64,000 nucleotides of DNA from Antedon mediterranea (Eukaryota > Echinodermata > Crinoidea > Comatulida > Antedonidae). This document shows, piece by piece, positions 1 through 64,000 of this stretch. The notes under the pieces were generated by a model. That model was not told the DNA's origin. It ran no database searches and saw only the letters and a list, made by a program, of their open reading frames with translations. The DNA is taken from positions 4,218,001-4,282,000 of the forward strand of contig NC_092679.1 of the NCBI RefSeq assembly GCF_964355755.1. Reading direction: 5' to 3'. A program made the position numbers and the translations under genes. The first letter of the stretch is position 1, and each line of letters starts with the position of its first letter.

Positions 1-961
1 AGCTTTGGCTGAATGGACCACCCTCGTAATATATTGTTAAAATAAATTAATTAAAGGGGCACTATTTAGCAAAATCAAAATGGCCCTTTAATAGGGATTA
101 GCCATAGTGTTAAAGCTCAGGTACAGGCATGAATTTTAAATATAATATTTGGTTAATTGTACATAAATCAAATATTTGTAACAGAAATCAAGACGAAAAA
201 AAATGAATTTCCCTTAATATGGTCAAATACAAAATTTGGCAAAATTCTTCCATAAAAACCAGGAAGACTTTTTTTCAGTAGTTAGGTAGTTAACCTAATG
301 TAATAACATGTATTGTGACTCCCTAGACGGTGAAAAAAGATTGTGGATATACGGTGGATAATTTTTGCTATAGCATGAAAATAAAAATCTGAAGTTGAAT
401 AAAAATATCAGAAATGTAATATTCAAGTTATATTACCTATATTTATTCATCTGATAACATTTTTTACCACACCGTTTATTTTTCATAGCTTTTTAAATGC
501 CTCTCTATTTACAAAATTTGTGTACAAAAGAATAGAGATTTTACTGTGTAATTTGAACTATCCCCCACTGATAAGAAAGTGCTTATTTTCAACAAGCTCG
601 TGTAACACAAATAAAATTCCAACAAATTATGAAACATAGGGGAAACTATAGATCGATAATTATTGGAATGTATGATCAATAGAAATTTTTTGCCCGCACC
701 TTTAAAACACATATTGCCCCTTATTTGTTTCACAAGATTGTGTACTGTACTCTTAATAGTGTTGTCCCCTGAATAAGTTTAACTTGGTTACTTATATACC
801 ACAAGCAAGTTATATTTCACCAGTTTAAAGAAATTTGTCCTACAAATACTAAAACTAAACCACCCATATATTTCTCATCAATTATTCTGTTGTTTTTGTA
901 AGCTACCTTTGACATTTTTGCTGTTTCTAGGTCGAATTATTAATTTAATTTTCTTACACAG
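1..961. other. AT-rich flank with no recognised gene
   Basis: I see no convincing coding exon or repeat with clear ends here. A splice acceptor (cacag) ends at 961. The short open stretch after it (962-1026) reads in frame into the FLYWCH gene, so this flank may be intron or upstream region of that gene. Confidence 0.4.
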
Positions 962-1002
962 TGAGGCGTAAAAATAAAGCAATACGTTCTACAGTTGATG
1001 CA

Positions 1003-4000
1003 ATGAAATCTGAATCAGAGATACTTGTAAGTTATTTGCTATAAGTTTATTAGGGAGCAATTAGAAGGCAATCAAGCATAACATGCATCTGCACATGCTC
1101 ACAATATTCTTCCTATTAATATCAAAAACTTTTGCTAATGTCATTTCTTTGAAATTCAGTTATTTTGTTAGTATTGCTCAGTTTTTGATCCAGCAAGTCA
1201 ACAGTTTTATACCCTAATTAACCCCTTAGTATCTTGTGGGTAGGCATATATAATGGTACGACTTGTAAAGTGACTGTATGTAATGTTAAATAGGTGTATT
1301 GACATTTAGCATGCCATAATACCTAATATGTAAAATTTACTTGGATCTTCAGTTACCCTTTCTTCTGCCCGTTCTTTGTTTGTTTCATTTATTTTCCACA
1401 CATTGAACAAAATGGAACAGATATTTATACCTAAAAAAAGATAAAAATCTAAATCTTTTTTTTTTGCAGATGGCTTCTGACTCAGTTTTAATAGAATCTT
1501 CTGATGTTGCCATTGGCTCGTTGCTTTACTCTAGCTACGAGCAAGTGGCTAATGAAAACGTTGAAATTGAAGTTGTAACTGATGTACAAGCAACTAACGT
1601 CTTAGAAATCCAAGCCAGCTCTACAGATACTATAATTAATAATGACAATACTATTGATAATATTGATGCACCAACAAATAATAATGATAATACAATAATT
1701 AATGCGCAAACAACTAACACTGAATCAACAGTTAATAATGACGCCGCAAACAATTCCAAAAACGCATCCCTTGAGTCGCCAAACTCGTCCTCTGTTGAAG
1801 AATCAAGGCCTGTGACCGACGAAATTGCAACCGATGAAGGAGTTTTAACAGATGAGGTTGCGGATGATACAACGTTAAAATTTACAATAGTTGAAGGCGG
1901 GTCACAACGTGCAAAAAATAAGCTTATTGATAGCGAGGGTTACTCCTATACCGTACAAAGAAGTAATGACAATGGCTGTGTCACTTGGAGGTCAGTTTGC
2001 TAATTTTCTTTTACAGAATTTTAATGACACTAGTAGATAAAAAAATGCTATTAACCCTTTGAAGACGCAAGGTTTCTACCCAAAGTTATTGAGGCTAAAT
2101 AAGGTATTTTGAATAGGTTTAGGAAAAAGTCAACCCGTACATATATATACAAGCCTCGGGTCCTGGGACAGTAAGTTACCCCGTATGGGATACGGGCCAA
2201 GTCTTGAAAGGGTTAAATAAATTCATCTGGTGCTGAATATAATAAACAGGAAAACGATTACATTTGTGTCTGTATTATTTGAAAAAAAAAAAAGTAATAA
2301 TTTTTCTGTTTAAATTTAATTTTCCTAGATGTTCAAAGCGTGACAAGACGCTGAACTGTCGTGTCTTAGTCAGACAACGAAAAGATACTTTTGTCAGGAA
2401 CCGCAAACACGAACACCCAGGAAATCCAGGGCAAAAAATAAAATCGGCAGTTGTGTCGGACATCAAACGGAAAGCTTCACAAGAAATGTGTACACCTGTT
2501 ATTGATATAGTTCGGCAAACTCTATCTGAATATGTAGAGGCCGGAACACTTTCAGTTTTACCGAGTGAGGGAGCTCTTAAAAGACAAGCCAAGCGATTTC
2601 GCTTAAATTGTCAAAAACCAGAAGAACCAACGGATTTGGACTTTACACTTGCAAATCATGCAATCCCCGAAGGTTATATTTTTTTACATACATTTTATAA
2701 AGACAAAAACCTCTACTAGTAAACTTTGTAGGAAGTTAAAACAATTTCTACATCATAATCGAATTACATAAATGTATAAAGCTCTGTCTGCACTATTAAA
2801 CTTTATGTGACAACAAATTTGATGTGCCCATATATGGATATGATGATGTCTTACCACTACCATATTTGGTCATATCACCACCATATTTGGTCATATCACC
2901 ACCATATTTGGGCAGATGACAAATTTCTGTTTAGACATTCTACCATTGGCAGTAATCCTGGCAATGCCACGGAAGTTGTTTTTCAAAACAAGATTTTGTA
3001 GACTAAATAAACATCACACTGTCGTAAAGAGCGATTTAATCACATATTTTCTTTTCTCAAATCAGGTTTCCTTCGTGCAGATATTGTCCGTGGAAAACAG
3101 CGCCATTTACTATTCGCCTCTGAAGAACAACTTGATGTTCTTGCCCGTGGAAAGAGATGGTACATTGATGTCAATTCCAAGATGTTGAAAGAGCCTTTTA
3201 CCCATCTTCTGACTGTACATTGTTTTATACAAAGAGAAATCGAAATCAAACAGGTAAGTATTGACCCAGTTGTAATACTGTAGCAGGATGTTTTAGATGA
3301 AACTATTGGGGGCAGCTCACATGCCTTGGCAGTGGGTCATTGCATGACATAAAAGCAAAATGAAAAGACAAACAATATTTATACTGCTTTAATAGCCTAG
3401 TAATATAGATTCTGTGTACTATAAATGTACATGTGTTAGTGGTACTCCAATCAACTTACTCAACAAGTATTTATTTATTTATAATTTGAAGTTTTTCTCT
3501 GACAAATGTAGGAAATCTACTCCCCCTCCCTCTCATCATTTCTAACATACCATCTCACTCTCTAACAATATTTCAAAAAATTGCACATAATGTGACAATT
3601 ATCTTTTGATTTTCTCTAGGTACCACTTTGCTTCGCTATAATGTCCAACAACATGAAACACGATTATATTGGCATTTTTGAAATGATTAAAAGAATCTTA
3701 CCCCGAGAAATCAAAGTGCAAGAGTGTTTTATGGATTTTGTGGACAATTTATGGGAGGCATTTTCGCAAGTGTTTCCAGGCGTGACAGCGCGTGGTTGTT
3801 CGTACCTTTGGACGCAGGCGATTTGGTTTAAGATTCAAGAGCAGGGCCTAGTGAAGGCTTACCTGAGCAAGAAAAAGACTCACTCTAGGCTTAGGAAGCT
3901 GCTAGCTTTGCCTTATATGCCAAGTGATATCATTCCTGAACTGTTTCTACAGCTTTTGGAGAAAGTTGATCATGAAAAGGAAGACCTTATGGAGGTACAC

Positions 4001-5625
4001 CTATTTATTTATTGTAGTCTTTAGCATACAGTAGGCTAATATAGTTTCTAAACAGAAAAATATTTTGTCCTACATGGCGTTTCATAGCTATACTTGACAT
4101 GGAATATAAAAAAAATATCAAAACTCTATTGGTGACGTTATGTAAAAACTCACTGAAGACTTCTGTCTAGTCTAAAGTTTTGTCTACACTGTCAAACTAG
4201 TTTGACAAAAAAAGGTGTGATGTGCCCAAATTAGGTAGTATTGATGACATCATCATGTCCATATATGGGCACATCACATTTTTCTGTCACATAAACTAGT
4301 TTGATAGTGTAGACAGAGCTTTACATTAGGCAAAAAATAAATTTACAAACTGTTTTAACTTAACGTAAATGTTTAAAGTATAAGGTACAGGATAAATCAA
4401 ATTATATGATACAGGTGTTCACTTATGTGGAGAATACTTGGATATCGGACAATACTGTGTGGCCACCGCAGGTGTGGAGTGTGTTTGGCAAAAGCGTACG
4501 TACTAACACAGACGTAGAGGGTTGGTATAGGAGGTAATTTATCCATTTCTTTATGCAGAAATAATAATGTCGATAACAGTAGTTCACTCTTATTATTATT
4601 ATTCTTTATTTGGTCCAATATAAAAATACATCAGAAATTCCTCTTATATACACTGCAGAGATAATAACAATATATGTACATACAGAAAACCAAATCAATA
4701 TAACATCACTTATAAAATATCAAAAATTCTACGATCCAGGTGTTCTCTCCATGAGTTAGCGCTGGACAAATTTGTTATAGGTGACAATAGACTGTGGGAC
4801 AAATGATTTATTGAAGCGTTTAGTACGGCTTCGAGGCAGACGAATACGAATATTAGATGGAAGAAAAGTGTATTCCTTATGGAGGAGGGGGTCTGTTTGG
4901 TAGAGTATACGTTTTACCAAGGAGAGAACAACTGCATCGTAGTTGAAATTAAGAACGGATACATCAACTCCAATAACCCGCCCAGCCCTTCTAGTAATTT
5001 TATTTGATAGTTATTCTTATATAAAGCGTGGTTCCCACTACAGATGCAGCGCGGGGACGTATGCGCAACGCAAGCGAGTTGACCAATGACAAGCCGCTGT
5101 TCAAGCAATCCATCGCTCGTGATTGGTCAAATTACTTACATTGTGTTACTGCGTTGAGTCGCTAGTTGAAACCAAGCTTTAGCAAGCTCTCAAAGCGCTG
5201 TACATAATTGAAATAGACAGCAATTGTGGCATTTATTTAAATTAATGAAAAACTTGAAAAGGAGACTTTGAATTGGTTTTTGAAAGAGTTTAGAGTAGTA
5301 CACTGTCTTGATAATAATTACAGGATTATAAAACCTTTGAAATAATTGTAATTAATTGATTGCACTTTGCATATGTTTTTACAGATTGAAAGTGAAGGAA
5401 CGAAACTCTAACGTACCTCTTTACAAACTGATCAAGGTATTCTACACTGAACTATCGTTAGTGGGTGTCAAAACAAGTCTGATAAAAGAGGAAAAACTTA
5501 TGAAACACCAACGCAAAACGTACAAGAATTTACACGGGAAACTGCAAGAATACTGGAATGACTTCAGAAGTGGGAAAAAAAGTGCTGACGATTTATTGAA
5601 TGTTTGTTCCCATTTATATGGATAA
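1003..5625 (+). CDS. FLYWCH zinc finger / MULE transposase-like protein
   Basis: Exons by splice signals and frame: 1003-1026 (possibly from 962), 1470-1990, 2329-2672, 3066-3253, 3620-3994, 4415-4533, 5385-5625; about 603 aa. An Asn/Thr/Asp-rich N-terminal region (to about residue 140) is followed by a FLYWCH-type zinc finger split over exons 2 and 3, with GYSYTV, WRC, LNC and KHEHPG giving Cys-Cys-His-His. Exons 4-7 resemble the MULE transposase core: RWYIDV, then VPLCFAIMSNN, a GCSYLWTQA block, and RTNTDVEGW near the C-terminus. Active MULE proteins usually have a GCxFH-like block; here the His is absent (SYLW), which may mean loss of transposition. FLYWCH-MULE fusions are known from both transposons and host genes. 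I see no terminal inverted repeats around the gene, and it has seven exons with an AATAAA at 5852-5857, so a host-domesticated or immobile copy is likely. The exact start is uncertain: the 962 exon stays open upstream of Met 1003 (RRKNKAIRSTVDA), so an earlier exon may exist. Confidence 0.75.
2055..2212. mobile_element. piggyBac-like MITE in intron 2
   Basis: TTAA (2051-2054) is followed by CCCTTTGAAGAC, and the right end reads GTCTTGAAAGGG before TTAA (2213-2216). Inverted ends starting CCC and flanked by TTAA are the signature of piggyBac-type elements. At about 158 bp it cannot encode a transposase. Confidence 0.7.
4594..4996 (-). mobile_element. Non-LTR retrotransposon (LINE) 3' fragment
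   Basis: The minus strand carries an open stretch (about 4757-4996) reading RRAGRVIG, then LPSNIRIRLPRSRTKRFN and SFVPQSIVTYN, ending in TAA. This matches the C-terminal tail of LINE ORF2 proteins (RRAgriIG ... RtxRfxnSFvPxai). AT-rich 3' sequence and a TTATTATT run (4594-4611) follow. It sits in the intron before the last FLYWCH-gene exon and is 5' truncated. Confidence 0.65.
5023..5180. mobile_element. MITE, family with AAAGCGTGGTT ends (copy 1)
   Basis: Left end AAAGCGTGGTTCCCACTA; the right end, reverse-complemented, reads AAAGCTTGGTTTCAACTAGC. The same ends occur at 9424-9622. Non-coding, about 158 bp, within an intron. Confidence 0.65.
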
Positions 5626-6123
5626 ATTTATGTTACTGGAATCTATGTAAAAATATGGATTAAAAAAATCTACTAACAGATCTCGACATTTTTTAAACGG
5701 CACTGGTATTTTGAAATATTGTTATATTTGCTCTGGCAACATTATATATTATGTACTAAATAATTTTGTCATTTTAATTGGGGTTTTTTTAGAGATAAAA
5801 CATTACATGTAAAATATTATTAATAATAATTTCTAAAGTTCAAACGAAGTAAATAAAAACTGTTTTAAATGAATCCAAATGGGTGAGAAAGTTTAGAAAT
5901 ACATGCTTTCTAGTGATAATTATATCTTCTATTAAAACAACTATTTAAAAATATTCATTTGATCTATTTATTTATATTTTATTGTACTGTGTACAGTACA
6001 GTATTTTTTTTTTTCCTTTTTAAATTAATGATAACGTGATTGGTGGTGGTGGTGTTGTTTGTAAATAGTGTTTGCTGCCCTCTAATTCAACTGATATCAC
6101 GATATACAGCCTGACCAGTAGTC

Positions 6124-6225
6124 ATGCCCGTCGGTCGTCGTCGAAGAAGGAAAAGATACAGAAGGCTGCCGCGCGAGGAGAAATTTCGAAAAAGTGTGCG
6201 AGAAAAATGGAGATGTTCTGCTTAG
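6124..6225 (+). other. Arginine-rich upstream ORF overlapping the RNF8 start
   Basis: An ATG at 6124 opens a 33-codon frame (MPVGRRRRRKRYRRLPREEK and onward) that stops at TAG 6223-6225, overlapping the proposed RNF8 start at 6207 in another frame. If it lies in the mRNA it could reduce RNF8 translation. Neither its transcription nor its translation can be seen from sequence. Confidence 0.3.
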
Positions 6226-9200
6226 AACGAAGTCAACCAGATTTTCCAAAACGTTACGACTGCATTCCTCTTTCTCAAACGAATGAGGTTTGTTTGTACA
6301 ATAAATAATAGCAAATAATAATAGCAAATAAAAGTAGATTACTTTGTAACTGTACCTGCATACACAAATGTCAACGGAATGTTATTATGTTTTGAAATAT
6401 GTTGGCTAGGCCTAGCTTTTAGCTATAGGCCAAGGCCTCCTAGGCTACGGACTAGGCATAACTAGCTAGTTATGATGGGCACAGGCCTAGGCTACGGCCT
6501 AGTAGTAGGCCCGCGACTACTGTATACTTATTAATTAAGGCTAGGTTTTAGTTCGTTTGATTAGTAATAAAGCCTGCTGGGGCTCAGGCTAGCTCTGCTG
6601 GGCCTAGGCTAGGCCTAGGCCTAGCTAGAAAGAATTCTCTCCCCGTCCAATAATGTTGATCAATAATGAAAGTAATTATATTAGGCCTAGCTAGGCTAGC
6701 CTAAGTATGGATAGGTTCCGGGACCTGGGTGCCGGACCGGTAGGGGGCCGGCGTTATGCCATCATAGCCTTATAGAATAGACGGGTCCTCCTAATCTAAA
6801 TATCAAAACCTAGGCCTACCAAGACCTGTCAATTTAAAGTGTTAATTTAACGAAATATTATGATATATATATATATATATATATAGACTTCTAAGCTACA
6901 GTATTAGAAGTCTATATATATATATATATCATATTTTGTTACAGATTAGCCTAGCAAGCTAGGCCTATATAAGTTATAAATAACTGAATCAAACTTATTT
7001 TCTTGTTTGCCGTTATTACTAAGAGCGGTGTTTCAGAGTATTAAAGCCATCTTTATTAATATTAAAATAAATAATATATAAAAAAAATATTTTGGTCAAA
7101 TTTATAACTCTGTTTTATAGGTTTCTATTGGAAGAAGTAATTTTGTCAGTGTACAGATATTATCCAAGGATGATCCCCTGATGTTGTCACGGAAACATGC
7201 CATTATCAGTTATCTTAAAGATATCGATAAATGGGTTATTTTAGATAACAAGGTTGGTAAAATTATTATACAGTACTCTAATCTGAAATCGGTGTTTATG
7301 CATTATCAGAATGTGCAGATGCATCGTGGGTAAACGGCTCCAAGACTAATCTTTGAATATCTTTCTCAGATCAACATTTATTTTATCATCAAAAACAAAC
7401 AAAACAACATCAATATAAACTTATATTGAGGCAGTTTTAACTTATTTGATCTTGATTTTTTTCTATATCCTGCCTATGCAGCTCTTTGATTTATCAATAT
7501 AATACTATAGATCAGGAGAAGTACCTGTACATAAAGGGCACAAGACTGATATACAAATATCATTCTTACCTGCCGCTTGCCTACAAGAATTACACCATGT
7601 ACAATACTATCAATCTTTTATTTCTTTTCTAGAGTTTAAATGGTATTTATATAAATGATTCAAGAATATTGCCCATGAAACAATGTGAAATAAAAGAAGG
7701 AGATTATGTTTATTTTGGACAGCCATCCCAAGCTAAAAACCCAACTGACTTCATATATAAATTTATCAAAAAACAATTAAGTTCTGCTGAAGTGGAAAAA
7801 ATAAACAGTAGATTGAATCCTGCCTCGAAACCAAAGAGTCTATCGCTAGGGGATAAAAGAAAATGGGGACCTTCTCAGAGTGGTGATGGAAATACTGACC
7901 CTAACCTTAACTCTGGTATTATAAATGAATCTCCAAGTACATCGGAAAAGGTCGAAACGTTTAAAAAAGCAAAGTTGAAAGCAGAAGAAGAAAAGCAAGC
8001 AGCAGAACAGAAAGCGAAAGAAGCGGAGGAAAGATTAAAAGTTATGGAAGCTTTAATATTGAAAGAAAAAGAAACGCTGAAAGCTCAATACAAAGAAGAG
8101 CTGAAAGTTAAAGAAAGTAAACTTCTGCAAGAGTTACAAGCAGAAAGAGAACGATTAGAATCTGAAAAGAAAGAATTAGAAGAACAAATGAATGAAAAAT
8201 TTAATGTAGAAATGAAAGAAAAAGAAAGCTGTTTACTTGAGAGATTAAAAGCACAACACACACAATTAATGAATGAGAAGACGAAAATTCAATCAAAGTT
8301 AGAGAAAGAAATGGAAGAGAAATTAAGTGAAAAAGAACAAAATATTTTACAGTTGGAAAAAAACATGCAAGAAAAACTTGAGAAAGAAATTCAAGAGAAA
8401 GAGGAGGAAATGATGCAGGAACACATGCGGCAAAAAGAAAATCTGTTAAAAGAAAAGGCAACTGTTGAAGAAGAACTTAAAAAAGAATGGCAGAAAAAGT
8501 TAGAAGAAAAAGATCTTAACCAGCACACTGCACAGGAAGAGATGAGGATTGGTCTTGAGACAAAGATGAAAGAGAAGGAAAAACAGATGCTGGAAGAATT
8601 AACCGTGCAGAAAGAAAAACTCCTTGCTGAGAAAAAAATGGTGGAAGAAAATCTGCAGAAAGAGATGGAAAGGAAGCTGGATGAAAAGAATAAAGATCTC
8701 CAGTCGAAACTGGAAGAAGAGAAACTCAAGTTAGAGACGGTGATAACAAACAAACAGCGGGAATTTGAAACATTGCAGACAGAGGTATGTGTTATTGTAG
8801 CTAAGCTCTATCTACACTATCAAACTAGTTTGACAAAAAAAAGTGTGATGTGTCCAAATATGGTAGTCATATGACAGCATCGTGTCCATATATGGGCACA
8901 TCAAATTTAATAATAAAGTTTGATAGTATAGACAGAGCTTTATACATTTACATATTCTACATTAGCTTTGATTATGATTTAAAAATTGTCGCACACTTGC
9001 TACAAAATTTACTAGCAGAGGTGTTTGTCTTTATGAAATGTTTTAAAACGTATGTAAACAAAAATTTAACCTTCAGGGATTGCATGATTAGTGTTTATAG
9101 TATAGAAATGGATGTTGAGCAACAGTGATTTTGGTATGTTGGTAGTCTTTCAACCACACCCTCTTGCATATATACCCTTCAACCCCATCTACAGTACCTC

Positions 9201-12200
9201 AGAACATAAAATAATAATTTAACATTTTTTTCAGCTTGTAGAGAGTAAACGTGAACAAGAAAACCAAAAGCTGTATCTGGAAATGGCTAAGCAAGAGACA
9301 TATGAGAAAGTATCGGATGTGATGGAATCTGAACTCCAATGTAGTATATGCGCTGAGCTACTTATTCAGGTATTGATAGTTCTATGTCAATCGAATATAA
9401 GATAATTTGTATGTGTTCCTTGTAAGCGTGGTTCAAACTAGCGATGCAACCTATGCAACATAAGAAAAAGCCCTTCAGATAATTGTATTTGCGCCCGTCT
9501 GCTTGAAATCAAATCTGCAATGATTGCAGCACTGTTGCATTGTCTGTTCCCACTTGCGATGCAATACAGCACCGTGCGGCAAAAACGTCACTGCGTTATG
9601 TTGCTAGTGGGAACCACGCTTTATATAGACAGTGCCTTCAAATACGGCAACTCTAAAATAACTCTGAAAATTAGGACAATTCAGCAATACAATTAACTTA
9701 GATGTTGCCCCTTTCACCTTTTTCAAAATCATTGATCCTGTTGATTGTTCGCCATACCCTACAGTATAATTTACGCAATTTCTTAAATTAATAATGGCAT
9801 GCTTCTGCAAAAAAAAAAAACAATTGGTGACTTCAAACTTTCTTATTTTCTTTATTAACCACAGGCTACAACTTTGAATTGTTCTCATTCATTCTGCCAC
9901 CTATGCATCATGGAATGGTTCAAAAAGAAGAAAGAATGCCCAATCTGCCGTAATAAAGTTACAACATACACCCATTCTCTTGTACTGGACAACTACATCG
10001 ACAAAATGGTTGAATCTTTCAGTGAAGACCTTAAAACAAGGAGAACTGCCATTGTCAAAGAAAGAAAAAGTATGTATTTGAAATGTTATCTGAAATTATG
10101 TTATTAATTATGTGGTACAGGGTTTGAATAAAACTTAGTCTGTGTGAAACGATGTTAGAGGTACGTCCACACTCAGCCTAGAGTCCAGTCCTTTGGCTGG
10201 ATAAAAAAAATCATGGAAAATAGGTGTACAGTAGTACACAATGACTTATTTCGAATCCGGTGTGAACGTAGCGACCGTAAAATGTATATTATAAGCTGGT
10301 TTTCTCCTGCATCCAGACGGTACCAGGCTCAGTGTGGACATAGCTTACAATATACCAAGACCAGTTGACCTAGTAGGCTAATAATTGATAATGCTTCATG
10401 TGGCTAGACAAGTAAAAGTTAAGCCTTCGAGTATATACTTTTGACTAAGTGCTGGAAGAGTTCTGATTTTGTGCCTACGTAGGCAAACTTTCGACTTCTC
10501 CACCTGCCAGCGGCATATTGAGTGAAATAACTATTTTTGCCGAGAATGAGTTCAGTACAGAAGATGATGATGCTAGAAGAGAGTGGAACATGTCTACATT
10601 TGAAGAGGATATAGAAATAATGAACAGTTTAATAGTGATCAGGCCTTGTCTTGTGAGCGAGTGCGATCAATCACCTAACACACTCCTAAACTGCCATTGA
10701 GGAGTGCGATTTACAACACGCTCAAATTTGGTAAACTTTACACACCAAAATACAAACAGCACACCTACAGCACCCCTGAATGTATTGAGGAGTGCAATTT
10801 GTAGCACACACCTATAATTTTCAAAAGACAAGGCCTGAGTGATGATGAATTCGAATATCAATTAGATTTTATTGGAGATTATATGGTAGCAGGTACCGAT
10901 GGAAATTATGATTCTATTTTGTGACAAATGTGGTAAGGGCTATTTCTTTTGTTATTTTGCAATAAGACTATATTTTTTATACTTTATGTTTACATTTATA
11001 TATATTTTGTAATTGCGATAATTTTGTTTAATGATGACTTTACTTGTCTTTTGAATGTATATTGTCCCTTACCATGCAATTCAGCAGATTTGCTGCCAAT
11101 TGGTTTGTTTTTAATTTAAAAAAAAAAAAGGAAGGAAGTTATACAATGATTTGTAAATATATATGGTATAGAGTTCTGCGGTGCTGGCGTCACGATGGTA
11201 GGTGGTGCTGTGTGGTTCCTAGCCAACCAAAAAATGCGTTCAACCTGCCCGAGTGACTCGGGTCACAAATGGTTTAGAATAGGCTTATTGAAGTAGTCGT
11301 TTTAAAACGTAATAATTTTCAATAGGTCACTAAATATTTGTTTTTAATAATCTCTCTATTCTTCAATTACAGTTTAAGTTAAAAAAATCAAGCTAAGATA
11401 CATAATTTGATAGAAATACTGTACAGATCTATATAGTTAAGTTTAACAAACCTTTGGTTAGCAGTGAGTGAGTGGCCGAGCGGTTAAGACAGTGGAACCG
11501 TAATCACGTAGCCATAACATCGGCAGGGGTTCGAGGCTCACTCACTCCATGGTTCTGGTGGTAGAACGAGTCTTCTCGGATAAGGACTATAAACCGTAGG
11601 TCCAGTGTACACATCTAGCTCGTGTGCACTTTAAAGAACCTAGTACATCTTTCGAGACGAGTAGGGGGTTACCCTGGTGTATTAGTACATCACAGCCACT
11701 GATCACCAACTGGGCCCTCTGGGAGACCAGTCTTTGACTGAAGAGGTTACCCAGTATAAATATATATTTCAATTCAATTCATGCAGTGCCCTCTATCATT
11801 GTGACGTCACACCGCAAAAGTCTATACAGCATATATATAATGTGGCACATGCGAGCAAAATCAGAAATAAATCAGAATTTTTCAAAATAGAGATTTACAC
11901 AAAACTGAAACTACGTAATTCAAGATTTTAAGATACTGAAAAAACTACTACTTTCAGAGATGTCGCCGTCTAAATTTTAGTTGTTACAATCAGTGTTTTG
12001 AAAAAAATAGCTTGTTAAATTTTAAGTAACAAGAGTATAAATAAATAAACAGGGCATTTAAGTTTACGATTTAGCAAAGGAGTATTTTAATTGTTGTATT
12101 TCAATGAAACTTCGCACCTTCGTTTATTAACTATTTTTAGTTTTTTATTATGCAACATTTTTTATTAAAACTTTATTCCAACTAATAATTGGAACACTTT

Positions 12201-15200
12201 CAATTTAAGCATAAAACATGATAGGTTAAATGAAAATCACACATAGTTTACACCATTTTTCAACCAACAGACCACATAAAATTTTAAAATTTATGCATTA
12301 TATTTGTCTCAAAATAGAAAAACACCAAAGTAATGTAGATAAAATACTGTTTGAACTATAATTTTCTGTGACAAAAAACAACTTGTAATTGTTCAGCCTT
12401 TGATTGTTTTTGGCTTTTATACAAGTCTACCTATGCGACTTAAGTCGGGTTTCACTTGCATGTATATTATGTATGTAAAATATGGAACACAGTAAAACCC
12501 TTCCTTTGGGACATCCCTATTAAGGAAAATTTCCCATGAAAGACGGGCAATACCACTACAGCCAAGAGGACACTTAATCCTGGAGGTTCCTTTAAGAGAG
12601 GTTCTGTTAAAATATATAAACATTTTTTAAACAATGCATGTAGATTTTTTATGATAATTTATTCACCATTTATACATTATGATTTATTATAATATTTTTT
12701 TCTAAAAAAAGAAAATCTATAAAACTAATAATGAAAGTATAAACCTTATATTGTAGAACTGGCACATTTTCAATCCAGGCTGCTCTAGAGATGTCTTAGT
12801 TGAATCTATACATTATACAGTAATACAATACTTAATCTTAACTTTGACGTTACCACTATTTTTTTTTTTCTCTCTAGATGTGTTTGGCCACCCGCACAGA
12901 GATTGTCCAAGAACACTCAGAGAACATTGATGAATATAGAGTTTTCCATCAAAATCATTGAATTATTTAGAATTATAAAAAAAATGTATTTACATTAATT
13001 GAACTGATAAAGTTACAAGCTATTTAATGAACCAATATTGTATTCCAACTTATTTTGCTGTGTTATAAGATTTGGGCGTGACTTCATCTAAATACTGTAG
13101 TGAGGAGAAAACATGGCCAACAAGATAATATCGTCTCCCTGTGTGCTGATCATGCCGCTTGCAGAGCAGTTTATGAATTTAGCTCTTTTTTTTCTTAGCA
13201 CCTAGAGTTTTCACAGTATTAGGAGCTTTAAAAATCTTGTGATATTATTATTATAAATATAAAATAAAGTCTATTGAAAATGCAGTAAAAACTGAGTTAT
13301 GTTTTATTTATTAGTCCTGTATGATTTCACTTTTAATATAAATTATTCTCATACTCTGAAAAAAACCCCAAAAACACGAGAAAAATTCATTTTGCACATG
13401 CTTACAAACAAATCAATGTTGCGGAAGCTTCTGTAACCTGTCAAATTTGGTAGTGGTGTTACTTGCTGTTGTGCACTATTAAAAAAGTCATTATTATTTA
13501 TCATATTTCAATGTTGAAACACACAACACTGAAAACAAACATTGTTATGTTCTCTTAGGCAAGGCTCCTGCTCCTACAACGATTGTACCGAAGAGTGAAA
13601 CGGTTGATATAAGTGACGACGAGGAAGCGCCTACAAATGAAATACGCAACCGTGGTCGGAGACGAATCATTACAAACATACAATTTCAAAACGCATACGG
13701 GACTGATTCGAGATTCAATAGACAGGATGTGTTCAGATTTTGCAGAAATGCAAATGGACAGCACATTGTAATGGGGACTGATGGCGTGTACAATCCAACG
13801 GAACGGTGCACCAGATGTTGTAAGCAAACTTATTTCATTTCAACATCTAATTCCACACTTGTTTGTATGTCAAACTATTAAATTATTATTGAGATGCAAA
13901 TAAATAGACCAGGCAGTATTGTACTTGGCTGGTCTTTTACATTTAACCATCATGTACAATTTAAATTCTTTTTTAAAAATGTTAAGACAATCTTTTGTTT
14001 AAATTTTCAGTTCAGCTGGGCCATGCTGTAGTCAAATGTCCAAGAACTCTTCGAAGGTGGAGATAAGATTTGATGATTTAACGGCTTGTGTTTATTTCCA
14101 GATATTCAACCAAAATGGATTGTCATGCCATAATAATAATAATAATAATAATGATGCATGACCCTTCTAAAAAACAATTGAACATTTTGTGTGCATCTAG
14201 ATTCTACCGTGCTAAGATGCTTGTCATATTTGTAATGAGATAGTTGATGTACTCTAAAGCTCTGTCTCCACTATCAAACTTTATGTGACAAACAATTGTG
14301 ATGTGCCCATATATGGACATGATGATGTAATATCATTACCATATTTGAGCACATCACACTTTTTTTGGTCAAACTAGTTTGATAGTGTAGACAGAGCTTA
14401 ACAATGGTTAATGATAATTATTGTAAACTTTTGTTATTTATTTTTGTTATACTGTAATATTGGGTAGAAATTTATTAAAAGTAAGTTTTTGAAACTAGCT
14501 ACTATAAATGTATTGACACTATAGAATAAGGTATTGCGCGAATGGAGTGTTTTGATTGGAAAACAAATATTGTAACACATCATAGTTGGATAAAATCCTT
14601 GTACAAAGCCGAAAGATACAGATTGTTATATTGCGTTAGAATAATATTATTAGGTAGAAATTTATAATGAATACAGTTTCAGTTTTAGAAACTACTAAAA
14701 ATATACTGATGCTATGATAACAGCAATTTTGTTTATCATTCGTTATAAAATGCAACAGTTCATTTGAAAATAAATATTATCTACTGGACATCTACAGTAT
14801 TTGCTATGTTGCTTCATTTCATTGTGGTCCTAGATGAAGGATGGACAATTACTGCCCATTAAATAGATGAAGTAAAATGGAAATCTTGTAGTAGTGGGTA
14901 GGTAGGAAGAAGAATAACCGGACTTGCTTATTAACTAGGTCGAATTGTGTGTAGGTGGTGTGGATAAAAATACAAGAACTTTCTTCTTCCCTAAGTGCTC
15001 TTTCGTGACGAGCTGCTATCAAAAAGCGCACATTTGCCTGTCTGACTGGGATGGACCAGAACAACTACTGTACTCTTCTAAACATCCATTGAGTTCTGTT
15101 AAGCGCACACGAACTAACTAAGCACACTGGACCTCCAATCTGAGAAGATTTTATTTACCCCCATGAGAACTATGATCGAGGAGAGCCTTGAATTTTTGCC

Positions 15201-16417
15201 GATTGTATGCCTATGGTTCGCATACATTAGCTGCTCGGCCACTCAAATTGCTGAGTGCAGAAATGTTATGGTTTAAATTATTTTATTCAATCTGGTAAAG
15301 TAAAGTACCCTTCCTCACCAAACCTCTCCAGTCTTCAAATCACATGGAACATTTTGTATGTCAATGTTTATTTTAAACCACCTTGATCAATGTTATCAGA
15401 ATAATATAACCCATAGTTACAGAATGTTTTTGTAAGTGTGCTCAGTATGTTTTCTTATATCTTATATTTCTTTCATCTCATTATTTCTGTCGTTTTTTTT
15501 ATTATCATTTGTTTGATCTTGTAGGCAAATCTAACAGTCTTGCTTCTAGCGGAACGATGCAAGATACCATCATTATAACGGATGACGAAGACGACTCGGA
15601 TGTTGAAGAAGAAGATGAAGAAGAGGAGGAACGTTATGATGAATCAAGTGATGATTATTATAGACGGCGACGACGGGGGTATAGCGATGATGGTTGGGAA
15701 GAGGAGTACACAGCCGATGACAGGTTTTTGAGTGATGATGAATTTGAAACTCGACAAGATTCTCAAGGAGATCACCTAGTGGCCGCAATTGATGGAGAGT
15801 TTGATCCAGATCGTGTTTGTGACAAATGTGGTAAGTCCAAAGAGTTTATATAGATTGGTGGCTAGAGGGCAAAGAGTCTTTCACATCTGTTCCAGCACGA
15901 TTCCAGTCCGGCGAATCGAACATCCATGTTTTCATGAAAACAAAACATTGACGTTTGCTTGGATTTTCCGGCGCCGGACCGGAACCAAAAGCTATGCATT
16001 TTTGTAAGATGTAAAATACATTTTCAATTGCTTAATTGTTGCCCAACCAATACCCCAGATGTATATATTAATACTGTACTTGTTACTGATGCGATTAAAG
16101 GGCAACTCGGACGAGTCATCTCTACGGGAGAAAGTTAAACCTGAAAACTACGCTCTACGCTATCTCAAGACGACTCGTCAGAATTCAACTGAGACAGCAC
16201 CGATAAGTCAAGATGTTTTGTCGGCCTCGTTGTACGGCGCTGCCTGATTTGGCCTTAAGCTAGTTCATCTTGGTATAAAAGCATTTATAAAAAATATAAG
16301 TTTTTCATGGTATGGTTTTTTTATGATGAATAATAGTAAGGCAGTGTATTGTTTTCCACTGTATTTATAGATCAGACTGGACATTGGGAGGATGAATGTC
16401 CTAGAAACTACAGGTGA
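6207..16417 (+). CDS. RNF8: RNF8-like E3 ubiquitin ligase (FHA-coiled coil-RING), alternative C-termini
   Basis: Shared exons: 6207-6287, 7121-7252, 7633-8784, 9235-9369, 9865-10069. They continue either to cassette B (13559-13819, 14011-14066; about 673 aa) or cassette C (15525-15830, 16371-16417; about 685 aa). N-terminal FHA domain: SIGRSNFVSV, LSRKHAII and SLNGIYIND, with the Arg, Ser, Arg-His and Asn phosphopeptide-binding positions present. A Lys/Glu-rich coiled coil of about 300 residues follows, longer than I would expect for vertebrate RNF8 (485 aa in total in human). The RING finger is split over exons 4 and 5: CSIC, CSHSFCHLC, CPIC, a complete C3HC4. In vertebrates RNF8 binds phospho-MDC1 at DNA breaks and ubiquitinates chromatin; that role is inferred. 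FHA plus RING also fits CHFR, but the long central coiled coil and lack of a PBZ finger favour RNF8. The start Met (MEMFCLERS) is in context AAAAATGG. The extra C-terminal CCHC knuckle is absent from human RNF8. Confidence 0.85.
6400..6780. repeat. AGGCCTAG-rich interspersed tract
   Basis: Dense overlapping CTAGGCCTAG and TAGCTAGGC palindromic motifs without a clear period. Similar patches occur near 20540, 24080, 56700 and 61740. The origin is unknown; it looks like a genome-wide low-complexity motif. Confidence 0.5.
6859..6931. repeat. AT-rich near-perfect palindrome (hairpin)
   Basis: A GATATATAT run leading into TATAGACTTCTAA is mirrored by TTAGAAGTCTATA and an ATATATATC run, around a spacer of about 9 bases (gctacagta). 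The arms are about 30 bp. It lies in RNF8 intron 1. Confidence 0.8.
8803..8940. mobile_element. Hairpin MITE, AAGCTCTGTCTACAC family, in RNF8 intron 3
   Basis: Left end AAGCTCTATCTACACTATC and right end TGATAGTATAGACAGAGCTT are inverted copies. The interior carries GTGATGTG and CCATATATGGGCACATC typical of this family. It begins 18 bases after the exon 3 end. Confidence 0.8.
9424..9622. mobile_element. MITE, family with AAAGCGTGGTT ends (copy 2)
   Basis: Left AAGCGTGGTTCAAACTAGC; right end reverse-complemented AAAGCGTGGTTCCCACTAGC. It lies between the two exons encoding the RING finger and belongs to the same family as 5023-5180. Confidence 0.7.
10154..10348. mobile_element. MITE with TACGTCCACACTCAGCCT ends
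   Basis: Left end GGTACGTCCACACTCAGCCT; right end CAGGCTCAGTGTGGACATAGC is its inverted counterpart. About 195 bp, no coding capacity, in the intron after the RING exon. Confidence 0.6.
10640..10837. mobile_element. 198-bp inverted-repeat insertion in cassette A exon
   Basis: The ends CAGGCCTTGTCTT and AAGACAAGGCCTG are a perfect 13-bp inverted pair, flanked by a 6-bp direct duplication AGTGAT (10634-10639 and 10838-10843). Removing the element and one repeat restores the alignment to cassette C (SDDEFE), which shows it is an insertion. CAGG-type ends suggest hAT, whose duplication is commonly 8 bp, so class is tentative. Confidence 0.75.
11167..11826. mobile_element. TATAGAG-ended MITE split by a SINE
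   Basis: The left part (11167-11463) and right part (11780-11826) together match the uninterrupted element at 26385-26768, including GACGTCAC-type motifs near both ends. A tRNA-derived SINE occupies the gap. Confidence 0.7.
11464..11779 (+). mobile_element. tRNA-derived SINE, family 1 (copy inside a MITE)
   Basis: The head reads GTGAGTGGCCGAGCGGTTAA (A box) and, 60 bases on, GGGGTTCGAGGC (B box), resembling a class II (Leu/Ser-type) tRNA. A conserved body follows (GGTTCTGGTGGTAGAACGAG, then CTTTCGAGACGAGTAGGGG). Other copies: 28845-29111 (-) and 62251-62858 (+), plus fragments. Confidence 0.75.
12488..12607. repeat. CCCT(A)TTAAGGGGACAC-type dispersed repeat
   Basis: Related copies with the order 'GGGGACAC ... 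ACTRCAGCCAA ... TCTTAATAG' lie at 17685-17800, 22077-22215 and 34005-34135. The inverted CCTATTAAGG-like ends suggest a short DNA transposon. This copy is in the cassette A intron. Confidence 0.5.
13559..14066 (+). CDS. RNF8: RNF8 C-terminal cassette B (intact alternative last exons)
   Basis: Exons 13559-13819 and 14011-14066. From the RING exon (ending AAA A) the frame reads SKAPAPTTIVPKSETVDISD and onward, with an acidic DISDDEEAP patch, then a basic RNRGRRR segment and a MGTDGVYNPTERCTRC end. Exon 2 gives FQLGHAVVKCPRTLRRWR and TAA. The junction forms C-x2-C-x4-H-x4-C, a zinc knuckle. VDISDDEE resembles a SUMO-interacting motif. AATAAA lies at 14769, compatible with its own 3' end. Whether B and C are alternatives or one is silent cannot be decided from DNA. 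Confidence 0.7.
14256..14399. mobile_element. Hairpin MITE, AAGCTCTGTCTACAC family, after cassette B
   Basis: Inverted ends AAGCTCTGTCTCCACTATC and GATAGTGTAGACAGAGCTT, with CCCATATATGGACATGATG inside. Confidence 0.8.
15120..15250 (-). mobile_element. SINE family 1 fragment (degenerate)
   Basis: Minus-strand resemblance to the SINE head: GAGAACTATGATCGAGGAGAG, TATGGTTCGCATAC and CTGCTCGGCCACTCA. A related fragment lies at 16975-17120. Confidence 0.4.
15525..16417 (+). CDS. RNF8: RNF8 C-terminal cassette C (intact alternative last exons)
   Basis: Exons 15525-15830 and 16371-16417. It reads on from the RING exon as SKSNSLASSGTMQDTIIITD, followed by DDEDDSD and a long Glu/Asp run, then FDPDRVCDKC; exon 2 encodes DQTGHWEDECPRNYR and TGA. 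The junction makes the CCHC knuckle C-x2-C-x4-H-x4-C. TIIITDDEDDSD is a textbook-like SUMO-interacting motif (hydrophobic core followed by acids and Ser). It ends 400 bp from the convergent selenoprotein gene's stop codon. Confidence 0.75.
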
Positions 16418-16684
16418 CCAATTCAATCAAAGACCATCAAGTCACATGGAACGATCAAGGAGTGGTGTGGTGGTAAGGCTGAAATTCCGGACTATAAATG
16501 CTTGTTTCACGAAAGAGAAATAGTTTGAGATTATTCCTTAAATTTATAGTTTTTAATAACAATTAATCAAGTCAGACAGCATTTTAATTATCACAGAAAA
16601 AAATGTGTTCTAATTTGCTTTATTAATAATTAATATGATATTTGTACCATACAATTTATAAAACCTTGCTATAAATGTATATAG

Positions 16685-16751
16685 ATAATACTATACTTTC
16701 CAGTTTTAACTTCCAGTCTGGTTTTAGTTAAAACCTTCATCAATGTATTAT
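16685..16751 (-). promoter_or_regulatory. SECIS element candidate in selenoprotein L 3' UTR
   Basis: Minus strand, 70 nt downstream of the stop. Helix I: ATAATAC (16745-16751) pairs with GTATTAT (16685-16691). The core is ATGA (16737-16740) opposite GGAA (16698-16701), giving the GA/AG quartet. Helix II is GGTTTTAACT against AGTTAAAACT, with one G-T-type mismatch. The apical internal loop carries AAAA on its 5' side, about 11 nt from the quartet, and CCA/TGG may form a short helix III (type II form). A minus-strand AATAAA follows at 16619-16624. The arrangement matches eukaryotic SECIS rules, but no folding program was run. Confidence 0.75.
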
Positions 16752-16820
16752 ATAAATACACATTTCTTTAAACACAAGTTGTTGGTTTTTTTTTTCATGG
16801 GTTAAAAATTAAAAACCAAA

Positions 16821-19468
16821 TTAACATGTTTTTGGTTTCTTAGCTGGAGGCTGTCCATCACTTCTTTGTTCACATTCCTGAAAAAAAAAAATCAAATTAT
16901 ATTAGAATGTATTATAGATAGTATAGTAACACCTATATATATAACATCTCCAGTGCGTCATAAACAGATAGATAAACCAGTACATCGGGGTAACTCTTTA
17001 CTCTTCCGAAAGATGTACTGTACCACTAGTTTTAAGTCCTTTGGAAAAGAATTGTTCTACCACCAGAACTATGGTCAAGGAGAGCCTTGAATCAGTGCTG
17101 ATTGTACAGCTATGGTTTGCGACCACCTGTCGAATTTATCACCGCCTCTCGACTTGAAAAAAGCCTCTCCATGGAAACTTTATTACATCTAACAACCATA
17201 CAACAGAATACAATGCTAAAAATGTGCAGTTCAAATTGTGATTAATTACTAGATATTGCACATGTTTATGCAAATTACTTACCTTCATAACAGCAATTAG
17301 GCGATCTACTGTTGGTCTGTCACTAGGGACTTTACTGCGGTACATTAGACGTAACACGCCTTCTTCATCAACAACAAAATCACCGCCCATCTGAAAGTGT
17401 TGACAGAGCTTTAATACCTGATACTGTACCATGAATAATTTAAAATGCAAATTAGACCAAATTAGCATATTCACCTGATGTGGATCATCTTCAACATTTT
17501 CGAATGATTTTGGTAGACTCCTACCCAGTGCTTTTTGTTGCCCATAATACTTCATTGAATCCATATTCCATACCTTTTTAATTGATCTTCCCAGACCAAA
17601 TGCCTTATATAGCTGTCGATAAATTCAAAATAATATATTGAAATCTAAATATACCTCATGATGTAATGGCATGTCAAGTCACAGTAGAACCCTGTCTTTT
17701 TGGTAACCCTACTAAGGGGACACTTTCCTCTGAATCAAACAAGAGGCATATGTTTTAACACTGCAGCCAACTCTATTTGAAGGAACCCTAGTCATTGTCT
17801 CATTAGGATTAGAAAGATCAGGAAGTCCCCTGCAAATGGCACAAACCTGTCTATCTTCATCTACAAATAATGGAAATTCACACTTGGTCGACTCGAGCCA
17901 CATTCTTGCCCCGACGATGGATCCAAATGAAACGACGACAATATTTCCACGAAGATCTCCTTGTTCATTTCGTCGGTCCTGAAGCTCTTGGACATGGTCG
18001 CGTCACGGAAGTCAGGCCAAATGCCGCAGCAAAACCAGAGTAACTGGGTTCCCTTTGTCTTTAACGTACTTGCTGAGGTTTATTACACTATTTTGAAACA
18101 CAAAACAATTTTTCATTAAGTGCCTACAAATAACTGCTATACTTGTTTATAATAGAGCTATTTATTATGTATACGTCTACTCAAGGCAATCTAACAACAG
18201 GACACTGAGCTCGCCAAGATAGGAACTAGTAACAGTCCTTTGATCTTATGTCTGGCTGTGACAAATACCAACAGTACTGTACTATGTACACATTCTCCTG
18301 GCGCCCTGTGTCTGTTAAGTGGCGTGGAACTGATCGTGTCGCAGCCACAGATAGATCCTTTGATTTCCGGTGCTCAGCACTCTGTTGTTAGAATGCCTTG
18401 TTGGTCTACTTTACCTTGAGTCTTTGGAATTGGTTAGTGATATGTCTGGAGGGACCTCGTCTCCCTGGCTAACTTCACTTGTAGATGAATCATTATTCAG
18501 TTGTTTGTCAACATTTGTTAAGAAACTCTCCCAATCTTCCTGTCATGAACAAATGTACTAATTTAAAGATCTGTCTACACTATCTGTGATGTGCCCATAT
18601 ATGGACATGATGTCATATCACTGCCATATTTGTGCATATCACCACCATATTTGGGCACATCACACTTTTTTTTTCAAACTTTGTTTGATAGTGTAGACAG
18701 AGCTTAATAATAGGCCGAACAAATAAGTTATGCGGGGAAGAACAACCCTTTGTGTTGATCTGGCCTCCGTGGATCAAAGTTTGAACTTAAATTTTTAATT
18801 GATTGTGATAACATACCTGCACCTCCTCTACGCCTTCAAATGCTTCTTGGACCTCGATGTGCTGGAAGTATTCCTTACAGAGATCTTCAATAGACGACCA
18901 ACTAGTTAATTGCAAGCTGGACGAATTGAATATAAAAGTGAGTACAGTTCAGGCTGAAGGTTTATTTACATTATACAGTATTTGCAGTAATTATTAATTG
19001 GTCTATGAATTTATCCAGGTAAATAACATGCCATTTGTAAGTTAAGGTATTGTAAGGTATTGTAGGATTTTGGGGTGATGTGCATTTTTAATTTTATGGA
19101 AAATTTACCTTGTCAACGTGTTATAAATTGTTCCTATGCTTCTTCCAAGTTTTGATACCTTTGTGCACATGAAATCTTCAACACATACTGTTTAAAAAAA
19201 TAGAAAAAAAATAATACTGTTGTATTTCGCAATTTACAGTAGATTTAGATAATATTCAAAAAATTCCACTGACAATCATTCATGGCAGCAGATAACTGTT
19301 TATAGTGTTTACAGTATAAAGATAAACCTAACCTTTAAAATCGTTCTGTGCTTCATCAAGTATTTCTCTGATATTAAATGCATGTTGTTTCAGTGTTTCT
19401 GATAGTTGGTGAAACCGAGCACCGGTCTGAGTTAGGGAATCCCCAACCGAGGAGGGAATTCCCGTCAT
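16821..19468 (-). CDS. SELENOL: Selenoprotein L-like, thioredoxin-fold protein with Sec-x-x-Sec
   Basis: Exons in transcript order: 19468-19333, 19187-19109, 18901-18817, 18539-18415, 18087-17847, 17612-17475, 17390-17283, 16877-16821; 322 residues counting two TGA codons as selenocysteine. The TGAs are at 18014-18012 and 18005-18003, in LLRHLAULPURDHVQEL (U167 and U170). Frame, splice phase and protein similarity continue on both sides: IVVVSFGS, GARMWLESTKCEFPLFVDED, LYKAFGLGRS, then MGGDFVVDEEGV and DRPTVDRLI, typical of AhpC/TSA-like peroxiredoxin-like proteins. Selenoprotein L, described from aquatic animals and some marine bacteria, has exactly this UxxU redox motif, which forms a diselenide. 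A SECIS candidate lies in the 3' UTR. Residues 1-140 are less recognisable and rich in Asp/Glu/Ser in the exon 4 part. Its substrate is unknown. A decayed gene is the alternative, but no other lesion is present. Confidence 0.85.
17685..17800. repeat. GGGGACAC-type dispersed repeat in selenoprotein gene intron
   Basis: AGTAGAACCCTG ... CTAAGGGGACACTTTCC ... CACTGCAGCCAACT resembles copies at 12488, 22077 and 34005. It is intronic between exons 5 and 6. Confidence 0.55.
18565..18705. mobile_element. Hairpin MITE, AAGCTCTGTCTACAC family, in selenoprotein gene intron 3
   Basis: Left end AAAGATCTGTCTACACTATC and right end GATAGTGTAGACAGAGCTT, with internal CCATATTTG repeats. Confidence 0.8.
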
Positions 19469-19605
19469 GTTTCTACAATCACGTCACCTGACTTGTGGTG
19501 CGTGGCGCGCACTGCTGACATAATTGTGTATAGCACGTGATCTATCTACTATTGACCAATCGATGAGGGCGGTAGTAAAAGTTTTCAAAACGTAGTCGGC
19601 GAAAA
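19469..19605. promoter_or_regulatory. Divergent promoter between SELENOL and DNAJC17
   Basis: Only 137 bp separate the two start codons, on opposite strands. The gap contains a perfect E-box CACGTG (19534-19539), a CCAAT motif (19556-19560) and a GGCGCGC stretch, and no TATA box that I recognise. This fits a shared bidirectional promoter of housekeeping type. Confidence 0.6.
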
Positions 19606-22600
19606 ATGGCGAAATCTAAAAAAGATCTGAATGTTTTGGATCTTGATTTATATTCGATTTTAGACGTCCCTCCAGAAGCTACTGAATCAGAAGTATATTT
19701 GACTATATATATTTAATGTTCATTAGTGGCATGATACAAGATTATGCTATAGTGTAGGCTAGACACTTTAGCCTAAATAGGCTAGCTAGTCCTAGGCTAG
19801 GATTAGGCCAAGTTGAGCCGCCGACAAGTTGAGCCGCCGCCAGAAAAACGTTATTTTCTATGAAACGCCAAATGCTAACTTTCGCCGGTGCTCGTTTTTT
19901 ATTTAATAGAAGTTCTATTTTCATTAGGGATAACGAAGTTTATATATTACACTTTTTAGTATAGTATTAAATATTACACTTTAAAGAACTATAATATGAA
20001 AATCTGACTTGTACTTGTAGATTCCAAAATAAAAGACCTAAAACATCACCGAAAATGATCGTTTTTAGCCAAAAATGACGTAAACATGTTGCCCTCTCAG
20101 GTTAAATAATTACATAAAATCACCATTTTTTAGGAAAATATTTTGTGTATTAAAATTGTAAAATTCAATAAAATATGATATTAAAAGATAGTAAATAAAA
20201 AATAATTATTACTTAACCTCATTCGAAGAATATCAATACTCTATTATATTAGTTATTTGGGTAGGCCTACACGTCCACGCGAGACAAATATAGAGTGCAC
20301 GGCATTTTTACCTTGAAAGATTACTTTCCTTTGCTGTGTTGTTTATGGTGGTTCAAACCAACATTGTAGTATGTAATTATATATCATTTATTTTCATGAC
20401 ACAATACACATAAAGACCATGAACTTGTACTAGGACACCGCTCTAATCACTACGCGAAATGTCGTAAAAGACGCGCTGGGCGTTTCATAGAAATTACCTG
20501 CGGCTCAACTTGTCGGCGGCCCAACCGGTCATATGCCCTAGGCTAAACAGTTTTATTTCTAGCTAGCTAGAGAAGTCGGCAGGGAATTTCGATCGTTCAG
20601 AGGGTAGAATGAGCCATCCGAATGAGCCTAGTCTTGGCTAGTAGTAAGACGTGATTTCCAGGTGATTTTTATCATACATCTGGACTAGATTTACCATATA
20701 TACAGTATTAACTATTGTTATATTATATATTTGTACCAAACACATTTTTTCCCTTATCAGATAAAGAAAGCTTACAGAAAGAAAGCTTTGAAATGCCATC
20801 CTGACAAGAACCCAGATGATGCCAAGGCAGGTACTGTAATTAATGTCCTCCAGCCCAGTTTTATTTTAACAGTTTTGTTTGCACCCTCATTTGGCATACA
20901 CCCTTTTTTAAGCCCCTGTTTTTGTATACAAACTATATTCTTAAATAAAGGCATACTAATATTTTTTAAATAAACATAATTCTGTATTACAAATTCAATT
21001 TTATCGGACATAAAGTTTTAATCGTTTTTTAATATTTTTGAAGATTAACATTTAACAACTTTTATTTTTTTTACAGCTGCAGAATGGGAAAAACTTGCCA
21101 AAACTTTAGAAGTATTGATAGATGCAACAGCAAGGGTAAAGTAGTGTCTTTCCTTTACAATAATACTTATTCAAAGACAAAGGCTAAATTTGCTGCTTTT
21201 TTTTATAAAAATAATAAATTAATATAGTTGTGAGATACGAACAATTGTGGACTCCCAAAAATTATAATGTATGATTTCAGTTTTTAATATTTCGGTACTA
21301 ATGGTATTATATGATATTTCTAAGTTAGAATCAAGCAACGTATACCAACTGATATCTTTTACAGGCTGCATATGACAGATTATTAAAAGCAAGAAAAGCT
21401 GTTGAATTAAGAAACAGAACTTTAGATAATAAGAGAAGAAAAATAAAAGAAGGTAACTTTATCTGTTAGTGTTAGTTATTAGTTGGTTTATATACCCATT
21501 TATGGGTGTCTTCACACTAGCTCAATATATACAAACTAATATATACATGTCTATGCATGCTATGCAATCATTTTTATTATACAGATCTTGAAGCTAGAGA
21601 AGCTGCTGTTTATGAAGATGTGAGTGAAAGCCCAGCAGATGCTGCTGCCAGACTTCAACAAGAGGTATGACACGGTACTTTTAGAAAGTAAAGAATAGGC
21701 AGTACTGAATATTATAGTTTAATATTATAATCCATGACATTACTCAATCTTATCGCGGTTTTTGTTGCAGATAATACGTTTACGAGAAGAGGGATCGGAA
21801 CAGCTGAGACGAGAACAAGATGAAATGCAAAAACAACTTGAAAAAGATAATGATATTAATGGTAAGGGATTTTTATTTATCAGTACGACACAAACGATTG
21901 TGCCCTCTATTAAATATAGTCTTCTAAGAACGTTATTATTGCTTTATCTTTGCAGATGAAGAAACTCCAAAATTAAAGGTGAAATGGAAGGCGAAAAAGA
22001 GCGATGAAACTAATGGTGGATATAATTATGGGATGTTGCATAAATTATTTAACAAGGTAATATTTTTATAAATACTTTAAAACACCCCTACTTAAAGGGG
22101 ACACTTTTCCATAAAATAAACATGGACCAATATATGTTTTTTTAACACTACAGCCAACTATTCAGAGGACACTTTGTTTGCCCATATAAGGTCCTTAATA
22201 AATAGCCCTACTGGCAAACATAAAAAAAGAAACAGAACTTACGCGCAATGTCGAATGATGACTAGCATTTAATGACTGTACATTTAATTGCCTTAATTTT
22301 AGTATGACTTTAATTTTCATGTAAAAAAAAATTAATTAAAATTACACTTTCTAATATTCTTTTAGTATGGTGAAGTAACAACGTTGTTAATCTCAACTAA
22401 AAAGAAAGGTAGTGCTATTGTGGAATACAGCTCAGCAAACAGTGCAGTAAGTATTTATTGATTATTCAAATATTTGAAATAATTTGAAAAAACTAAATTT
22501 AATTGATGATATTTATAAAAAACACTGCAATACTAGAAACTGAGAAACTATTTGCCCTAGAGTGGGTTGGGTGGTGACCAAGCTTAGGAAAATCCCACCT

Positions 22601-23400
22601 TTTTTGGAGTATTAACAATCTGTTTCATATGATAGAGTTTATTGAATTAATTATTTTAAAGAAAGAATAACTTAAAAGTGCAAATTATAACTCTTAATTT
22701 TTCTAATTTTCTTACCAATATCTTTTTTTAGTTGAATGCTGTACAACTTGAACAAGGACTTGTATCCAATCCTCTCCAGATCATGTGGCTTGCTGGCAAA
22801 CCATCATCTACAGTTCAACCATCAGTGTGTATCATTTTTTAATAAACTAATCCTCAGCAATTTCATGCATTTTGAATTAATAGAAAGGACTTCAAGGGCC
22901 TACCATTTGTAAAATAATGTGCTGACATTATGTTCTATTCTTTAAATTGTAATTGACCCCGATCAGGGGTCGGTCACTCAAGTATCATTTGATCATCAAT
23001 ATCATAATAACAATTGTAAAATATACTGATCATTCGTAACTCATTAAGTGAGAGTCCAATTTTATTTCCCAAAAAATTGTTATGGTCACATAAATGTTCC
23101 TCTAATGACCTTTTAAACTTTTTTATTCATTAGACCATAGACTGTGAACTTGCAGTTCTTACTAAGCTAAAAGAAGCGCAGCAACGAAAGAGAGAAGCAG
23201 AGACTGTTGCGAATTTTGAAGAAGAAACGTTTAAAAAAAGACATGATATGACAAACTCTACATCAGATGCTAATACTAGCAGTTTTCAGAAATCAAATTT
23301 AAACACTGCAATGGACTTTGAGAATTTAGCTGCAAGAAACATGCGTCAAGCCGAAGAAAGAAGAAAAATTATTGAAGAAATGGAAAGAAATGACCGATAG
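19606..23400 (+). CDS. DNAJC17: DNAJC17-like J-domain and RRM protein
   Basis: Ten exons: 19606-19692, 20761-20830, 21077-21135, 21365-21452, 21585-21664, 21771-21861, 21956-22056, 22366-22446, 22732-22824, 23134-23400; 338 aa (human about 304). The N-terminal J domain has [17 protein letters not shown], then [20 protein letters not shown] with the HPD triad at residues 42-44, needed to stimulate Hsp70. A charged helical linker (residues about 75-165) leads to an RRM-like domain ([29 protein letters not shown]) and a basic/acidic C-terminal helix ending MERNDR. DNAJC17 is linked to splicing in other eukaryotes. It is head-to-head with the selenoprotein gene; AATAAA lies at 23411. Confidence 0.93.
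19812..20525. mobile_element. 714-bp inverted-repeat element in DNAJC17 intron 1
   Basis: The left end repeats GTTGAGCCGCCG twice and continues to TTTCTATGAAACGCC; the right end has the inverse (GGGCGTTTCATAGAAATTAC ... CGGCTCAACTTGTCGGCGG). The inverted termini are about 45-50 bp. I see no transposase. Confidence 0.75.
22077..22215. repeat. GGGGACAC-type dispersed repeat in DNAJC17 intron 7
   Basis: TTAAAGGGGACACTTTTCC, then ACACTACAGCCAACT and CTTAATAAATAGCCC; same family as 12488, 17685 and 34005. Confidence 0.5.
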
Positions 23401-23699
23401 CAAACATGATAATAAATTTTTTTTTTGTAACTAAACAATGTTATTTATAGTTTGATTATTTTGTTTAATGTTTCAATCTGAAATTAAAGTTTCATCATTT
23501 ATTTAAATAATTGTTTCTATATGTTTACAAAAACCTATGTCAAAAAGATAATTAACTCCCAATGCAATCACGTTCAAAAGTTACACTACTGGCAAGACTG
23601 ATAAGATAATGATACAGCAGGCATCACATTATCAAGTTACTAAAAGTAATCAGGGTTATACTAGCAGCAACAGAAATACAGTATAATGTTACACACATA

Positions 23700-23932
23700 T
23701 ATTGCGCTTTTGGCGCTTCATACTTAGTTAGTTACGCTTGAGCGAGTTTCCTGTGTTGTGACGTCGTGTGTGTTGACTTGCCTGGGCGCGCTCTTTCCGC
23801 GAAAAAAAAACAAACCACCACCGAGTGTGTGACACATGTTCTTGGATTGGTGGTCGATTAGTTGGGCCTAGGCTAGACCGAAAGCTACATATTTCTTGTT
23901 TAAGAAGAAGACAAATTATATTGTATTCCGAA
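23700..23932 (+). promoter_or_regulatory. PARP1 upstream region with E2F- and CRE-like sites
   Basis: TTTTGGCGC (23708-23716) matches the E2F consensus, TGACGTCG (23759-23766) resembles a CRE, and TTTCCGCGAAA lies near 23795. Placement within 230 bp of the PARP1 start codon makes a promoter likely; none of this is tested. Confidence 0.4.
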
Positions 23933-26900
23933 ATGTCTGACAGTGATCATGACTTTCCATATAGAGTGGAATATGCAAAAAGTGGTAGAGCTAGCTGTAA
24001 ATTGTGTAAAGATACGATAGGAAAAGAAAGCCTTCGACTGGCTAGGATGATACAGGTAAGAAGTTTTATGAGGCGGCTAGCTAACTAGGCTAGCCTAGGT
24101 CCAAATGCTGCATGTGCTACCTGACACTGACAGTTTGGCCTAGGCCTACTGCTGATTGATTCGTGGGTGGAGGATTCCTCCATTGTTTGTGGAACTGATC
24201 TTACAATTTGCCAAATTTTACAACATTTTTATTAATAATATTGTAATTTAGTTATTCTAATAAAAAAGTGCATGCTAAATAAATAAAGCCTAAATAAAAG
24301 GCTTTTAAACAATTTAAATAACAGTAAAACCTAAAAGTTAAATTATTTTGCACTAGCGAGGTTTTTTATGTAATGTACAGTAACTAGGCCTACATTAAAT
24401 GATTTATTGCTCATAATTTTGTATTTTATGTTTTGTTTATATTTCATGTGACTACTACATAAATAAAATAGTGTTTTATAGTTTGTGAAAAAAAGAAAAT
24501 ATTGACTTATTTATAACAAGTTATATAATTGAAATTATTAATAGTGTTTTCATTAATACAGTCTCCTGTTTTTGATGGAAGAATACCCAACTGGTATCAT
24601 TTCGGGTGCTTTTGGAAGAAGTCAACAGTTCAGAACTTTACTGATATTGGTATGCTAGTGTATTCTTTACTGATATTGGTATGCTAGTGTATTCTTTACT
24701 GATATTGGTATGCTAGTGTATTCTTTACTGATATTGGTATGCTAGTGTATTCTTTACTGATATTGGTATGCTAGTGTATTCTTTACTGATATTGGTATGC
24801 TAGTGTATTCTTTACTGATATTGGTATGCTAGTGTATTCTTTACTGATATTGGTATGCTAGTGTATTCTTTACTGATATTGGTATGCTAGTGTATTCTTT
24901 ACTGATATTGGTATGCTAGTGTATTCTTTACTGATATTGGTATGCTAGTGTATTCTTTACTGATATTGGTATGCTAGTGTATTCTTTACTGATATTGGTA
25001 TGCTAGTGTATTCTTTACTGATATTGGTATGCTAGTGTATTCTTTACTGATATTGGTATGCTAGTGTATTCTTTACTGATATTGGTATGCTAGTGTATTC
25101 TTTACTGATATTGGTATGCTAGTGTATTCTTTACTGATATTGGTATGCTAGTGTATTCTTTACTGATATTGGTATGCTAGTGTATTCTTTACTGATATTG
25201 GTATGCTAGTGTATTCTTTACTGATATTGGTATGCTAGTGTATTCTTTACTGATATTGGTATGCTAGTGTATTCTTTACTGATATTGGTATGCTAGTGTA
25301 TTCTTTACTGATATTGGTATGCTAGTGTATTCTTTACTGATATTGGTATGCTAGTGTATTCTTTACTGATATTGGTATGCTAGTGTATTCTTTACTGATA
25401 TTGGTATGCTAGTGTATTCTTTACTGATATTGGTATGCTAGTGTATTCTTTACTGATATTGGTATGCTAGTGTATTCTTTACTGATATTGGTATGCTAGT
25501 GTATTCTTTACTGATATTGGTATGCTAGTGTATTCTTTACTGATATTGGTATGCTAGTGTATTCTTTACTGATATTGGTATGCTAGTGTATTCTTTACTG
25601 ATATTGGTATGCTAGTGTATTCTTTACTGATATTGGTATGCTAGTGTATTCTTTACTGATATTGGTATGCTAGTGTATTCTTTACTGATATTGGTATGCT
25701 AGTGTATTCTTTACTGATATTGGTATGCTAGTGTATTCTTTACTGATATTGGTATGCTAGTGTATTCTTTACTGATATTGGTATGCTAGTGTATTCTTTA
25801 CTGATATTGGTATGCTAGTGTATTCTTTACTGATATTGGTATGCTAGTGTATTCTTTACTGATATTGGTATGCTAGTGTATTCTTTACTGATATTGGTAT
25901 GCTAGTGTATTCTTTACTGATATTGGTATGCTAGTGTATTCTTTACTGATATTGGTATGCTAGTGTATTTCAATCTAATAATAATATGACAAAGTAACAT
26001 TCATTTAGTTTAGTACAAAGGTAAAATAATGAAATTTAAGTTTCAAGGTAAAATGTAACCGATAATTTTTATCTAATTTTAACAATTTTTAGCCTCTTAA
26101 CTTTTTGTGTGTGTTTTTGTAAATTGTATTTTATATTTTTGTATTTTGCCAGTTTTCAAATCACATTTCTGTTTTTTAAATGGACAATAAAGTATATATG
26201 ACTATGACTATGACTACATTTTTATGATGGTATGTGGAAACTTTAGAAACGGCAAATTAATGTTTTATTAATTTGCCTAAATACCGAAATGTGCTGATAA
26301 AACTGTAACATCAAACTATATAGATGTTCTATTGAACTGAAGGCTAAAATATGTAGCTTATTTGATCAACTGTTATAGTACAAATATAGAGTATCACGGT
26401 GCTGACGTCACGACGGTAAGTGGTGCTGCATGGTTTTTAGCGCAACCAAAAATGCGTTCAGCCTGCCTGAGTGACTCCAAGATCACCAATGGTTTGCAGT
26501 AGGCTTATTGAAGTAGTCATTTTAAAACTTAATAATTTTCAATAAAAACAAACTAAAATTTCATAAAATCATTAAATATTTGTTTTTAATAATCTACTTA
26601 TTCTTCAACTACAGTTTAAGTTTAAAAAAATCAAGCTATGGTACATAATTTGATAGAAATACAGATTTTTACTGTTTATCAACATAGTAGCGCTAAACGC
26701 ATTTTTTGGTTGGCTAGCAATCATGCAGCGCCCTCTATCGTTGTGACGTCCCACCATGATACTCTATAGGCTTATAAAGTTATTCTCATTTCCTGTATCT
26801 TATTACATACTAACTATCAATTAAATTAATTTGTAATACATATACCACCAGCATTATAAAGTCGGGGAAGAGTGAAATTTCATTATTTCTTGATAAGATA

Positions 26901-29900
26901 CTGGCATAGGTTAATATTACTAAAACAATTATCCATGGTCTATAGTTTACTGGATGATACAGTTGATTCCTTTGTCAATTTGTTTATTTTATTTATTTAT
27001 TTGGGTGGCTTCACCTTTGGAATGTTTGGCACTCACAAAAACTGTTGTGCTACCAAAGACTAATCAACAAACTGAAATAGGTTAATTAAATAAAATAATA
27101 AAATAGTTTTTATTTTGTATCTGTTTTTTTATTTATTTTTATCTGTTGAATGACTGTCTATCTGTATATAGAACGCACCGTGTATGAACGGGTGCCACTT
27201 GTGTGGTTTCAATAAATTATTATTATATTTTTTATAATATGTGTATGTAAGTTAATACAGTAGTCAGAGTGTGCATAGTTAGCAGTAATACTTCTGAGGA
27301 AATGTTATTACTTTCTTGTTCTAAAGCAAACCCACTAGCAATAGCATGCATATTAGATTGGCTAATCAAGCCTCAAGTACTTGACTTTAACAGTTACGTA
27401 ATTATAAAAATCTACTACTGCTACTAGCAAATTGGCAGTTTGCTCCGAGAGTAAACTTCAAGCCCTGCTTCTTTATTTTTTGCACAGGTGGTGTTGACAA
27501 CATTCGTTGGGAGGATCAGGAGAAAATAAAAGCCAAGTTATCAGCGATTGATTCTGGTGGAGCTGCCACCAAGGGTAAAGGAAAAAAGGGGTCAATTAAT
27601 CAACTACCTGACTTCACCGTAGAATATGCAAAATCAAACCGAAGCAAATGCAGAGCATGTGAGGACAAGATAGAAAAGGTACATCATTAGATTTGTAATA
27701 TAATCAAGCTTGTTTAACTACAACCCATTACATCCTAAAGCTCTTGTCTACACTATCAAACAAAAAATGTGATGTGATTGTGATTGTAGAAAGGAATAGT
27801 TAAAATAAAAGAAAATAATGAAAAAAGTGGATAATACATATAAAAGTATATATATATATATATTTGACCGAATTGTTTCGATCAAATCGTACTAAAGATT
27901 AAAGAAAGTACAAGAAAATAACAGAACAGAATAACAAGAGAATATATATTTGGATGAAGTGTAAAATCATTGTATTGATCATTTGAGAATGAAATGAATA
28001 AAATAGTGGTTAACGCCACAAAAGAGAAAAAAAAAAATGTGATGTGCCCATATGTAGATGATGTCATACCATATTAAAAATTGTCGCCAAACTAGTTTGA
28101 TAGTGTAGACTCTGTCTACACTATCAAATCTTATAGTATGTGACAAAAAAGTGTGATGTGCCCAAATAAAGTAGTGATATGCTTAAATATGGTAGTGATA
28201 TGACATCATCATGTCCATATATTGACACATAAAGTTTGATAGTGCTTTAAGACAAACTGGTAGAGTTAGGGTGTTGTGGCTTACATAGATGACACATTTT
28301 GTGTCTGTACATTCAATGCTTTTAGTGTACAATTAACTGTTTTACTAGAAAACAATTGAGTGTACCATTTTAGTGTACGAATCTGATGTAATTCAGCGTT
28401 GTATCCAATCAGAATGTTTCCTATGATGATACCAAGAAGCATTCTGAAGAACGAAAGGGCTTAATTTTTACTACTTTAATTAAATACATCTCCTGGATTT
28501 GGTGCGTCCATTCCCTTACCGATGATGTCATTACAATCATGTCTCCTTCAGACCCAAACATTTGTTATTTTGACTTTACTTGTAGGACACTGTACGTATC
28601 TCAAAAGAGGACTACGAGATGGCGGCAGAAAAGAACATTCCCGGTCCTGTTGCCTTGTGGCATCACATCGACTGCTTCGTCGATCCTGGCAGACTAGAAG
28701 AGCTGGGGTGGAAGGACACGTACTCCGGTGAACAGTTAACTGGCTTCAAAAGACTTAAAGCGGAGGATCAGAAGATTTTAAAAAAGAAGCTAGCACCGTA
28801 AGTAAGATTGAAAATATTTGGGATTATTAATATTAATTATTATTTATACTGGGTAGCCTCTTCAGTAAAAGACTGTTCTCCCAGTGTATAGTACTATGAT
28901 GAGTTTGTGGCAGTGGCTGTGTATGAACTAGTACACCGTTGTGACCCCCTACTTGTCTCGAAAGATGTACTAGGTTTATTAAAGTGCACATGTACCAGAT
29001 GTGTACACTGGACCTACAAGAAGACTCGTTCTACAACCAGAACCATGGAGCACCGATGTTATGGCTACGTATTACGGTTCCGCTGTCTTAACCACTCGGT
29101 CACTCACTCAGGATTTAGACATGGATATTGTCAAAACATAACTTAACAGATTATTACGTACAGTATGTATTACACTGCTGCAGTGAGGCTATTGTATTTT
29201 TAACCAGAAGATTATTATGGGTTCCATAAATGTAAACGTCTAGTTTGGGTATTGTGCCTGGAAAATAATGTGTTTTTTCCATGTCTGGATGAACATTTTT
29301 TCTACATTTTTAAATCAGTTATATTTTGTTTTTACAGAAAGAGAAAAATAAAGGATGAAACAGATTCAGTTCCTAACAAAAAGATAAAGAAGGAACTAGA
29401 TGAACGAGAACAACAAATGAAGGTCAGTTAAATATTTTATTACAACCAAAAAAACTTCAGTCTTTCCCCCCCCCCCCAAAAAATATAAAATTGATTAAAA
29501 AATGTTTGTTTTGTTTTTATTTTTCAATAGACTAGTATGTATTTATGTAATGTTGCATTTTCTAGTGTCTAGTCTTATTACCAAGCTTGTTGGCCTACAG
29601 TTAGTAGTACGGTACTCAACTGTTTAGTTTAGTAAAGCAGGCTTAATTATCGATGATGTGCCAAATAAAACATTAAGTGTGTAGTGAAGATATATGTAGA
29701 CAGGATGACGTTTCGATCGAATTGTCGGCGGACTGTTGAAATGTTTACAAAACGGCTAGCAGTACACGTATCATCATAACACGCAACGTACGTTACACAT
29801 GGTTTTCGCGGAATAATCGCTACATGTGTAAACAAACGCGCATCTCCGGTTGCTGCTGATGAGTGTGATTGTTACGCATCGGGCACAAAGTCAATACAGT

Positions 29901-32900
29901 CGCGCGCTTGGGCGATGCGGCCCTACAACAAAGGCGCCGCTTTGATGGATCGTGTTGCATGCCGCGCTCTTGATATTCTCTTGTCATTTTGTATTTTCTT
30001 TTAATTAAGTAAATAACTATAATAAATGTAGAGTGCCGGCAGTAACTAATTTTTTTGAAAAAATGCCAAAAACTGGGAATAAATGTAGAGTGCCAGCAGT
30101 AACTAACCGGAATAAATGTAGAGTGCCGGCAACTACTAACTGTGAATAAATGTAGAGTGCCTACAGTAAATAACTGGGAATAAATGTATAGTGCCGGCAG
30201 TAATTAAATGAGAATAAATGTAGAGTGCCGGCAGTAACTAACTGTGAATAAATGTAGAGTGCCTGCAGTAACTAACTGGGAATAAATTTAGAGTGCCGGC
30301 AGTAACTAACTGGAAACAACTTGAATAATATACTAATAATAACTAATGTGCATGCAATGAGATGATAAATATAGCATAATTTTATTATTTATTTTCTAAT
30401 TATTTAATTTCGCATTCATCAAGAGATCGGTCGACACAAACACTTCACGCACGTGTACCGTGTAGATTTTTGGCTATTTGCCAGTACTGTATTTGTGCCA
30501 AGCCACTATGTACGTTGTGTGCCCGATCGGCCATAAACACCACCCTAACAAGATTCGTTGGGCGTTATTGGTTATCGACGTTTTATTTGTTTGCGAGACA
30601 AAGGGGTGAACTGAAAGGCTATTGTTTTGTTATGTTAGATAATAGCACAGATTTGGCTTTTTTAAGGTTAAGGACAAGGTATTTTGTCTAGGCCTAGGCT
30701 AGGTCTTAGATCTAATAATTTGTGCCGGTCGGGAGCCTGTTTGTGCCGGTCGGAAATTCTGAGTGCCGGACGGGGCCGTCCGGCGCTGACCGGCGTGGTG
30801 AGAACCCTGCTTATATGTAATGTCAGGGCCCTCATAAGAGACAAGACTAGTGAGGGCCCCAGTTATTGTTATATAACTGAATATATGAATAATCTCAATC
30901 ACATACCTCTTTTTTTTTAAACATTTACTACTGTATAACTATATGACATTTACGATCTTATTAGTAACACAAATATTTTATTGAACTATAGATATTCTTG
31001 GCTTTATTTTTTAGGCTCAAAGTCAGTTCTTGTGGACAATTCGAGACCAATTGTATCGACATGTTCCTAATGAAAATCTGAAAGAATTGCTGACGGAAAA
31101 TGGCCAAGAAATTCCTAAAGGAGAATCAAAGGTATGATGCAGTTTTTAGGCTACTTGACTACAGACTGCAGTCTCATGCCTTTCAATGCCTTAAAGCCCC
31201 ATTTAGGCCTTATGTTCCATGTCTAAAAATGTTTACTAAATAGACTATATATATATACTATATTTTATATATATATATATATATATTTATATAAATCCAA
31301 AGGCAAATTACTGAAAAAAAATGACAATGCTGTGGGTATCAGTGGCTGGATCTCAATGGAGATACAAAAATAAAAAGCGAAAAGCTAAATCAAAACGATA
31401 AAGTAAACAGCCAGAAAAGTTAGCAGAGCTTTCGGGCAACACTAGCCCTTCATCAGTGCAAGTGAGGAAATTGGATAACGTCAGAGTATAAAGCTGGCAA
31501 GTGCTGCCTGGGTGGACAGGAATAAAAGAAATATAACAAAGGGAGCCAGGGTGGAGTCTGAATAAGAGTGGAAAACAAAGAAGGTAGCTTGGTAGAGATA
31601 TAAACAATTTTGGAATGAGACTAAAAAACAGCTTAAATGGTGGTTAATATTGAAACTTAAATTTTGGTAGTCAATGGAATAATTTTACCGATCTGGGAGT
31701 ATGTTCCTAATGTTAAGTCCAAAAGGTTTTGTGGTTTTAAGTAGTAATTCCCAGTGGTTTTCTTTGTCTTTGCGAGTTTTGTCGCTCCATTTGACATCGT
31801 GGTCTATTGCAATAACTCTGAAATTTGCAATCGAGTGACCAGCTGAATTAAAATGTTCGGCTACAGGTTGATCAAGCTTTAATGTTTTGATAGCTGATCT
31901 ATGTTGTGTCATTCTCATACGGAGAGTGTTTTTTGTTTCTCCGACGTACTGTTTGCCACAAATATTACAGTATATGAGATAAATGACGTTTTTGGTTAGA
32001 CAATATATATATATTATATAAACAAATCAGGCACTATATATATATATATATATATATACTATATTTTATATATAAACAAATCAGGCACAGAACATTAATT
32101 CTAAACCGCCCGGTGATATACTGAAATTTAATTAATTAATTTGAAACGATAAAGATAAGGAAATCTGTGAGAATGAGAAAAAGTCGCCCCAACCGAGACT
32201 CGAACTCGGACCGCCTGCTTGATATGCAGATGTCCTAACCATTAGACCACTGGGGCTTTCATGGTATTGTTCGAACTCGATTGGATAGCGACTCTTTAAC
32301 ATTCTCGGCGTGGTACGGCGGAACAGCACTAGTCCTCAGTTGTACGCACGCGCACCAGAGATCAAATTGATACGCCCTCATCTTACAGTATTTTTATTCA
32401 CGAGGCGGGATCTCAGAAGAGATACTTTTATATATATAAACAAATCAGGCACAGAACATTAATTCTAAACCGCCCGGTGATATACTGAAATTTAATTAAT
32501 TAATTTGAAACGATAAAGATAAGGAAATCTGTGAGAATGAGAAAAAGTCGCCCCAACCGAGACTCGAACTCGGACCGCCTGCTTGATATGCAGATGTCCT
32601 AACCATTAGACCACTGGGGCTTTCATGGTATTGTTCGAACTCGATTGGATAGCGACTCTTTAACATTCTCGGCGTGGTACGGCGGAACAGCACTAGTCCT
32701 CAGTTGTACGCACGCGCACCAGAGATCAAATTGATACGCCCTCATCTTACAGTATTTTTATTCACGAGGCGGGATCTCAGAAGAGATACTTTTATATATA
32801 TAAACAAATCAGGCACAGAACATTAATTCTAAACCGCCCGGTGATATACTGAAATTTAATTAATTAATTTGAAACGATAAAGATGAGGAAATCTGTGAGA

Positions 32901-35900
32901 ATGAGAAAAAGTCGCCCCAACCGAGACTCGAACTCGGACCGCCTGCTTGATATGCAGATGTCCTAACCATTAGACCACTGGGGCTTTCATGGTATTGTTC
33001 GAACTCGGTTCCAGTGGGTATGGCTATCATTGTACAGGTAACATATTTTATATATATATATATATATTTTATATATACTATATTTTCTCCTCATAAACTT
33101 CTACATTGAAACTAACTAAGTTCATAAATTATTGCAGTAAAAAGTGTAGTTTCTGCAGTTGCTTCAGTAGAAGAATGTTGTATTTTTGTTCATATTTAAC
33201 ATCTTTTTCCAATAGCTTCTGGACTACGTGTGTGATGGCATGGCTTTCGGTGCATTGGAGGGCTGTTCAGAATGTAAGGTTGGTCAAGTGGTGGTCGGTT
33301 CCAGTGGGTATGGCTATCATTGTACAGGTAACATATCATCATGGACCAAATGCCAATTCAAAAGCCAAACAGCTAAGAGAGGAACTTGGAACATTCCAGA
33401 AGACCTCAAAGACTTTGAATATTTGTAAGTACTGCAGTAACTATAGTGGAGATGTATTTTAGTGGTTAACATTCTTGCCTTCCAATCCTAAGGTCCAGGG
33501 TTCAATCCTGACCTGGTGCCATTGTTGTAACTCAGACACCTCTTTGAACTCAACTCCCTAAGCCTCAAATGATTAGTTTGTAAGCACGAGATTACTGGTT
33601 TGTGGGTGCTTTTAGTTTTAGAATTTAAAAAACAGAATATTTTCTAAAACAATGTGGAGCTGTAGCTTGGTGGTTAATATGCTTGCCTTCCAATCCCAAG
33701 GTCCATAGTTCAATCCTGACGTAGTGCCATTGTTGTAACTCTCACGGTTTCAACGTCTCACTCCCTAAGCCTCAAATGATTAGTTTTTTAAGCATGATAA
33801 ATTATAAAACAGTTTTTCCATGCTGTAATTGGAGAGTTTCTTGCTCTTTGATGCTTTTTGAAATTTAAACAGGGCCATACATGGCTGCAGTCACGTGCTC
33901 ACATAAATGTTTACTGACCAACCGACTGACCAACCAACAGACATAGTGAGCTGTAGAGTCGTGTTGCATGCGACTAAAAAAGGAATATTTTTTTTAACAA
34001 AATACATCTAATCAAGGAACACACGTTAAGGGGACACTTTTCCTGTGAATGGATGATGGGAAATTATATAACACTGTGGTCAACTCGTTTTCAACTCAAA
34101 GGCATCCTCTTAATAGGACTTTTACTGTCATCATACATAGGATCACAGAGCTTGTATGCAAAACTAAGAAATAATATGTACAAAAATATGTTTTGTTTGT
34201 AGGAATACATTCAAGTTTAAGCCGTTTAACAAAGGTGTTAGAGTATTCCCTGTTGAACCAGTCCGCTCAGCAAAGCCAAGTGCCAGTATCACAAGGTAAT
34301 ATTAACTTGGTTTCAACATTTTCCATCACAAAAATTATTATTATAATAATAATATATAGCGCCTAATGTTGTGAAACCTCTAAGCTCTGAAAATTATTAC
34401 CCAAGTCATTTTGGGTATGGAAACATACTCCCATAATGCAGCTAGTAATCAGCGCAAAGTTGTGTCTTGATCTAACCGGGTACCCATTTATACACCTGGG
34501 TGGAGAGAGGCAAATGTAAGTAAAGTGTCTTGCCTAATGATACAAGCAATGCTGCGAGAGTTGGATTCAAACCTTGATCTCATGATCAGTAGTCGAATGT
34601 CCAACACAATGCACCACATGCCCTTACATGTAAGAATTTATTACAATAATGTTCTATTTTTTTGTTCTCTAATCTGAGCTTTTTAAAAATATTGAATTAT
34701 ACAGTATGTGCATTAAAAAATGTTTTGTTAAACCTTCCAAAACAAATTAATTTAAAATAAATAAATTAATTTATTTTAAATAGTATAAAAATGGAAGCGG
34801 AGCTGCCATTACAGAATGCAAAGCTAGTTCTTGGTAGTAAGCTAAGCAAACCTGTTAAAGAATTAAAGAAGGCCATTGCTTTGTTGGGAGGGACAGTCAC
34901 CACTAAAGTAGACGCAACTGTAGCATGTGTAGTTGCTACCAAAAGTAAGTAAAAAAATGCGAGAAATAAATATTGTTGTAGCCAATCGAAACAGTTAACC
35001 TTGATAGTAGGATATATGTTTCTTGATTTCACAGAAATACGATATTGTAGAAATACCATAGAGTGGAATACGATATATAAGTAACTTGATTTTAAATATT
35101 TCAGAGGAGGCTGAATCAAAAACCAAGAAAATAAAAGATGCAGAAGCTCACAATGTCCATGTTGTGTCGGAAGAGTTTTTAGAAGATGTGAAAAGTGGGG
35201 GCGCTGCACTCATGATAACTAAACATAGTATTTGCAACTGGGGATCAGATGTAAGTAACGGAACGTGATACGATATTAGCCAATCAGATAGTAATGTGTA
35301 CAATAATAACATTAACTTTAAGGTTAAATAAATTCAAAACATACATTTGCTGCACATGTCAAAAAGAAATAAACTCTATCAATCAACTTTGATGTTAAAA
35401 TGATCTTTGATCAGTAAGGTCTTTTAATGCAGTTTAATGTATAATGTAATGTATACCCCATGAAAAGGCAAACTACCCTAAAGCAGTCAGAGTTATTTTA
35501 TTGTTTGTGCAGACAGAATGCAAAAATTAGCTGATGAAAGGGCCTAGTGTTGCCCAAAAGCTCTGCCGGTTTTACTTAATAGCTTTAATTTAGCGTTTTC
35601 ATATTTTATTTCATTGAGATCCAGTCACAGAATTGTATTTTTTTTAGCAATTTGCCTTTGTATATAAATTGATTTAAAAAATCATACTGTCAAATTATTG
35701 AAAGTAGTATACAAACAATTCAAACTCCTTCCTATCATCCCTCACAATATTAAATTGATTGATGCAAATAATTATGGTATTTACTTAAAATATCTAATTA
35801 TTTTGTTTACTTAGCCTCATAATCGACTTTCTAAAGATGAAGTAGATGGAGCTAGTACGTCAAAGAATAATTTAAAATCAGGTATGTATTTTTGTGAATT

Positions 35901-38900
35901 ATAGAAAATACTATAAAGCTCTGTCTACACTCTCAAACATTATGTGACAAAAAAATGTGATGTGCCCATATATGGACACGATGATGTCATTTCACACTTT
36001 TTTTGTCAAACTAGTTTTATATTGTAGACAGAGTTTAAGACTATAATTGTAGAAGTTTCATTCAAATTAAAGTACTGGGCTTTTGTTGTTGGACATTTAG
36101 TATTGGATTATTATCACTTAAGAGAAAATAAACAAATTTTGTAAACAAGTCACAAACAATAAATAAATATCTCAAGATACCTAAAATAAACTACATAACA
36201 TCCAATAATCTGCGATTTGTGTGCGTTTTAATTTAAAAAAACATAAATGAAACTTAATGGGTAAAAATAACTCTTCTTAAAAATTTAAATAATTATTTCA
36301 TTAGAACAAAACTGATGTTTATATAGCTTTCTTCAAATCTTGGCCACAGTCAAGTCACCAAACTACCTCTAAAGGTTTTGTGAATGTGAATGAAATTACC
36401 CATAGTTTTGCCGTTCAAGCACCTATAAGAAAACAAACTAGACTGGTCTTCGGTTTTTTTAAAATTTCATAATACATTTTAAAGAAGTAAAACAATTTAG
36501 CATGCTTGGTTGGTTTTGGGGTTTGAGAAAGTTATTGTTATCATCATAGGGGCATCAGGAAAAAGCGGGTCAAAGGTTGTGAAGATGACCGTTAAAGGAG
36601 CGGCCACCGTGGACCCAGATTCACGTAAGTTTTTACGTGTCTATGCAGACTTAATGTAGACAATACTTTTATGCATGACACATGTTTTGTCATCCTAATG
36701 CTTTCAACGATCTTATGATCTTTTTTTTTCTCTCTTTAAATGCTATCATGCTTGTTAGATGCTATTGAACTATCTGTCTTCATTAGCCATTATTTCCAGA
36801 AATTTCTAGATTTCCTTGAATACATCCATTTTTAAACTGTGTTAACGTCGTAATTTGTGTCTTGAAAGTTTAATTTCATCAACTATACAACTATGCGTAC
36901 TTGTTAGGATCTTAGTTTATACAACATACAGTATAAAAGCATATTTCTATCTTTATGTACCGTACATAGTGGTAATATCAGCAGGGTCTAGGCTTCAATT
37001 TTCTTGCGCTATTTCCTCCTTATTTGATTTGATTTGAATTTATTAGGAAAATCATCATAAAAAATACATACAAAGTGATAACATATATTATTGACATTAC
37101 AAATAATACATTTATAAAAGATTTTCCAGGATAGATCAAAAAGCTTATTAGCTTATTTCCATTGGAATCCTTTATGATACTTTTTGAAATGTTATGAATG
37201 CATGTACAATAAAAGTAAAGTTACCAATCAAAATAAAATTCAACATTATAGTTGGTCCCGTGTACATAGTGCACGTTAAAGAACTTGGTACGCTTTTCGC
37301 AAAGAGTAGGGGATCGTCTCCCGGTGTGCTGATCTGGTAGGCGCTGCACTGCTGGATGCTGTGGGTCCGTGGAGGGCCTAATCTGAATTTCCTCAGTTTC
37401 CAGTTAAGCTTGGGGACAAATATAAATACCTTTACCTTTACTTATATAAAATAGAGAAAATATATATATATTATTTTGTTAATTCTCTGTATAAAATAAT
37501 GCTTTGATTTTCTGGAAAAGCCCTTTATAAATAATGATTAATAATATTATGCAATGTTCTGGAGTTGAATAGCCGAGTGGTTAGGACACTTGACTATCAT
37601 ACAGATAGACTTGGGTTCAATTCCCGACAACTCCCAGTCCACTCGGCTGTAAATGAGTACCTACGTTGAAAATACTAGGGAGAAAAAAGGCGGCGTGGAA
37701 AGGAACTGGCCACCCTACCACATAATGCCGAGGCTTAGTACAATGAGCTCCTAACAGCTCATTCCCCTACGTTCAGAATGAACATGGGACTCGCCTTCAA
37801 TATGCAATGGCGGATTTTGAATGGCGACGCTCGCAGCTAACAATACATCTAACATACAATTCCATCAATGGTTAAAGGTGAGTATAAAGAATTGAACAAA
37901 GTAGTTTTAAAAACTTGATTGTAAACTGTAGGATAAATGACTGTAAAGCTCCCTCATAATTTATACGAATTGTTTACAAATATATGAAGTAGAGCATGGT
38001 AATTTAGATACAGCGATGCAGTATCCAGGGTACACACATGGCATGTAAAGATGGCCAGGTATTGATATCTGTTTATAAGATAATATGCCGTGGAATGTTG
38101 ATAACACCTAAAGTGCCAATAAAACGCTAATTTAGGTTTTACTGCAGGATCTCTGTAGTTATGCGATATCCACACGTAATATGACATGTATACTTAGTTG
38201 AGGTGTGGGGATGGCAAGTGAAGTGGAGGGGATTTGTTAGTATGTCAATGTATGTTAATTTTTCAAATTCTATTCAATCTCATGTACATAGTTATCCACA
38301 TGTAATATGACATTAGTCATTTTACTGCAAGATCTCTGTAGAGAGACATTAGTTGGGGGAGAGGTATTAATTTAAGAGAAGATAATTTGTTTAGTCACAA
38401 TTTCATCATGTTTATTTTTTAAGTTCTATTCAGTCTCATGTACATAGTTATACACATGTAATATGACATTAGTTGGGAGGTGGGGTGGCAATTGAAGAGG
38501 AGTGAATTTTATAGTGCGACAACTTCATCAATTAATATGGGGTTTTCAGTTCTATTTCAAACTCATGTACATAGTTATACACATGTAATATGACATTAGT
38601 TGGGAGGTGGGGTGGCAATTGAAGCGGAGTGAATTTTATAGTGCGACAACTTCATCAATTAATATGGGGTTTTCAGTTCTATTTCAAACTCATGTACATA
38701 GTTATCCACATGTAATTTATATAACAATCTCTCTGAAAGTTGGTATACTATGTTATATTCCCAGTGCGATAGTTATATGTCTGTAAGCATCTATACCAGC
38801 ATTTGTTTGTTTTGGTAATGTGGGAAAAGGAGTAGGGGTTGAAATTAGTAATTACGCAAATGTCTCAATTATACTATTGATACATAGACAGTACCATTTC

Positions 38901-41900
38901 AAAAAAAGCAAAATGGAAGGAATTAAGCTCTGTCTACATTATCAAACTTTATGTGACAAAAACAAATGTGATGTGCCCATATATGGACATGATGATGTCA
39001 TATCACTACCACATTTGGGGATATCACTACCATATTTAGGCATAATATGACACCTTTTTTATCAAACTACTGTAGTTTGATAGTGTAGATAGAGCTTTAG
39101 ACATGAACATTAATAATTTTACTAGGCCTTAACAGCAGTAATGGTGATGGACTCCTGGATACCTATAAAATAATTTAAGAGATAGTTAATGATCAGTTTT
39201 TGAGAATCGATGTACATGTGCTCTTTGCAACCACTCATCAATCGTGTTAAGATTATCTTAATGATCAGATGCGGCAGTACCGTCATTTATCTTAGTCACT
39301 GGTATAATTCGACAAAAAAATTGATGGATTGTGTAAAATAACAATATAGTTAAAGTTATTTTAGTGTTTGTATAGTAGGCCATGTTTGCTGTAAATCATG
39401 CTCTAATGCATAGTCTTTTTAAAACTTTGTGCCAAACTGTGTGATGGATGGGAATGACACATTCTGCTGGAGAGTGATGACTCTTTCTGCCATTAACCAG
39501 AAGATCCCACACCACAGTATTATTATGGCAATCACGGCTATACTTTGAAAAGGAACTACACAACAGAACATAGATAAGGGGAGGGGAATTCTTCCTCCAA
39601 ACCCCTACAGTGCCTTAAAGACACATCTAAAGCTGAATGGTTCAGTTTGTATTTAGGGTTGATATGGTAGTAATGATATCTTCATGTCCATACATGGGCA
39701 CATGACATTTTTCAAACTAGTTTTATAGTGTAGTCAGAGCTTTACATAGCTTAGTTATTGTTACACAAGAATTTGATAAACACTATTTTTCTTGTAATCA
39801 ATCCTTTATATTAAATATATACAAAATGCATTGAAAGTAACTTAAAACGATACCTTATTTACTTTATTTTTACTTCAGTGGTCAAAGATTGTAGACCTAT
39901 TTGCTAGGCGCAAATGGTCAATGTATTTGCCCAAAGTTAATTGTTTTAATTTTTGCTAGCGTGAAATCAATTCTGTACACACATCAATAACCACTAGGTA
40001 ATATCGGGAGCAGCTCTAGAATATCACAGGAGAACGTATTGCAAATACATTTAAAATTCTATAATTCAAACAACAATTTAAATTACTGTATAATGTGCAA
40101 TCAGGTATATGTAGTATGCATGGTTTTATTTTGTATCGACCTCATGGCCAGATGGGTTCGAGTATTACGAACCCACATTTCCATGAAGTGCGCTGTTGAA
40201 GTTGTAAACAGGTCTAAATTGGTTCTGATCATAAACATTTTTTCCCCTATTGTAAAAAAAAATACACCCTTTAAAAATTACTGCGTTTTGTGTTTATGTG
40301 CTTTATCAATTAACAGACTCCATAATATTCTTGTTTGTGTTAACAGCTGTTTAGATACCATAGCATTCAATTTATAATTACTTAGCTGAAATTAACGAAC
40401 AATTAGGGTTTTAATTACTGGATTTGCCAGTCTTGACGACTCGTTTTTTTGTGCGTTTGCTGCTAAATTACTGTTGGAAATTCCCCATATTTTCTTATCC
40501 TCCTATTTATCCTTCGTTACCTTATTCTTTTTTTATCCGTACTCTTTATCTATACCCCACTCTTTACTGTATACCCCATTCTAATATAATCCCTTCCCTA
40601 TCTCCACTTTCACTTCAAATAAAATTGCATGAAATATTGAGTTTTAATTTTGTTTTTCATTTGATAAATTGGTTTCATTTATAAAATCTAAATTTGATCA
40701 TTGCTGATAATTTTATGTGAACAATTAGGATTTCATACTCTTTTTTTTATCAAAGCAAAGCAAACAATAACATAATATTCAAATTGGTACAGTAGTTCTA
40801 AATTCAATTCCCTACATTAATAGTATTTAAAACATTTTTCCTTCTATCAAATAATATAAACTACACTATACATTCTAACAAACATTTGATTCGATCATTT
40901 TACAGTACACACATTCTTTAACATTGTGACTTGTTTTTTTAAATACTGTATGCATTATTTCTCATATTCAGTAGACATACATATTTTTTCATTCATACAA
41001 TTAATTTATATAAACATTGGCTCTTTCTACACTATTAAATTTTATGTGATGTGATGTGCCCAAATATGGTAGTGATATGCACAAATATGGTAGTGATATG
41101 CACAAATATGGTAGTGATATGACATTATGTACATATATTGGCACATCACATTTTTTTGTCACATAAAGTTTGATAGTGTAAACAGAGCCTATGTAATGAA
41201 TGTAACGTACAGTCAGAGCCATGTTGATTCTTTACGAAACTGAGTGTTCTTAAAACTGCTGTTTAGACGCAACAGTAAACTAGTTTTTTTAAGCGCATAC
41301 GCAGTCCGTGCTTTCCTGCAGCAGAAACATTTGTAATAACAACATACGATTCTTCTGCAATGTTTCCGAAACGATTTATTTATCATCGAGTACATGACAG
41401 GGTTTAAAAGAGAATTTAAATATGGCAAAAAATACTGTATAAGGTAAAGGATCAACGCCCGACTTGTAGAATCCGATATTCGTTCAACCGCGGTGAAACT
41501 CCAATGTATTTCGAGTACTGCTCGTGGTAACCAACAGATAATGTACACAATAATAACGAGAAAAAGTCGCTTAGCAACTTTTGTCCTTGTATCGTTTATA
41601 AGTCTTTCGCAGCCGAGTTGTCTTCTTGAATGTTTGTTTCTCGTTGATAGCAAATAAAATATTTGTAAATACGCAGCTACAATTATGACAAGCGGGATCC
41701 ACATTGCAACTAATGAATGTAGCATTGCGGTTATGAAGAACAGCGGAAATTCATTCGTTTTCATAAGTGTGCACCGTGGGCCTACAAAGATCTCTAATGA
41801 TGGAGAGGCCACAAGAACCGACATTGCCCATATACCGATAATCATTATTTTTGCTTTTTTCGCATTAATTTTTGTCTCCAGCGGATAGCGAATTGCAAAG

Positions 41901-44900
41901 TAACGATCAATAGATATTCCAACTAGAATCCATGACGAGCAGAGTAAAGTTTGGTTCCAAATAAAAAGTGAGACTTGGCATTCCGTGTCTTTGAGAACAC
42001 GGTAAATACTAGTAATTTCCAAGTAAAAGTGTATTGGTATTACTGCGATACAAACAATCAAGTCGGATAACGCCAAACTGCACAGGAAGTAATTCGCGGT
42101 TGACTGCTTTCGATGCCGATTCTTATAATAAACTACCAATACAAGTAAATTACCCAGAATTCCAATTACCATGATGATAAATAAAAGTGATAATTCAATA
42201 TATTGATGGAGTATGCTAGGTCGAAGAAATTGAGAAGATATGGTACTGGGTGACTGTACCGTTGGTGACGGCCATTTTGTGTCCATTTTGTCGGTAATTG
42301 TCCAGCTTTGGTAATTTGTAGTATAGTTTCGGTATGCTGTGTAATCCTGTCCTGTAGTGGTCATTATTTCTAATTTGTTTTGCATTCATCAATTGGTAAA
42401 ATGGTTTTTTGGCTTCAAGAATAGAATTTCTTTTCATTCACATTGTGTTGTTCTTCTGTATCTAAAAAAAAAAATTGAAAATCATTCATCAGTTACTTCT
42501 GACATTATCTCTGTACAAATATGAGAGTATAGTGTGGGGATACTGTAGTTAGAACATGTTATGCGACCTTAGGACTACTTTTCTTGCTTGTTGTGTGGTA
42601 ATTTAATTTGAACCTAACCATGAGTTTATATACAAATACATTAGGCCTACAATTCTATAGGTAATTAATTTTAAGGTTCACTGAATTTAAATTTAAATCT
42701 TAAAATTGGCATGACCAACATTACCCACATGTGCTTTAATAGTCAGATTGCTAAAATCTGTTAATCTATTTAAGTAAAAAAAAAATGGAATTTTACCTGT
42801 TTAATGAAATATTTATGTTATATTTAATAACTTTGACATTGTTGATATATTTTTGTAATAATTTATAAAATTAAAATACACACTAAATTCCTTGTTTTCA
42901 TACAAAGAAAGGAACTTAGATATATCTACAGTATGGTTTATCATTTCTTGGTTTTATATGAGCACATCACATTTTTTTTTTCACATAAAGTTTGATAGTG
43001 TAGACAGAGCTTAATATCACCGTCACAACCCTCACGTCTTTCCCCGTTTTTTTTTTCAAATACTGGACAATACTTTGTTGTCTTAATCACGATTTTCCTG
43101 TAGTAGGCCTACTAAGTAATAGGTTACAGCATAAATGTTGTTACCAAGGAAACAGACATGATAGTACCAAACATCAGAAATGATCATTATGCTACTGTAG
43201 ACAGGGATGCTATGTTTCCAATTGTTTATTATTAATAGATAACAACAGATCCAAATTAGGACTTCTTCTATCTGTACACGTTGAAATATTAGTTCGGTAT
43301 TGTAATACAAATTTACGGTACTTAAGAATTTACCAACACTTGTTGAAAGTTTAGCTTTATTTATGACCATGCGTGTTGAAATTGTAACTTTATTTATGCT
43401 TCTAAGTGTTGAAATGTAATATATTTAGCTGCTGTTTGGTACTACCTCATCCAATACCAGTGATTGATATTCGGTTAAAGACTGTTTATTGTATAGTTCA
43501 AGGAAAAGTTTGTAATGGTGTCATAGTTTTTGTGAAATTGTGATCAAAAGTCAATTTTTTGTATCTTTAAACAACCTCCTTGTGAATAAAACCAATTTAA
43601 AGACAGTCAAGTTTTCCATTGAAGAAATTTGTTTTCCCCATCATCCCTTCATTCAAAATTTAACTTTAATTTAACAGAAAGTAAACCATATTGTTCTCTT
43701 TGTGAAATTTCATTTAACTTCCATTGAGACTGTTATTTGTTTTTTGGCACTTTTCATTTTGAAGAATGTTTTACTTTTAAATTCCCATGCCCTTTGGTTG
43801 TATGACATAAAAAAACTACGGTACTAGGTAAAGATATACTGTACGTCCTTTAATTAGTTACGAGATTTTCTACAATTATCTTTGTGGGTGGTGTTTGAAT
43901 TCCGATGTACTCAACTGTGTAAACAGATTAAGGTCGTGTTCGTACGGTGGTTAAAATAAGCGCTTAATTTCACCCATGCCTCGGGTTATAAGTTGAGCGT
44001 TGTTCGTACTTGAAATATTTAACCGCTTATAAATGCTTAATCGACGAATCACAAACCGGAAATTACGTTTTAAGGTCAGTTGTCTTTACAACCTACTACG
44101 ACCCCATTTTCGCACGCTAGTTTCGTGTTGTATATTTTTTACTCGCGATCTTTCTTTACAATAACAATTACTTGCTACCTTTTACACTGCTTATCCTTGC
44201 GACAAACCTTATGCCTCTTAACGCCGATAATCCTGCCGAAATATGCCTTCTCCTGACGACTATTATTTTACTCCTTGACGAAGAATTTGAGCCCAATGTT
44301 ACACGAAACACCACCGACCAGCTAGGCCTACTAAGCGGTCTACACCAACAAGGACAGCACCAGCTGACGATCGCTCTCGAAGCGTGTATGGAAGAGCTTC
44401 GTAGGAGAAATGACGGGCCTAGGCAGCGAACGTTTGTCAAAATTTGACACATTGCCTCTATCGGAGATTTATTATCCTCGAAGGCCGAGTATAATTGGAT
44501 TATCGCTGAAATAACCTGCAAATTTGGTGAACATTTGCCTCAAAATTTTTGTAGCCTGAGGCAAAAGTTAATTGGGTCATGCGAACGGAAATCGGGAATA
44601 AGCTGGTATTTTCAACCCCTACGAACAGGCCCCAAGACTCAATTCGTAACATAATTACCAAATGTCAGTAAATCCCACAAAATCTATGTTGCAGCCCAAT
44701 TCTCATGTTTCTATAGTAATCCACAGTTGTACTTTGTCTTAGGATTGCTATAAAATAAAATTGAGCTACAATTTTAGTAATGCTTGTCTTCCATAGGCTA
44801 TGCTGCTACAATTTATTCAGATAGGGGAGCTCCAGCAATGCAAGAGGGAGAAGGTTAAAGTTCAGCTCTTCATTGTACTTTCCCTTCTTCCCCTCTATCC

Positions 44901-47900
44901 CCAATTTATTTGAAAATTCTTGATCCGCCACCGGATTCCATTCTATGTAGGGCAAAACATCTGACCAATTAACTTACCGTACCTCCCTGATGCAAATTTA
45001 CTTTACAGTATTTATCAAATTATCCTACATGAGATAAATTATGTGTTCCTTAGATAAACAATAATGTTTTTTTTAAATGTTATCAGTATTTTTACTTGCC
45101 TTACACAAAGATTTCAGCAATCACTGTTTACATGAGACCATCTACCTTAATTTCATTAGATTTATTATTTGATTCATTACCTACTGTCACTGAGCTAATT
45201 TTGATACTTCAATTTGCAATGCCCTTCTCTTTAACGATTTAACCCAAGCCTGTTAAGTCGCTCTAAAATCAACATTTTCCCTCGCAAGTTGCGAGTTAAA
45301 ATCACTGACACCATTAAGGGCAGTTAAATCGCGTGTTGTCATACGGTGTGAATACCTTTTGTTACGTGTGTTTAAATCATTATACTTGTTATGCATCATC
45401 CACACGATATTAATTTTGAGTGAGATTGTTAATTAAATGGCAACAAAAGGAAAGATAAATCACTTTTTAAGGTGCAAGTTGACATGTAAATAAATAGAAC
45501 AATAAACTAAAATTATTTTGTTGCTGTTGAGCTAGTAAGCCAACAAAAAGTGTTTTCGTTTACTTAAATCAATTGTAATAGCCAAGTACTACATTAAAAA
45601 ATACAAATTTATAGTACTGTATACGAGTGTAAAGTTGTTGTTAAAAAATGTCACCACCCAAGTTCTAGTCTGAGGAAAAGTCACTATTAGATAATTCTTA
45701 AGAGTGTTGTCGAGACATTATGACATTAAATCAAACATGTCTTTAAAAACACAGCGGTGATGATACTCTATTTGATATAAACTTGACCCTCAAGATAGTA
45801 GGAACAGTACCGGTAGTAAAGTGCTTGAAACTGCCAAAACCAAAACGGAAATCTAAGAATAATATTGTTTATATTTAAGTTTTAGTACAGTCGTTTAAAA
45901 ACTTATTTTTAGGAAAAAATAACAGTATGTTAAGTATGAAATTAGTTGGTCTACTTCAGAAAATCCTAATGAAAATGTTTTCTTTAAAATAGTATCGATG
46001 TTTTCAAAAAGATTTTTGTTCTTTTTTCTATACTTTAAATACCTAAAATTAGTACTGTATCTTGACTTCAATTTTGATTTGGTTTAATCAACTGAATGCT
46101 GTCTATAATTTCCCCAGACTTGCCTACTTTTACAAACGTGATAAAACAGTGTGAACAATAGTCAAACTCATACTCCTTCCTCCGTGTTTAAATTGGTTAA
46201 ATTTATCAGTTCAGTGTGAACAAGACTTAACAAATAACACTAGTAGAACAAAAGCTTCTTCTGTTTTGTAGCTGTAACAAAGTTATGTTATTTTATTTTT
46301 AAATGTGGTTATTGTGGTTAAATTCTATCATTTGTAAAGTTCAGTGTGAACAAGACTTAACAATTTACACTAAAGTAAAAACAAAGGCAAATGACTTTTT
46401 CTGTTTTGTAGCTGTAACACAGTTATGTAATTTTATTTTTAAATGTGGTTATTTTATTTTATAGTAGATTTACCAACCTATAAATTAGTAGGTACATTTG
46501 TAGGTAATAGGAAATTTAAACATGGACTGCCCTTTTTTATTAGAATTTCAGACAGTCATAATTACAATACTAGGGGATGCAATTTTAATTTTAGAATCCC
46601 AACTATCAAGCCAATGGCACATGTGACCTTTTTTTACAATGCTATTAAAGAATGGAATAATTTACCAATTAACATTAAGGAATCACAAACTGTTTGTTGT
46701 TTTAAAAGTAAAGTTAAAAAGTATCTACAGGAACGTTCACTAGCTCTAGAAACTTTTAAATAAGCGCTTCTTCTTTTTTCGATTGTCCTATTTTGCTGTT
46801 TTTTGTAATTTTTTTATGTTGCATTGTTTGTCTTTTTTGCTGTTCTTTCAAAGGACCTCATTGGAAACAAGTCCGTAGAGGACTTTTATGAGTTATCCTT
46901 GGCATCCTTGTTTTATTTTGGTATTTTTATATTTGCCAATTTTAATTGTATGTCTGTGATATTTTATGTACTGATGCCGAAATAAATCAAATCAAATCAA
47001 ATCAAGATTCTAAATTATTGCATGTTCTTTTTACATATTGATAATATGATAATTCACCTTTTACTACAGTGAGCTGTTGTGTGAAACAAGCCAATTATCT
47101 ATAAGTAGTAGTCATATACTAACTTTGTACTTTATACCAACACCTCTCAAGTACCAAAACAAATATTATTAATCCTCCTGTCCTGAGACTGTCCATTTGA
47201 TAAAGGACTTAAATATTTTTTTCCACATCTGTGTCATCTTTAGCAACGTTTTATTCCATTTGGATACATTTTGTACTTGTGAAATGTCAACATTAGAAAA
47301 AGTGGTTGAATTAGGCAATGTATACACAGCTCTTACAGTTTAATTTGCTACTCTTGGGAAATCAATCAACAATTGCATTTAGAATTTGTGCCGTTCTTAT
47401 TGCAGGTTACAATGTAATTTGAATAGTACACAACAAACACATAATTAATTTCTTTTCATGAAAGTTTTTTTTTAATTGGTACTGTTACTAATTGTGTTTT
47501 TCAATGCAAAAAGATGTAGCTTTAATGCACTCTATATGCCTTTATGCCTTTACTATATAATTATTAATACAAATGTATTTTCCCATTTAAAAACAAATGT
47601 TTCATACTATATGACTGAGTACAATCTCATACTTTAATTTGGTAAATCCATTTACCATAAACCCCACCTTATTATTTTTGGAAAAATAGCACAGCCAGTC
47701 CCCCTGGGCTATACTCATAAATGGTAATGGTATATTTAATCACCTAAAAAAAATTATATTTTAACATGGTTTGCAAAAGACTACACATTCAAAAATGATT
47801 CATACGCTTTTACTTTGGTAAAATCTATTTACCAAAGATCCCACCTCCTAATTGTTTTTACAAAATTTCTATGTGCTATACTTATAAATGGTACATAACC

Positions 47901-49595
47901 TAAAAAAAAATACAATATATTTTATCATGGTTTACAAAAGACTACAAATTCACTAAGTTGGTTACTGTTTTGATAAATTACAAAAATTTACTGAAATCCT
48001 AAATTCAATGTAGTTTACCAAATATATTGTTCAACTCTTCCCCTCCCCCCCCCCCCCCAATTATTATTAATTTTAGCTAGATTGATATTCTTAGTATTTT
48101 AAATATTGATAGTACTTACTTCGTAATGATCGTTGCAATTTAAGCGAATATTCCTTGTACGAATAATTTATCTTTCAAAAGTTTGCTAGCATCTTAGTTG
48201 ATATCTTGAAATAAGTAGGATGCTGTATTAAGTGGCTGTAGATAACTGATTTTACAGTACAGTAGCATTAGACGCCTTTAAAGTATTGGTGGACTAGTCT
48301 ATTCTCAAGGAGGTAGGTTTCGCATCTTTATAGGATGAGGTGTTTGATTTATTCAAATTAAAATAACTCATTCTTATATAATAACGTTGCATACATTTGG
48401 AAAAGTTTTATTTCTAAATGTTTGAATATGTATTTCTGTTGTTTTGGTAAATGATTTTATTTTAGAATCTTAATTTTATTTGTGTATTTCGGCCAAGTAT
48501 GCGTTGTTCCTCAAAGGGAATAAAATACTGTTTTTTGAGGTAAGAAGATCCACTATCACACTCAACATAAACAACAAAACAGTTATTGCACAAACAATTA
48601 CAGAAGTAACAGAAATGTATTTAGCGCTAAAAACAGTAGTATAAATCAATTTTTATTTTTTATATCTTGAACAACAAGTTCTTAAAAAGCATATAAATTG
48701 AATGATGATAATGTATTGGTTTTCCTATTTAAACGAAGCAATCTACCCGTATATTATAAATTCAAAGGCAAATTACTGAAAAAAATGATAATGCTGTGGG
48801 TATTAGATCAGTGGCAGGATCTCAATAAAGATACGAAATAAAATAAGCAAAAGCCTAAAGGCTAAATCAAAACGATAAAGTAAAACAACCAGAAAAATTA
48901 GCAGAGCTTTCAGGCAATCTTATCTTTATAATATATCATTTAAAAGGACAATTTTTTATATTTAGTTCATTAACAGTTTCAAATGATTATGTTAATTAGT
49001 AATGTTGTGACACGATACACCGGAAAAGAAAATATTTACTTCCTACCACCAATTCACCCCGCAGTCCTACCGCAATGTTCTTGTTTATTTTCTGTGCTAT
49101 GGCCAATTTCACTTAGCGTTTATAGTTTGTTTTCATCAAATACTTAATTGAAGTAATCTTTAAAGGGAGTGTGTGTAAAGCAACCATACAAACCTCATAG
49201 TTTTATAAGAAGGCCAAACAAAAATGAATGTATAATTTTAATAATGTATTTACATTTATAGGTATAAAATACTTACTTACTTACTTTACCCCTAGTCATT
49301 TGGGAGCTGTTGGGACACCATAGATAATTTATCAACTCTCCTCCATGTGGCCCTGTCATCCTCAATGTCTTATTGTGAGTCAGTTTGGTCCATTTCTTGA
49401 TGTCTTTCCAGTGTTTCTTGGGTCTTCCTCTTTTCCACCCACCTGGTGCAGTGCCTTGCGTGATTGTATACAGTATCATCAGTAACAGTTTACCAAATAC
49501 CTTTTATTTTTTTTGTTTTTAATATTAATGAGAATGGAAAATCAATTTAGGGAAAAAAAGTTTTTGACTTTTTGAGAAAATTTACTTTTGGGCTG

Positions 49596-49629
<34 letters not shown>

Positions 49630-52600
49630 AGACAGTACATGTTATGTTCAATGGGTAATGCTTAAAAAGATGATAAATGACCGACTAATTGAATATAGGG
49701 CGTGCAATGGTTGTATTTATCTTGAATGATTTTTAACACCTGACTTCTTCCCTTTGTGGCTTCCGCTTTGAACTCCTTGTTGTAAACATCGGTGGTTGCC
49801 TTGGTGGTAATTTGTAGATATTATTGACAGCTATGTTGAAATGATTAGTCATGTTTAAAGATGTATAGTAGAAAGAGGTTCTTTTACATCACAGATGAAC
49901 TTGAAATACAGTATAAAGTTGTGTGTTGTAGCAGCATACTGTTGTTATTCTAAAACAAAATATTATATTGTAATAGTTTTATTTTAATTTTAAAGAGTTA
50001 TTGTCTCTCTAAAAATTTATTTTTTGTTGAATATTCCATATTTTTATCACATGATATTGTTATCCACTTTGACAAAAAATTGGATTGAAAAAACATTTAT
50101 TTACATGAAAAACCTATAATTTAAATAAAAAATGTAAAATTGGGTGACAGCCAATGAGTTTTTGGTTGAATAAATAATTTATTTTGTCATTTTATAAGTG
50201 AAAACATTATTTTGTTTTCCATTTTTTTTTTTTACGGAAGTGATTAACTTTATTAAAAGTGAAAATAACCTATTCAAAGTCTGATTAAACATTTTTTATG
50301 TTTTTAGAGGAAAATACATCTATATATAAATTTCGTTATAGCATCTTTAAAATGTATATTTATTTCATTTGTTTATCCTGCTGTACTATATACAGTAATT
50401 TTAACATTCATTTCCATAAAATGCCATCCAAACTTTTTTTTCCCATCGACAACACACACTTTTTTAAAATGTAAAATAAAACCAGGTCAATGTTTATAGT
50501 GCCACAGAGTCTGTAGTTGGGATGCGTTATTAAAACCATATGTGATATTAATTCATAATGTTGCTTATCAGTATAAACATACACATTAAAAAAAACCATG
50601 ACAAAAAAATGGCACATATCAAAATAAACATTAAAGCATTCTCCTGCGTCCACAATTCTGAAGATAAGAATAAAACTTTTTATTTAATTATAAACAAAGG
50701 CTGAACAACATATGTATGTCAGCAATAGTTAGTAATGTCTATAAACAATGACATTTGGGGCCATATAAACTGTATGATGCCGGTGTACGCTCGCCCAATG
50801 GGATAAACTTTCTTTAAATAACATTGGTATTTAGGTCGTTTTATGAAGTCAAATTATCTGTAATTTCCTTTGAACAAAATCACAGCTACATTCACTCAAA
50901 TAAGCTTTTTTTTTTAATACAGTATGTTGCAAATTTAGTTATTGAGTGGCAAATGACCAGAAGGAATGCCTCTTTATCTATTCATATTTTTGGACTGGTC
51001 AAAGTTAACCCGCAGTGATCCAAAATTACTAACATTGTAAAGCTCTGTCTACACTATCAAACTAGTTTGACAAAACAAGTCTGATGTGCCCAAATATGGT
51101 ATTGATATGACATCATCATGGTGATATATGGATACATCACATTTTTTGTCACATAAAGTTTGATAGTTATGTGTATACAGAGTTTTAGAATCCAATCTTA
51201 TTCCATGTTATTGTTTTATGAATCATTTGCTATTATATCGCATATATCCAATTCTATTGCATATATCCAATTCTATTGCTTTTGAGAAATTTTTTTTTTC
51301 CAATAATTGTCTGCTCATGAACTTCTTTTCTCAAGCAAATGGCACAGACAGTCTGGTGTCATTCTTATGCCTCTGTGTCAGTCCTTTCCCATTACATCAT
51401 ATCACTTTGTCTCATATCTAACTTTTTTCCTCTTTGTTTTTGTTGTAGATCTGGAAGACCAAGCTCATGTTCTTAAGAAGAATAATGTCCTGTACAATGT
51501 AACCTTAAGTATGGTAGACATCACCAGAGGAACCAACTCATACTACAAGATTCAACTACTGGAGAGTGACGACAACAGAAAGTGAGCTATGTGGATGAAA
51601 TGAATAATATCTTTACAGACCCTAAAGTGTGATGTGCCTAAATATGGTAGTGATATGCCCAAATATGGTAGTGATATGCCCAAATATGGTAGTGATATGT
51701 CTAAATATGGTAGTGAAATGACATCATCATGTCCATATATATGGGCACATCATAGAAAGTTTGATAGTGTAGACAAGCCTTTAAAGAATTGTCCTATTGT
51801 CCTCCAAAGATATATGAACAATGAAAATTACTAAAATCAGATTTTGAATAGACCATTTTGTAGTTTTCATAAAGTTAATCACTTCCACATAAGAAAAGGC
51901 AGGGAAAAAAATAATGTTTTCACTTATAAAAAGACAAAACAAAAACCCATTGGCTGGCAACCAATTTTACTATTTCTTTCGGGTAAATCATTTTTTTTTC
52001 CATCCAATTTTTGGTAAAAGTGAAACATCAAAATGGCATATTTAACAAAAAAATGTTTAAAAATTGTAGGGGGACAATATATCCTAATACAGATAATAGC
52101 ATACTATTAATAAGTTTTTTGTGCTTTTCAGGTATTACCTTTTTAGGTCATGGGGGCGTGTTGGAACCGCAATAGGGGGCAACAAACTTGTGTCCTTTTC
52201 TACTGAGAACAAGGCAATTCATGATTTTTGTGAACTCTACGAAGAAAAGACGGGCAACAGATTTGGATGCAAGAACTTCAAGAAGCAACCGCATAGATTT
52301 TTCCCAATTGATATTGACTATGGAGAGGTTAGTATGATACAAAATATGGTCAAGTATAATCCCATAGGATTGTAAATGTTTGTAACTACTGTGGAGTAGC
52401 TTTGCGTCAGGGTCTTGAGTAATTGGTCAGATGTTTTGCCTTACTCTGTTAATTTAAAAGTTTCTTTTTCTAAACTCCAAGAGGGCTCACTTCAAAATTC
52501 TAAAAGTATGACAGTGTATTAACATAGAGGGCAGTTGACCTGATATGTTTAATATTTAGCTTTTGGTGGTATTTTAGAGTTACTAAACTGGTCATATAAA

Positions 52601-55600
52601 TCTGTCATTAATATTTTCCTTGATGTATGATCAAGTTTTCGACAAATGAATTTTCCTTCATATATTTTCACCTCTGGTATTTCAAAGCATATTTTTACAT
52701 GGAATAACAACATTTTCTTTTAAAAGTTTATTTAATGGATCATAGTTCATATATAAATAAAAGTATAATAATTGTTTTATTTATTCTTTATACTGGGTGA
52801 CCTCTTCAGTCAAAGACCAGAGGGCCCAGTTATGATGAGTGGCTGTGTGTAAAGATTTCATTCAATTTCATTTATTCATGGTCAAACACAGTAAAATATA
52901 GGACATGGTTTGAAATAATTGTTGTTTTTAAAGTTAAATTCATATAAAAATATATATAAAATACAGATCATTTAAAATACAAAAATACAGATAAAATAAA
53001 ATATATTGTTTAAGATACAAAATACAAGCAAGATTGGTGTGTGTAAGGGTACAGCATAAAATAATCAATGTTTCCATGCCTCATTGCAGTAGGGAGAAAC
53101 GAGTTTCTCATTCTATTGGTTTTCCAATATAGGTGGCTAAATAAAGGTGAAATGTATAAATAAAAATAAAGAAATTGAACAATTTCAATTAATTAAGATA
53201 ATAATATATGTGGTTGATTTTGATAACAAATTTGCACTTTCAAACTTGCTCATTGAATATACAGTATTATACTTAATCTTATTGTTGTATCGATTTCAGA
53301 TCATTCAGTTTATTTTCTTAACAAAATTGTGCTTCAACTAGATGACATAGTTTGTTTATTTGTTTTTTTCTTTGCAAAACATGCTGTAACCATGACCAGC
53401 ATACTTAATTCCTAATGGTTTGGTGGCGTTGCTTTTAATTAGCACTCCCAACTGTCCTAGATAAAACGATCACTAAGTGACTACGTCCTTTATTTACAAA
53501 TTAGTACCTTCGCAAACGACGACTCTTCACACGCTCTATCAATGTGATTTCAACAATTCTGTTCGAGAAAAGTGTTTTAAGTGTTACATACTTCCTTATT
53601 TATCATCAATTAGTCACCATGGTAACAGTGAGTGTATTTATAGACAACACACTTCAGATAAACACGTTTCTTTTTCTTTATAAGACTACCTTTTTACCAG
53701 TTGTTAATTTTCCAAATTCTTTATTTCAATTTTTTTTATATTAAGTTATTATTGAATTAGTTATTCAATTATATAATTGAATGCTTCAGTATAATCTTAT
53801 ACAATTTAGACTAAATTAGGACACATAAAAAAAATTAATTAAATTCAATTCTTAATGCAATCCTAATATAATTAACACCCCCCCCCCCTAAATTCCTCAA
53901 TATCAAGGGACTATACAGGGTCAATTTTTTTTATTCAAGATTAACAAGACCTTTAGAAATATAGTGCAAACTATTTGGAACCCACGATAAATAGCAACAA
54001 AAAAATCTCTGCATTTATGCCTTAAAGATATATTTTCCCCCTGAAAAAATATATTTTTTAAAAATTTGTTGTTGAATATGCCATTTTAATGTCACATAAT
54101 AGTTATTCACTTTGACCAAAAATTTGATTTCCAACCATTATTTACATGAAAAAACTCATTTTATAAGTGAAAACATTTTTTTTTTTCTTTTTTTTTCTAT
54201 GAAAAATGATTAACTATTAGAACTACAAAATAACCTATTCAAAGTCTGATTTAATTAATGTTCATTTTTCATGTTTTTGGGGGACAATACATCTTTAACA
54301 AAAACCCTTCTCATTAATATATAGTCCTTCCTTGCATGAAAATCATAGGGCACAAAATATTTAATCAAACGACTGTCAAAGGAAGTATCATTTGCAGTAC
54401 TGCACATTTATTAAAAGTAAATTTGTCTTCTTTTTGCATTTCATTTCATAATTTCCTGTCTTTGATTAAATCCTTTTCTTACCAAATTTCAATTTGATCT
54501 ATCTATCTAAATTCTTTAGGTTTTGAATTCGAAAACGATAATGGACTGTTAATATTAAGACCTTAATTATACTGTAATTGATTGAATGAAATGATACATC
54601 AAATGTTATATTCGTGCTTCCGCTGGCGGCTATAAAGTCATATTCTTTGTTGTTGTGTTTTCTGTAGTCACATAGATATATAAAATAGATTTTTTAGTAG
54701 CATAAAATTATTTCAATATATTTATATTATGACCATAATGTCCTAACCATAAACTTTATCCACTATCTCCACACGATTGGTACTTGCACATCTTTAAGCC
54801 GATTTTCCAGTAGGCGAATTTGTTCGCGCGAATCGAAAGAGTCATGCTCTGCGCATGCATATTCAAGTTTCTGTCTGTCCTACTCCCTTCTGCGACGAAT
54901 TCTTGTTCCTTTGATTTTTCGCTTCAGTGAAATTTACTAGTTCGAATTGTTTCTACTTTTTGCGAAGTGAAATATTGCGCAACCAATCAGAGCTCAGGAA
55001 ATGAGCTATGACGCTTTCATGAGCACTCGTGCGAATCGAAATACTCAGCAACCACGCGAGGAACATGAACGTCGCAGCTATTCGCTTATGTAGTGGAAAG
55101 AAAGTAGGCGATTTTTTTCTCTTTGAAACGTTGGATTCGTGCAAACAAATTTTCCTAATGGAAAATCGGCTTTAATTTGACTATGTTAGAACAATTTTTC
55201 GCAGTTTTTTTATACCATTAATTTGAACAATAATCCAAATTGTAGATTATTGCACACCACATAAATGCGTTGAATAAGTGTTGTTCAGAAATTATTTATT
55301 TCAGTATATTATAAAATGACACAAAAACCAGCCAAAGCTGAAGACGTAATTTACAAAAATATTTATAAATGTAAATCTAAATGATGGTGTAGTGAAAATA
55401 CTGATAAAAACATTACGCAATTTTAAAAGTTTGGATTTTTTTTTTTGGAGTTTGTAGAGTTTTGGTCACATCCCGAATTGATGATAAATAACGACTCAGA
55501 TTTTGTTTTCCTTTTTTGGTTTCAAACCAAAGACCTCTAATTTAAAATGTTTCCTAAAGTAGATTAATTAAAGTAGTAGTAGATTAAATTAATCAACATA

Positions 55601-58600
55601 CAGTTTCCATGTTGGGTCAATGTCAACAAGACAGGAAACGCACCTCCCATAGTTTACTATTCCAAGCTGTTTGATCGGTTTTACAAAGTATTTATCTTGA
55701 CATCTTGACCCCAAAGCAATTGGTCTAGTTTTCGCAGAAATTGAAGTCCAGTAGAAATTGAAATACTTGGCCGCCTTTCACAGAATGGGAAATGTATCTG
55801 ATGATCCGAGAGCTGTTTGATGCTCCGGTTATTTATTAAAGATATTCCTTATTTTCCTGATGAAAGATGAGTTAATGTCTTGCTTTCTTCTCATAAGTTG
55901 GTCCTTTGACTTTTGAAATTTTCAGTAATATAGTACAGTACTGCTTTTAAAAATGTTCCAGTTAAAAGGTTTAAAAGAAAAGAAAAATTATAACATATAC
56001 AGAAAAATAAAAGCATACATACCGTATATTTCGGTGTATAAGTCGCACCTGTGTATAAGACGCACCCCCAACTGAGAGTAAAATATCGGTATTTTTTATA
56101 TCGTCGATGTATAAGACGCACCTTATATTTCATCAAAACAATGTTTTTTTAAAATGTAATCAATATTATTGTAATAATATATTTTGTTATATCTACAACG
56201 GCATCCTTTATTTATGTTTTTTCTTACCTAGTCTCGGCCGCGCCCAGCCTCAACAAGTTCTTTCTAACTTGTTATTCATGAGTTTCGCCGCAACATCGAG
56301 TGCATGACCGTGTGTGTAACACGCACGTGTGTGGGCTAGCCTCGCTTGATCATTTCGAGAGGGCGCGCGTTTTCACGGACAATCGTATTCGATTAGTATC
56401 TATGTATCCGAGAAGTGTGTACGCTAGGTCCATGCTATAATCACCTGGAGAATATACTAGTCGAATACCGTACACCATGTGGCCACCAAAATAAGGGCTT
56501 GCGCTTGGGGTACGGCGGTCGTGCGTATAACTACTGTATAAATAAATACTATTCCAATCGTACGACGTAAACGTTTACAAATAAAATTTTATCGGAGCGC
56601 CATAATGAACAAATCTTTTCATCATATTTAGTATAACATCATGCTGAAATGACTTGAAAACTAGGCAGAAGCAGGTTGCCGTTACGTTAGTTAGTTACTG
56701 TAGCTAGGCCTAGCCTACTCAGGCCTAGCAAACGAGGTGATAGCCTAGGCCTATGTACAATCTGTGTGGTGAGGCATTTATGTTCGGTGTATAAGACGCA
56801 CCCTTAATTTAGAGGTCAAATTTGCGTGTCAAAAGTGCGACTTATACACCGAAATATACGGTAGGCTTAATTAGAAAGATATATACAGAACAGTTAAAAA
56901 CCTATTTTATTTTGTATAAAAGACATACAGACAGACATACAAAGTGAAATACAAAGGTAGATATAATGTATCATTAGTTAGATGACTTTTGAGTTGATAT
57001 ATTTTTGAATTTATAGATATTTTTCCTAGTTACTTTTGTTCTAATTTCAGTTGGTAAAAATTCTTTTCTTTTGTTGCTTTGTATTTAAAGGTTCTTTTTA
57101 CCTTGAGCATTTTTCCAGTTTGGTGTTATTAATGTGTTACAACTTTGGCTACGGGTGCATTTTGGATGGAGGGAGTCATTAAACATTGAAGGTGAATATG
57201 ATAGTGAAGGGTTGGCCATTAATGCACTTGAAGTTGTAAATAGTAATTGTTCCCTCCATCTTTCATTTAGTGTAATCCAATTAGTGATCTTTCTCAAATG
57301 CAACCCTGTTCACAAGACAAACATACACATAAATATACATACATGTACATATACACAACATGTGTTATGGACACCTTTCTTGCATATTATAGATTAAAGG
57401 AGATTTACAATTTAGCATCACAGGAAAATTATCTTTTATAACCATAATATTCACTTATTCTGATACAAAAACATCCAATACAATTTATAAAACTATTTAT
57501 TATAGTTACGCAAGATTAGATGATGATAGGGATTGTCTTGTTCAATTAACCCTTATTTTCTTTTATAGGTTTTCTAATTTAAAAACATCTGATTTGTATG
57601 TCACAGCCATTTGAAAGATTGGACAGATTTTTTTTTATTACTGTGTATGTGGAAGTATAAATATGCAATAATCCAACAGTTGTGGTCACTTATTAACCAT
57701 ATATATTAACTGTATATTGTGGATGGATGCTTCTGTGGCTATATGCCAAATATTAGTAGAGATATAGATAGTTGTGTTGTGGGTATATGATAGGGCGCTA
57801 TTATTCTGTAACGACAGAACTAGGTCAGGTCAATCAATGTTGTGAGCAGATTGGACCCAGTCAATTTTACCCCCCTGATCCCTCACTGTAGGCTGGAACA
57901 GTAAATTCTTTATTATACACGCAACTGCATTTATTGTACATAATTGTACAGTAGCATGTCAACTTATTTTTTCTATTATTCTTCATTGACAACTGGGGAT
58001 AACAGTGTCCAACATGGCACACAAATAGTAGGTGATACAAGCATGAAAATAGCAATAACAAACTTGGATAATATTTTCGCTAACTTTAAGAACTTCGAAA
58101 ATAAATTTTAACAGTATTAAAGGTTCAATAGAAAATAAAAACACAAGGCTATATGGCAGCAAGTTTGCCGTATGTGTGCAGTAAATGGGCATTCACATAA
58201 TGCGTGAAGCTCGGTCTGCACTTCTACCATACTGAAACTCTCATGCTCACATAATTTAAGTATGTAGTTCTTTCTTTCTGTTCACCGAAGTTTGATTGAT
58301 TTTAAAGGAATTGATTAAATTTAATTCTGCTTTATTCATAATTTCAATCTTGAATACATTTAGTTTTGACAGCTTTTTATTTCGTTACTTTCACTCGTAA
58401 ATGAAATCGGTACTTTGAGACATTTAAGTGTAAGAGTTACGATGTGTTTTCGTGATACATTAATCATTTGTAGATTTGATTTGTTAGATAAACCTGACAT
58501 GTAATAATTCAGAATGCGTGTAGTGGTAAATTTTATGTTTTCTTAAAGGTATAACAAGTCAAGCCCTGTTAATCCCTATGCTTAAGTCGAGCCCTGTTAA

Positions 58601-61600
58601 TCCCATGTTTAAGTCGAGCGCTGTTAATCCCCATGTTTATGTCGAGCACTGTTAATCCCCATGTTTAAGTCAAGCCCTGTAAATCCCCATGTTTAAGTCG
58701 AGCCCTGTTAATCCCCATGTTTAAGTCGAGCCCTGTTAATCCCTATGTTTAAGTCGAGCCCTGTTAATCCCCATATTTAAGTCGAGCCATGTTAATTCCC
58801 ATATTTAGGTTGAGCCCTGTTAATCTTTATATTTAAGTCAAGCCATGTTAATAACCAAATTTAACTCAAGCCATGTTAATCCCAATATTTAAGTCTAGCC
58901 TTGTTAATCCCCATATTTAAGTCAAGCCCTGTTAATCCCCATATTTAAGTCAAGCCATGTTAATCCCTATATTTAAATCAAGCCCTGTTAATCCCCATAT
59001 TTAAGTCAAGCCCTGTTGATCTCCATATTTAAGTCAAGCTATGTTAATCCCTACTGTATGTCAAGCTCAACCTCCTAATCAATCCTCATTAATCCCCATT
59101 TGTTTTTTTTTTTAGGAGGAAAGCAAGATTCGCTCATTGGATTCTCATGGCGATACCAAGTCAACTTTACCAGATGAGGTTCAGAACTTGATCAGGCGCA
59201 TTTTTGATGTTAAACTAATGAAGCAAACACTTCTAGAGTTTGAGGCAAGACAAATTAACAATTTATTAATTATTATGGAATATTTATATGTTTTTGATAA
59301 ATGTGAAATTGTACCATATAAAAAAAAGAAAACTTGATAATTCTGAGAGATTGTATCATATTATATCCCCACCCCCCACCCCTTCCCTTCCTTCTATATC
59401 CCCCACCCCCTTCCCTTCCTTCTATATCCCCCACCCCCTTCCCTTCCTTCTATATCCCCACCCGCTTCCCCTTTTCTTCCTTCTATCACCCCCCTTCCTC
59501 CTGTAGTGATATCACTGTCAAACTTTGTCAGAAAGTGATACATTAGATGCTTTTTTTGCTAGTTGTAGTCTGTGTTGTAAATTCGTCGTGAGGTGGTTTC
59601 CCGAATGATCGTAAAATCAAAACGGTACTGGGTATGACCAACTGGCGTTCTTGTCACCAACTAGTCATCAATTCATAGAAGTACTGATGTAGTAGCCTAT
59701 CTGTACTGTACGGTGACCATAGAATGTAGCAGTCTGTGTTGTAAATTTAAAACACAAATTCCTACATAAATCAAGATTATTTATATGCAGATTTGAATGT
59801 AATTAGATTGTTTATCTCTCTTGATGAACGCTTTTCAATTTACAATTCCCAGACTATAGCTTTCCATCTGGGAATATCTTGATAATACTTAATTTCTAGA
59901 TATTAAATAAATTTGTTCACACTCATCAAGAATGGAATAGAATTTAGATATGTGTGGGTGCATCCACGTTGAATATGTTATGTTTGTCTGATGATCATTC
60001 ATGTGTTCAGCCTCCAATTGATAAGGTTAATCATCCTACTGTCTGCTAACTTCGTCCAACGTTGTACACCATGTAGAAAAATAGAAATACCTGCTGTCCA
60101 GCCTTAAAAGGCATTTTACAGAGACGAGTGGTACCGGTAATAAAAATATAGAATCTAAGTTATTCCCTATGGCTATTTACACGCAACACTGAGCAGACAG
60201 GTGGCTTCCATTCCACTGAGGATAGATACAGGTTTTATGGTTTGCCGGTTACTGTTACCGCTCGTCTGTGTAAATTGACCTTAACAGCGCTCATTTAAAC
60301 TCAGTGATTTTGATTCATTTTCCCTTTATGCTGAATGACATCTTCAGACTGTACCGGACAATGATAAGCACACCAGGAGATGATGTTTTTTTCCAATTAT
60401 AAGTTCTTTTTTGTCCAAGACAGCTTTGAGCACATGTTCTTTCTGGTGGTTTTCTTTTCTTTGTTTTTTAACCAGTAAAGTTGAATGACATAATTAAGAT
60501 GAGTCGCGTGTTCATTCTGAACGTACGGGAATGAGCTTTTAGGAGCTCATTGTACTAAACCTCAGCATTATGCGGTAGGGTGGCAAGTTCCTTTCCACAC
60601 TGCCTTATAATCCCTAGTATTTTCAACTAGGTACTTATTTACAGTGAGTGGACTGGGTGTTGTTGGGAATTGAACCCGGGTCACTCTGTATGACAGTCAA
60701 GTGTCCTAACCACATCATTGTTTAATTGTAATACATTTTTTTATATACACAACAAGCTTACTTGCCACCACTAATGATGTACAGTTCCATCTAATCCTAA
60801 GTTTTAGCCTTAAACAATAATCAATACTGACGCATCACAGTCATCACACCAACCCATTTTGAATATATATCTTTCATACATAGTATTATTTTCAACGCCG
60901 TATTTCAACTTAAAAAAGTCTACCCTTGGGGATTCGAAACAAATTCTCTCTGAGTACAATTAGTCTAAATTTGATTAATTGTTCCTGATGGTACACCTAA
61001 GAGGAGACTTTAAATTATATATGTAAATGACATTTACATTTGAACATTTTAATTTAAATGGTTTTTTTCTCTCTAGATTGACCTTCAAAAGATGCCCTTG
61101 GGGAAACTTTCAAGAAAGCAAATTGAGAATGCTTATGCTGTTCTTACTGAACTCCAGAAGGTACACAAGAATGTTTAATAAATTTTCAATAAACTTGTGC
61201 AAAACTTTTATGCATGAGCGATTCAACAATGCAAAATATAGGACATTGGGTTATTAAGTTCAGCAAAGCCATAGCCATTTTATTTTACAATTTTTAGGCT
61301 CTCTCAAATTCAAAATCCTGGATCTGATGCTGTTATGATTATACCTTAGTATTTCACTTAAGTCAATATATATTTTTTTTATTTTAGTTAAGGTGTATTG
61401 ACTTATATAGCAGAATGCTATGGAGAATTTCTTCTGTGATATAGCCACAGATATAATGTACACCAGTCAGGCCAAGTTCGGTTAAGGGAAACACCCTTTA
61501 ATTGAAATACTTGTATTGTCATTCAATTAATTCAATGCTTGAATTGTTATTTACTTAAAGACCCCTTCCCTGCAATTTTGAACGTTTTTTGGAAAATAAT

Positions 61601-63010
61601 ACATATATATCACTTTAAAAACATTAAACCATGTCATTCCTTGTCTTAAATGTACGTTTTATGGTAAATTATGATAAAAAGTGAGAAACAGTGCACTACC
61701 TAAGTAGCTCGCGGCGATAGACCTCTCGTGGACGGTCTTAGGCTTAGCCTAGCTAGGCTTAGTTTTGTAGGCCTAGCTGGTAAACATCGGTAACGTACAA
61801 ACATCGTACGCTAGCTATATACCTAGCCTGACGTTGTATAGTTGCTGCATTAATTGTCTTTCTATTTTTGCCAGACTCCGTTGATACAAATTGGGGGAAA
61901 ACCGGTATTTTCGCTGAAAAGTTAGGAGTCTTCCATTTGTTTTGGCCTCACGATCGATCGAAAAGTGGGCGAATTACAGGTGAAAAACAAAAATATCAAT
62001 CCGCGCGCAATGCATTTTGGGATTTATAGCGGGCCGTTATAATTATTAGAATCGACTTATTTTTCACATTTTTAACCGTTTAAAGACGAAAAAAGTTATC
62101 GCAATAGGACCATATAGTATTATTTTTACATTAAATATAGTTTGTGATCTTAAATTATATCTAAAAAATGTAGGGAGGGGGGCTTTAAGTATTTAATAGA
62201 AACAACTCACTTGTGGGATTCGTCAATGCCTGTCCCATAAATACAGTAATAGCGAGTGAGTTACTAAGCGGTTAAGACTGTGGAACCGTAAATTACGTAG
62301 CCATAACATCAGCAAGGGTTCGAGGCTCACTCGCTCCATGGTTCTGGTGGTAGAACAAGTCTTCTCGGATAAGGACCTAAGACGTAGGTCTCGTGTACAC
62401 ATCTAGCTCATGTGCAACCGAGTACATCTTTCGAGACGAGTAAGGGGTTATCCTGGTGTACTAGTACCAAGAATCTCCTGTTCTTCAATTTGCATTCAAA
62501 ACACAGTATCGGAAGTACAGGGTTAAAAGGTCAAACTGGGCGACGCCATTTCACAGCATGGAGCAGCGCCCCCTCCAAACTAGGAAGTCAAAACTATTAA
62601 TTCCCATAGAGGGCTCAGTCAATTACTCTATCCCCCTATAATATTAGCAGATCCCCTCTATGATTTTGACTTTCTAATTTAATGCGGGCGAGCTACTCCA
62701 TGGCTCACAATGGCGCCACCCATTAGCTCTATTCTATCCCACAATGCCTTTAGAAATTGTTACGCGCTTCGGACGAACATGAGATTGTTGTTATAAGTTC
62801 TTTTACTAGTACACACACACACACAGCCACTGATCATAACTGGGCTCTCTGGGAGACAAAACATAATAATATGTTTTTTTTTCCCAGCATGTTGAACAGC
62901 ACGCTACAGCAACGGCCCTTCTGGACGCTTCAAACCGATTCTATACTCTGATTCCACATGACTTTGGCCTTCAAAAGCCACCGATTATCGATAACTTGGA
63001 CGTGATTAAG
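23933..63010 (+). CDS. PARP1: Poly(ADP-ribose) polymerase 1, 3' end outside window
   Basis: Seventeen exons: 23933-24055, 24562-24649, 27488-27678, 28586-28797, 29338-29422, 31015-31131, 33216-33424, 34203-34295, 34784-34944, 35105-35250, 35815-35881, 36550-36624, 51449-51581, 52132-52327, 59116-59244, 61077-61160, 62888-63010. All phases agree and give 744 residues (human PARP1 is 1014). Zn1: [14 protein letters not shown] and HFGCFW. Zn2: [14 protein letters not shown] and WHHIDCF. Zn3/PADR1: CSEC and [31 protein letters not shown] and [17 protein letters not shown]. The helical regulatory domain starts at [18 protein letters not shown] and runs to [10 protein letters not shown] and beyond. 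The catalytic ADP-ribosyltransferase domain must lie past the right edge. PARP1 senses DNA breaks and makes poly(ADP-ribose) from NAD+. Oddities: a 29-bp array carrying donor copies in intron 2, a GC-AG intron after exon 15, a 14.8 kb intron 12 hosting a GPCR gene. Confidence 0.96.
24636..25969 (+). repeat. 29-bp minisatellite, 46 copies, at PARP1 exon 2/intron 2 junction
   Basis: The unit joins CTTTACTGATATTG (the exon 2 end) to GTATGCTAGTGTATT (the intron start). The span of 1334 bp is exactly 46 units, and I see no variation among them. Each unit therefore carries the same exon end plus 5' splice site. The coding junction uses the first (24649/24650), as shown by frame with exon 3. Confidence 0.95.
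26090..26216 (+). mobile_element. Probable LINE 3' tail
   Basis: Ends with ATGGACAATAAAGTATATATG followed by (ACTATG) repeats, typical of non-LTR retrotransposon 3' ends. No coding part remains. Confidence 0.35.
26385..26768. mobile_element. TATAGAGTATCA-ended MITE (uninterrupted copy)
   Basis: Left end TATAGAGTATCACGGTGCTG followed by ACGTCACGAC; right end GTTGTGACGTC then CACCATGATACTCTATA is its inverted counterpart. 384 bp, in PARP1 intron 2. It is the intact reference for the split copy at 11167-11826. Confidence 0.8.
27738..28250. mobile_element. Two head-to-tail hairpin MITE copies, one with an insertion
   Basis: The first copy starts TCTTGTCTACACTATCAAAC; its interior is interrupted by about 260 bp (27780-28037), then it resumes with TGTGATGTGCCCATATG and ends TTGATAGTGTAGAC at about 28111. 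A second copy follows directly (CTGTCTACACTATCAAATC) to about 28246. Both belong to the AAGCTCTGTCTACAC family; located in PARP1 intron 3. Confidence 0.7.
28845..29111 (-). mobile_element. tRNA-derived SINE, family 1 (reverse copy)
   Basis: On the minus strand it starts with a GTGAGTGACCGAGTGGTTAA head and retains the body (CTTTCGAGACAAGTAGGGGG) and a CTGAAGAGGCTACCCAGTAT tail. It lies in PARP1 intron 4. Confidence 0.75.
30021..30318. repeat. Degenerate ~33-bp minisatellite in PARP1 intron 5
   Basis: About eight imperfect units of GAATAAATGTAGAGTGCCGG followed by CAGTAACTAACTG. Units differ by substitutions, unlike the homogeneous array at 24636. Confidence 0.8.
31296..32004 (-). mobile_element. 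Penelope-like element 3' fragment with GIY-YIG endonuclease
   Basis: The minus strand encodes [19 protein letters not shown], then [27 protein letters not shown] and [17 protein letters not shown]: the GIY-YIG endonuclease that follows the reverse transcriptase in Penelope-like elements. A conserved 3' UTR with AATTTGCCTTTGGATTT at its end follows. The reverse transcriptase part is missing. It lies in PARP1 intron 6. Shared 3' ends occur at 35498-35668 and 48755-48925. Confidence 0.8.
32072..33006. repeat. 364-bp tandem repeat (2.6 copies) with tRNA-like sequence
   Basis: Units start at 32072, 32436 and 32800 (ATAAACAAATCAGGCACAG). The first two appear identical; the third differs by one base near 32885 and stops at 33006 inside the unit. 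TA-rich tracts flank the array. Confidence 0.92.
32185..32256 (-). tRNA. tRNA-like sequence, anticodon ATC (copy 1; also 32549-32620, 32913-32984)
   Basis: Acceptor GCCCCAG/TTGGGGC, D arm GTCT/GGAC, anticodon arm TCTGC-ATATCAA-GCAGG and T arm CCGAG-TTCGAGT-CTCGG all pair. By position the anticodon is ATC, which would read the Asp codon GAT; tRNA-Asp normally has GTC, and the body (GTGGTCTAATGGTTAGGA) resembles tRNA-Glu. A pseudo-tRNA or tRNA-derived element is more likely than a working gene. Confidence 0.5.
33005..33046 (+). repeat. 42-bp duplicate of a PARP1 exon 7 segment
   Basis: Identical to 33295-33336 inside exon 7 (the region encoding [12 protein letters not shown]), 290 bp upstream of the original. 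It is joined directly to the truncated third 364-bp repeat. Confidence 0.9.
33452..33880 (+). mobile_element. Two tandem tRNA-derived SINEs, family 3
   Basis: Both copies share TTGCCTTCCAATCC, AAGGTCCA, GGTTCAATCCTGAC (or AGTTCAATCC, B box) and a CTCAAATGATTAGTTT body; the second starts TGGAGCTGTAGCTTGGTGGT (A box region). Located in PARP1 intron 7. Confidence 0.65.
34005..34135. repeat. GGGGACAC-type dispersed repeat in PARP1 intron 7
   Basis: GTTAAGGGGACACTTTTCC, then AACACTGTGGTCAACTC and CTCTTAATAGGAC; same family as 12488, 17685 and 22077. Confidence 0.5.
34335..34625 (-). mobile_element. tRNA-derived SINE, family 4 (reverse)
   Basis: The right part (TTGGATTCAAACC, then TCGAATGTCCAACACAATGC) reads as an inverted tRNA head, preceded by a body with GGGTACCCATTTATACACC and GGTGGAGAGAGGCAAATG. 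Located in PARP1 intron 8. Confidence 0.55.
35498..35668 (+). mobile_element. Penelope-like element 3' end fragment
   Basis: Shares GCTGATGAAAGGGC...AGTGTTGCCC, AAAGCTCTGC and AGCAATTTGCCTTTG with the 3' part of the element at 31296-32004, opposite orientation. Located in PARP1 intron 10. Confidence 0.65.
35915..36036. mobile_element. Hairpin MITE, AAGCTCTGTCTACAC family, PARP1 intron 11
   Basis: Left AAAGCTCTGTCTACACTCTC, right TATTGTAGACAGAGTTT; a shortened interior with CCCATATATGGACACGATG. Confidence 0.75.
37254..37440. mobile_element. SINE body fragment
   Basis: GTACATAGTGCACGTTAAAG, GAGTAGGGGATCGTCTCCC and a TAAATACCTTTACCTTTAC end resemble the body and tail of SINE family 1 without the tRNA head. 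Confidence 0.4.
37560..37830 (+). mobile_element. tRNA-derived SINE, family 2 (forward copy)
   Basis: The head has ATAGCCGAGTGGTTAGGACA (A box) and TTGGGTTCAATTCCC (B box); the body has AAATACTAGGGA, GGAACTGGCCACCCTACC and GCTCCTAACAGCTCATTCCC. An inverted copy lies at 60498-60718. Confidence 0.75.
38170..38715. repeat. ~127-bp tandem repeat
   Basis: Units contain CATGTAATATGACATTAGT, GGAGGTGGGGTGGCAATTGA and TCATCAATTAATATGGGG. Two well-conserved copies (about 38461-38714) follow more diverged ones (38170-38460). Confidence 0.75.
38925..39096. mobile_element. Hairpin MITE, AAGCTCTGTCTACAC family
   Basis: Left AAGCTCTGTCTACATTATC, right GATAGTGTAGATAGAGCTT, with an internal duplication of the CATATCACTACCA motif. 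A degenerate relative lies at about 39628-39743. Confidence 0.75.
41024..41190. mobile_element. Hairpin MITE, AAGCTCTGTCTACAC family, just 3' of the GPCR gene
   Basis: Left CTCTTTCTACACTATTAAA, right TGATAGTGTAAACAGAGCC; the interior has three copies of AAATATGGTAGTGATATG. It starts 23 bp past the GPCR stop and could form part of its 3' UTR. Confidence 0.75.
41213..42385 (-). CDS. Class A (rhodopsin-like) G-protein-coupled receptor, intronless
   Basis: 390 aa in one exon. The N-terminus (about residues 1-60) has an NYT glycosylation sequon. TM1 carries GNLLVLV, TM2 [10 protein letters not shown]3 starts at the Cys in DTECQ and ends with [10 protein letters not shown] (DRY box), ECL2 supplies the partner Cys in GPRCTLM, TM6 has ICWLP and TM7 NPVMY. 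The tail has a Cys cluster (CCYYKCFCC, possible palmitoylation) and ends STWL, which fits a class I PDZ ligand. The layout resembles peptide receptors but I cannot name the ligand. It is nested antisense in PARP1 intron 12. The start at 42385 (MQNKLEIM) could also be the later Met at residue 8. Confidence 0.93.
   Translation of the reverse strand: MQNKLEIMTTTGQDYTAYRNYTTNYQSWTITDKMDTKWPSPTVQSPSTISSQFLRPSILHQYIELSLLFIIMVIGILGNLLVLVVYYKNRHRKQSTANYFLCSLALSDLIVCIAVIPIHFYLEITSIYRVLKDTECQVSLFIWNQTLLCSSWILVGISIDRYFAIRYPLETKINAKKAKIMIIGIWAMSVLVASPSLEIFVGPRCTLMKTNEFPLFFITAMLHSLVAMWIPLVIIVAAYLQIFYLLSTRNKHSRRQLGCERLINDTRTKVAKRLFLVIIVYIICWLPRAVLEIHWSFTAVERISDSTSRALILYLIQYFLPYLNSLLNPVMYSMINKSFRKHCRRIVCCYYKCFCCRKARTAYALKKTSLLLRLNSSFKNTQFRKESTWL
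42950..43012. mobile_element. Half of a hairpin MITE, AAGCTCTGTCTACAC family
   Basis: Only the right half remains: GAGCACATCACATTTTTTT, then TTTGATAGTGTAGACAGAG and CTTAA. Confidence 0.6.
43932..44632. mobile_element. ~700-bp inverted-repeat DNA element
   Basis: Left end GGTCGTGTTCGTACGGTGG then TTAAAATA; the right end reverse-complemented reads GGCCTGTTCGTAGGGGTTGA. The ends are imperfect inverted repeats, with CGCTTA / AGCTTA shared further in. An open frame of 91 codons (44172-44447, +) lies inside, but I do not recognise its product. Confidence 0.55.
46440..47003 (+). mobile_element. LINE 3' end with ORF2 C-terminus
   Basis: An open stretch to 46763 encodes [15 protein letters not shown], then [18 protein letters not shown] and FKSKVKKYL, the typical C-terminal tail of LINE ORF2 proteins (YNTR ... 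WNxLP ... FKxxLKxYL). The 3' UTR ends with an (AAATC)n tail at 46985-47003. 5' truncated. Confidence 0.8.
48755..48925 (-). mobile_element. Penelope-like element 3' end fragment
   Basis: Shares AAAGGCAAATTACTGAAAAA, GGATCTCAATAAAGATACG and TTAGCAGAGCTTTCAGGCAA with 31296-31440. Confidence 0.7.
49266..49480 (-). mobile_element. LINE 3' end (RGRPKKHW-type C-terminus)
   Basis: Minus strand: [19 protein letters not shown], a C-terminal signature of some LINE ORF2 proteins, followed by a stop and an (AAGT)n tail at 49266-49285. 5' truncated. Confidence 0.7.
49990..50332. mobile_element. AT-rich MITE with TTAAAGATGTATTGTCCCCC-like ends
   Basis: Shares blocks (TTGTTGAATAT, CACTTTGACAAAAAATT, TATTTACATGAAAAA, AACCTATTCAAAGTCTGAT, GAGGAAAATACATC) with 54020-54300 and a partial copy at 51855-52090. 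Confidence 0.55.
51041..51186. mobile_element. Hairpin MITE, AAGCTCTGTCTACAC family, near PARP1 exon 13
   Basis: Left AAGCTCTGTCTACACTATC; right end TTGATAG..TATACAGAGTTTT; flanked by TA on both sides. Confidence 0.75.
51622..51780. mobile_element. Hairpin MITE with expanded internal repeat, after PARP1 exon 13
   Basis: Right end TTTGATAGTGTAGACAAGCC is retained; the left end is cut. The 18-bp motif AAATATGGTAGTGATATG occurs four times in tandem (51642-51720). It starts about 40 bp past exon 13. Confidence 0.75.
54020..54300. mobile_element. AT-rich MITE with TTAAAGATGTATTGTCCCCC-like ends (second copy)
   Basis: Left CTTAAAGATATATTTTCCCCC; right end GGGGGACAATACATCTTTAA is inverted. About 280 bp, related to 49990-50332. 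Confidence 0.65.
54796..55172. mobile_element. 377-bp MITE with AAGCCGATTTTCC ends
   Basis: Left AAGCCGATTTTCCAGTAGGC; the right end reverse-complemented AAGCCGATTTTCCATTAGGA. The inverted repeats extend about 38 bp (to CGCGAATC / CACGAATC). Confidence 0.8.
56021..56862. mobile_element. 842-bp inverted-repeat element with ACCGTATATTTCGGTG ends
   Basis: Left ACCGTATATTTCGGTGTATA then AGTCGCAC; the right end is the exact inverse. Inside each end, GTGTATAAGACGCACC recurs as a subterminal repeat. Similar CCGTAT...GTATAAGNCGCAC ends are common in animal DNA transposons. No transposase seen. Confidence 0.8.
58551..59070. repeat. 28-bp minisatellite just upstream of PARP1 exon 15
   Basis: About 18 imperfect units of CCCTGTTAATCCCCATGTT followed by TAAGTCGAG, drifting toward the exon. 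It ends about 45 bp before the exon 15 acceptor. Confidence 0.85.
59365..59500. repeat. Pyrimidine-rich repeat just downstream of PARP1 exon 15
   Basis: About five units built on CCCTTCCTTCTATATCCCCC on the plus strand. It begins 120 bp after the GC donor of exon 15. Confidence 0.8.
60110..60280. mobile_element. 171-bp MITE with GGCATTTTACAGAGACGAG ends
   Basis: Left GGCATTTTACAGAGACGAGT then GGTACCGGTAAT; the right end reverse-complemented reads GGTCAATTTACACAGACGAG then CGGTAACAGTAAC. Imperfect inverted repeats of about 30 bp. Confidence 0.6.
60498..60718 (-). mobile_element. tRNA-derived SINE, family 2 (reverse copy)
   Basis: Inverse of 37560-37830: GGGAATGAGCTTTTAGGAGC, GGTAGGGTGGCAAGTTCC and TTGGGAATTGAACCCGGGT (reverse B box). 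Located in PARP1 intron 15. Confidence 0.75.
61554..62190. mobile_element. ~637-bp inverted-repeat element with CTTAAAGACCCCTTCCC ends
   Basis: Left CTTAAAGACCCCTTCCCTGC; right end reverse-complemented ACTTAAAGCCCCCCTCCCTAC. No coding content recognised. Located in PARP1 intron 16. Confidence 0.65.
62251..62858 (+). mobile_element. tRNA-derived SINE, family 1, split by another insertion
   Basis: Head (GAGTTACTAAGCGGTTAAGA, GGGTTCGAGGCTCACTCG) and body match 11464-11779. It is interrupted at 62468-62804 and resumes with CACAGCCACTGATCATAACT and TCTCTGGGAGAC. It ends about 30 bp before PARP1 exon 17. Confidence 0.75.
62468..62804. mobile_element. 337-bp insertion with 8-bp target duplication ACTAGTAC
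   Basis: ACTAGTAC occurs at 62460-62467 and again at 62805-62812, bracketing sequence absent from other SINE copies. An 8-bp duplication suits a hAT-type element. The ends (CAAGAA, and TTCTTTT) are only weakly inverted. Confidence 0.65.
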
Positions 63011-64000
63011 GTTAGTTGTTTAATCATTGGTTACATGGGTGTGAATTTTTAACCATTTCAGCTGTTTTTAATCAATTTGAATATCTTTCTTAAATCACAC
63101 AAATCAGTTAAGAACATTTTAGTATGACATTATCTCCTAATTATGCCCAGTTTAATATGAAATTGTTTTGATTTGTTTACACCTTTGTGGTTTGATTCCC
63201 TTCAATGAAAGGTGCTTTTTATTAAATTTTAATATTTAAAATTGTTCATAATTTGGATATCTTTCTTAAATTACACAAATCAGTTAAGAACAATTTAATA
63301 TGGTATTATCTCATAATTATTCCCAGTTTCAGCTGAAATTCTTATCATTTTTTCACACCAATGCAGTTTGATTCACACCATAATAGGTGCTTTTTTCAAA
63401 ATTAATACTTAAAATTGTTGCATATTTTTACGATATTTTAGTTAGTGTTGGTTGTTACAAGAATTCTCTATTCCTGATTACTATGCTAACTTTGCAGAAA
63501 AATTACACAATTTAAAAAGTAAAGGGTTATTAAATTTACCTCAATACATCCTTCTTAAACTGCAATTAGACTACCAGTCAACTTTAATGTGAATTAATAG
63601 AGAGGTTTCGCAATCTTACGAATACGATAACGAAAACGGATACGTCACGCACACGTATTTGTTTTCGTAAGCCATAAAAAATCTGTTTCGCATGGCAACG
63701 AAATATTGAGGCACGTCCAAAATATGACTGCGGTAAATTTGAGTGAAGCGCGGGTACGTGTTGCTTGGTGCTTGGCTGCCTAGGCCTAGTGTAACATCAA
63801 AGCGAGTGAGAACTTTAAAAACTGCTATTTATCAAAATTGACCTGGAATTTTAGTAAATTACTTTAGTAAATTACTTTCAATAAATCTATAATTATATTA
63901 TAATCATGAATCATTCCTAATTCAAATGCAAAATGTGCAAAATAGATCAAAAACTATACTCGTTTTGTAGTTACGAATATGACTGGTGATATTCGTCAAC
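63011..64000. other. Start of PARP1 intron 17; no exon seen
   Basis: Contains a ~170-bp tandem duplication (about 63079-63425; shared TATCTTTCTTAAATYACACA and ACAAATCAGTTAAGAAC). From about 63600 a sequence rich in ACGAATACGATAACG and TTTCGTAAG motifs looks like one end of another inverted-repeat element that runs off the window. Confidence 0.5.

Follow-up and report, generated by a model that had tools for sequence, protein, structure and literature searches.

The locus considered here raises the question of how a crinoid gene that is open along its whole length except for two in-frame TGA codons, two codons apart, is read. A preliminary description of this DNA proposed that the gene encodes selenoprotein L (SelL) and that both TGAs stand for selenocysteine (Sec). 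We examined the proposal for the window, that is, the whole 64-kb stretch of Antedon mediterranea DNA that was analyzed, and for the genome around it. We put a probability of about 96% on the locus being a SelL gene, the only copy found, with a single SECIS element in its 3' untranslated region (3' UTR), both UGAs decoded as selenocysteine, and a peroxiredoxin (Prx)-like redox domain. The figure is this high because of the combination of the gene and the SECIS element.

The minus strand of positions 24000 to 14000 was read, and an eight-exon gene model was rebuilt using GT/AG borders and phases. The gene model extends from 19468 to 16821 (−) and comprises 969 nt, equal to 322 codons plus TAA. 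All seven introns are GT-AG, and the phases are compatible throughout, with splice sites predicted from sequence and homology. Coding exon 1 (19333 to 19468, minus strand, as for all of the exons) begins with the ATG at 19468 and is delimited by its frame and a GT donor. The next six exons have AG/GT borders: exon 2 at 19109 to 19187 (phase 1 to 2), exon 3 at 18817 to 18901 (phase 2 to 0), exon 4 at 18415 to 18539 (phase 0 to 2), exon 5 at 17847 to 18087 (phase 2 to 0), exon 6 at 17475 to 17612 (phase 0), and exon 7 at 17283 to 17390 (phase 0). Exon 8 (16821 to 16877) has an AG acceptor and contains the TAA stop. Exon 6 ends with the EDDPHQ of a conserved EDDPHQMGGDF, and exon 5, which bears the U-L-P-U motif, is 241 nt long and hence not a multiple of three. 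The only in-frame stops ahead of the TAA are TGA codons at 18012 to 18014 and 18003 to 18005 (−), the putative Sec167 and Sec170, which together form UxxU, two TGAs separated by two codons. The coding frame of exon 5 thus holds two stops, both TGA, and its other two frames hold five and three. The exon reads ...LVLLRHLA-TGA-LP-TGA-RDHVQEL... from 18087 to 17847 (−), and the exon coordinates, motif, and count of 322 codons in the preliminary description are exact; the open frame that it reported, with no stop or frameshift other than the two TGAs, was likewise recovered across the whole model.

Downstream of the coding region, the 3' UTR contains a match to the SECIS_1 model (RF00031) at 16687 to 16749 (−), with a score of 35.3 bits against a gathering score of 35. 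The Rfam E value is 0.00017 for a 4.1-kb search and 0.0026 for the whole 64-kb window, in which this is the only SECIS match reaching the gathering threshold. The AUGA core begins 80 nt past the TAA of SelL on the same strand and is accompanied within 16749 to 16687 by a helix, an apical AAAA, a small apical stem, and the partner GA. Such a small apical stem is the mark of the “type II” SECIS form. An AATAAA that could serve as a poly(A) signal is present 3' of the element at 16619 to 16624 (−). The folding energy is unremarkable (z = −1.52; 14 of 200 shuffles folded equally well), and since it is not significant alone, the case for the element is made by conserved pattern and position. A genome-wide SECIS search scored 150 of 6422 candidates, and the window's own element was absent from the matches listed, so that no genome count can be derived from it: there were no matches at E ≤ 0.001 (controls, 0 of 14) and three at E ≤ 10, none above the cut-off (controls, 4 of 14). 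The best of the matches listed had 34 bits and an E value of 0.0078 for the genome, which suggests that a score of 35 bits is rare by chance.

Several weaker RNA matches in the same region were rejected. Those to mir-592, mir-2160, and mir-599 were under their gathering scores and inside a palindromic repeat in intron 3 of SelL, and the Rfam matches to RMST_3 and sR52 were also subthreshold. The short repeat (GCTCTGTCTACACTATCAAAC...), which looks MITE-like by eye, has copies at 18590 to 18700 and 14270 to 14400, one of which thus sits in intron 3, where the microRNA matches were found.

Family searches were carried out with Cys substituted at both TGA positions. The protein scored 128.4 bits against the NCBIfam model for SelL-related redox proteins (NF040769; cut-off, 120) and matched Pfam AhpC-TSA_2 (56.1 bits) and AhpC-TSA (48.6 bits), both above their cut-offs. 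A full-length database search yielded one relative, P0001 of Branchiostoma belcheri (38% identity over 93%), and a search with the 179-residue redox piece yielded 19, including P0001. When five of these relatives were scanned with NF040769, P0012 reached 150.1 bits; P0001, P0007, P0003, and P0005 scored 83.8 to 96.2 bits, below the cut-off of 120, and three of these four are without the motif region.

Only 2 of the 19 relatives span the motif. P0012, which is probably of bacterial origin, has Cys-Leu-Pro-Cys in the segment LRHLACLPCREH that aligns to LRHLAULPURDH of the SelL protein, and P0007 has Trp-Leu-Pro-Trp. The latter is, on its face, the only homologue with neither Sec nor Cys at the two positions, a kind of homologue that the preliminary description had named as counterevidence, and its paired tryptophans probably represent UGA translated under a code with UGA as Trp. 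Of the four tryptophans that P0007 has elsewhere, three align to tryptophans of the SelL protein and one is in an insertion. Fifteen of the 19 relatives start downstream of the motif, ~4 to 23 residues after it, as would be expected of gene callers that treat UGA as a stop. For 14 of the 15, the start was taken from the alignment (residues 174 to 193 of the window's protein); P0006, whose first letter is misaligned, was placed by eye. The B. belcheri protein aligns on either side of the motif, with the motif itself missing, and P0002, a gene model that contains a repeated piece, lacks the motif as well. None of the 19 is annotated as a UxxU protein, and the named animal relatives, from three Branchiostoma species and Amphibalanus, are annotated without the motif. 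The expectation that standard annotation would truncate such genes agrees with the 15 of 19 late starts and with the B. belcheri model.

No solved structure matched the SelL protein by sequence at E ≤ 0.001 (best, 0.035), and the fold was approached via predicted models of the two relatives that span the motif. The P0012 model (mean pLDDT, 84.6) has a strand at residues 32 to 37 and has C42 and C45 where the helix of residues 43 to 54 begins; its top solved matches in Foldseek are thiol peroxidases and peroxiredoxins. The P0007 model has a mean pLDDT of 68.4, with low confidence outside the redox domain, and its structure matches cover mostly residues 130 to 308. In both of these Prx-like models, the motif lies between strand and helix. 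CxxC is the thioredoxin motif at the position matching Sec167-Leu-Pro-Sec170. The relatives' predicted models resemble AhpC/TSA peroxiredoxins and ResA/TlpA-type thiol-disulfide oxidoreductases in overall fold, and the resemblance to the AhpC/TSA peroxiredoxins extends to the Pfam matches of the SelL protein itself, but the crinoid protein differs from both groups by its putative pair of Sec residues spaced two residues apart.

Bacterial and archaeal contigs were scanned with a pattern from the EDDPHQMGGD region that did not include the motif. Because the pattern lies outside the motif, the scan did not demand a TGA, although it may favor sequences of the post-motif subset, since the alignment behind the pattern contained many bacterial proteins whose starts lie past the motif. 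Relatives are encoded by 32 (L011 to L042) of the 67 stretches that matched; 31 of these are titled as actinobacterial MAGs (Acidimicrobiia, Acidimicrobiales, Actinomycetes, and similar) and one as Gemmataceae. In all 32, the first motif position is TGA and the second is Cys, and 30 have a U-L-P-C core. With this in-frame TGA at the first position throughout, the bacterial loci look like selenoprotein genes too. The 42 nt past each of the 32 TGAs, folded singly, gave varied structures. A scan of a viral collection matched the pattern in 27 stretches, none of which encodes a relative. The bacterial UxxC form is not new in kind, since both UxxC and UxxU are given for a Prx-like thiol:disulfide oxidoreductase in a review of prokaryotes (PMC13188914). 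These SelL-related bacterial proteins (NF040769; L011 to L042 and P0012) have the same domain as crinoid SelL, and 30 of the 32 loci share a [U/C]-L-P-C core with P0012. They differ in having UxxC (the 32 loci) or CxxC (P0012) in place of UxxU and, in P0012, in the absence of the N-terminal ~125 residues of the crinoid protein. The reading of both TGAs as selenocysteine in a SelL gene, put forward in the preliminary description, is thus supported by the SECIS score of 35.3 bits, by the NF040769 score of 128.4 bits, and by the Cys-Cys, Trp-Trp, and TGA-Cys pairs at the same positions in relatives.

TGA is ordinarily a stop, and the absence of everything up to the motif from the annotation of 15 of the 19 relatives would also fit a gene in which both TGAs are true stops, either a decaying pseudogene or the source of a protein cut short after residue 166. 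However, no further stop or frameshift interrupts the 322 codons, and the chance of two random codons among the 322 hitting positions 167 and 170, exactly the redox positions, is ~1.9e-5 by simple counting; a pseudogene is unlikely on both grounds. Termination also accords poorly with the conserved sequence that goes on past both TGAs, with a SECIS element 3' of the stop codon, and with the TGA found at the first position in all 32 bacterial loci, and we regard it as very improbable. The B. belcheri model, which aligns on both sides and lacks the motif region, could instead indicate that exon 5 is mis-modelled or skipped and that the mature mRNA contains neither TGA. Removal of the 241 nt of exon 5 from our model, however, shifts the frame and leads to a stop at codon 162, so that skipping is unlikely to offer an escape from the TGAs. 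The redox site would go if the motif were lost, the region is present in P0012 and P0007, and a predictor that avoids stops is the better explanation of the B. belcheri model; we give exon skipping hardly any weight.

A narrower possibility is suggested by the 32 bacterial loci, in which TGA occupies only the first position and Cys the second: the first UGA alone may encode Sec, with the second mainly terminating translation or receiving some other reading. In the crinoid gene, however, the second position is a TGA and not a Cys codon, conserved sequence runs beyond it, and the residue in P0007 is identical (Trp) at both positions. Vertebrate SelL, moreover, inserts both Sec residues with one SECIS, as described in passages of PMC3316567. 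A single selenocysteine in the crinoid protein appears very improbable to us, and a SelL with two remains the preferred reading.

The genome (354 Mb in 18 contigs) was searched with profiles exon by exon. NF040769 gave at least two matches, both of them pieces of the SelL gene (exon 5, with two TGAs inside, and exon 7); 6 of 14 control genomes gave matches, none over the cut-off. Because counts from an exon-wise search are lower bounds, we speak of SelL as the “only copy found” and no more. Of 46 matches to the tRNA-Sec model, two exceed the gathering score of 47 (79.2 and 77.8 bits), and ARAGORN calls both of these loci tRNA-Sec with anticodon TCA; all 14 controls gave matches, five over the cut-off. 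With a selD model, five matches of exon size turned up at two sites on contig C9, all of them below the cut-off; at the same E value, 13 of 14 controls also gave matches, two of them above it. The nearest solved structure to the best of them (L043) is selenide, water dikinase 1 (E value of 2e-21), and the NCBIfam models that match it best are those for selD, at scores under their cut-offs. Judging by these matches, the exon L043 encodes part of a selenophosphate synthetase, SEPHS1 or SEPHS2.

In the proposed mechanism, the lone SECIS in the 3' UTR would recruit the Sec insertion machinery to the SelL mRNA, and the two UGAs, nine bases apart, would both be decoded as selenocysteine during translation. 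The C-terminal part of the protein would form a peroxiredoxin-like thioredoxin domain, in which Sec167-Leu-Pro-Sec170 would be placed at the CxxC site of thioredoxins. The two Sec residues probably cycle between diselenol and diselenide in a redox reaction with a presumed substrate; the diselenide bond would follow by analogy with published work on SelL. Residues 1 to ~125 (exons 1 to 4, 19468 to 18415) have no Pfam family above the cut-off. This part is common to P0001 of B. belcheri and P0007 and absent from P0012, and in the P0007 model it is predicted, with low confidence, to be helical. We consider it doubtful, though conceivable, that in a so far undocumented crinoid SelL these residues serve as a partner module dedicated, for instance, to a proposed aquatic diselenide-reducing system.

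Other features of the window were noted as well. Head-to-head with SelL, at 19606 to 23400 (+), lies a gene that begins much like a J domain and contains an HPDKNPDD motif; we take it to be DNAJC17-like, and the ~137 bp between the two start codons suggest a shared promoter region. Three equally scoring tRNA matches on the minus strand (32185 to 32256, 32549 to 32620, and 32913 to 32984), spaced at 364 bases, are assigned to tRNA-Asp, with ATC as their unusual anticodon. An open frame at 31685 to 32026 (−) has a GIY-YIG endonuclease domain above the Pfam cut-off and is possibly, we assume, part of a retroelement. The nearest named relative of a single-exon G protein-coupled receptor at 41213 to 42385 is from the crinoid Anneissia japonica (73%), with other named echinoderms at 39 to 45%, as would fit a crinoid of a genus other than Anneissia.

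SelL is described, in the passages concerned, as having two Sec residues two residues apart, inserted via a single SECIS (PMC3316567). It is known from expressed sequence tags in Ciona (PMC2874816) and is listed for sponge, Trichoplax, Nematostella, Capitella, and amphioxus and not for Lottia in the relevant part of PMC3473315. In vertebrates, a passage of PMC12822975 gives SELENOE, SELENOL, and SELENOJ as having <1% well-annotated genes in Ensembl. The crinoid gene resembles SelL (SELENOL) of fish and aquatic invertebrates, as excerpts of these accounts present it, in its two Sec codons two apart and its one SECIS, and the published protein, found in aquatic animals, is a redox protein of the diselenide type (PMC3316567, PMC2397514, PMC2874816, PMC3473315). 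The comparison, by description, shows another animal group, the crinoids, and no difference in kind. The literature searched yielded no account of SelL from a crinoid or any other echinoderm, and the species list of the founding paper (PNAS 2007) may include an echinoderm. Passages on echinoderm selenium and antioxidant biology deal with selenoprotein W in regenerating brittle stars (PMC8718600) and SelP and SelU in sea urchins, and those of a count of antioxidant enzymes in two echinoderms (PMC9925728) do not include SelL.

The locus bears every mark of SelL that sequence alone can show, and crinoid SelL would be a further member of a known, published UxxU diselenide family. A crinoid would thereby join the animals that have a diselenide selenoprotein. 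The locus is also a clean example of annotation loss, with 15 of 19 relatives starting past the motif, and the bacterial loci L011 to L042, all 32 of which have TGA at the first position, could be lost in the same way.
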